Positions 1 through 39,291 of a stretch of 39,291 nt of DNA are shown piece after piece. Made by a program: the position numbers and the translations under genes. Source of the DNA: an uncultured Nitrosomonadales bacterium (lineage in GTDB: Bacteria > Pseudomonadota > Gammaproteobacteria > Burkholderiales > Gallionellaceae). Within the stretch, counting starts at the first letter, position 1. Each line of letters opens with the position of its first letter. The notes beneath the pieces are model-generated. The model saw nothing but the letters and a program-made list of their open reading frames with translations, made no database searches and was not told the DNA's origin. The stretch covers positions 1 to 39,291 of the forward strand of contig CAIWRI010000048.1 in assembly GCA_903915035.1 (NCBI GenBank), given 5' to 3'.

Positions 1-94
1 CCAACCAATCGGACACCGCTTTCAATTCCCGGCCAATTTCGTGTTTTGAAAAGGCTTCGTATATACTCATCTGGTGTGTGCGTTTGGCACGCAT
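1..94 (-). CDS. Transposase, ISNCY-like, N-terminal part only
   Basis: The minus strand reads from an ATG at 94 to the window edge with no stop, giving about 31 residues that begin MRAKRTHQMSIYEAFSKHEI and continue with GRELKAVSDWL. From memory, this basic start followed by an 'SIYE-F--HEIG-EL' pattern is how many ISNCY-family transposases begin. The rest lies outside the window, so it is unknown whether the element is intact. It points away from the restriction operon and marks the left border of the defence island. I see no inverted-repeat terminus with certainty; a GGAACCCCGGTG/CCACCGGGTTC pair around 98-168 is a possible end. The family call is by recalled similarity only. Confidence 0.55.
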   Translation of the reverse strand, partial: MRAKRTHQMSIYEAFSKHEIGRELKAVSDWL

Positions 95-364
95 TTTGGA
101 ACCCCGGTGCTTTTGTTTATTTTTTACAATCAATGGCTCGAAGGTAATGATACCCATTTCCACCGGGTTCTTCCACTGCAAAATTATATTTTATACAATA
201 AAATCAAATCGATACGTTATCTTGATGATAACTAGTTATGTTGTATCGCATACAGTAAATATAGCGTTTTTCTTCGCGACACAAATTTTTACTGTCGATT
301 TATTAGCATATATGAACCGCTCAACCCATAATCCTGTGATTGCAATAATAACAACAGAATACCC
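95..364 (+). promoter_or_regulatory. AT-rich upstream region of the type I R-M operon with overlapping palindromes
   Basis: There is no convincing gene between the transposase start and hsdM. The stretch is AT-rich and carries three adjacent inverted repeats: GTTATC-TTGAT-GATAAC (216-232), the perfect palindrome TAACTAGTTA (229-238), and TGTAT-CGC-ATACA (242-254). They lie about 110-150 bp upstream of the hsdM ATG, where an operator would be expected. No -35/-10 pair could be assigned with confidence. The regulatory role is inference. Confidence 0.35.
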
Positions 365-1990
365 ATGCTCGAAGACATCAAGAAAACCCTGTGGGCAACT
401 GCCGACAAGCTGCGCGCCAATATAGATGCCGCCGAATATAAACATTTAGTGCTGGGATTAATTTTCGTAAAATTCGTCTCTGATAGCTTCGTCTCCCGCC
501 GTGCTGAGCTGCAAAGTCGCTTTACCGATAAGTCGGATGACTATTACCTGCCTGACTGCACTGATGAGCTGTTAGCTGCTGAGTTGGAAGACCGGGACTA
601 TTACACGGAGGGGAACGTTTTCTGGGTGCCGGAATCCGCCCGCTGGGAAACTTTGCGTGCAGCAGCCAAGCAACCGGATATAGGTCGTCGCATAGATGAG
701 GCGCTGGTGGTGATTGAGACAGAGAACCCCAAGCTCAAGGGCATCTTGGATAAACGCTATGCGCGTGCGCAGTTGCCGGACGGCAAGTTGGGTGAACTTG
801 TGGATCTGGTTTCAACCATAGGATTCGGTACTAACGCAGGACAAGCACGGGACATATTAGGTCAGGTATATGAATACTTTCTCGGTCAGTTTGCCAGTGC
901 AGAGGGCAAGCGCGGCGGTCAGTTCTATACCCCCGCCTCTATCGTAAAAACCCTGGTAGCGGTACTCGCACCTCATCATGGCAAGGTGTATGACCCCTGC
1001 TGCGGTTCAGGCGGGATGTTCGTGCAGTCTGAAAAGTTTATCGAGTCGCATGGCGGCAAGTTAGGTGACGTGGCGATCTTCGGGCAGGAATCGAACCCGA
1101 CGACATGGCGACTGGCCGCGATGAACTTAGCCATACGCGGCATCGACTTTAATCTGGGGCGCGAACCGGGGGATACTTTCACCAGGAATCAGCATCCGGA
1201 TTTGCGTGCCGACTTCATCTTGGCCAATCCACCGTTTAATATCAGCGACTGGTGGCATGGCAGCTTAACGGGCGACCCGCGTTGGGTATATGGTGACCCG
1301 CCAGCTGGCAACGCCAACTATGCGTGGTTGCAGCACATGCTGTATCACTTAAAACCGTCGGGTCGTGCAGGTATTGTGCTGGCGAACGGTTCGATGAGTT
1401 CCAGCCAAAACAGCGAGGGCGATATACGCCGTGCGATGGTTGAGGCGGACGTGGTGGAGGTGATGATAGCCTTGCCAGGACAGTTGTTCTTCAATACCCA
1501 GATACCCGCTTGTCTATGGTTCCTCAAAAAACCCGCCGGGAGAGGGAGTGAGGGAGAGGGGAAAAAACGCTGCGGCGAAGTGCTGTTCATAGATGCCCGT
1601 AAGCTGGGGCACATGATTAGCCGGGTGCAGACCGAGCTGACCGATGAAGTGATAGAACGCATTGCAGGCACGGTAGCCGCATGGCGTGGCGAAATCCCCC
1701 ACCCCTCGCCCTCCGGGAGAGGGGTGGGGGGTGAGGGAGGGGGGCTAGTGGATAATTATCAGGATATTCCCGGCTATTGTCGCAGCGTTAAGTTAGCTGA
1801 AATCGCCGAACACGGTTATGTTCTCACGCCCGGTCGCTATGTTGGTGCTGAAGCGGTCGAAGACAACGATGAGGACTTCGCCGACAAAATGCAGACCTTG
1901 ACCGAAAAGCTGGGTGAGCAGATGACTAAGGGCGTGGAACTTGACCAGTTGATACGGCAGAAGCTGGGAGGACTGGGCTATGTGTTCTGA
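365..1990 (+). CDS. hsdM: Type I restriction-modification system, DNA methyltransferase subunit HsdM
   Basis: This is the N6-adenine methyltransferase subunit of a type I R-M enzyme. It modifies the site recognised by HsdS and joins HsdR in the restriction complex. The 541-residue product has the helical HsdM N-terminus (starting MLEDIKKTLWATADKLR), the SAM-binding motif DPCCGSGGMFV near residue 215, and the catalytic NPPF motif near residue 288. The tail LDQLIRQKLGGLGYVF is typical of the family. Two G/C-rich stretches interrupt the family pattern in frame: PAGRGSEGEG between the WFLKK strand and GEVLFIDARK, and about 18 residues starting IPHPSPSGRGVGGEGGG before the DNYQDIPGYC motif. Both are encoded by palindromic repeat DNA. 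No strong Shine-Dalgarno precedes the ATG, but the N-terminal match supports this start. Confidence 0.95.
   Translation: MLEDIKKTLWATADKLRANIDAAEYKHLVLGLIFVKFVSDSFVSRRAELQSRFTDKSDDYYLPDCTDELLAAELEDRDYYTEGNVFWVPESARWETLRAAAKQPDIGRRIDEALVVIETENPKLKGILDKRYARAQLPDGKLGELVDLVSTIGFGTNAGQARDILGQVYEYFLGQFASAEGKRGGQFYTPASIVKTLVAVLAPHHGKVYDPCCGSGGMFVQSEKFIESHGGKLGDVAIFGQESNPTTWRLAAMNLAIRGIDFNLGREPGDTFTRNQHPDLRADFILANPPFNISDWWHGSLTGDPRWVYGDPPAGNANYAWLQHMLYHLKPSGRAGIVLANGSMSSSQNSEGDIRRAMVEADVVEVMIALPGQLFFNTQIPACLWFLKKPAGRGSEGEGKKRCGEVLFIDARKLGHMISRVQTELTDEVIERIAGTVAAWRGEIPHPSPSGRGVGGEGGGLVDNYQDIPGYCRSVKLAEIAEHGYVLTPGRYVGAEAVEDNDEDFADKMQTLTEKLGEQMTKGVELDQLIRQKLGGLGYVF
1538..1561 (+). repeat. G-rich repeat (GGGAGAGGG type) in frame within hsdM
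   Basis: The DNA holds two GGGAGAGGG blocks separated by AGTGA and encodes GRGSEGEG in a variable loop of HsdM. Its core matches the repeats at 1696-1744 and, as the complementary sense, 7580-7656. It looks like half of a palindromic element. Confidence 0.6.
1696..1744 (+). repeat. Palindromic G/C-tract repeat in frame within hsdM
   Basis: Perfect 11-bp arms CCCCACCCCTC (1697-1707) and GAGGGGTGGGG (1719-1729) flank a short loop, and a further G-rich tail GTGAGGGAGG follows. The reading frame stays open through the element and adds roughly 18 residues where other HsdM proteins have a short link before the DYQD-PG motif. Confidence 0.75.
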
Positions 1991-2018
1991 ACTATTGCTA
2001 TCATGAGGGGAAATTAAC

Positions 2019-2465
2019 ATGTTGTATTTAAATATCGACCATTTGCGACGCTGTATGCAGACGCTCAATTCCTCACTGGCGCTCTATAGGAAGGCTGAGC
2101 CGGACAGTATTGATCAGGAAGTATTTCGCAACGCCATCGTAAAAAGCTATGAATTGACACAGGAAACTGCCTTCAAGCTGCTGAAAAAAGCGCTGAAAGT
2201 ATATGGTCACGGCGGGAAAAAACTGGAATCGACACCGGTAAAGGATATTCTGCGACTCGCTGCGGTTCATGATTTGATGACGCTGGCAGAGGTGGAGCGC
2301 TGGTTTGCCTATCGCGACAATCGCAATAATACCGCTCATGATTACGGCGAGCAATTCGCCAGTGAAACGCTGATGCTGATCCCTGGCTTTTTGCAGGATA
2401 TTGGCATGCTGGCCGATATGCTTGAGCGCAAACTGGGCAAGCAGGGAGAACATCTTGACAATTGA
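2019..2465 (+). CDS. hepT: HEPN-domain toxin HepT / HI0074-type nucleotidyltransferase substrate-binding protein
   Basis: This is a 148-residue all-helical protein of the HI0074/HEPN family, the usual partner of a minimal nucleotidyltransferase. It carries the HEPN ribonuclease motif R102-N-N-T-A-H107-D-Y109, that is RX4HXY. In characterised HepT/MntA pairs the Arg and His are catalytic and the Tyr is the residue AMPylated by MntA to silence the toxin. The family also includes proteins long annotated simply as nucleotidyltransferase substrate-binding proteins, so toxicity is inferred. The start has a good Shine-Dalgarno (GAGGGG, about 8 nt upstream). It lies 28 bp after hsdM and its end overlaps mntA by 11 bp. 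The location inside a type I R-M operon suggests it guards the operon or adds abortive defence. Confidence 0.85.
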   Translation: MLYLNIDHLRRCMQTLNSSLALYRKAEPDSIDQEVFRNAIVKSYELTQETAFKLLKKALKVYGHGGKKLESTPVKDILRLAAVHDLMTLAEVERWFAYRDNRNNTAHDYGEQFASETLMLIPGFLQDIGMLADMLERKLGKQGEHLDN

Positions 2466-2787
2466 ATCGCTGCATTTGCCACCCGTCTATTTAAAGATGG
2501 TACGGGATATTTTGCGCGCGCATTTACCTGATGCAGAAATATGGGCTTATGGCAGTCGCGTGAACGGCGATTTTTATGAGGCCAGCGATCTCGATCTGGT
2601 GGCACGCCAGCCGGATGATTTGACGCGCAGACAAACCCGTCTGTACGAGGCAATCGAAGCATTTTCAGAAAGCAATCTGCCCATCATCGTGCAAATAGTC
2701 GATTGGGCCAGCATTCCGGCTGAATTCCGGAACGAGATTATTGCTAACCATGCCGTCATCGCCCTTCCGCAGGGGGCCGGGGGATGA
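2455..2787 (+). CDS. mntA: Minimal nucleotidyltransferase MntA-type antitoxin
   Basis: This 110-residue MNT-family nucleotidyltransferase has a perfect GSX10DXD signature: G33-S34, then D45-L-D47 in YGSRVNGDFYEASDLDL. In HepT/MntA systems this enzyme transfers AMP from ATP to the HEPN toxin. I place the start at the TTG at 2455, because AGGGAG lies just upstream and the family N-terminus begins here. Extending further upstream only translates hepT in another frame. It overlaps hepT by 11 bp and ends in an ATGA overlap with the next short ORF. A DNA-repair polymerase-like role is unlikely at this size. Confidence 0.85.
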   Translation: MTIESLHLPPVYLKMVRDILRAHLPDAEIWAYGSRVNGDFYEASDLDLVARQPDDLTRRQTRLYEAIEAFSESNLPIIVQIVDWASIPAEFRNEIIANHAVIALPQGAGG

Positions 2788-2966
2788 GTTCTAAAATCAC
2801 GCAAAACCAGGCTGACTATATTCAATATATCCGTCAGTGGTATTCGTTCTATGCAACATCGCCCGTAATTAGCCAACAGGCTGTTGGCCAATTAACGCAA
2901 CCGCCTGTTGCCCAATTTGTGAAGAACAGTTTTGCGGAACGGGGAGGGCTGGGGTATGAGTGCTGA
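2784..2966 (+). CDS. Short hypothetical protein between mntA and hsdS
   Basis: This 60-residue ORF starts in an ATGA overlap with mntA, and its stop lies 11 bp inside the hsdS start, so it could be translated by coupling. I do not recognise the protein. Its middle contains an eight-residue repeat, QQAVGQLT then QPPVAQFV, from an imperfect 24-bp direct repeat at about 2874-2921. The Gln-rich V-Q-L pattern faintly recalls the QQPADQLPW segment of the DUF1016 protein further down this operon, so a decayed fragment of such a gene is possible. It has no catalytic motif and no membrane segment. It may be a spacer rather than a gene. Confidence 0.35.
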   Translation: MSSKITQNQADYIQYIRQWYSFYATSPVISQQAVGQLTQPPVAQFVKNSFAERGGLGYEC

Positions 2967-4302
2967 GTGGTTAGTCACCACCCTTGGGCACATTTGTGAT
3001 GCTCAAGGAGGCGCAATACAGACAGGTCCATTTGGTAGTCAGCTTCACACATCGGACTACAAAGAGACGGGCATTCCTGTGGTTATGCCTACCAATATTG
3101 GTGATGGTGGCATTGTTGAGGATGCCATTGCCCGAATAGGTCACTCTGATGTCGAGCGGCTATCCCAGCATAAGCTACGCTTGGGAGATATAGTTTTCAG
3201 TCGCCGTGGCGATGTAACCAAGAATGCCTTAGTGCGCCCGCACGAAGTTGGCTGGTTGTGCGGCACCGGTTGCCTAAAAGTCAGGCTGAATGACGGTGCT
3301 ATTGCCAACGCAAAATTCATATCTCATTGCCTGAGGCAGCCAGATATTAAGGATTGGCTGATTCGTCATGCCGTAGGTGCCACGATGCCGAATCTGAATA
3401 CAGGCATACTTTCGGCAGTTCCCATTCATTTACCTCCCTTGCAAATCCAACTTGAGATTGCTGCAATGTTGGGTGCCCTTGATGACCGTATCGCCCTGCT
3501 GCGTGAAACCAACGCCACCCTGGAAGCCATCGCGCAGGCACTGTTCAAGTCGTGGTTTGTTGACTTTGACCCGGTACATGCTAAGGCACAAGGTATCGCA
3601 CCGGAAGGCATGGACGAGGTCACGGCTGCGCTGTTTCCTGACAGCTTCGAGGAGTCGGAGCTGGGCTTGGTGCCGAAGGGGTGGCGCACGAATGCTGTGT
3701 ACGATCTGGCACAATTCATTAATGGCGCTGCCTATAAGGCGTTTGAGCCGAACTCTGAACAGCGTGGTTTGCCAATTATTAAGATTGCCGAGCTTAAGGC
3801 GGGCGTTTCTATGCAGACTGGTTATTCTGATGTCAGCATGCCTGAAAAGTATCGGATAGCAGCTGGAGATATTTTGTTTTCTTGGTCTGGAAATCCTGAC
3901 ACATCGATTGATACTTTTGTCTGGCTACACGGCAGCGCTTGGCTCAATCAGCATATTTTTCGAGTTGTTCCAAACACATCAAGTGAGCGTTCTTTTGTAT
4001 TGATGATGCTCAAGTACCTGAATCCGATATTTGCAGAGCTTGCTCGAAATAAGCAAACCACTGGGTTAGGACATGTAACTGTTGCCGACTTGAAAAGATT
4101 GCGTGTAGTTAAACCGAGTGATTCCGTACTTCAGCAATGGAATGAGAGCGTTGATCCATTGATCGAACGAGCATTCAACGTTGCCCAGCAAGCTCAAACC
4201 CTTGCCACCCTGCGTGACACGTTGCTGCCCCGGCTGATTTCCGGTCAACTGCGCTTACCTGCCGAAGTATCGGTACTGGCAAGCCTGAGGCAGACATATT
4301 GA
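2956..4302 (+). CDS. hsdS: Type I restriction-modification system, specificity subunit HsdS
   Basis: This is the DNA-recognition subunit, 448 residues from the ATG at 2956, which has a strong G-rich ribosome-binding site (GGGGAGGGCTGGGG). It has the two-target-domain layout. TRD1 covers about residues 5-155 (FSRRGDV, then the MPNLNTGILSAVPIHLPPLQ border). A conserved central helix follows (ALDDRIALLRETNATLE, KSWFVDFDPVHAKAQG). TRD2 covers about residues 245-400, and a distal helix ends in DTLLPRLISGQL. The two half-targets set the bipartite recognition site, which cannot be read from sequence alone. A second copy of the C-terminal DTLLPRLISG segment occurs at 6115-6150, implying recombination at this locus. 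Confidence 0.93.
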   Translation: MSAEWLVTTLGHICDAQGGAIQTGPFGSQLHTSDYKETGIPVVMPTNIGDGGIVEDAIARIGHSDVERLSQHKLRLGDIVFSRRGDVTKNALVRPHEVGWLCGTGCLKVRLNDGAIANAKFISHCLRQPDIKDWLIRHAVGATMPNLNTGILSAVPIHLPPLQIQLEIAAMLGALDDRIALLRETNATLEAIAQALFKSWFVDFDPVHAKAQGIAPEGMDEVTAALFPDSFEESELGLVPKGWRTNAVYDLAQFINGAAYKAFEPNSEQRGLPIIKIAELKAGVSMQTGYSDVSMPEKYRIAAGDILFSWSGNPDTSIDTFVWLHGSAWLNQHIFRVVPNTSSERSFVLMMLKYLNPIFAELARNKQTTGLGHVTVADLKRLRVVKPSDSVLQQWNESVDPLIERAFNVAQQAQTLATLRDTLLPRLISGQLRLPAEVSVLASLRQTY

Positions 4303-4318
4303 TTGAGAAAGCCATCAC

Positions 4319-5830
4319 ATGATTGATTTTCACGCTGAACTACACACGCTAGTTGACCTCGCTCAAATGGCAGAATCAGTATCGCTGGAATGCAAGCTGG
4401 CTCAAGGACAGGATGGGAAGGGCGAACTACCCAAAGATTTCTGGCCGACCTACTCTGCGATGGCCAACACTCACGGCGGACTGGTGCTGCTAGGCGTGCG
4501 TGAAAAGAACAGACAATTTACTGTGGCGGGTATAGCGAATGTCGAAAAAGTTCGCGCTGACTTGTTTAATAATCTGAACAATCGTGGCAAGGTCAGTGCT
4601 AATCTACTGACAGATCAAGATGTCACGGCTTTGACGCTGGAAGGAAAGACGGTATTAGCAATCCATATTCCGCCAGCGACGCGCAAGCAAAAGCCGGTTT
4701 ATCTTAACGGCAACCCGTTGGGAAATACTTACCGCCGTTTGCATGAAGGTGACCGGAACTGCGATGAAGAAACGGTCAAGCGTATGCTGGCGGAACAGCT
4801 GGATGAGAGCCGGGATACGCGAATTCTCGATCGTTTCAGTCTTGCTGATCTCGACTTGGACAGCCTGCACGCTTACCGTAATGCGTTTGCGGTGCAGCGA
4901 ACCGATCATCCTTGGATTGCTGTTGATGATAAAACATTTTTGCAGCGCATCGGCGGTTGGGGCACGGATCGCAGCACAAGCCAACAGGGGCTGACATTGG
5001 CTGGCCTGCTAATGTTTGGACAATCGACTTTCATTACTGAGGCGGCACCGCTGTATTTTCTCGACTATCAGGAATTGCCGGCCGACACGACATCGCAAAC
5101 ACGCTGGCTTGATCGCGTGGTGCCGGACGGATCATGGTCGGGCAATTTGTACGATTTCTATCGCAAGGTGATACGCAAGCTGACGGCTGATCTGAAGATC
5201 CCCTTTATGCTCAAGGGCGACACTCGCATCGACGATACGTATCTGCATCAAGCCTTGCGCGAGGCTTTGGTGAACACGCTGATCCATGCCGACTATTCTG
5301 ACCGCGCCTCGGTGTTGGTCATCAAGCAGCCTTCCGGTTTTGTCTTTCGCAATCCAGGGATCATGCGGGTGCCCGCTGAAATAGCTTTACATGGTGGTGC
5401 CAGCGATTGTCGTAATCGCACGCTGCATCAGATGTTTTTACTGATCAATCTGGGTGAGCGCGCCGGTTCAGGCTTGCCAAAAATTCGTGCTGGCTGGGAA
5501 GCTGACGGACATGTGCTGCATTTGTCCGATTCGTTCGAACCGTTTGATCAAACCCGGCTGGAAATGCGTTGGGCTGCTGACTTGTCTCAAGGTATCACCG
5601 CCGCTAAGGTTGACGATCAGGGGAAAACGTCGGGGAAAACGTCGGGGAAAACGTCGGGGAAAATTCTCGCGCGGATCCGTGAAAATTCTGCCATCACGAT
5701 TCCTGAATTGGCACTGTCGATAGGGTTGACCGAACGCACGATTGAACGCAATCTCAAGAAATTACAGGAGGACCACCTTTTGTCGCGTATAGGGCCTGCC
5801 AAAGGCGGCCATTGGAAGGTAAGTACATGA
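4319..5830 (+). CDS. AlbA_2 / Schlafen-like ATP-binding transcriptional regulator
   Basis: This 503-residue protein is of the AlbA_2-HATPase_c_4 type, often annotated as an RNA-binding or ATP-binding regulator and often found inside type I R-M loci. Residues about 15-140 form the AlbA_2 (Schlafen-like) domain, with ESVSLECK and MANTHGGLVLLGV. Residues about 325-405 match the GHKL-like HATPase_c_4 segment, with LREALVNTLIHADY, NPG and GSGLPKI. The last 60 residues are a winged helix (ELALSIGLTERTIERNLKKL). Linker and winged helix are joined by GKTSGKTSGKTSGK, coded by a 12-bp tandem repeat. It starts 16 bp after hsdS. Its job in the operon is unproven: regulation of hsd genes or an added defence effector are both possible. 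Confidence 0.82.
   Translation: MIDFHAELHTLVDLAQMAESVSLECKLAQGQDGKGELPKDFWPTYSAMANTHGGLVLLGVREKNRQFTVAGIANVEKVRADLFNNLNNRGKVSANLLTDQDVTALTLEGKTVLAIHIPPATRKQKPVYLNGNPLGNTYRRLHEGDRNCDEETVKRMLAEQLDESRDTRILDRFSLADLDLDSLHAYRNAFAVQRTDHPWIAVDDKTFLQRIGGWGTDRSTSQQGLTLAGLLMFGQSTFITEAAPLYFLDYQELPADTTSQTRWLDRVVPDGSWSGNLYDFYRKVIRKLTADLKIPFMLKGDTRIDDTYLHQALREALVNTLIHADYSDRASVLVIKQPSGFVFRNPGIMRVPAEIALHGGASDCRNRTLHQMFLLINLGERAGSGLPKIRAGWEADGHVLHLSDSFEPFDQTRLEMRWAADLSQGITAAKVDDQGKTSGKTSGKTSGKILARIRENSAITIPELALSIGLTERTIERNLKKLQEDHLLSRIGPAKGGHWKVST
5621..5664 (+). repeat. 12-bp tandem repeat (GGGAAAACGTCG, 3 copies plus part of a fourth)
   Basis: Three exact copies of GGGAAAACGTCG (5621-5632, 5633-5644, 5645-5656) are followed by a partial one. 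They encode GKTS units just before the winged-helix domain. Because the unit is a multiple of three, copy-number change would lengthen or shorten the linker without a frameshift. Confidence 0.9.
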
Positions 5831-5949
5831 CCGACCAACTCAAACAAAAATCTAAACAGCTACACGGTTCAGATATTGCCCCCGACAAGGCAATCTGGTG
5901 GCGTGCTGATAATCCGGCAGCAGGCTGGGGGCTAAAGGTATTTCCATGA
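5827..5949 (+). CDS. Possible 40-residue ORF or gene fragment after the AlbA_2 regulator
   Basis: An ATG overlaps the regulator's stop (ATGA) and opens a 40-codon frame beginning MTDQLKQKSKQLHGSDIAPD and ending GWGLKVFP. I do not recognise it. The coupled start suggests it was once the beginning of a longer gene that is now cut off before the structured RNA unit at 5953-6029. It could equally be non-coding. Confidence 0.25.
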   Translation: MTDQLKQKSKQLHGSDIAPDKAIWWRADNPAAGWGLKVFP

Positions 5950-5952
5950 GGT

Positions 5953-5986
5953 ATAAAAACAAAAGCCCCCGACTATCGCCGGAGGC
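5953..5986 (-). terminator. Rho-independent terminator on the minus strand
   Basis: The stem GCCTCCG (5986-5980) pairs with CGGGGGC (5971-5965) through an 8-nt loop with one G-T pair. It is followed by TTTTGTTTTTAT. There is no gene on the minus strand upstream that it could serve, apart from the candidate RNA. Confidence 0.7.
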
Positions 5987-6029
5987 AGTTGCCGACCGGG
6001 AATCCCCAGTCCGTAGCGCGCATTCTATA
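5953..6029 (-). ncRNA. Candidate ~65-nt structured RNA with its own promoter and terminator
   Basis: Read on the minus strand, a TATAGA hexamer (6029-6024) with a GC-rich discriminator would start a transcript near 6017. The transcript would contain a hairpin GACTGGG-GATT-CCCGGTC (6011-5994, one G-T pair) and then a terminator hairpin with a T-rich tail. No clear -35 is visible. It lies antisense to the operon direction, between the AlbA_2 regulator and the hsdS relic. It could be a free small RNA, or an attenuated leader of a lost gene. There is no homology evidence; this is read from layout only. Confidence 0.45.
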
Positions 6030-6066
6030 AGAAACGGCATGTTGAGTCACATAAAAAGGCAAAGTA

Positions 6067-6183
6067 ATGATGATTGACGCTCAGTACAAACGAAACTCCC
6101 GTGTTATTTTTCCCGACACGTTGCTGCCGCGTCTGATTTCCGGTGAGTTACCGGAAACCGCAGCGGAGGATGCTACGCTATGA
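6067..6183 (+). pseudogene. 3' relic of a second hsdS
   Basis: A 38-codon open frame carries DTLLPRLISGEL (from 6115), matching DTLLPRLISGQL at the C-terminus of the intact HsdS (from 4216), with near-identical DNA over about 30 bp. Upstream of this point the match stops. The relic ends in an ATGA overlap with the DUF1016 gene, the coupling expected if a full hsdS once sat directly before it. This indicates that the stretch between the two hsdS ends was inserted or duplicated. Confidence 0.75.
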
Positions 6184-7235
6184 CACCGGCATCACCGCTG
6201 TGCGCAGCACCTGAAGGTTACACCGACTGGCTGAAGCAGCTTAAAGCAGATATTGCCACTGCACAGCAGAGGGCTGCACTCGCGGTTAATGCCGAACTGG
6301 TGCAACTCTACGGGCGCATCGGTCGCGATATATTACAGCGCCAGAAGGAACAAGGCTGGGGTGCAAAGGTGATAACGCGTCTGGCACATGACTTGAAAGA
6401 TGCATTCCCGGATATGCGCGGCTGGTCATCCAGCAATCTCAAGTACATGCGTTATTTTTCACAGCATTGTGCGGATGGTAAATTTGGTCAGCAGCCCGCT
6501 GACCAATTGCCGTGGTTTCATATTGTAATATTGCTGACCAAGCTGAAAAACAACACCGACCGTGAGTGGTACGCTGTGCAAACGGTGCAACAGGGGTGGT
6601 CGCGCACTACGCTGGAGATAAACATCAAGAATTGTCTACGCCAGAGACAGGGTGCTGCGGTAACAAATTTTGTGGCGCGCTTGCCACTATCCGATTCTGA
6701 ACTTGCCCACGATACCTTGAAAGACCCCTATCTCTTTGACTTTCTTGGTCTGGGTGAGGATGCACATGAGCGGGAAATCGAATCCGGGTTGATTCGCCAT
6801 ATCACCCGCTTTTTGCTGGAGTTGGGCGCAGGATTTGCATTTGTCGGACGGCAATTCAGACTGGAAGTTGCGGGGGATGAGTTTTTTATTGATCTGCTTT
6901 TTTACCATACGCGTCTGAAGTGTTATGTGGTCATTGAACTGAAAGCCACGGCGTTCAAGCCCGAACACGCAGGCCAGCTCAATTTTTATCTGGCCGCAGT
7001 AGATGCTCAGATAAAATCTGTAGATGACAAACCGACTATAGGCCTGTTGCTGTGCAAGAAGCAAAACCGTCTGGTGGCGGAGTACGCGCTGTCCGGTATT
7101 GACAAGCCCATCGGTGTGGCTGAGTACCAATTGCTGCGAGACTTACCGGAAATATTAGGACAGAGCCTGCCGAGCATCGAAGAAATTGAAGCCGAGCTGG
7201 CGGGCGACTTGAATGATCTGGCTGAGCCGACATGA
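6180..7235 (+). CDS. DUF1016 (YhcG-type) PD-(D/E)XK nuclease-domain protein
   Basis: This 351-residue protein has the DUF1016 N-terminal helical domain (about residues 13-160: AAL-VNAELVQLYGRIGRDI, GWSSSNLKYMRYF, LPWFHIVILL). A C-terminal PD-(D/E)XK nuclease-like domain follows, with FFIDLLFYH around residue 239 and the catalytic pattern VIELK around residue 255, then a QLNFYL helix. Such proteins are frequent companions of type I R-M genes; their exact contribution is not settled. The start overlaps the hsdS relic's stop (ATGA) and the stop overlaps hsdR by 4 bp, so it is translated within the hsd operon. It is full length and looks intact. Confidence 0.88.
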   Translation: MTPASPLCAAPEGYTDWLKQLKADIATAQQRAALAVNAELVQLYGRIGRDILQRQKEQGWGAKVITRLAHDLKDAFPDMRGWSSSNLKYMRYFSQHCADGKFGQQPADQLPWFHIVILLTKLKNNTDREWYAVQTVQQGWSRTTLEINIKNCLRQRQGAAVTNFVARLPLSDSELAHDTLKDPYLFDFLGLGEDAHEREIESGLIRHITRFLLELGAGFAFVGRQFRLEVAGDEFFIDLLFYHTRLKCYVVIELKATAFKPEHAGQLNFYLAAVDAQIKSVDDKPTIGLLLCKKQNRLVAEYALSGIDKPIGVAEYQLLRDLPEILGQSLPSIEEIEAELAGDLNDLAEPT

Positions 7236-10200
7236 CCGAAGACCAACTGGAACAGGAAACCCTAAGCTGGCTGGGCAGCGTGGGGTACACGCACCTTTAC
7301 GGTCCCGACATTGCTCCCGATGGAGATAATCCTGAACGCGGCGATTATCGTCAGGTCGTACTGGTAGAACGACTGCGTGCTGCGGTCAATAAACTCAATC
7401 CCGCCATACCCGTAGCGGTACGAGATGACGCAGTCAGGCAAGTAATTGATTTGGGTATTCCGGTGTTGCTCCCGGCAAACCGCCATTTTCATAAGCTGCT
7501 GGTGACCGGTGTGCCTGTCCAGTATCAATCGGGCGGTGAGACACGCGGTGACTTCGTGCGGCTTATCGACTGGAGTACTCCCTTCTCCCCACCCTCATCC
7601 CTACCCTTCTCCCCACCCTCACCCTCATCCCTACCCTTCTCCCAGAGGGAGAAGGGTAACGAGTATCTGGCAATTAACCAGTTCTCTATCAAAGGTACAC
7701 ACCACACCCGCCGCCCGGACATCATTCTGTTCATCAACGGACTACCGCTTATCTTGCTGGAATTAAAAAATCCAGCTGACCAGAGCGCTGATCTTTTAAG
7801 AGCGTTTGACCAGCTACAGACCTACAAAGCGCAAATCCCCGATGTGTTCCAATACAACCAGATACTGGTTATCACGGATGGCACAGAGGCGCAAATGGGC
7901 GGATTGTCTAGTAATATGGAACGCTTCATGCAGTGGCGTACTATCGACGGGGAAACATTAGACCCGCTGGGGCAGTTTAATGAGTTGGAGACGATGGTGC
8001 GCGGGGTGTTGGCTCCGGTCTATTTGCTCGACTACCTGCGTTTTTTTGTGTTATTTGAGGATGACGGTACGCTGGTGAAGAAGATTGCCGGCTATCACCA
8101 GTTCCACGCGGTGCGCGCGGCTATCAGTCAGGTGGTGGTCGCATCCCGTCCGGGCGGCACGCATAAGGGTGGTGTGGTCTGGCATACTCAGGGTTCCGGC
8201 AAGAGCATTACCATGACTTGTTTTGCTGCGAGGGCAATGCAGGAAGCGGCAATGGAGAATCCCACCATCGTGGTGATTACCGACCGCAACGATTTGGACG
8301 GGCAATTATTCGGCGTGTTTTCACTGGCGCAAGACCTGTTGCGTGAGCAACCCGTGCAAGTGGAGACCCGGCAGGATTTACGTGCCAAGTTAAGCAATCG
8401 CCCCTCAGGGGGTATCGTATTCGCCACCATCCAAAAATTCATGCCGGGCGAAGATGAGGATACCTTCCCTGTGTTATCTGATCGTAGCAACATTGTCGTC
8501 ATCGCAGACGAAGCACACCGGACTCAATACGGTTTTGAGGCCAAGCTCAAGGGCAAGCCAGGTCATGAGACCTATCAGGCAGGCTATGCCCGGCATCTGC
8601 GTGATGCGCTGCCCAATGCAACCTTCGTGGCATTTACGGGCACACCGGTGTCAAGTGAAGACAGGGATACGCGCTCGGTGTTCGGGGAATACATCAGCAT
8701 CTACGATATGCAGCAGTCCAAGGAAGACGGTGCTACGGTTGCCATCTATTTTGAGTCACGCCTGGCTAAGTTGTCGCTAAATGCAGCGGACTTGCCGCTG
8801 ATGGATGCCGAGGTGGATGAGCTGGCGGAGAACGAGGAAGACAGCCAGCAGGCACTGCTTAAAAGTCGCTGGGCAGCACTGGAAAAAGTGGTGGGGGCTG
8901 AGCCGCGTATCGTCAGTGTTGCAGCAGATTTGGTCGCGCATTTTGAGGAACGAAGCGCTGCGCAGACCGGAAAAGCCATGGTGGTTGCTATGAGTCGTGA
9001 TATTTGCGTGCACTTGTACAACGAGATTATCAAGCTACGCCCGGACTGGCACGACCCCGATCCTGAAAAGGGCTTCATCAAAATCGTGATGACAGGCTCG
9101 GCTTCTGACAAGGCGCTGTTACGTCCTCACATTTACAGCGGACAGGTCAAAAAGCGGCTGGAGAAGCGCTTTAAAAATCCTGCCGACCCGCTGCAACTGG
9201 TGATTGTCAGGGATATGTGGCTGACCGGTTTCGATGCGCCTTGCGTGCACACGTTATATGTCGACAAGCCGATGAAGAGCCATAATTTGATGCAGGCGAT
9301 TGCCCGGGTTAATCGGGTGTTCAAGGATAAGCAAGGCGGGTTGGTGGTGGACTATATTGGCATTGCCAACGAGCTACGTTCCGCGCTGAAGGAATACACC
9401 GCAAGCCACGGGCGCGGTCGCCCCACCGTCGATGCAGCCGAAGCCTACGCGGTGCTTGAAATGAATTTGGATATTTTACGGGGCATAGTATATGGCTACG
9501 ATTACAGTGACTTTTTGACGACGGGTCACAAGTGTCTGGCAGGTGCGGCTAACCACGTGTTAGGTGTCAAGGATGGCAAGAAGCGCTTTGCCGATATCGC
9601 ACTGGCGATGAGCAAAGCATTTTCGCTGTGTTGCACGCTGGATGAAGCGAAAGCGGTACGTGAAGAAGTGGCGTTTTTTCAAGCGGTCAAAGTGATACTG
9701 ACCAAGCGCGACATCAGCCAGAAGAAACGCACCGACGAGGAGCGGGAAATGGCTATCCGGCAGATTATCAATAGTGCGGTCGTCTCGGCAGAAGTGGTCG
9801 ATATCTTCGATGCGGTTGGTCTGGATAAGCCCAATATCGGTATATTGGATGATGCCTTCCTTGCTGATGTGCGTAACCTGCCGGAGCGTAATCTTGCAGT
9901 GGAGTTGCTGGAACGGCTGCTTGAAGGCGAAATCAAGAGCCGTTTCAAGAGCAATGTGGTGCAGGAAAAGAAGTTCTCAGAGTTGCTGAGCAATGTGATT
10001 AAGCGTTACCAGAACCGCGCTATCGAGACCGCCCAGGTCATCGAAGCGCTTATCGAGATGGCGAAGAAATTCCGTGCTGTCGCGGGTCGCGGTGAAGCAT
10101 TGGGGCTGACGGAGGACGAAATCCGCTTCTATGACGCGCTGGCTGACAACGAATCGGCGGTGCGGGAGCTTAGTGACGAGACGATGAAGAAAATCGCCCA

Positions 10201-10390
10201 TGAACTGACCGAAAGCTTGCGCCAGAACCTTAGCGTCGACTGGTCAGAGCGTGCCAGTGTGCAGGCGAAATTGCGGCTGATGGTCAAGCGTATCCTGCGC
10301 AAATACAAATATCCGCCAGACCAGCAGGAAGCCGCGGTACAACTGATTTTGCAACAGGCACAAGCACTCGGCGAGGCGTGGATGCCATAA
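7232..10390 (+). CDS. hsdR: Type I restriction-modification system, endonuclease/translocase subunit HsdR
   Basis: This 1052-residue motor and nuclease subunit translocates and cuts unmodified DNA when joined to HsdM and HsdS. The N-terminal nuclease motif is RPDIILFINGLPLILLELK, with Asp near 163 and E-x-K near 176. The superfamily 2 helicase motifs follow: GSGKS near residue 321, DEAH near 425, FTGTP near 470, FDAP and QAIARVNRVFK. A helical C-terminal region docks to the methylase. Between IDW and NEYLAINQF, where the family has a short link, about 24 residues of Ser/Pro/Leu repeats are inserted (STPFSPPSSLPFSPPSPSSL), coded by a C-rich repeat ending in a perfect palindrome. The reading frame is intact, so the enzyme may still work. 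Confidence 0.95.
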   Translation: MTEDQLEQETLSWLGSVGYTHLYGPDIAPDGDNPERGDYRQVVLVERLRAAVNKLNPAIPVAVRDDAVRQVIDLGIPVLLPANRHFHKLLVTGVPVQYQSGGETRGDFVRLIDWSTPFSPPSSLPFSPPSPSSLPFSQREKGNEYLAINQFSIKGTHHTRRPDIILFINGLPLILLELKNPADQSADLLRAFDQLQTYKAQIPDVFQYNQILVITDGTEAQMGGLSSNMERFMQWRTIDGETLDPLGQFNELETMVRGVLAPVYLLDYLRFFVLFEDDGTLVKKIAGYHQFHAVRAAISQVVVASRPGGTHKGGVVWHTQGSGKSITMTCFAARAMQEAAMENPTIVVITDRNDLDGQLFGVFSLAQDLLREQPVQVETRQDLRAKLSNRPSGGIVFATIQKFMPGEDEDTFPVLSDRSNIVVIADEAHRTQYGFEAKLKGKPGHETYQAGYARHLRDALPNATFVAFTGTPVSSEDRDTRSVFGEYISIYDMQQSKEDGATVAIYFESRLAKLSLNAADLPLMDAEVDELAENEEDSQQALLKSRWAALEKVVGAEPRIVSVAADLVAHFEERSAAQTGKAMVVAMSRDICVHLYNEIIKLRPDWHDPDPEKGFIKIVMTGSASDKALLRPHIYSGQVKKRLEKRFKNPADPLQLVIVRDMWLTGFDAPCVHTLYVDKPMKSHNLMQAIARVNRVFKDKQGGLVVDYIGIANELRSALKEYTASHGRGRPTVDAAEAYAVLEMNLDILRGIVYGYDYSDFLTTGHKCLAGAANHVLGVKDGKKRFADIALAMSKAFSLCCTLDEAKAVREEVAFFQAVKVILTKRDISQKKRTDEEREMAIRQIINSAVVSAEVVDIFDAVGLDKPNIGILDDAFLADVRNLPERNLAVELLERLLEGEIKSRFKSNVVQEKKFSELLSNVIKRYQNRAIETAQVIEALIEMAKKFRAVAGRGEALGLTEDEIRFYDALADNESAVRELSDETMKKIAHELTESLRQNLSVDWSERASVQAKLRLMVKRILRKYKYPPDQQEAAVQLILQQAQALGEAWMP
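7580..7656 (+). repeat. C-rich tandem and palindromic repeat in frame within hsdR
   Basis: Units of CCCTTCTCCCCACCCTCATC type occur about three times with 24- and 30-bp spacing. The run ends in the perfect palindrome CCCTTCTCCC-AGA-GGGAGAAGGG (7634-7656). The open frame passes through it. The core is the same CCCTTCTCCC/GGGAGA(A)GGG theme as in the two hsdM insertions. Confidence 0.8.
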
Positions 10391-10755
10391 TTAAGGTAGT
10401 AGTAAGGTGAGTATTTGATTTTTTTCAAGCAATGACAAATTGGGGGGCTTGGATTTTTTGAGCGGTGGTGTCGTCTGGATCCATCTGGACAGGCCGCATG
10501 GGTGCAAGCAATCGGTGCGCTTTGGCTATTCCTTTTTTTCAAAGACGTGCTGATGTGAGGGCTAAAGCATTAAATGACCGATCATTTTCTCCTCTGTGTG
10601 ACGGATCGTCAGCTAACTCCCCAGAACACATCAAGAGCCACTGGTTATTGAGTGCTGCCTGACCAGCGTGACTGTTTGTTGCGTCGGAAGACTTCACAGA
10701 CACGCATGGTTTACAGGGTTTAATTAACGTCAGATTTAATCTTGAGTGGCCGCCG
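10391..10755. other. Intergenic stretch after hsdR, no gene recognised
   Basis: Short frames cross this stretch on both strands, but none has a ribosome-binding site or a recognisable product. I see no clear terminator hairpin for the hsd operon; only T-runs near 10421 and 10454 follow hsdR. Confidence 0.4.
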
Positions 10756-10968
10756 TCAGCAGGTAAGAGGACTCGTTGTTTTGGGTTGCACGTATACGGT
10801 ATATCCGCATTTTTCTGTTTCCTGACGGTTGTTCCAGTTACTCCAGGCGATATCGAGCGCAGCATAAATATGTTCGAATCGCTGATGTCTCGATGTATCA
10901 ATGCGTGCAATTAGTGAATCAGAATTGACCAATTCATCAGATACTTGAAGGGATATCTTACTGTCCAT
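10756..10968 (-). CDS. Small hypothetical protein downstream of the cold-shock gene
   Basis: From the ATG at 10968 the frame gives 70 residues starting MDSKISLQVSDELVNSDSLI; an upstream ATG at 10989 would add seven residues. I do not recognise it. It has the same direction as the cold-shock gene and begins within about 30 bp of its stop, so it could share the transcript. No ribosome-binding site is obvious. The composition is protein-like (polar, with aromatic WSNWNN) and shows no signal peptide. Confidence 0.3.
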   Translation of the reverse strand: MDSKISLQVSDELVNSDSLIARIDTSRHQRFEHIYAALDIAWSNWNNRQETEKCGYTVYVQPKTTSPLTC

Positions 10969-10994
10969 GATGTTCTTTATTTTAAACATTATAA

Positions 10995-11198
10995 TTAAAT
11001 CGCCTGAATATTTGCAGCCTGGCGCCCCTTAGTTCCTTGCGCCACGTCAAAGCTGATTTTCTGACCTTCCTTGAGTGACTTGAAGCCACTGATGTTGATC
11101 GCTGAAAAATGTGCAAATAAATCATCGCTGCCATCATCTGGCGCAATAAATCCAAAACCCTTTGCATCGCTAAACCATTTCACTGTACCCGTTGCCAT
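10995..11198 (-). CDS. Cold-shock domain protein, CspA family
   Basis: This 67-residue single cold-shock domain protein binds single-stranded RNA/DNA and acts as an RNA chaperone. It shows RNP1 (KGFGFI), RNP2 (LFAHF), and the family opening [18 protein letters not shown]. The length is that of standard CspA proteins. The start has a clean AGGAG about 7 nt upstream (on the minus strand). A long AT-rich leader region lies before it, as is common for csp genes. Which paralogue it is, or whether it is cold-induced, cannot be told. Confidence 0.95.
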
Positions 11199-11587
11199 GT
11201 TGCTATCTCCTTGTGGTTAATGCAGGAAAAATATTCCCCGCGAATATGTTGCTATATTTATAGGCTGCTTAAACCCCGGAAAAAATGACGCCTATCCAGG
11301 TATGACGAACCAATCCGCTGGAGTGATTAACAGCGATTGACAAGGGGTATATATTGCACTGAATACTTTATATGTAACATCGGTGAATGACTGATTTTTT
11401 ATCAGGAAAATTCTGATTTAGAATCAGTAAATCCCTGATTAACAGTCTGTTTGTTTAGTGGTACTGTATTGCCAGCGCGAGACTTCCTGTATTTAGAGCC
11501 CGGTGGGGCACAGCAACGAGCGCATAGCGCGCTATGTCTTTAGGTGAATTACGGTCGCTCTGCGCAACATACTGCCAAAGGATAGAG
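11199..11587. promoter_or_regulatory. Divergent intergenic region between csp and the envelope operon
   Basis: No gene is seen in these roughly 390 bp, which separate two divergent transcripts and must hold both promoters. The notable structure is the CTGATT array at 11391-11440, listed separately. I could not assign -35/-10 elements securely. Confidence 0.4.
11391..11440 (+). promoter_or_regulatory. Phased CTGATT repeats with nested palindrome, likely operator
   Basis: CTGATT occurs at 11391, 11413 and 11435, exactly 22 bp apart, with AATCAG at 11422 as the inverse copy. The inner palindrome CTGATT-TAG-AATCAG (11413-11427) is enclosed by ATCAGG (11401-11406) and CCTGAT (11434-11439). The two-helical-turn spacing would place bound proteins on one face of DNA. 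The regulator is unknown. Confidence 0.45.
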
Positions 11588-12364
11588 ATGAAATATCCAA
11601 TTTTTATATTGATACTTTTCCTGATCCAGCCGGCAGGCGCGGCGCTCGCGCAGAATACTGAATACAGCGTTGTGCCTGTCTTGCTCTATCATCGTTTAGG
11701 TCTGTCGGTCACAGATGCGATGACTGTCAGGACTGCGGTTTTTGCCGCCCAGCTGGCGTATTTAAAATTACATGATTACACCGTTATTCCGTTGCGGCAT
11801 CTGACAGATTATCTGGCCGGAAAAACGACGCAACTGCCTGCCCGTGCGGTGGTCATTTGCGCTGATGATGGGCATGAATCTGTTTATACAGCGTTGTTCC
11901 CACTGATTCGTCGCTACCATGTCCCTGTCACCTTGTTTATCTATCCGTCCGCCATCAGCAATGCAAGCTATGCCTTGACCTGGCAACAATTGCACGAAAT
12001 GCAGGATAGCGGTCTGGTCGATATACAATCCCACAGTTACTGGCATCCCAATTTTAAGAAGGAAAAAGTCCGGTTGGGAAAGGATGCTTATGAAAAATTT
12101 GTCCGAGTGCAACTGGTTCAGTCGAAGTCCGTGCTGGAAAAACAGTTCGGCAAACCGGTCGATATGCTCGCCTGGCCCTTCGGCATTTACGACGATGAAT
12201 TGATTCGTGCGGCAAGCGCAGCCGGTTATGTCGCTGCCTTCACGATAGAGCGGCGCGCTGTCAGTCACACAGATAATGTGATGGCTTTGCCACGTTTTTT
12301 GATGACCGACCAGGTTCAGTTTGAAAAACTGCTTGCCGCATCACCCAGCAAAGCTTCACCATGA
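11588..12364 (+). CDS. Exported polysaccharide deacetylase family protein
   Basis: This 258-residue protein has a signal peptide (MKYPIFILILFLIQPAGAALA) and a NodB-type carbohydrate esterase fold. The metal-binding and catalytic motifs are visible: ADDGH with D93-D94 in place of the usual FDDG, and SHSYWHP with H149 and H153. This predicts N- or O-deacetylation of a sugar polymer in the periplasm, with substrate unknown. I chose the ATG at 11588 because it is preceded by AGGATAGAG and starts the signal peptide. The stop overlaps the next gene by 4 bp (ATGA), making it the first gene of a three-gene envelope operon. Confidence 0.85.
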   Translation: MKYPIFILILFLIQPAGAALAQNTEYSVVPVLLYHRLGLSVTDAMTVRTAVFAAQLAYLKLHDYTVIPLRHLTDYLAGKTTQLPARAVVICADDGHESVYTALFPLIRRYHVPVTLFIYPSAISNASYALTWQQLHEMQDSGLVDIQSHSYWHPNFKKEKVRLGKDAYEKFVRVQLVQSKSVLEKQFGKPVDMLAWPFGIYDDELIRAASAAGYVAAFTIERRAVSHTDNVMALPRFLMTDQVQFEKLLAASPSKASP

Positions 12365-13590
12365 AAATACTCATACAATTCTGTTTACTGATGGCATGGC
12401 TTAGCAGTGCTGCGGCTGCAAGTTATAGCGGCACTGTCATTGATACATCCAGCAAGCAGCCGATCGAAGGTGCTTTTGTCACGCTAGGTGAACAGGTTGT
12501 TCGTAGCGGCCGGAATGGTAAATTCCAGCTGGACGGTATTGGAGATACACTGGGCATTCGGGCTTACGGTCATGTCAGGCGGGCGGTCAGCACACTAAAC
12601 AAGGACGCGCCGATTTTGCTGGCGGCATACAAGCCAAAAGCACTCTACCTGTCACTGCTGGGTGTGACTAATAAGCAGTTGCGTAACGCGGCACTGAATC
12701 TCATTCACGATACCGAACTCAACGCTCTGGTGATCGATGTGAAGGATGATATGGGACGCGCAGCCTTTCCGGGCGGAGCTGGCAGGCCCATCAGTAATTT
12801 CAAGGCAATCGTGAATGAGTTGCATGCAAAAGGAATTTATCTTATCGCTCGCATCGTCGTCTTCAAGGATAACCCACTTGCCACCGGCCGCCCAGATATT
12901 GCCATCAAAACGACCCGGGGAGCGATCTGGAAAGACCGTGAAGGTCTGGCATGGAGCAATCCATACAGTCAAACTGTGCGGAACATTAATATCGACCTGG
13001 CGATAGAAGCGGCAAAGGCCGGCTTCGATGAAATTCAGTTTGATTACGTACGATTTCCAGACGCGACCGGGCTGGCCTATTCAATGCCAAACACCGAAGA
13101 AAACCGGGTTGCCGCTATTTCCGGATTTTTGAGCGATGCAGGACAAAAACTTGTGCCTTACAATGTTTTTCTCTCGGCTGATATCTTCGGTTATGTTTCA
13201 TGGAATACCAATGACACCTTTATCGGTCAGAAACTGGATAATCTGGCGGAAGTGCTGGACTATATTTCGCCAATGCTCTATCCCTCCGGATTCCAGTTTG
13301 GCATTCCGGGCTATTTGGACCCGGTACACCATCCGCGAGAAATCGTTTATTATTCTCTCGAAAAAGCAACGCAACGCACAAAACTGCCGGGAATACGCTT
13401 CAGACCCTGGTTGCAGGCTTTTCGCGATTATGCCTTTAACAGAATGCCGTTTAAAGGTGAACAAATTCGCGCTCAGATTGAAGCCGCCGACAGCATGGGG
13501 AGTTGTGGCTGGATGTTATGGAATCCGCACAATATTTACAGCCGTGACGGTTTGCAGCTCAAAAATTCCAACGTTCAGGAGATACGATGA
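12361..13590 (+). CDS. Putative exported glycoside hydrolase, DUF4015 family
   Basis: This 409-residue protein has a signal peptide (MKILIQFCLLMAWLSSAAAA). A small carboxypeptidase-regulatory-like beta domain covers about residues 22-85 (YSGTVIDTSSKQPIEGAFVT). A DUF4015 TIM-barrel domain covers about residues 90-395, recognised by NALVIDVKDDMG, FDEIQFDYVRFPD, LSADIFGY and YISPMLYPSG. The acidic residues in the barrel strands are the expected active site of a putative sugar hydrolase; substrate is not known. It overlaps both neighbours by 4 bp, so it is translated together with the deacetylase and the muramidase fusion. That suggests peptidoglycan or a cell-surface glycan as target. Confidence 0.82.
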   Translation: MKILIQFCLLMAWLSSAAAASYSGTVIDTSSKQPIEGAFVTLGEQVVRSGRNGKFQLDGIGDTLGIRAYGHVRRAVSTLNKDAPILLAAYKPKALYLSLLGVTNKQLRNAALNLIHDTELNALVIDVKDDMGRAAFPGGAGRPISNFKAIVNELHAKGIYLIARIVVFKDNPLATGRPDIAIKTTRGAIWKDREGLAWSNPYSQTVRNINIDLAIEAAKAGFDEIQFDYVRFPDATGLAYSMPNTEENRVAAISGFLSDAGQKLVPYNVFLSADIFGYVSWNTNDTFIGQKLDNLAEVLDYISPMLYPSGFQFGIPGYLDPVHHPREIVYYSLEKATQRTKLPGIRFRPWLQAFRDYAFNRMPFKGEQIRAQIEAADSMGSCGWMLWNPHNIYSRDGLQLKNSNVQEIR

Positions 13591-15866
13591 GGCGTTTTAT
13601 TGCCATCGTGTTGCTCATCATATCGCTGGCCGCCAGCGCGTCTGAGCCGATTGCAGACTTTACGCAAAGCGAAATACAATCAGCTCATATCCCCGGTGCC
13701 GTGGTGCTGATTGGTAACCGCACAAGTATTTTGTACCGGAACGCGTTCGGTCAAAGGGCCGCAGAGCCGATGACCACCGACACCCGCTTCGACCTGGCTT
13801 CACTGACCAAGGTCATTGCGACAACCACCGCCATCATGCAACTGATCGAACAAAAAAAACTCCGCCTTGATGCACCTGTCGCCCGCTACTGGTCTGCGTT
13901 TGCCAAAAATGGCAAAGGCCTCATCACCCTCCGGCAGTTGCTGACGCACTATTCCGGAATGCGCGCTGACCTGAATCTGGATACTAAATGGTCAGGCTAT
14001 GCCGCAGCCATGAAACTGATTGTTGCCCAGCAGCCGGTAGCCATGCCCGGCAGCAGCTATCTATATAGCGACATCAATTTCGAAATACTGGGAGAACTGG
14101 TCGGACGGGTATCCGGCAAACCACTGGATAGCTATTGCGATGCACATATTTTCCGAACGCTGAGAATGAGCCATACCGGCTTTAAACCCGACGCTAAAGA
14201 TGATATCGCACCTACCCGATCTATGAATAGTAGCCCGGGAGTGGTACATGATCCTAGCGCTTACCGTATGGGCGGCGTGGCAGGACATGCAGGGCTGTTT
14301 TCGACCGCCGATGATCTGGCTGTTTTTGCCAGAATGATGCTAAACGGCGGCACCTGGCAGGGGCGGCGTATTCTGAGTCGCCACGCTGTGCAAATCATGA
14401 CAATTCCTCAGTCACCGGTGGGTATGTCAAAATTACGCGGGCTGGGGTGGGCGCTCGGTGCACCCTTTTCGCCTGAGCGTGAACAGCTATCTGGTGTCGG
14501 CTCCTATGGGCATTATGGATATACAGGGACGATGCTGTGGATTGATCCTGTCAGCCAAACTTTTCTCATCGTGTTAAGCAACCGGGTATATCTTGACGGC
14601 AAGGGAGATGCCGATCCGCTGCGCAGAGGCATTGTGGCGATTGTCTCGGACACGCTTAAACCGCAAACGGATTTATCCATACTCGCTGCGCGTCCTGAGC
14701 TTGCCGGCTATTTTAAATTCACGACCGCGCATCCCGAAAGCCGCTCCGTCGCCCGGGTGCTAACAGGGCTGGATGTGCTCGAAGCTGAAGCCTTTGCGCC
14801 TTTGACTGGACTGCGTATCGGGGTCATTACCAATCAGACCGGGAAGGATGCTGCCGGTCACTATATCGTGGATCTGCTGTATAAAGCGCCAGGGGTGAGG
14901 CTTGCCGCAATCTTCAGTCCGGAACACGGCATCAGCGGTAATGTGGATGAAAAAGTCGTCTCCGGCATTGATATCCGCAGCGGCTTGCCAATATACAGCC
15001 TGTATGGCGAGAGCCGACGTCCACGTGATGAAATGCTGGGCGGGCTGGATGCGCTGGTGTTTGATATTCAGGATGCCGGTGCGCGCTTTTATACTTTTTC
15101 GACAACCATGGCTTATGCGATGGAAGCAGCAGCACAGCATAACCTCGATTTTTATGTGCTGGATAGACCGAATCCGATTAGTGCGGCTGTGGTGCAAGGC
15201 CCGATACCCGATGCAGATATGAAATCATTCACCAGTTATTTTCCGCTTCCTGTTCGGCATGGCATGACTGTCGGCGAACTGGCTGAACTGTTCAACGAAC
15301 AGATTCATGCGAAGCTCCATGTCATCCGGATGCAAGGCTATGCGCGGCCCGACTGGTATGACGACACGGGGCTCAAATGGATCAGTCCGTCGCCCAATTT
15401 GCGCACGCTGACTGAAACCACGCTATACCCCGGTGTCGGGTTAATCGAGGGGGCAAACATCAGTGTCGGGCGCGGCACCAGCACTCCGTTCGAACTGGTG
15501 GGTGCGCCGTGGATTGATAGCAAGGGGTTAGCTGACGAACTGAACAGGCGCAGCATAGCGGGTATTTTTTTTCTACCTGCAGATTTTACGCCGGAGAGCA
15601 ATAGCTACGCCCACCAGCAGTGCCATGGTGTGCGCCTGATTCTGATAGATCGCCATGCGCTTGACTCCCCGCTGCTGGGGCTGGAAATCGCCAGCGCACT
15701 TCATCAGCGCTACCCTGGCAAATTCCAGCTTATGGACACTCTGGGGATGATAGGGGCACGCAAGGTATTGCAGGCGATAAGCGAGGGGCAGAATCCTAAA
15801 AATATTCCTGTGCAGGATGATGTGGACATGTTCAATACGTTGCGAAGCCGCCATTTGCTGTATTGA
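13587..15866 (+). CDS. Serine hydrolase (beta-lactamase family) fused to NamZ/DUF1343 exo-N-acetylmuramidase
   Basis: This 759-residue two-domain exported protein starts with a signal peptide (MRRFIAIVLLIISLAASASE). Residues about 25-355 form a class C beta-lactamase/penicillin-binding-like serine hydrolase: S72-L-T-K75 is the SxxK motif, Y160-S-D the second motif, and GHYGYTG the third. Residues about 390-757 match DUF1343, whose characterised member NamZ removes N-acetylmuramic acid from the non-reducing end of peptidoglycan fragments; see GVITNQTG, FSPEHG, YSLYGE and FDIQDAGARFYT. One chain could thus act on both the peptide and glycan parts of muropeptides. It is the last gene of the operon. 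The fusion type itself is known; its pairing here is informative. Confidence 0.88.
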   Translation: MRRFIAIVLLIISLAASASEPIADFTQSEIQSAHIPGAVVLIGNRTSILYRNAFGQRAAEPMTTDTRFDLASLTKVIATTTAIMQLIEQKKLRLDAPVARYWSAFAKNGKGLITLRQLLTHYSGMRADLNLDTKWSGYAAAMKLIVAQQPVAMPGSSYLYSDINFEILGELVGRVSGKPLDSYCDAHIFRTLRMSHTGFKPDAKDDIAPTRSMNSSPGVVHDPSAYRMGGVAGHAGLFSTADDLAVFARMMLNGGTWQGRRILSRHAVQIMTIPQSPVGMSKLRGLGWALGAPFSPEREQLSGVGSYGHYGYTGTMLWIDPVSQTFLIVLSNRVYLDGKGDADPLRRGIVAIVSDTLKPQTDLSILAARPELAGYFKFTTAHPESRSVARVLTGLDVLEAEAFAPLTGLRIGVITNQTGKDAAGHYIVDLLYKAPGVRLAAIFSPEHGISGNVDEKVVSGIDIRSGLPIYSLYGESRRPRDEMLGGLDALVFDIQDAGARFYTFSTTMAYAMEAAAQHNLDFYVLDRPNPISAAVVQGPIPDADMKSFTSYFPLPVRHGMTVGELAELFNEQIHAKLHVIRMQGYARPDWYDDTGLKWISPSPNLRTLTETTLYPGVGLIEGANISVGRGTSTPFELVGAPWIDSKGLADELNRRSIAGIFFLPADFTPESNSYAHQQCHGVRLILIDRHALDSPLLGLEIASALHQRYPGKFQLMDTLGMIGARKVLQAISEGQNPKNIPVQDDVDMFNTLRSRHLLY

Positions 15867-15879
15867 ATCGTGACTGTTT

Positions 15880-16650
15880 TCACGGGGTTTGATTCGGGCG
15901 CATTAAGTCAGTATGTTTCAACAAAGGCGCAACCAGATCCATAGGCAGAGGAAATATGATGGTGGTATTCTTGTCGGCACCTATTACCGTTAAGGTTTCC
16001 AGATAGCGCAGCAAAATAGCCTGTGGTTCCTGGGAAAGAATGCGAGCTGCCTGAAACAACTTTTCAGAGGCTTGTAATTCCCCTTCGGCATGGATCACCT
16101 TGGCACGCCGTTCGCGTTCCGCCTCCGCCTGTCTTGCGATTGCCCGTATCATGGATTCAGTCAGATCAACCTGCTTGATTTCCACGTTGCTCACTTTGAT
16201 GCCCCATGAATCGGTCTGCGCATCCAGTGCTTCCTGGATATCCTTGTTCAGTTTTTCGCGCTCTGCCAGCATATCATCCAGTTGATGCTTGCCCAGCACC
16301 GATCTCAACATGGTCTGTGCTAACTGACTGGTTGCATTGAGGTAATTTTCCACCTGTATGATGGCTTTTTCAGGATCAATCACGCGCAGGTAAACCACTG
16401 CACTGACTTTTACGGATACATTGTCGCGCGAAATCACGTCCTGAGTGGGTACTTCCAGTACGATGGTGCGCAGATCCACACGCACGATCTGCTGAATGCC
16501 GGGAATGAGGACAATCAGCCCCGGCCCCTTGACCCGCCAGAAGCGACCCAGAGTAAACACTACGCCACGCTCATATTCGCGAAAAATCCGCAAGCTGGAA
16601 AACGCCAGCAAAATGAGCAATAGCAATCCAAAACTATAGTCCCAGTCCAT
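15880..16650 (-). CDS. Slipin family protein (SPFH/band 7 membrane protein)
   Basis: This 256-residue stomatin-like protein has one N-terminal membrane segment (FGLLLLILLAFSSL), then the band 7 domain: EYERGVVFTLGRFWRVKGPG, VPTQDVISRDNVSVKVSAVV and VIDPEKAIIQVENY. The helical AEAERERRAKVIHAEGE region follows, which drives oligomerisation. Slipins scaffold membrane microdomains and are often paired with an NfeD protease-like partner, which is absent here. The start has GGGAG upstream. It follows the PEBP gene by 12 bp and is probably cotranscribed with it. It converges with the NamZ fusion gene, with 13 bp between stops. Confidence 0.92.
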   Translation of the reverse strand: MDWDYSFGLLLLILLAFSSLRIFREYERGVVFTLGRFWRVKGPGLIVLIPGIQQIVRVDLRTIVLEVPTQDVISRDNVSVKVSAVVYLRVIDPEKAIIQVENYLNATSQLAQTMLRSVLGKHQLDDMLAEREKLNKDIQEALDAQTDSWGIKVSNVEIKQVDLTESMIRAIARQAEAERERRAKVIHAEGELQASEKLFQAARILSQEPQAILLRYLETLTVIGADKNTTIIFPLPMDLVAPLLKHTDLMRPNQTP

Positions 16651-16662
16651 AATATTCTCCCG

Positions 16663-17241
16663 TTAGTGTTTCTGGTATAAACCGATCAGCTCTGACTGTG
16701 CAAGGATGTGATTGCGCATGGCTTTTTCCAGCACAGTTTTTGTGGGATATTGCATATCCGGCAGCATTGTATCGAGCGCATAGAGTTTAAAGAAATAGCG
16801 ATGTTTGCCGAACGGGGGACAGGGGCCGCGATAGCCGGGTTGATGCCAGTCGTTCATGCCTTGCAGGGCCAGCCTGGCGTTTACTGCAACCCCCTCTTCC
16901 AGTGAGTTGATACCAGCGGGCAGATTATATAAAACCCAGTGTACCCAGGTAATCCTGGGAGCCGCCGGATCAGGCGCATCGGGATCATCAAGGATCAATG
17001 CCAGACTTTTTGCGGCAGCCGGTACACCCGTCCAGACCAGTGGCGGAGAAATATTCAGACCGTCACAGGTGTGGCGTACCGGAATGTCATTAGCTGTTAT
17101 GAATACAGGTGACTCGATGGATAAGGCCATGACGATGTTCCCTTTTTTATCCGCTGGCAAAGCTGTTCCGGCGAGGCCAATAGAAATACTGATAATGACT
17201 AATGTGGCAACCCAAATGAGGTGCCCGAATTTGCTTTTCAT
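16663..17241 (-). CDS. YbhB/YbcL family PEBP (Raf kinase inhibitor-like) protein, exported
   Basis: This 192-residue protein has an N-terminal signal or anchor segment (LIWVATLVIISISIGLAGTA) and the phosphatidylethanolamine-binding protein fold. The ligand-pocket motif DDPDAP with ITWVHWVLYNLPA, and YRGPCPPFGKHRY with FKLYALD, are the hallmark segments. Bacterial members bind anionic ligands in a shallow pocket; the cellular role is not established. It lies upstream of and close to the slipin gene on the same strand. The signal segment suggests a periplasmic location. No strong Shine-Dalgarno is seen before the chosen ATG. Confidence 0.9.
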   Translation of the reverse strand: MKSKFGHLIWVATLVIISISIGLAGTALPADKKGNIVMALSIESPVFITANDIPVRHTCDGLNISPPLVWTGVPAAAKSLALILDDPDAPDPAAPRITWVHWVLYNLPAGINSLEEGVAVNARLALQGMNDWHQPGYRGPCPPFGKHRYFFKLYALDTMLPDMQYPTKTVLEKAMRNHILAQSELIGLYQKH

Positions 17242-17599
17242 CTGTCAGGCACCGTGCTGCTAATTTTAGGCCGCAGAACCAATTTTTCTGGCAGATAGCA
17301 GTTCAACGGGCAGATTGAATTTCAGATATTGCCTGTGACGAACGACATCAGCACGCTGCGATTGCCGTTCTGCAACGCTGTTTTAAATTTACACATCATT
17401 TATAATGATGCACTCATTCAAGCTAAAAAAACTATCAGCCGATGCTGATTTTATGCAGGAAAAGTGCTTATTTAAAATCAGTCATCAACGATTTTTGCGA
17501 GAATTTGTTGCATAAGGCTTATATGAGAGCCTTAACAATATGATTTTCGCATAGGCAGCTCCCGACCATGCTCTATCCGATCCCCCTGTATCCTGAAAA
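17242..17599. promoter_or_regulatory. Divergent intergenic region between the PEBP gene and pabB
   Basis: No gene is seen. The stretch holds the perfect inverted repeat ATCATT-TAT-AATGAT (17395-17409) and a spaced CTGATT/AATCAG pair around 17453-17490 recalling the array at 11391-11440. Both promoters must lie here, but I could not place them. Confidence 0.35.
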
Positions 17600-18910
17600 A
17601 TGTCATTTTACTGTCAGAAATTAACTTATCAGTGCGATGCGGCTTATTACTATGCTGCCATCAAGGATGTGCCCTGTTCAATCTGGCTGGACAGCGGCGG
17701 GATGGGGCGCTTCGATATTCTGACTGCCGCTCCTCATCACACACTAGAGACTTCAGGCGGCGATCCGTTCGGATTGATACGCGCTGAGTTGGGTGAGCAC
17801 TTGCCTGCTGTCGAGAATATTCCGTTTGCCGGTGGTGCGGCAGGTTACTGGCGCTATGATCCGGCAATAGAAGCTGACGGAATTGCCATTTACGATTGGG
17901 CGCTGGTGCTGGATCACCGGGAAAAAACCGCTAAGCTGGTGTCGCATCGGCGTTACCCTGAAACTGAGACTTTATTGGAGCAGATTCTACAGCGACTTGC
18001 GCTAGCAGGCGATAGCGATGAAAAGGGTGAAGGGCGACGCGGGAAGGGCGATGTTGCGGATAATTTCAGCGTGCAGGGCAAAATCAGCAGCAATTTCAGC
18101 AAAGCCACTTATTCAGTTGCCTTTGATAAAGTGCAAGCATATCTGCAGGCGGGAGATTGCTATCAGGTCAATCTGGCCCAGCGTTTTTCTGCCGCAGCGA
18201 CAGGCGATGCATTTCCTGCCTATCTTGAATTGCGCAAGCTGAGTCCCGCGCCATTCTCTGCTTTTTTGAACATTCAGGGTGTGCAAGTGCTGTGCGCTTC
18301 GCCTGAGCGTTTTGTCAGCGTGAAGAATGGCAAAGTTGAAACCCGTCCGATCAAGGGCACGCGCCCGCGCGACAGCAATCCTGAGAAAGACCTTCAACTG
18401 GCCGATGACTTAAGCTGCCACCCGAAAGATCGTGCCGAAAATTTGATGATCGTGGATCTGTTGCGCAACGATCTGGGCAAATGCTGCAAAGCGGGTTCGG
18501 TGCGTGTGCCGGAATTGTTTAAGGTAGAGAGCTATGCCAATGTCCACCATCTGGTCAGCACCATACAGGGCGAATTGACAGAAGATCGCGACGCGCTGGA
18601 TGTCTTGGCAGGCTGTTTTCCGGGTGGCTCGATCACCGGTGCGCCGAAACGGCGCGCGATGCAGATTATCGAAGAGCTTGAACCCGATCCTCGCGAAGTG
18701 TATTGCGGTGCAATCGGCTACGTCGGTTTCGACGGCAACATGGATACCAATATCGTGATTCGCACGCTGGTCTATAGTGCTGGTGAAATACACTGCTGGG
18801 CGGGCGGCGGGCTGGTCGCCGACTCAAAGTGTGACGCGGAATATCAGGAGACGCTGGATAAGGCCTCCGCGATGTTGAAACTTCTGCAAATGTATGGCGG
18901 GAAGCGATAG
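17600..18910 (+). CDS. pabB: Aminodeoxychorismate synthase component I
   Basis: This 436-residue chorismate-binding enzyme makes 4-amino-4-deoxychorismate for folate synthesis, using ammonia from a PabA-type glutamine amidotransferase. The C-terminal chorismate-binding domain has AGDCYQVNLAQRF, RPIKGTRPR (the PIKGT lysine typical of PabB rather than TrpE), AENLMIVDLLRNDLG, and GGSITGAPKRRAMQIIEELEP. The N-terminal half (WLDSGG, AGYWRYD) is the structural domain. A short G-rich segment at 18020-18051 codes a basic linker (EKGEGRRGKGD) between the halves. No pabA or pabC lies beside it. The ATG at 17600 has only a weak ribosome-binding site, but the family N-terminus starts there. Confidence 0.92.
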   Translation: MSFYCQKLTYQCDAAYYYAAIKDVPCSIWLDSGGMGRFDILTAAPHHTLETSGGDPFGLIRAELGEHLPAVENIPFAGGAAGYWRYDPAIEADGIAIYDWALVLDHREKTAKLVSHRRYPETETLLEQILQRLALAGDSDEKGEGRRGKGDVADNFSVQGKISSNFSKATYSVAFDKVQAYLQAGDCYQVNLAQRFSAAATGDAFPAYLELRKLSPAPFSAFLNIQGVQVLCASPERFVSVKNGKVETRPIKGTRPRDSNPEKDLQLADDLSCHPKDRAENLMIVDLLRNDLGKCCKAGSVRVPELFKVESYANVHHLVSTIQGELTEDRDALDVLAGCFPGGSITGAPKRRAMQIIEELEPDPREVYCGAIGYVGFDGNMDTNIVIRTLVYSAGEIHCWAGGGLVADSKCDAEYQETLDKASAMLKLLQMYGGKR

Positions 18911-18945
18911 CCTGGAGCGATTTTCGTTTTAATCACAAAATAAAT

Positions 18946-19776
18946 TTAGTTTGGTGTGATTTCAATATAGACTTGTTTTTTGTCGTCAATTTTTTCCGTA
19001 GGCACGACAAAATTGATATCCCCCTCTTGGCAGTACCGAATTTGCGGTCTTAACAGCAGACGTACGCGGCCTGGATTTGATTCTGCAGATCCCTGGAACG
19101 TCAAAAATAATGAACCTCGCAGCAAGGTGCCATATTCCCTAAGCACTTCCTTGTTAATCCGCCATTCGACAGCAGGGCATTTCAGTTTTTCGTCAAAGAA
19201 CTGATACAGAAACCAGTTTTTCTGGCCATCTGTATCGGATTCAAGCAGATTTGAAGTCAGCGACAACGCGCCTGAAACATATTCCATTATGGGCATCGCA
19301 TTGGATCCAATCTTGGCAGTTTCGGCGGCAATTTTAGTTATTTTCGATAAATCCCATTTGCTTTTGGTGTTTCTTGAGGGAGAAAGTGCGCTTAAAGTGG
19401 CTGTAACTGGAATGGCCTCGGGTGCATTTTCTACCGACTCAAGTAAAATCTGGATGGCAAGTGCGCCTTCGTTAGTGAGTTCCTCCATCCAGTCCCACCA
19501 GAACGGCTCTATCAGTGAAATGCCGAATGCCCAGTCATAACGGTAGATATTCTGCTCTTTTGTATTTTTTTGAGTGAGCATCATTCCGGAGCAAAGTGGA
19601 TTGTCTTCGCCTTGCAAACTTAGATGCCAGCGCTGAACAAAGCTGTCCTCATATTCCGGCTGCGCTTTCACTGTCGCAGGATCAAATCCTTCGGTCAATA
19701 TGTAAACTTCAGGCGCAGTGGTTGTGTAATCTTTGGCAAGAAAGTCGAAGCGCATTCTTTTTACCCGGGTGCTCAT
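18946..19776 (-). CDS. Hypothetical protein downstream of the GH31 glucosidase
   Basis: This 276-residue protein is one I do not recognise. It starts MSTRVKRMRFDFLAKDYTTT with a good GAGGAAAAG ribosome-binding site, has no signal peptide and no membrane span, and contains aromatic-rich segments (YDWAFGISLIEPFWWDWMEE). A Ser/Thr-rich middle (ATLSALSPSRNTKSKWDLSK) separates two apparently folded halves. Its start lies 27 bp after the stop of the GH31 gene, on the same strand, so the two are probably cotranscribed. It could be an accessory to that enzyme, but nothing in the sequence proves it. Confidence 0.75.
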   Translation of the reverse strand: MSTRVKRMRFDFLAKDYTTTAPEVYILTEGFDPATVKAQPEYEDSFVQRWHLSLQGEDNPLCSGMMLTQKNTKEQNIYRYDWAFGISLIEPFWWDWMEELTNEGALAIQILLESVENAPEAIPVTATLSALSPSRNTKSKWDLSKITKIAAETAKIGSNAMPIMEYVSGALSLTSNLLESDTDGQKNWFLYQFFDEKLKCPAVEWRINKEVLREYGTLLRGSLFLTFQGSAESNPGRVRLLLRPQIRYCQEGDINFVVPTEKIDDKKQVYIEITPN

Positions 19777-19803
19777 GTTCTTTTCCTCATTTGTTTATGT
19801 TGA

Positions 19804-22740
19804 TTAGAATGCCCCTGCGCTTGTCCCTGCAAACCCTGCTGCCGGGGTGATCAGTGTGTTGTTGACGCCGGGTTGCCACTGCCATTGTCCCGAGGCGAGA
19901 TGCTTGACACATTTCCACTGCACGAATGCCTGTCCGGGCAAGCCCTGAATCACGCCGGTCCATTTTGGGATGGCGGGGCCGGGGCCGTTGTGATCGGGCG
20001 GCGGATTGTAGATATAGGCAAAATAGATGCTGGGATTGAGTTTGACGGCTTTTGCCGGATCCCAGTTGCCAAGGACTGGCTGATTGCCGACCGCATAGAC
20101 AGCCTCGCCAGGTTGGGTCCAGCCGTTGTCGCAGAGCAGATTTGCGGTGGTGGTGGGCGTTGCGGGTTGCAGCGCAACTGTGAGGGTCTTGCCGGTGCTG
20201 ACGTCGCGTGTACCCGATTTGATCAGCACCAGATTTTTGCCGGCGTTATACCAGCCAGCATTCGAAAAAGACGCACTGGTTTGCTGCGGCAGGATTTTGC
20301 CGTCAAGCTCTACGGAAACCGCGCGTACATCCTGAACGATCAACTTGACGATGTTGTTGCGCTGAGTGACGGCGCCCGGGTAACTGCCTGCCGCAGCATT
20401 AATTGATACCGTTACCGTACTGCCGGTCTGCTGCTGCGAAATGGCGGTGGTGCGGGTCTGGTAGAGGGGGCGTGTGTCCGCCCCGTAATTTACCGTCGTG
20501 CCGTCATCCTCGTACAGCGTGAACCGGCTGGCGGCAACATCCGCATAGACTTGCACGATTAAATCATTCTGCGCATTGCCGTGACCAAATGCATCGTGCG
20601 TATTTGCATCCACTTGCATCATCGGGATGATCGCACCGGCTCGCGCAAACACCGGCAGCCTGAAAATGCCATCGATATAGGTGGGGAACTGGCTCACCCA
20701 TTGCCCGTCGAACCAGTCTCTTGTGTGATAGTTCACCCAGCGACCGCGGGGCAGATAAATGTCGCGGGCATATTCGCCGTGTTTCGCCACCACGCCCACC
20801 AGCAGATCGCGGCCGATCAGCTTTTCATGACCGATCTGCCGCACCTGGGGGTCGTCCTGATAATAAAACACCAGCGGCGGCACTACAGGCTCGCCCGAAA
20901 GATAGGCGCGATAGGCCAGCGAATAATAATAGGGGATCAACTCGTAGCGCTGACGGATGTTAGCCAGATTGGATTTAACATCGCCGACCAGGTCCGGTGC
21001 GGTCTCGTAGCGCAGCATTTTCTGAAAGCTGTTGTCGGTATGCGGGCGCACCGGCACGTCGAACCATGCGCCGTTGGCAAACCACTGGGTATAGAGCTCG
21101 TCCTGGTATTGCAGATTGCCGGAATGATTTGCGTTGTAGGGCATGCCTTCCCGACGGAAACCGCCGATATCCGAGCCGTAATAGTCGATGCCGGAAAAGG
21201 ACATGTGCATCTGCGAATTCATGTGACTTGCCAGCAAATCCAGATTTGAGCCGATATCCCCCGACCACATGGCAACGCCGAACCGGTCAGAGCCCGGCGC
21301 ACCCGAGCGGCTGATGATGAAGGGGCGTTTGTCGACAGTGCTTTGCCGGTATCCGTCGTAGATCGACTGATTCCACAGGAAAGCGTACAGGTTGTGTATA
21401 TCGCCGTGGGTGTTCTTTCCGGCTTCAATGCCGTGATAACAGCTGCTTGGATCATACTTTTCAGGCTCGCCCAGATCGGTCCAGTGCGAGGTAATACCGT
21501 TGTTGATGAGATTAGGTAGTCGCCGGTTGTGCTGTATCCACTGCCCCGCTGCCGGATTTGACCAGTCTATCATCGCAGCCTGACCGAACCAGTCGTTGAG
21601 TATTATGCTGGGCTGCGTAGCAGGATTGCACTGATTATTGCTGCGCGCATAGGCGAACAGGCTGCCCTGTGCTTGCATCTGCGCATAGGTATTGGTGTTC
21701 TGATTCACATAGGATTCCTCTATTGCCACCAGACCGATGTTGTCCGCAGCCTGCGCGCTGATATGCGTTTTTGGATCGGGGAAATTTTTCAGGTCCCAGT
21801 CGAGTTTTCCCATTGAACTGTCCGGGCTGTTGGTTGTCACGCCGCCGAACCATTGCAGGTCGAGCACGAAGCCATCAAGCGGGAAAGTGTCTTGTCGTAA
21901 ACCTGTTTTGAGTTTCTCGACCTGATCCCAGTTCTTGTAGCCGAATTCGGATACCCACAGTCCGAAGGCTTTTTTCGGTGGTACGGGCGGCGTGCCGACC
22001 AGTTCCATATAGTCGTGGCGCAGAACCGGCAGACTATCGCCCGCCATCAGATAAAAGCGGATCTGGTCGCCCCACATGCGCACCTGCCACGGATCACTGG
22101 TGAAATCCCAGTTCTGTTTGTAGACATTGTCCAGAAATAGCGCATAGTTGAGATCGTTGTCCCCCAAAGCATATATCACCGGAAACTGCACATTGCCGAC
22201 CATACCGACCATACCGGCCTGACCGAAAGGCATAAAGCCGTTGCCGTGCGACTGTGCCTGACCTGCCGGTTGCGCCTCGCGCACCTTGTGCTGCAACCAG
22301 TCGCCATCCGCCGAACCCAGAACCTTGAACTGCTGACCCAGTCCGTAAACACTGGTGATCTGGTTCTGGCTGATACTAAGGCCTTTCCAGTCCTGAGCCA
22401 GATTTTGCGGGCAGACGGTGGTGAGCGGTTTGATTTTGTAACTCAGGGATAAGCATAAACTCTGCGGATCGACTGTAAGCTTGATGTCGCTCGTCTCGAT
22501 GGCATTGCCAGTTTGCGTATAGACCGAGGCACCCGGATAAGCCGTTTTTTGTATCATCGGCGAGCTATACAGCGTTGATACAGGTGCCGTGCCAATGGCG
22601 GAATATTCGAAATGCATCAGATCGTTGTTCAGCGTTTCGACAACCAGATACTGATGGTTTGAAGTGAAAACGGCATGCTGAACCGTAGCGTACAGCGAGT
22701 TGCAGGCTAGCAGCAGTATTACGGAAATCAGTTTTTTCAC
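19804..22740 (-). CDS. Exported glycoside hydrolase family 31 enzyme with C-terminal CBM20-like starch-binding domain
   Basis: This 978-residue protein has a signal peptide (MKKLISVILLLACNSLYA). An N-terminal beta-sandwich precedes the GH31 barrel. The likely nucleophile is the Asp of HWTDLGEPEKY (about residue 422), and the acid/base Asp lies in MWSGDIG (about 494). GFVLDLQWFGG and the SDIGGF loop complete the family pattern. The last 120 residues (from about 860: LLCDNGW, AVYAVGNQPVLGNWDPAKAVKL, FVQWKCV) match a CBM20 fold. An alpha-glucan such as starch, glycogen or an isomalto-oligosaccharide is the expected substrate. Hydrolase versus transglucosidase cannot be told from sequence. The 276-residue unknown gene follows. 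Confidence 0.9.
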   Translation of the reverse strand: MKKLISVILLLACNSLYATVQHAVFTSNHQYLVVETLNNDLMHFEYSAIGTAPVSTLYSSPMIQKTAYPGASVYTQTGNAIETSDIKLTVDPQSLCLSLSYKIKPLTTVCPQNLAQDWKGLSISQNQITSVYGLGQQFKVLGSADGDWLQHKVREAQPAGQAQSHGNGFMPFGQAGMVGMVGNVQFPVIYALGDNDLNYALFLDNVYKQNWDFTSDPWQVRMWGDQIRFYLMAGDSLPVLRHDYMELVGTPPVPPKKAFGLWVSEFGYKNWDQVEKLKTGLRQDTFPLDGFVLDLQWFGGVTTNSPDSSMGKLDWDLKNFPDPKTHISAQAADNIGLVAIEESYVNQNTNTYAQMQAQGSLFAYARSNNQCNPATQPSIILNDWFGQAAMIDWSNPAAGQWIQHNRRLPNLINNGITSHWTDLGEPEKYDPSSCYHGIEAGKNTHGDIHNLYAFLWNQSIYDGYRQSTVDKRPFIISRSGAPGSDRFGVAMWSGDIGSNLDLLASHMNSQMHMSFSGIDYYGSDIGGFRREGMPYNANHSGNLQYQDELYTQWFANGAWFDVPVRPHTDNSFQKMLRYETAPDLVGDVKSNLANIRQRYELIPYYYSLAYRAYLSGEPVVPPLVFYYQDDPQVRQIGHEKLIGRDLLVGVVAKHGEYARDIYLPRGRWVNYHTRDWFDGQWVSQFPTYIDGIFRLPVFARAGAIIPMMQVDANTHDAFGHGNAQNDLIVQVYADVAASRFTLYEDDGTTVNYGADTRPLYQTRTTAISQQQTGSTVTVSINAAAGSYPGAVTQRNNIVKLIVQDVRAVSVELDGKILPQQTSASFSNAGWYNAGKNLVLIKSGTRDVSTGKTLTVALQPATPTTTANLLCDNGWTQPGEAVYAVGNQPVLGNWDPAKAVKLNPSIYFAYIYNPPPDHNGPGPAIPKWTGVIQGLPGQAFVQWKCVKHLASGQWQWQPGVNNTLITPAAGFAGTSAGAF

Positions 22741-23245
22741 AATAAAACACCCTTATCGATTGACGTAAACGGCAATTCAAATTATATCGGGGGATAAGTG
22801 CGACTGTATGCTAAATATATCGGGAAAACAATATGCCGAAGTGTATAGGTAATTCGGGAAAATTATCTTGGCTCTATGTGATTTGTAGTGGATACATCAA
22901 AATACATTTGCCGGTGGCAGACCGGCTGCTGGTTACCTTCTTTTGCGTCGCCAAAAGAAAGTAACCCAAGAAAAGGTGACCCCGGTTTACCGCGCCGCCA
23001 GTTTGCTGCCAATCTGGCGGCGTACCCTCGATAGCCTGCAAACAGCGGGGCTGTGCAACTCGCACGATCCGCTGCGCGTCCACGTGCTCAAACAGTGCGC
23101 GCCCAACTGCGCCGCTTGTTTGTGATCTATCTTCGGCGGCGCACAGGGGCTCGGTATTGCAAGTTATGCACAGCATTCATGGCATTATTAGCTTTGAGTT
23201 TTTTACTTTACTCGACTTAAACAGAGCTATTATCACGTCGAGGAA
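22741..23245. other. Intergenic region between spoT and the GH31 gene
   Basis: Upstream of the GH31 gene (minus strand) there is an AT-rich promoter-like area at 22741-22870. The rest is the hairpin-bearing repeat listed separately, then T-rich DNA beyond the spoT stop. No coding gene is supported. Confidence 0.5.
22931..23150 (+). repeat. Dispersed intergenic repeat with two hairpins
   Basis: The sequence TCTTTTG-CGTCGC-CAAAAGA followed by AAGTAACCCAAGAAAAGGTG is, from memory, a dispersed repeat common in betaproteobacterial genomes, where it produces false ORFs. A second hairpin has perfect arms CGCCGCCAG (22993-23001) and CTGGCGGCG (23014-23022). The right end, near 23150, is an estimate. 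Confidence 0.6.
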
Positions 23246-25357
23246 TTAGCCGCCGTTTTGTATGCGGAGAATGCGGATGACTTCGGGGATGATACGCATA
23301 CTACGCATGATGCTGGCCAGATGCTGGCGGTTGTTTACTTCCAGCGTAAAATTCAGCGCCGTATATTCACCCTCACTGGCGAAGCTGACATTTTCGATAT
23401 TGGATTCCGCTTCTGCAATGGCAGCGGCGATTTTAGCCAGTACGCCGCGTTGATTGGCAACCAGTAGTTTGAGACTGACGGCGAAGGTGCGCGTAATATT
23501 TTTGTCCCACACCACATCCAGCCATTGTCCGTTGTGGTGTCCTTTGCGCAATACAGGACAATCGTGGGTGTGCACAACCAGACCTTGTCCGCTTTTGATT
23601 ACGCCGATAATCGGATCGCCCGGAATGGGGCGGCAACAGGTGGCAAATTGCACCGCCATGCCTTCGGTGCCCTGAATCGTGATCACCGGATTGACGATGG
23701 TTTCACTGGGAGTGACTTCAACATTGCCAGCCAACTGCCTTGCAACGACCATGTTGAGCCGGCGTCCCAGTCCGATGTCGGCTAAGATTTCCTGGCGCGA
23801 TTTGACACCGGTATCTTTTAGCAGTTTATCCCAACAGTTGTCCTGAATGTCTGTCGATTTTACGCCCAGTGTATGCAGGGCCTGATTCAGCAGTCGTTCA
23901 CCGAGCAGTGCGGATTCGCCCGATTGCATGGTTTTCAGGAAGTGGCGAATGTGGCTGCGCGCTTTGTTGGTGGTGACGTAGGTAAGCCAGGCAGGGTTCG
24001 GCTTGGCATTTGGTGCGGTGATGATTTCAACGCGGTCGCCGTTGCGAAGTTCGCTGCGTAGCGGTACCAGTTCGTGGTTGATTTTAACGGCGATGCAGCG
24101 GTCGCCGATGTTGGTATGTACGTTGTAGGCGAAATCTACCGCTGTTGCACCACGCGGCAAAGACAGTATTTTTCCTTTTGGTGTGAATACATACACCGCA
24201 TCAGGAAACAGATCCACCTTCAAATGCTCCATAAACTCAGCCGAGGTGCTGCTGTCATTGAGGCTTTCCAGCAGTTCCTGTAGCCACTGGTGTGTCTTCT
24301 GATGCAATTCGTTAATGGTGGAAGGGCCACTCTTGTATAGCCAGTGGGAAGCAACACCGGCATCGGCAATCCGGTGCATTTCATTGGTGCGAATCTGGAC
24401 TTCTATCGGCGTGCCAAACGGGCCGAACAAGGTGCTGTGCAGCGATTGGTAGCCATTGGCCTTGGGAATGGCAATATAGTCTTTGATTTTTCCGGGTATC
24501 GGTTTATATAGGGCATGCAACGCACCCAGCGCCAGATAACAGGAGCCGCTGTCTTCAACCAGCACGCGGAAACCGTAAATATCCAGCACCTCTGAAAATG
24601 CCAGCGATTTTTTCTGCATCTTCTTGTAGATGCTGTAGATGTTCTTTTCACGACCGGTGACTTCAGCCTTGATGTTCTTTTTTTCAAGCTGTTGCCGGAT
24701 TGCTTCAAGTATTTTTCCTACCACTTCGCGGCGATTACCGCGTGCGACTTTCAGAGCCTTGGACAGCACAGCATAGCGATTAGGATGTAAATGTTTGAAA
24801 CTTAAATCCTGCAGTTCAAGATAGATTTCGTTCAAGCCCAGTCGATTGGCAATCGGCGCGTAGATCTCCATCGTTTCGCGTGCGATTCGCTCGCACTTCT
24901 CCGGTGTCATGGAACCCAGGGTGCGCATGTTGTGCAACCGGTCGGCAAGTTTAATCAGGATGACGCGCACATCACGCGCCATGGCCAGCAGCATTTTGCG
25001 GAAATTTTCCGCCTGCGCATCTTCACGCGTTTCAAAATGAACGCGTTCCAGCTTGCTTAAACCCTCGACCAGATCAGCGACAGGTTTGCCGAATTTTTCG
25101 GCAATTTGCTCCGAAGTGATTTCGGTGTCCTCGACAACATCATGCAACAGGGCTGCAATGATGGATTGCGTATCCAAGCGCAAGGGCGCGAGTATTCGGG
25201 CCACTGCTATCGGATGCGTAACATAGGGATCGCCGGACTGACGGGTTTGACCCTGATGGGCAATGCGGCTGAATTCGATCGCTGCACGGATGTGTTCGAC
25301 ATCCTGTGGTTTCAGGTAGTCTGCAACCTCTTTAATCAGTAATTCTGCATCAGCCAT
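23246..25357 (-). CDS. spoT: Bifunctional (p)ppGpp synthetase/hydrolase SpoT
   Basis: This 703-residue RelA/SpoT homologue controls the stringent response. The HD hydrolase domain is intact: H48, H72-D73 and E76-D77 in THPI and LLHDVVEDT, and LIKLADRLHNMRT. The synthetase domain (about 240-350) has REKNIYSIYKKM, IKDYIAIPKANGYQSLHS and EVQIRTNEMH. A TGS domain (about 385-450, VFTPKGKILSLPRGATAVDFAYNVHT), a zinc-finger-like region with CCRPIPGDPI, and a C-terminal ACT domain follow. Both activities therefore look present. The position after gmk and rpoZ, with 33 bp to rpoZ, is the conserved SpoT neighbourhood of proteobacteria and favours SpoT over RelA. Confidence 0.96.
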   Translation of the reverse strand: MADAELLIKEVADYLKPQDVEHIRAAIEFSRIAHQGQTRQSGDPYVTHPIAVARILAPLRLDTQSIIAALLHDVVEDTEITSEQIAEKFGKPVADLVEGLSKLERVHFETREDAQAENFRKMLLAMARDVRVILIKLADRLHNMRTLGSMTPEKCERIARETMEIYAPIANRLGLNEIYLELQDLSFKHLHPNRYAVLSKALKVARGNRREVVGKILEAIRQQLEKKNIKAEVTGREKNIYSIYKKMQKKSLAFSEVLDIYGFRVLVEDSGSCYLALGALHALYKPIPGKIKDYIAIPKANGYQSLHSTLFGPFGTPIEVQIRTNEMHRIADAGVASHWLYKSGPSTINELHQKTHQWLQELLESLNDSSTSAEFMEHLKVDLFPDAVYVFTPKGKILSLPRGATAVDFAYNVHTNIGDRCIAVKINHELVPLRSELRNGDRVEIITAPNAKPNPAWLTYVTTNKARSHIRHFLKTMQSGESALLGERLLNQALHTLGVKSTDIQDNCWDKLLKDTGVKSRQEILADIGLGRRLNMVVARQLAGNVEVTPSETIVNPVITIQGTEGMAVQFATCCRPIPGDPIIGVIKSGQGLVVHTHDCPVLRKGHHNGQWLDVVWDKNITRTFAVSLKLLVANQRGVLAKIAAAIAEAESNIENVSFASEGEYTALNFTLEVNNRQHLASIMRSMRIIPEVIRILRIQNGG

Positions 25358-25390
25358 GTATTGCCTGCTTTTGAATAATGCAGAGGGGTG

Positions 25391-25597
25391 TTAAGCCTGG
25401 CCGCGGTTGAGTATTTCAACGCCAACTTTGCCTTTGCTGATTTCACGCAAGGCGACCACGGTCGGTTTGTCGCGGCTTTCAGGTACCAGATGCGAGGCAC
25501 CATTGGCGATCTGACGTGCGCGAAAAGCGGCTGCCAGTGTCATGTCAAAGCGATTCGGGATATGTGCCAAGCACTCTTCTACGGTAATACGAGCCAT
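25391..25597 (-). CDS. rpoZ: RNA polymerase omega subunit
   Basis: This 68-residue omega subunit promotes assembly and stability of RNA polymerase and forms one ppGpp-binding site with beta-prime. It begins [20 protein letters not shown], with the family core ARQIANG followed by the [12 protein letters not shown] segment. The length is normal for the beta-proteobacterial form. It lies between gmk (3 bp) and spoT (33 bp) in the usual order, which ties guanylate metabolism, polymerase and alarmone control in one transcript. Confidence 0.97.
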
Positions 25598-25600
25598 AAT

Positions 25601-26212
25601 TTACTCCTGTAATTGATTAATTAAACTTTGATGACGGGTCAGTTGGCGGGTTGTCCGCAAACGAGCAGCCAGCACGACGGCGTTGAATTCTTTCAATGCC
25701 TCGTTTAAATTGTTGTTGATGATAACATAATCGAATTCGGCTACATGTGCGACATCTTCACGGGCGGCCTTCATACGATGTTCAATGACCTTTTCACTGT
25801 CGGTGCCGCGGCCTTTGAGGCGTCGTTCCAGTTCTGCAATCGAGGGCGGCAGGATGAAAATACTGATGCAGTCAGGGCAAATGCTTCGCACTTGTGCAGC
25901 ACCCTGCCAGTCTATTTCCAGCAAAATATCTCGATCCCTGGCGTTTTCCTGGGAAATCCAATACTGTGAGGTGCCGTAAAAATTGCCGTAAACTTCAGCA
26001 CTTTCCAGAAAATCACCGCGCGTTGCCATCTCAAGAAAAGTTTCACGGCTGACAAAATGATAGGCAACACCGTCAACTTCACCGGTTCGCGGTGTCCGCG
26101 TGGTGTAGGAAATCGACAAATTAATCTGTGGATTGGTGGCGAGTAAGGCGTGTACTAAGCTGGTCTTGCCGGCACCGGAGGGGGCGCTGATGATAAACAG
26201 ACTTCCTGACAT
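25601..26212 (-). CDS. gmk: Guanylate kinase
   Basis: This 203-residue enzyme phosphorylates GMP to GDP with ATP. The P-loop SAPSGAGKTSL is at residues about 8-18. The GMP-binding region has SYTTRTPRTGEVDGVAYHF, and the lid region ERRLKGRGTDSEKVIEHRM carries the conserved arginines. Length and ends match the family. It is the first gene of the gmk-rpoZ-spoT operon. An AGT/GGAGT-like site precedes the ATG. Confidence 0.97.
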   Translation of the reverse strand: MSGSLFIISAPSGAGKTSLVHALLATNPQINLSISYTTRTPRTGEVDGVAYHFVSRETFLEMATRGDFLESAEVYGNFYGTSQYWISQENARDRDILLEIDWQGAAQVRSICPDCISIFILPPSIAELERRLKGRGTDSEKVIEHRMKAAREDVAHVAEFDYVIINNNLNEALKEFNAVVLAARLRTTRQLTRHQSLINQLQE

Positions 26213-26592
26213 AAAAAACTCCAGTTATTCCAAACTATGGATTTGAATTTGAATGCAATGTGTAACTGAGTGATTTAACGTGCGATGTAGCAATGTTGCT
26301 GTTAATTTGCCAGGCGCCTTAACGCACACAAATTAACATCGTACTCTTGCCGGTTAACTTTCTGCATTTTACACGATACCAGTAGTCTAAATTTTAACTG
26401 GGCATAAAAAATCGCCTGTCCGTCCCGGTTAAAGTGGTCAGCCTTTGCAAAATAAGGCTTCATGTATTTATTTTGAATTGCGTAATCGTTTGTAAACTTA
26501 CTCATAAACAGCGTAATTACTGTGTATTTTTCAATATGCGTTTATTGATTTTAACTGTCTGATAAAACAATAAAATCGGGGTTTTTATAGGT
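26213..26592. other. AT-rich divergent region between gmk and the small XRE gene
   Basis: A 67-codon frame on the minus strand (26302-26505) crosses this stretch but lacks a ribosome-binding site and a recognisable product. The DNA is AT-rich and probably carries the gmk promoter near its left end. Confidence 0.4.
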
Positions 26593-26621
26593 AGTAATCG
26601 GGTAATAATATTACGATTACT
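26593..26621 (+). promoter_or_regulatory. Near-perfect 29-bp palindrome, likely operator of the XRE gene
   Basis: Outer arms AGTAATCG (26593-26600) and CGATTACT (26614-26621) enclose an inner perfect 13-bp palindrome GTAATAATATTAC (26602-26614). Further half-sites follow: GGTAATCAT (26632-26640), and GATTACTTG (26691-26699), which overlaps the XRE start codon region. Autoregulation by the adjacent regulator is the simplest reading. Confidence 0.65.
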
Positions 26622-26688
26622 TGCCATAGACGGTAATCATTAGTTGGTATATATTGGTCGATATCGAATAATTATTTCTATTGAAATT

Positions 26689-26943
26689 ATGATTACTTGT
26701 CGTTTATCTTCTATTTTAGGCGCAAAGCGCCTCAAGGTTTCTGATGTATGCAGGGCAACGGGTATTGCGCGCGCTACGATAGATCGCTATTACTACGACA
26801 AGGTAAACAGGTTTGATCGCGAGGTGTTGTCCAAGCTTTGTTATTATCTGCAAGTGGCGCCAGGTGAGCTATTGGTGGTAATTGAACGGGGTAAGCTATT
26901 TGATAACTACTTTGATTTTCTGGATAATGCGAAAAATGATTGA
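26689..26943 (+). CDS. Small XRE/Cro-type helix-turn-helix regulator
   Basis: This is an 84-residue protein from the ATG at 26689. Residues 1-63 form a single Cro/CI-type helix-turn-helix domain: MITCRLSSILGAKRLKVSDV, then CRATGIARATIDRYYYDKV and LSKLCYYLQVAPGELLVV. It resembles the short XRE regulators that begin 'MI-C-LS-L-G---' and use a C-terminal LC--L-V--G-L segment. A longer frame from 26644 exists, but the family start is here. No clear Shine-Dalgarno is seen, and a GATTAC half-site lies over the start. The stop overlaps the next gene by 8 bp, suggesting a coupled pair. Confidence 0.8.
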   Translation: MITCRLSSILGAKRLKVSDVCRATGIARATIDRYYYDKVNRFDREVLSKLCYYLQVAPGELLVVIERGKLFDNYFDFLDNAKND

Positions 26944-27160
26944 ACGTGAACTTAAGTTATTGCTGAGCGCCAGCGCATTCAAGTGCATTCAAGTGCATTA
27001 TGCAGTTATGGCGCAAGGCTACATGATTATTGCTGACGGAAATCCTTTGGGAACGAAAAAACGCGAAACGCGCGAATTTAAAACGCTTGATACCGCCGCC
27101 AAATTTTTATTCAGAACCGGGGTTGCAGATTTTACAGTGAAATTAAAAACCAGCTTCTGA
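26936..27160 (+). CDS. Small partner protein of the XRE regulator, unknown
   Basis: This 74-residue basic protein begins at an ATG (26936) that overlaps the XRE stop. I do not recognise a family. It reads MIERELKLLLSASAFKCIQV at the start and has a strand-like middle (AQGYMIIADG) and a helix with TLDTAAKFLFRTGV near the end. A 10-bp tandem duplication GCATTCAAGT (26975-26994, plus a partial third) lies near the start; removing one copy would shift the frame to an early stop. The overlap with a DNA-binding gene that has its own palindrome recalls toxin-antitoxin or phage regulator pairs, but no toxin motif is visible. Confidence 0.65.
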   Translation: MIERELKLLLSASAFKCIQVHYAVMAQGYMIIADGNPLGTKKRETREFKTLDTAAKFLFRTGVADFTVKLKTSF

Positions 27161-27223
27161 TTTTTAGATTTTTTTGTCACTTGGTGAATACTGTTATCCT
27201 CCGGTTTCAGACTGGTTGTTGCC

Positions 27224-28540
27224 TCAAAACTGTGAAGTGTGTCCCTTTACGCACAGTTCGGCGCAGCGCAGCCCGCTTTGTACTGCGCCTTCCAGCGTGG
27301 CAGGATATTCGCCTTGGGTGTAATCGCCTGCAAGAAATAAACAGGGCAGGGGGGTTCGTTGTGCCGGGCGTTGCAAGTCGGGCGTGCAGGCAAAGGTTGC
27401 GCGCTTCTCTGCAATCACTTTTAACCACTGCGGCGTATCGGTAAAACCGAACTCCTTGTGCAACTCCGCAATCACTTTTTGACCCAGTTCGTCATGGGAC
27501 AAGTTCTGGTGCCGTCCTTCTGCACTGATCACACTGGCGATCAGGCCGTGCTGTCCTGAAATTTGTCCTTTATCAAACAGCCACTGACTATAGCGCTGAT
27601 GCAGACCGAGCATCGCGTAAGGTAATTTGACCCGGGGCGGATATTGCAGGTACAGGGTATAAATCGGCTGATGCTGTAAGGATTCGATTTGTGCCACTAC
27701 CGGCGCGAGTGTATCAAAGGCGTTCAGCAGTCTGGCTGTTGTCACGGGCGGTGTGGCGCAAATCACGTGGCTGAAATATAGCGAACCCCGTTTGGTGGTG
27801 ATTTCCATGCCATCTTCATGGGGACGCAAGCTTTCCACGCCGCAGGAGGTCAGTACATGTCCACCGTATTTTTTGATATAGCGTGCTGCGCGTGCCGGGA
27901 ACAGAGAGGTAAAATCTATGCGCGGGATCAGCATATCGCTGTCGGCACGAGTTTGATTTAAGGCGTCTTTCAGTACGTTCAGTAACACACGGGCTGAAGC
28001 GATAACAACGGGGGTGTTAAGCGCGGCAATACACAGCGGTTCCCAGAGTTTTTGTATCAGTGCTGTGCTTTGATCGTAGCGGGTGAGCAGTTCGCTGGCC
28101 GCCATGTCTTGGGGCAGTTTGAAATGCATTTTCCGCAGCGTGAGCATGAAGCGTGCTGCGGAAATTCGTTCTCTCCAGGTCAGACCGTGCGCAAGGAGCA
28201 GTGCGATCAGAAGATGAAGAGGGGCGGGTAGTCGTGGTGCGTGCAGTGAAAAATGACCATGCAAATCGAGTTGCAAAGGCTGCCGCAGAAAATCCTGTTC
28301 GATGTTGCCGCCGACCTGTTTAATCAGGCGCAAGGTCTGGTGATAACAGCCCAGTAACAGATGCTGGCCGTTGTCCAGTTGCGTGCCCTGATAAGTTACG
28401 CCGCGCGCACGTCCGCCCAACTGTCTTGCGCTTTCAAATACTGTTACCTGTATGCCTTGTTCTGCCAGGGCCACAGCGGCGGCCATGCCCGCATAGCCTG
28501 CACCAATGATGGCAACATTCAAGTTCTCATGCTTGTTCAT
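27224..28540 (-). CDS. hpnE: Hydroxysqualene dehydroxylase HpnE
   Basis: This 438-residue FAD-dependent amine-oxidase-fold enzyme reduces hydroxysqualene to squalene, the last step from farnesyl diphosphate in the HpnC/D/E route to hopanoids. The N-terminal Rossmann motif is AIIGAGYAGMAAAVALAEQG followed by VTVFES and GGRARG. The C-terminal FAD segment is LFLAGDYTQGEYPATLEGAVQSG (read in parts). I take the ATG at 28540, which starts MNKHENLNVAIIGAG just past the hpnD stop, because the longer frame from 28582 only translates hpnD in another frame. No strong Shine-Dalgarno is seen, so translation may be coupled to hpnD. Confidence 0.92.
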   Translation of the reverse strand: MNKHENLNVAIIGAGYAGMAAAVALAEQGIQVTVFESARQLGGRARGVTYQGTQLDNGQHLLLGCYHQTLRLIKQVGGNIEQDFLRQPLQLDLHGHFSLHAPRLPAPLHLLIALLLAHGLTWRERISAARFMLTLRKMHFKLPQDMAASELLTRYDQSTALIQKLWEPLCIAALNTPVVIASARVLLNVLKDALNQTRADSDMLIPRIDFTSLFPARAARYIKKYGGHVLTSCGVESLRPHEDGMEITTKRGSLYFSHVICATPPVTTARLLNAFDTLAPVVAQIESLQHQPIYTLYLQYPPRVKLPYAMLGLHQRYSQWLFDKGQISGQHGLIASVISAEGRHQNLSHDELGQKVIAELHKEFGFTDTPQWLKVIAEKRATFACTPDLQRPAQRTPLPCLFLAGDYTQGEYPATLEGAVQSGLRCAELCVKGHTSQF

Positions 28541-28548
28541 GGCGTTCG

Positions 28549-29382
28549 CTATGCACTGATCCAGGTTGTCCAGGCCAGCCACAGTTTACGCAACGGGGTG
28601 AGCGAGACACGCTCTTTTAATACATGACAGCCGGAACTGATTACTTCATCCAGCGTTGCGCGATAAATCTTCGCCATAATCAGGCCGGTACGCTGGTTTT
28701 TCCTGTCCACTGCGGGTAATTGCGAGAGAGCCAGCTGGTAGTAGTGCTGTGCACGGTCAATCTGTAACGCCATCAGTTTCTGGAAGTTTTCACTCTCGCG
28801 TGCATTGAGGATATCGGCAGCGGTTACATTAAAACGTTTCATTTCATCCATAGGCAGGTAGATGCGGTTACGTCTGGCATCTTCACCGACATCGCGGATA
28901 ATGTTGGTGAGCTGAAAGGCCAATCCCAGATCATGCGCGTATTTGAGTGTTTGCCGGTCCTGGTAGCCGAAAATTTCCACCGACAACAGACCGACCACTG
29001 AGGCTACCCGGTAGCAATATAACTGTAGTGATTTGAAATCATTGTAGCGTGGCTGGTCAAGATCCATCTCCATTCCGTCTATGATTTCAAGCAGTAACTC
29101 CTGCGCCATGTTGAACTGTACAACGACGGGCACCAGTGCGATGGCTACCGGGTGCTGTGGCTTCCCTCCGTAGATTTCAGCCACCTGTCCGCGCCACCAG
29201 TTAAGGGTGGTACGGGCGACCTGTTCATCAGTGCATTCGTCCACCACATCATCTACTTCGCGGCAGAAAGCATACAGTGCAGTGATTGCGCGGCGCTTTG
29301 CCTTGGGCAAAAACAGAAAACTGTAATAAAAACTGGAGCCGCTGGCGGCCGCTTTGTCTTGGCAATATTGGTCTGGAGTCAT
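28549..29382 (-). CDS. hpnD: Presqualene diphosphate synthase HpnD
   Basis: This 277-residue squalene/phytoene-synthase-fold enzyme condenses two farnesyl diphosphates to presqualene diphosphate. Aspartate-rich motif 1 is DDVVDE (about residues 42-47) and motif 2 lies in IIRDVGEDARRNRIYLP. It begins MTPDQYCQDKAAASGSSFYY, the usual HpnD opening. It lies 149 bp after hpnC, across an AT-rich gap that may hold an extra promoter, and directly before hpnE. HpnD is told from HpnC by its opening and by its place beside hpnE. Confidence 0.93.
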   Translation of the reverse strand: MTPDQYCQDKAAASGSSFYYSFLFLPKAKRRAITALYAFCREVDDVVDECTDEQVARTTLNWWRGQVAEIYGGKPQHPVAIALVPVVVQFNMAQELLLEIIDGMEMDLDQPRYNDFKSLQLYCYRVASVVGLLSVEIFGYQDRQTLKYAHDLGLAFQLTNIIRDVGEDARRNRIYLPMDEMKRFNVTAADILNARESENFQKLMALQIDRAQHYYQLALSQLPAVDRKNQRTGLIMAKIYRATLDEVISSGCHVLKERVSLTPLRKLWLAWTTWISA

Positions 29383-29531
29383 GTTATAAATCTACAATCG
29401 TTTTATTTCCACAAAAGGCACTAAATAAACCCAAAACCTATCTCATAAATTAAACTCATGTGTCAGGAACTGATTTATTGAGTGGATTTTTATTGAATAT
29501 TTTAGTGTATTTCGTGGACTGGGGTTTATGG

Positions 29532-30341
29532 TTAATAGCTGTAGGGCGCAGATTTGCATAACATGATAACCCAGTCCAGGGGGCCTAATACCGGGCGGTG
29601 ATGAAAAACGTCGTAATCGACGGCTTCGATCTTGTTCAGAATGCGCAATCCTCCTGCGATGATCATACGCATTTCAAGACCGATGCGCCCGGTAAGCACA
29701 CTGCCCAGCGGCGCTCCTTGCAGCATCAGTTGACGGGTACGCTGAATCTGAAACTTCATCAATTTTCGCCAGTCTTCATTACAGTTTTGTTGTAGAAGCT
29801 GATTTTCATCGACGCCGAAGCGTGCCATTTCATCCAGCGGCAGATAAACGCGGCCGATCTGCCAGTCCTTTGCGACATCCTGCCAGAAGTTAATCAACTG
29901 CAAACTGCTGCAAATTGCATCCGAATAGGCCAGATTAACCGGCGTGGCTTCGCCGTACAGATGCAGCATCAGCTGGCCTACCGGATTGGCTGAACGCCGG
30001 CAATAGTCAAGCAGTTCGGCGTAATTATCATAGCGTTTCTTGACCACATCCTGTGAGAAGGCATTCAGCAGTTCGTGAAACGGTTGCAGCGGAAGTTGGT
30101 ATTGCAGGATTGTTGCGGCGAGATGACGGAATAACGGCGTTGCGGGCGTCTCATTGATGCGAGCCAGCTTATCCCTGAATGCCTCCAGTTGTAGCAGGCG
30201 TTCCTCATCAGGCAGATTGCCCTCGTCGGCGATGTCATCCGCAGCTCTTGCAAAATGATAGATAGCTGCCACCGGACGCCTCAATCTTTTAGGCATCAAG
30301 ATAGACGCGACCGGGAAATTCTCGTAATGATCTACGGGCAT
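29532..30341 (-). CDS. hpnC: Hydroxysqualene synthase HpnC
   Basis: This 269-residue squalene-synthase-fold enzyme converts presqualene diphosphate to hydroxysqualene. Motif 1 is ADDIADEG (about residues 34-41) and motif 2 is FWQDVAKDWQIGRVYLP. The opening HYENFPVASILMPKRLRRP is characteristic of HpnC. Its ATG comes 2 bp after the prmB stop, so it belongs to the dap-prmB transcript by position even though its product works with HpnD and HpnE. No squalene-hopene cyclase gene lies in the window. Confidence 0.93.
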   Translation of the reverse strand: MPVDHYENFPVASILMPKRLRRPVAAIYHFARAADDIADEGNLPDEERLLQLEAFRDKLARINETPATPLFRHLAATILQYQLPLQPFHELLNAFSQDVVKKRYDNYAELLDYCRRSANPVGQLMLHLYGEATPVNLAYSDAICSSLQLINFWQDVAKDWQIGRVYLPLDEMARFGVDENQLLQQNCNEDWRKLMKFQIQRTRQLMLQGAPLGSVLTGRIGLEMRMIIAGGLRILNKIEAVDYDVFHHRPVLGPLDWVIMLCKSAPYSY

Positions 30342-30343
30342 AT

Positions 30344-32726
<2,383 letters not shown>

Positions 32727-32884
32727 TGGAAGTCCGGGTAGTAATACTTTGCTACTCCCTCCCGCTTGCGGGACAAGCCGTGACTTATCTGCGTGCAGAC
32801 TTGGTCGATGGGCTATTTGCTCCATCAGGGAGCTGGAAGGGAAGGGAGCAGGCGCGTCAGAATGAAGCGTATTTTTCATGTCTG
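32727..32884 (-). other. Intergenic stretch between pilU and the arsC-like gene with inverted repeats
   Basis: CCCGCTTGCGGG (around 32761-32772) is a perfect 12-bp inverted repeat. A CTCCCTCCC/GGGAAGGGAG pair flanks most of the stretch. It looks like a degenerate copy of the CCCTC-type palindromic repeats seen in the hsd genes. It carries a possible N-terminal extension of the arsC-like frame, which I do not accept. Confidence 0.4.
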
Positions 32885-34027
32885 TCAAGTTTGATCCAAA
32901 TCAAGTTTAATATTGCTGAAGTCGGAAGCTGCGGAAAGGCTTTGAGTCTTTGTTGGAGTATGGTTGCCGCGCCGTGAAAAGTCGATCATTGCGGAGAGGT
33001 TGCTTGACGAATCTGCATTGCGCATGGCTTCTTCCTTACTGATCGTACCGGATTGATACAAATGATAAAGCGCGTGCTCAAAAGTTTGTGAACCGATGGA
33101 GACGCTTTTTTCGATCGCGTCGTGAATATTGTCGATATCGTCATTCTTAATCATTTCTGCAATCAGCGTCGTATTCAGCAATATTTCCACAGCAGGTACT
33201 TGCTTGCCCTGTAAGTTGCGCACCAGACGCTGTGAAATCACTGCGCGTAAACACATGGAAAGATCGGATAAAACATTTTTGCGTGAGTCATAAGGGAAAA
33301 AATTAACGATGCGATTGAGCGCGTGATAACTGTTGTTGGCATGTAACGTGGTCAGGCATAGATGCCCGGTTTGCGCAAAAATCAGCGCGTGTCTCATGGT
33401 TTCACGGTCGCGCACTTCACCTATCATCAGCACATCCGGCGCTTCACGCATACCATACGACAATGCGTTGTCATAACTTAGCGTATCTGTGCCGATCTCA
33501 CGCTGGTTTATGATTGCTTTGTCGTGAGTAAACACATATTCAATCGGCTCTTCAATGGTTAAGATATGCCCTGTTTGCTGACTGCCGCGATGATTGATCA
33601 TGGACGCCAGCGTGGTTGATTTTCCTGAACCGGTCGCACCCACCACCAGCACCAGTCCGCGTTTTTCCAGGATTAAGGATTTGAGTACGGCGGGCAGATG
33701 CAAGTCATCAATGCTGCTGATTTTACTTCTGATATGGCGAATGACAATGGCGATGTCACCGCGCTGACGGAAAATGTTGACGCGAAAGTTGCCCGCTTCC
33801 TCAAAATGACAGGAGAAATTCATCTCCATTTTGGCTTCAAATTCGATAATCTGTCTGGAGGACATCATTTCGTAGGCGATGCGTTTGATGATCTCTGCAC
33901 TCAGAATCTGTGCGTTGACCGGCATGGCGATGCCATCAATTTTGATGTTGACCGGCGCGCCGACCGAAAAGAACAGGTCGGAGGCGACGCTGTCTGCGGC
34001 CAGTTTCAGCAATGGAGTGACAATCAT
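32885..34027 (-). CDS. pilU: PilT/PilU-type type IV pilus retraction ATPase
   Basis: This 380-residue hexameric secretion ATPase powers pilus retraction. It has the N-terminal PAS-like domain (SDLFFSVGAPVNIKIDG), Walker A GATGSGKSTT, the Asp box (LTIEEPIEYVF), Walker B VLMIGEVRDRETM and the His box TTLHANN. The sequence TGHLCLTTLHANNSYHALNR with RIVNFFP is more like PilU than PilT. It stands alone among dap genes with no other pilus gene near, a placement I recall in related bacteria. A MIVTPLLKLA start fits the family. Confidence 0.88.
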   Translation of the reverse strand: MIVTPLLKLAADSVASDLFFSVGAPVNIKIDGIAMPVNAQILSAEIIKRIAYEMMSSRQIIEFEAKMEMNFSCHFEEAGNFRVNIFRQRGDIAIVIRHIRSKISSIDDLHLPAVLKSLILEKRGLVLVVGATGSGKSTTLASMINHRGSQQTGHILTIEEPIEYVFTHDKAIINQREIGTDTLSYDNALSYGMREAPDVLMIGEVRDRETMRHALIFAQTGHLCLTTLHANNSYHALNRIVNFFPYDSRKNVLSDLSMCLRAVISQRLVRNLQGKQVPAVEILLNTTLIAEMIKNDDIDNIHDAIEKSVSIGSQTFEHALYHLYQSGTISKEEAMRNADSSSNLSAMIDFSRRGNHTPTKTQSLSAASDFSNIKLDLDQT

Positions 34028-34098
34028 AAGCCTGCCTCAATAAACAGTTACAAGTTGCAAGGCGCAAGGTTTGTTGTACCTTGAACCTCGTTCCTGAA

Positions 34099-34920
34099 TT
34101 AAATGCCCCTGAGCAATTCGTTAATGCCAACTTTGGAGCGGGTCTTGGCATCGACTTTCTTGACGATCACCGCGCAATACAGGCTGTACTTACCCTCCTC
34201 CGAGGGCAGACTGCCGCTCACAACAACCGAACCTGCAGGAACACGACCATAAGTGACGGTGCCGGTTTCACGGTCATAAATCTTGGTGCTCTGGCCGATA
34301 AATACGCCCATTGAGATCACCACATTATCTTCGAGGATGACGCCTTCAACGATTTCAGAACGGGCGCCAACGAAACAATTGTCGCCGATAATGGTCGGAT
34401 TGGCTTGTACAGGTTCCAGTACACCGCCGATACCGACGCCGCCGGACAAATGCACATTTTTGCCGATCTGCGCACAGGAACCAACCGTAGCCCAGGTATC
34501 TATCATGGCGCCTTCATCAATATAGGCGCCGATATTCACGTAAGAGGGCATCAGCACCACGTTTTTCGCGATGTAGGCACCACGACGGGCAGCAGCAGGC
34601 GGCACGACGCGGAAACCGCCTTGCTGAAAATCAAGGCTGGTGTAGTCGGCAAATTTTGAAGGTACTTTATCGTAAAAATTAGTATGTCCACCTTTGATCA
34701 AGGCGTTGTCTTCCAGACGGAAGGACAGCAATACCGCTTTTTTCAGCCATTGATGAGTAAACCATTCACCGTCGATTTTTTCAGCGACGCGCAGCGTACC
34801 ATTGTCCAGTTTGTTGATGACAGTATTAATCGCTTCCTTGAGTTGTGCGTCCGCGTTGCCCGGGGTAATCTCGGCGCGGCGTTCAAAAGCGGCTTCGATG
34901 ATTTGCTGAAGTTGAGTCAT
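34099..34920 (-). CDS. dapD: 2,3,4,5-tetrahydropyridine-2,6-dicarboxylate N-succinyltransferase
   Basis: This 273-residue left-handed beta-helix acyltransferase transfers succinyl from succinyl-CoA to tetrahydrodipicolinate, the committed step of the succinylase branch. Family blocks include [48 protein letters not shown] (here [11 protein letters not shown]), [14 protein letters not shown], and the C-terminal [13 protein letters not shown]. Length matches DapD. It lies 67 bp after dapC. Confidence 0.97.
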
Positions 34921-34939
34921 GTTGGTTCCCGAATGAATG

Positions 34940-35016
34940 GTAAGTAGTGAGTGGTAAGTGGTCAGTTGTAAGTCAGTTCGCCGGTAGCTACTTGCTATTC
35001 ACTACTGACAACTTAC
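34940..35016. repeat. Imperfect inverted repeat of AGTAGTGAGTGGTAAGT type at the dapC-dapD junction
   Basis: The left part (from 34940, GTAAGTAGTGAGTGGTAAGT) and the reverse complement of the right part (to 35016, GTAAGTTGTCAGTAGTGAAT) are clearly related, giving a long imperfect hairpin. The right part includes the last codons of dapC, which read KLSVVNSK before the stop. The repeat type occurs in many proteobacterial genomes, from memory. Confidence 0.55.
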
Positions 35017-36193
35017 GAGTGTATTCTGCAATTCTGTGTGCGGCTTCCACGCTTTCATCAACGCCTGCCACCAGTGCCAGGCGCACAAAATTCTCGCCCG
35101 GGTTAATGCCTTGTGCGCTGCGCGCGAGATAACTGCCCGGCAGGACAGTCACATTATAATCGCGATACAAGTTTTGCGCGAAAGCCGTGTCAGCGATGGG
35201 CGTCTGTATCCACAAATAAAAACCGGCATCGGGCAGGCAGACCGGCAGCACAGGCGATAGTATTTCGCTCACACGGGCAAATTTTTCAGTATACAGGCGG
35301 CGATTTTCTGCAACATGAACTTCGTCATTCCATGCTGCAATGCTGGCGGCCTGAATCACCGGATTCATCGCTGAACCGTGGTAGGTGCGATACAGCGCGA
35401 ACTTTTCGATCACGCGGGCGTCTCCTGCGACAAAGCCTGAACGCATGCCGGGTACATTGGAGCGTTTCGACAGGCTGGAAAACACCAGCAGATTGCGATA
35501 ATCAACACGCCCCAGTTGCTGCGCGGCTTGCAGTGCCCCCAGTGGCTTCGTGTTGAAATAAATTTCCGAGTAACATTCATCAGAAGCTATCACAAAACCG
35601 TAACGGTCGGACAGCTCGAACAGGGTTTTCCATTCGGCCAGCGGCATCACGCGTCCGGTCGGATTGCCGGGCGAGCACACATAAATCAGCTGGGTGCGCT
35701 GCCAGACTTCGACGGGTAGCTGGGCAAAATTCAGCGCGTAATTGTCATCCGGCAGGTTATTGATAAAATAAGGGGTGGCACCAGCTAAAAATGCCGCGCC
35801 TTCATAAATCTGATAGAAGGGATTAGGGCAAATGACCACAGGATCGGTTTTGTTGCGGTTGATCACGGTTTGTGCCAGCGAGAATAACGCCTCACGGCTG
35901 CCATTCACCGGCAGGACTTGCGTTTTGAAGTCGGGTGCAGGAATGTCGTAGCGACGCGACAGCCAGCAGGCGATAGTCGAACGCAAGGCATCTGAGCCTG
36001 TCGTCGTGGGATAATTCGCCAGTCCCGCCATGTTGCTGATCAGCGCATCAACTATAAATTGCGGCGTGGCGTGTTTTGGTTCGCCGATGGACAGGCTGAT
36101 AGGGCGGTATTCGGGATTGGCAGTGACTTGCCGGAACAACGCGGCGAGTTTCTGGAACGGGTAGGGCTGGAGTTTGTTCAGATCATTATTCAT
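34988..36193 (-). CDS. dapC: Succinyldiaminopimelate transaminase
   Basis: This 401-residue PLP-dependent class I aminotransferase forms N-succinyl-LL-diaminopimelate. It shows [48 protein letters not shown], and the cofactor lysine in [19 protein letters not shown] use the ATG at 36193 ([16 protein letters not shown]), the family start; the frame open to 36253 crosses the divergent promoter. The last eight residues (KLSVVNSK) come from repeat DNA and look like an added tail. It heads the dapC-dapD-pilU-arsC-dapE-prmB-hpnC series. Confidence 0.93.
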
Positions 36194-36243
36194 TACAGTT
36201 TGAGCGTCAGCAAAAGTGACGGGCATTATATAAGGGCAGACAG

Positions 36244-37110
36244 ATGTCATCAAAACAAAATATCATGCCGGTTGCCGGAATATTAAGCGGGGCGCTGGTA
36301 TGGGGACTGATCTGGTACCCTTATCGCGTGTTACAAATCGCCGGCATTTCAGCTCCCTTGGCGACATTGATTAGCTATTTGCTGGCGATGCTGTTCGGCG
36401 CCTTCATGTTGCCCGGGGTGTTTCGCGAGCTGCGCGGCGGGTGGGCGGCCTTGCTGGTGTTTTCCGCAGGCTGGGCTAATTTCGGTTACGTGCTGGCCAT
36501 GTTGCACGGCGAAGTGATGCGGGTGCTGCTGCTGTTTTATCTCGCGCCGCTCTGGACTCTCCTGTTGTCATACTGGTTGCTAGGTGAACGGCTCAACCGC
36601 TACGGTTATCTGGTGATCGCGCTGTCGCTGGGTGGTGCCTTCGTGATGTTATGGAAACCCGAACTGGGCATGCCGTTCCCGCAAAACAGTTCGGAATGGC
36701 TGGGTTTGTCGGCAGGTGTAGGCTTTGCGCTGTCCAATGTGGTGTCCAGACGTGCGAATCACCTGAGCGTTGAAGCCAAATCGTTCAGCATCTGGCTGGG
36801 CACCGCACTGCTCACCGCCCCGTTGTTATGCTGGCAGGGCGGCGTGTCGTTACAGGGAATCGCCGCCGTATACTGGCTGATACTTTTACTGCTGGGTATT
36901 GCGCTGTGCGCGGTCAGCTTCGCCGTGCAATACGGTATTACGCACATGCCGGCAAACCGCGCGATGCTGTTGTTTCTGTTCGAACTGGTCATCGCTGCGA
37001 TAGCATCTTATTTCCTGGCGAATGAGGCGATGGGGCTGCGGGAATGGCTAGGAGCAGTATTGATCGTATCCGCCAGCCTGTTGTCCGGAAAGCTGTATGC
37101 TGTCAAATAA
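36244..37110 (+). CDS. EamA/DMT-superfamily transporter
   Basis: This 288-residue inner-membrane protein has about ten predicted membrane segments in two EamA repeats. Examples are AGILSGALVWGLIWYPYRVL, LLLFYLAPLWTLLLSYWLL with GERL after it, and LLFLFELVIAAIASYFLANE. The substrate cannot be told; family members export amino acids, drugs or other metabolites. It is divergent from dapC with about 50 bp between starts and converges on fbaB. The sharing of a promoter region with a lysine-pathway gene is suggestive only. Confidence 0.88.
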   Translation: MSSKQNIMPVAGILSGALVWGLIWYPYRVLQIAGISAPLATLISYLLAMLFGAFMLPGVFRELRGGWAALLVFSAGWANFGYVLAMLHGEVMRVLLLFYLAPLWTLLLSYWLLGERLNRYGYLVIALSLGGAFVMLWKPELGMPFPQNSSEWLGLSAGVGFALSNVVSRRANHLSVEAKSFSIWLGTALLTAPLLCWQGGVSLQGIAAVYWLILLLLGIALCAVSFAVQYGITHMPANRAMLLFLFELVIAAIASYFLANEAMGLREWLGAVLIVSASLLSGKLYAVK

Positions 37111-37151
37111 CATGCCTGGCGCACGCCTGATGCCATCAGGGCAAGCCTGCA

Positions 37152-38201
37152 CTAGGCCACGGTAATCTCGTTATTCAGATACACATCCTGGATTGCCTTG
37201 AGCAGTATGACGCCGTCAGCCATCGGTTTCTGAAAGGCTTTGCGGCCTGAAATCAGCCCCATGCCACCGGCGCGTTTATTGATAACAGCGGTGCGAACCG
37301 CCTGATGCAAATCATCCTTGCCCGATTCCCCGCCTGAGTTGATCAACCCTGCACGTCCCATAAAGCAATTGGCCACCTGATAACGCACCAGATCGACCGG
37401 ATGTTCGGTGGTCAACTTGCTGTAAACCAGCCCGCTGGTTTTGCCAAACTGGAGGGCGTTGTAGCCGCCGTTGTTTTCGGCCATTTTCTGTTTAATGATA
37501 TCGGCGTTGAGCGTGGCGGCCAGATGATTGGCCTGCCCGGTCAGATCCGCTGAGACGTGATAATCAACGCCTTCCTTTTTGAAGGCCGGATTGCGTAAAT
37601 ACGCCCACAGCACGGTTGCCATGCCTAAATTATGTGCGTGCTCAAACGCATCAGAGACTTCCTGAATTTGCCGCCTTGATTCATCAGAGCCAAAAAATAT
37701 CGTCGCGCCTACGGCCACAGCCCCCGTATCGAAAGCCTGATTCACCGTGGCGAACAGCGTCTGGTCGAACTTGTTGGGATAGGTGAGCAACTCGTTATGA
37801 TTGATTTTAACGATGAAAGGAATCTTGTGGGCGTAGCGCCGCGCGATGGAGGCGAGTACGCCTAAGGTAGAGGCGACACCGTTGCAACCGCCTTCGATGG
37901 CAAGTTTGATGATGTTTTCGGGATCGAAGTACAGCGGATTGGGCGCGAATGAAGCCCCGGCGGAATGCTCTACGCCCTGATCGACGGGCAGAAGGGAGAG
38001 ATAGCCGGTATCAGCCAGTCTGCCGTGCCCGTATAAGGTCTGCAAACTGCGCAGCACGGCAGGCTTTCTGTCCTTGACCGACACCACGCGATCCACATAA
38101 TCAGGACCTGGCAGTTGCAGTAATTCTTTAGGGATGCCGCTACAGCGGTGGTTTAAAAGGTATTGCGCTTCGTCAGCCAGTAATTGCACGATATTCGTCA
38201 T
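37152..38201 (-). CDS. fbaB: Class I fructose-bisphosphate aldolase, FbaB type
   Basis: This 349-residue DhnA-family aldolase cleaves fructose 1,6-bisphosphate through a Schiff base. It is very close to Escherichia coli FbaB as I recall it: [87 protein letters not shown] and [14 protein letters not shown]. Start at the ATG 38201, which has CAGGGAG 7 nt upstream; the frame open to 38237 has no such site. It is transcribed alone as far as can be seen. Confidence 0.96.
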
Positions 38202-38567
38202 GATTTCACTCCCTGTGATTAAGCTTGAGAGCGTCATGTTACTCCTGTTGCCATGAACTATCTATCTGAGCAGATACATTATTTTTTATATCAAGGCTGG
38301 TTTTATCTCAGGAAAATCCCAGCCGCTTATCTTGTTATCGTGAGGAAATGCTTTTCAATTCTGCAAAGAACGGAGTGTCAGTAAAATTGCCCGCACTTCC
38401 GGGGTGCTGGATTTTCCCGGAAGAATCAGCCTTTGCATTAAAGGCAATTTCAGCATATCCGGCTTGCGCTGTTAGCAATTGGCAAAAATGCATAGGCCAT
38501 TTGGCATATTGTTTCGTCGTTTAAATCGCGTTATTGTTCGTTCCAGAGGGTAGCCGGGTTTCTCAGC
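38202..38567. other. Upstream region of fbaB with hairpins, no gene
   Basis: No coding frame is supported. It must contain the fbaB promoter. Two clean hairpins are seen: GGCTGG/CCAGCC around 38298-38326 and CTTCCGGG-(12 nt)-CCCGGAAG at 38396-38423. Neither has a T-run, so they are not typical terminators. Confidence 0.45.
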
Positions 38568-38861
38568 ATGAAGTAAACGGTGAGCGGCTTGAAAAAACAG
38601 GCAAGCAGGAGCGCTCACCGGGTAAGCGGTATCAAGATTCAGGCAAGCAGGAGCGCTCATCCGGCAAGCAGGAGCGCTCACCGGGTAAGCGGTATCAAGA
38701 TTCAGGCAAGCAGGAGCACTCATCCGGCAAGCAGGAGCGCTCATTAGGGAAGAAATATCAAGATTGAGTGAAGTCGCATCAAGGTTTAGTGACGCCGTCT
38801 TAAGATTTCGTGTGGCGGCCTCAAGATTCCGGCAAGCCATAGCACTTATCCGGCATCAGGT
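38568..38861. repeat. 14-unit, 21-bp-period mosaic tandem repeat array
   Basis: Units of exactly 21 bp run from 38568 to 38861. Each has a 9-bp head, mainly AGCGCTCAY or ATCAAGATT, and a 12-bp tail such as CCGGCAAGCAGG, CAGGCAAGCAGG or CGGGTAAGCGGT. Units at 38610-38672 and 38673-38735 form a 63-bp duplication with one mismatch (at 38718). Outer units are more diverged. Both strands have open frames through the array that give heptapeptide repeats (plus: GKQERSP, GKRYQDS; minus: LNLDTAY, PVSAPAC), but neither frame has a ribosome-binding site. Nature unknown. Confidence 0.9.
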
Positions 38862-39032
38862 ACCGCGTCTTGTTTCACAGGGGAGTGTACCGGCTTGGCG
38901 GACATTTTTATTGAGGGAGGGCAGCACAAAAACGCTTGGCTGCACATGGGCAATACCAGAAAAAAGTGAATGACAGCAGCATTGAAAATAAACCGTCTGT
39001 TAACCGTTTCATAAGACAAGGGAGTGACTATC

Positions 39033-39291
39033 ATGCCGAATACAACTTTTATGCCGCACAGCAATATTGGCAAACTCGAACTGCTGGAACACGCAGCCGC
39101 CACGTTTCCGGCGTATCAGATCCTTTTTGAAATCAACGATACTGACACGAAGGCCCTGAAAAACGATGCGTTCAATCTGCGTAAGGCTTACACCTTAAAG
39201 CATCAGGTGCAAAGTTACGGGCATCGCTGTACCGCCTACATGAATCTGCTCTGGGATGGCGGCGGCGGTGATACCTCCTGGCCTGTCGCCC
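39033..39291 (+). CDS. Unrecognised protein, N-terminal part, cut by window end
   Basis: The ATG at 39033 has a good Shine-Dalgarno (AAGGGAGTG, 7 nt upstream) and the frame stays open to the window end: 86 residues starting MPNTTFMPHSNIGKLELLEH, with no signal peptide. It continues TFPAYQILFEIND, then a segment rich in Lys, Tyr and His, then MNLLWDGGGGD. I do not recognise a family. It lies just downstream of the 21-bp repeat array, with about 170 bp between. Confidence 0.7.
   Translation, partial: MPNTTFMPHSNIGKLELLEHAAATFPAYQILFEINDTDTKALKNDAFNLRKAYTLKHQVQSYGHRCTAYMNLLWDGGGGDTSWPVA

Follow-up and report, generated by a model that had tools for sequence, protein, structure and literature searches.

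The window (the whole stretch of DNA analysed, 39,291 nucleotides long) belongs to a genome of 3.16 Mb in 155 contigs, referred to here as G000. Its right-hand end carries a promoter-like element, a 21-bp tandem array and the start of a gene, annotated as follows with the evidence in brackets.

38492-38509, plus strand: near-palindrome ATAGGCCATTTGGCATAT, probable activator site of a promoter (0 mismatches; genome-wide sites)
38532-38537, plus strand: -10-like box TATTGT, 22 nt after the dyad (offset count in collected sites)
38579-38851, plus strand: 21-bp array of 13 units, predicted non-coding, probable 5' leader (TRF, register count, plus-frame stops)
38600-38725, plus strand: 63-bp block in two copies of three units each (62/63 identity; TRF period 63)
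39018-39024, plus strand: AAGGGAG, probable ribosome-binding site (reading of the sequence)
39033-39291, plus strand: start of a gene of a ~230-aa family, leaving the window (homologues 52-72% identical in genomes G004, G006 and G055)

TRF reported a period of 21 at 38598-38752 with 0% indels and a period of 63 at 38600-38743 with 98% matches and 0% indels. An earlier sequence-only reading had described 14 units at an exact 21-bp step without any indel over 38568-38861; the step and the absence of indels were borne out, but the full in-register units number 13, an opening unit being followed by seven that are close copies (38600-38746) and five that have diverged (38747-38851). Lag-21 identity in the array peaked at 0.714 over 84 nt, compared to at most 0.476 in 1000 shuffled versions of 38238-39032. 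The 63-bp triplet that had been noticed as duplicated with one mismatch is indeed so, its two copies (38600-38662 and 38663-38725) being identical at 62 of 63 positions. Two alternating 9-bp heads had also been proposed: heads were recovered, AGCGCTCA in four units and AGCACTCA in one, ATCAAGATT exactly in three units and with 1-2 mismatches in three others, but they do not strictly alternate. The array consensus contains no significant palindrome because two heads are mixed in it; GAGCGCTC and ATCaaGAT, both present in the array, are each a dyad in themselves.

Both strands had been considered open, with a heptad-repeat protein as one suggested product. Across 38568-38861 stops number 5, 5 and 3 in the plus frames and 1, 10 and 6 in the minus frames; what stands of the claim is a minus-strand ORF of 122 aa (38472-38840), which covers most of the array. 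A period that is a multiple of three would suit a repeat protein or a leader peptide, as would the long open plus frames of related arrays on contigs C78, C124 and C35 of G000. However, among 45 related arrays the plus frames were open no more often than the minus frames (35/135 each), 18 of the 45 had no open plus frame at all, and a 20-bp step was found both in an array of the same genome (C134) and in the leader at locus L299. Since all plus frames of the window array contain stops and the 45 arrays are equally open on both strands, the window array is very probably non-coding, and we reject a coding role as extremely improbable. The C134 array (L205, 1-220) has a lag-20 identity of 0.89, lies behind a dyad-like site and runs off its contig; contigs C12 and C52 start with a 20-bp array like it.

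The ATAGGCCATTTGGCATAT pattern, with up to three mismatches, occurs at 25 sites in G000, compared to one site for the reversed pattern. TAnnnT lies exactly 22 nt downstream of the dyad in 24 of 52 collected sites (a count that takes in reverse readings of the near-palindrome), and any other offset was seen at most three times. Given this fixed distance, the dyad and the -10 box resemble an activator-dependent promoter, from which transcription would start near 38544. The array begins about 40 nt after the TATTGT box and the ATG stands at 39033; the leader of the window gene would be about 490 nt long. A sigma-54 reading of the dyad was dropped, because the sites lack a conserved -12 GC at the distance required. 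Eight dyad sites remote from arrays are followed, 40-113 nt downstream, by the start of an ORF of 90 aa or more. The dyad with its -10 box at 22 nt recurs throughout the genus as a promoter-like element (25 sites in G000; relatives at L047-L060) and also precedes ordinary genes, named by eye as a C1-type peptidase, a UDP-sugar dehydrogenase and a DUF2235-like protein; it looks like an undescribed regulon.

What the sequence-only reading could not see is that the gene following the window array is a member of one particular family of proteins. Contig C117 (C117:3-140) overlaps the end of the window at 100% identity and the reading frame ends soon after, so that this gene copy may be truncated. 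Intact homologues of 228-230 aa are found within the genus in G004, G006 (three) and G055. Family members open with [YF]-x-P and usually end near G-x-W-S. Database searches gave nothing below E 0.03 in Pfam (35 members), nothing above cut-off in NCBIfam (eight members), no match to the PADLOC defence-system models (five proteins) and a best E in the PDB of 0.25 for one family sequence and 1.1 for the family profile. No DNA-binding, Rep or ParR domain was recognised in the Pfam (n=35) and NCBIfam (n=8) searches; individual members gave hits to phage tail-fibre families (best E 0.0004, in 1 of 35). When their profiles were compared, the two protein sets fell into a single superfamily (probability 98, E 1.7e-13, 203 columns); with 10 against 3 sequences the probability had been about 3%, with 13 against 29 it was 98%.

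Arrays upstream of one protein family

The association of 21-bp arrays with genes of this family is, in our judgement, nearly certain. Its period test scanned lags from 12 to 40 over as much as 900 nt upstream of each gene and scored the best one, lag 21 being counted at an identity of at least 0.5. We fetched 112 family loci, a part of the listed places (101 in one listing, 83 in another); 107 had at least 300 nt upstream and five had less. The C135 pseudogene (array 0.57), a G070 copy with stops (no array), a weak G017 match and a C36 fragment were left out of this count. The best upstream lag was 21 in 93 of the 107 genes, and in 87 of 101 when six loci reached through an array were removed. 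In the downstream flanks of family genes lag 21 was found in 1/67 and other lags in 15. Among 587 control windows of 650 nt, lag 21 came out in 26 and the other multiples of three between 15 and 30 in 12-19 each; these 26 possibly overstate the background, since the control windows come from array-rich genomes. Lag-21 leaders were present in 23 of 24 genomes, the exception being Mangrovibacterium (0/1), and we take the hosts to belong to Pseudomonadota, Bacteroidota, Acidobacteriota, Planctomycetota and Verrucomicrobiota.

Fourteen loci missed in this test: L231, L253, L289, L290, L276, L298, L299, L261, L303, L311, L314, L321, L326 and L334. Near lag 21 were L290 (lag 21, 0.49), L276 (lag 21, 0.46), L321 (lag 21, 0.46) and L231 (lag 22). 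The 20-bp leader array of L299 was scored as lag 40, and L311 gave lag 14 at 0.94, with lag 21 at 0.93 becoming the best when lags 15-30 were scanned. L298 contains simple repeats and the gene at L261 is N-truncated.

The intact genus homologues, found by protein in genomes that were not array-selected, carry a 21-bp array upstream in 5/5 cases, each with its own unit. Lag 21 was best for all of them (0.55, 0.58, 0.61, 0.62 and 0.81), the period staying at 21 in G004 and G006 even where unit identity drops to about 0.55-0.6. In G000 a profile search retrieved members on contigs C151, C142, C139, C11, C144, C99, C81 and C117, a partial one on C48 and pieces on C135. Arrays precede the genes on C142 (0.76), C139 (0.68), C11 (0.81), C144 (0.98), C99 (0.74) and C117 (0.50), as well as the broken copy on C135; the N-truncated gene on C81 has none in front, and the upstream side of C151 is cut off by the contig start. 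On C142 (L066, 5023-5607) the units turn round mid-array, from TTAGGCGCC to GGCGCCTAA, in an array that adjoins the family gene and lies upstream of its dyad.

The association has two weak points: the genomes outside the genus were selected for a 21-bp array, and most stretches with the pattern lack a nearby family gene. A scan of a species-genome collection for three GAGYRCTC at a 21-bp step gave 89 stretches, in which coding and non-coding arrays are mixed. The final profile found the family gene in seven of them, the array ending 64-324 nt before the gene in 7/7; in 663 kb of pattern-stretch DNA there was no further family match, and the other 82/89 have no family gene within the fetched DNA. 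The seven come from Prevotellaceae, Dysgonamonadaceae, two other Bacteroidota records sharing one locus, Phycisphaerales, Thiodictyon and an Acidobacteria genome. No family gene lies in the DNA fetched around the 21-bp arrays at L084 and L147 (Moorena), L114 and L128 (Dendronalium) and L077 (Aquisalibacillus), so the class of 21-bp arrays is probably heterogeneous.

Distribution and possible spread

The sequence-only reading had named the lack of other copies as a sign of a neutral minisatellite; we found many such arrays in G000 itself. Related arrays with GAGYNCTC triplets lie on C26, C35, C78, C124 and C153, one more array starts at the end of C69, and related array heads stand at the ends of further contigs; units on C139, C142, C144, C11 and C99 look different. 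Leaving both gaps of a three-unit pattern free between 8 and 18 gave 45 matches on the plus strand of G000, each at a step of 21 (45/45), and 0 for the reversed control. A stricter three-unit pattern, run against 398 genomes of the phylum, hit the own genome only. When the 75 other genomes of the genus were searched with the window array, none matched the array part; nine matched in the dyad region only (query 2-44).

A neutral minisatellite in a tolerant leader would account for the fast change of units, for the recent 63-bp duplication and for the 14 misses among 107 genes. One fixed period before the genes of one family in 23/24 genomes, against 1/67 downstream flanks, does not fit with neutrality, nor do array sizes that peak at 10-15 units (40/60 arrays); we reject this reading too, as quite improbable.

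Family members were found in 20 of 36 array-chosen genomes, with up to 28-29 copies each, and 16 of the 36 had none. In contrast, 1/398 genomes of the phylum and 1/300 of the order contain the family, in both cases G000 itself, a comparison to be read as suggestive since the genome sets differ in phyla. Both gammaproteobacterial array genomes searched (Thiodictyon, Methylococcales) hold the family. Such copy numbers and patchy spread would be expected if the array were the by-product of a mobile array-and-gene cassette that spreads within genomes, serving its copying and not the control of the gene. An identical 128-bp head on C48 and C69 points the same way, as do the arrays on C26 and C124, behind which lie short remnants similar to the gene start. 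However, the C48/C69 identity possibly reflects an assembly overlap, and strong divergence separates the paralogues, whose arrays differ. We rejected a plasmid or phage origin, since plasmids (four query proteins) and phages (one query) gave no match and no relative was found on viral contigs. Overall, we consider the cassette reading unlikely.

The short-read contigs of G000 break at array elements, as seen at the ends of C69, C97, C11, C99, C76, C6 and C3. C99, C76 and C6 have an identical tail, so that a further dispersed element is possible.

A possible phased DNA platform or RNA leader

Across the loci the 21-bp step is kept, while unit sequence is private to each locus and the consensus differs from one to the next. 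As 21 bp make two turns of B-DNA, a given site would recur on a single face of the helix, unit after unit. The reading that we tentatively put first, while holding it to be short of probable, is that the array serves as a cis-acting, helically phased DNA platform for the downstream gene. The locus would then have two parts, about 10-15 tandem 21-bp private units followed by the ~230-aa family gene; a protein, either the product of the gene or a partner, would assemble along the platform and control the gene in cis, like iterons or a parC centromere. Private unit sequences would prevent cross-talk among paralogous loci. The suggestion of phased protein-binding sites, already made from the sequence, thus remains the better of the two first offered, with a constant step, units that vary by locus and dyad symmetry in 22/60 arrays.

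Palindromic units (p<0.05) were found in these 22 arrays, including 17 of the 51 gene-first ones. The remaining 38/60 arrays and the window consensus are not significantly palindromic, and this counts against the platform together with the absence of a recognised DNA-binding domain in the family protein and the position of the C142 dyad, between array and gene. Another point against it is that the gene-sense strand of the arrays is richer in A than in T (mean AT skew 0.098, p 2.6e-5), a bias that a purely double-stranded role does not need.

Comparison of paralogues bears on recognition by the encoded protein. Where N-terminal parts are 57-77% identical, array similarity is weak (0.42-0.60, against a shuffled-unit baseline with a median of 0.35-0.37 and a 95th percentile of 0.39-0.42), so that arrays seem to be renewed faster than proteins; this is awkward for recognition by the encoded protein. 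Protein and array distances were correlated in Mantel tests, with r = 0.43 for the N part and 0.21 for the C part in G475, and 0.40 and 0.52 in G760 (permutation p ≤0.02). Given the residual array similarity of the closest paralogues, this correlation looks like common descent rather than clear recognition.

The A excess would fit with an array that acts as RNA, a possibility that we rate as less likely than the platform. A repetitive 5' leader, or its fragments, with self-complementary units would pair mutually or with other transcript copies, and translation would be regulated, protein held, or a locus-specific RNA assembly formed. The position of the arrays agrees with this. In the window the promoter-like element stands 5' of the array, as it does at eight related loci (C78, C26, C124, G004, three in G006, and G055; mismatches 1-5). 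For 36 of 92 arrays, fewer than 60 nt separate the array end from the profile match to the family gene, leaving scant room for an intervening promoter. In Bacteroidota, TACCTTT, a -7 word of this phylum, was found within 150 nt upstream of the array at 12/51 loci, compared to one on the opposite strand; however, it is biased 7 to 1 towards the sense strand further upstream as well, and the looser TAnnTTTG shows little strand bias (17 to 12). At many loci, transcription would start upstream of the array and place it in the 5' leader.

Arrays folded better than their unit-shuffled versions (mean z -1.8), but the opposite strand folded at least as well (mean z -2.5, scored against plus-strand shuffles and so no clean control). 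In arrays with a dyad z above 2, G-T departures from symmetry were about as frequent as A-C departures (138 vs 154), the pattern expected of symmetry in DNA and not of RNA pairing with G-U. Rfam covariance models gave 0 matches up to E 1 over 37000-39291, and an Rfam family identity for the array was rejected.

Because the step is kept while the sequence is not, and because the step equals two turns of B-DNA, we rank the DNA platform first and an RNA function second, ahead of a mobile by-product, neutrality and coding. With slightly more reserve than for the platform, we propose that these loci may represent a new kind of genetic unit, in which a private phased 21-bp array is the address of one gene in a multicopy family. 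If so, one genome could hold up to about 30 orthogonal copies, and the control or organisation of each would run via its own quickly renewed array, and the purpose of constant-length 20-21-nt repeats would be explained for these genomes.

Comparison with known repeat systems

In the iterons of plasmid rep genes and in centromere arrays of the parC type, tandem sites about two helical turns apart lie just upstream of a gene, and the protein that binds these sites forms an assembly along them and in many cases represses the operon that encodes it. The arrays described here share the spacing and the upstream position, but no Rep or ParR domain was recognised, the family was not found on plasmids and the units are private to each paralogue. 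In CRISPR and other guide arrays, too, repeats that are part conserved and part variable lie next to a protein gene. Here, in contrast, repetition extends over the complete unit, with no alternation of a constant repeat and unique spacers, and no PADLOC defence-system model matched five family proteins. The STRR of cyanobacteria are intergenic tandem arrays, as are those studied here, and the Moorena and Dendronalium loci match the 21-bp pattern; however, the genomes behind these loci (G768, G769) have no match to the family.

The closest precedent is that of Subirana and Messeguer 2021 (PMC8161180), whose main text describes bacterial tandem repeats of constant 20-21-nt length in many bacterial groups, mostly non-coding and with function not known, variable and species-specific in sequence, with several array families per genome. 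The present arrays resemble them in the 20-21-nt step, the variable sequence, the several families per genome and the mostly non-coding character. As in that account, length is fixed (21 in the window, in 45/45 triplets and in 93/107 leaders; 20 bp on C134), sequence is variable and species-specific (75 genus genomes without an array match; a consensus that differs by locus) and no amino-acid repeats are encoded. A short sequence common to most arrays of one species is a further trait of the class; in G000 the GAGYNCTC triplets recur on five contigs, but five others have units of a different appearance. They differ in heading genes of one family, whereas the main text of PMC8161180 names no partner gene under the terms upstream, downstream or gene family. 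Our limited searches of the open-access literature, which reached PMC6749651, PMC8625621 and PMC9426551, found no article linking such repeats to a protein family. The array alone therefore belongs to the reported 20-21-nt class, and the array-plus-gene unit is the new part, as judged on the open-access literature.

A class of 20-21-nt repeats is thus tied in part to one unnamed family in at least five phyla, which makes it a testable system: the gene can be deleted, the protein purified, and the array bound, shortened or shifted. The arrays also offer a clear example of conserved spacing combined with free sequence.

Two observations concern other repeats and genes. In a Bacteroidota genome (L092, ~4230-4500), a long inverted repeat brackets a 21-bp array. 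Elsewhere in the window, positions 365-10390 hold type I restriction-modification genes (hsdM, a specificity subunit and hsdR), and a 12-bp tandem repeat lies within this region at 5620-5663.
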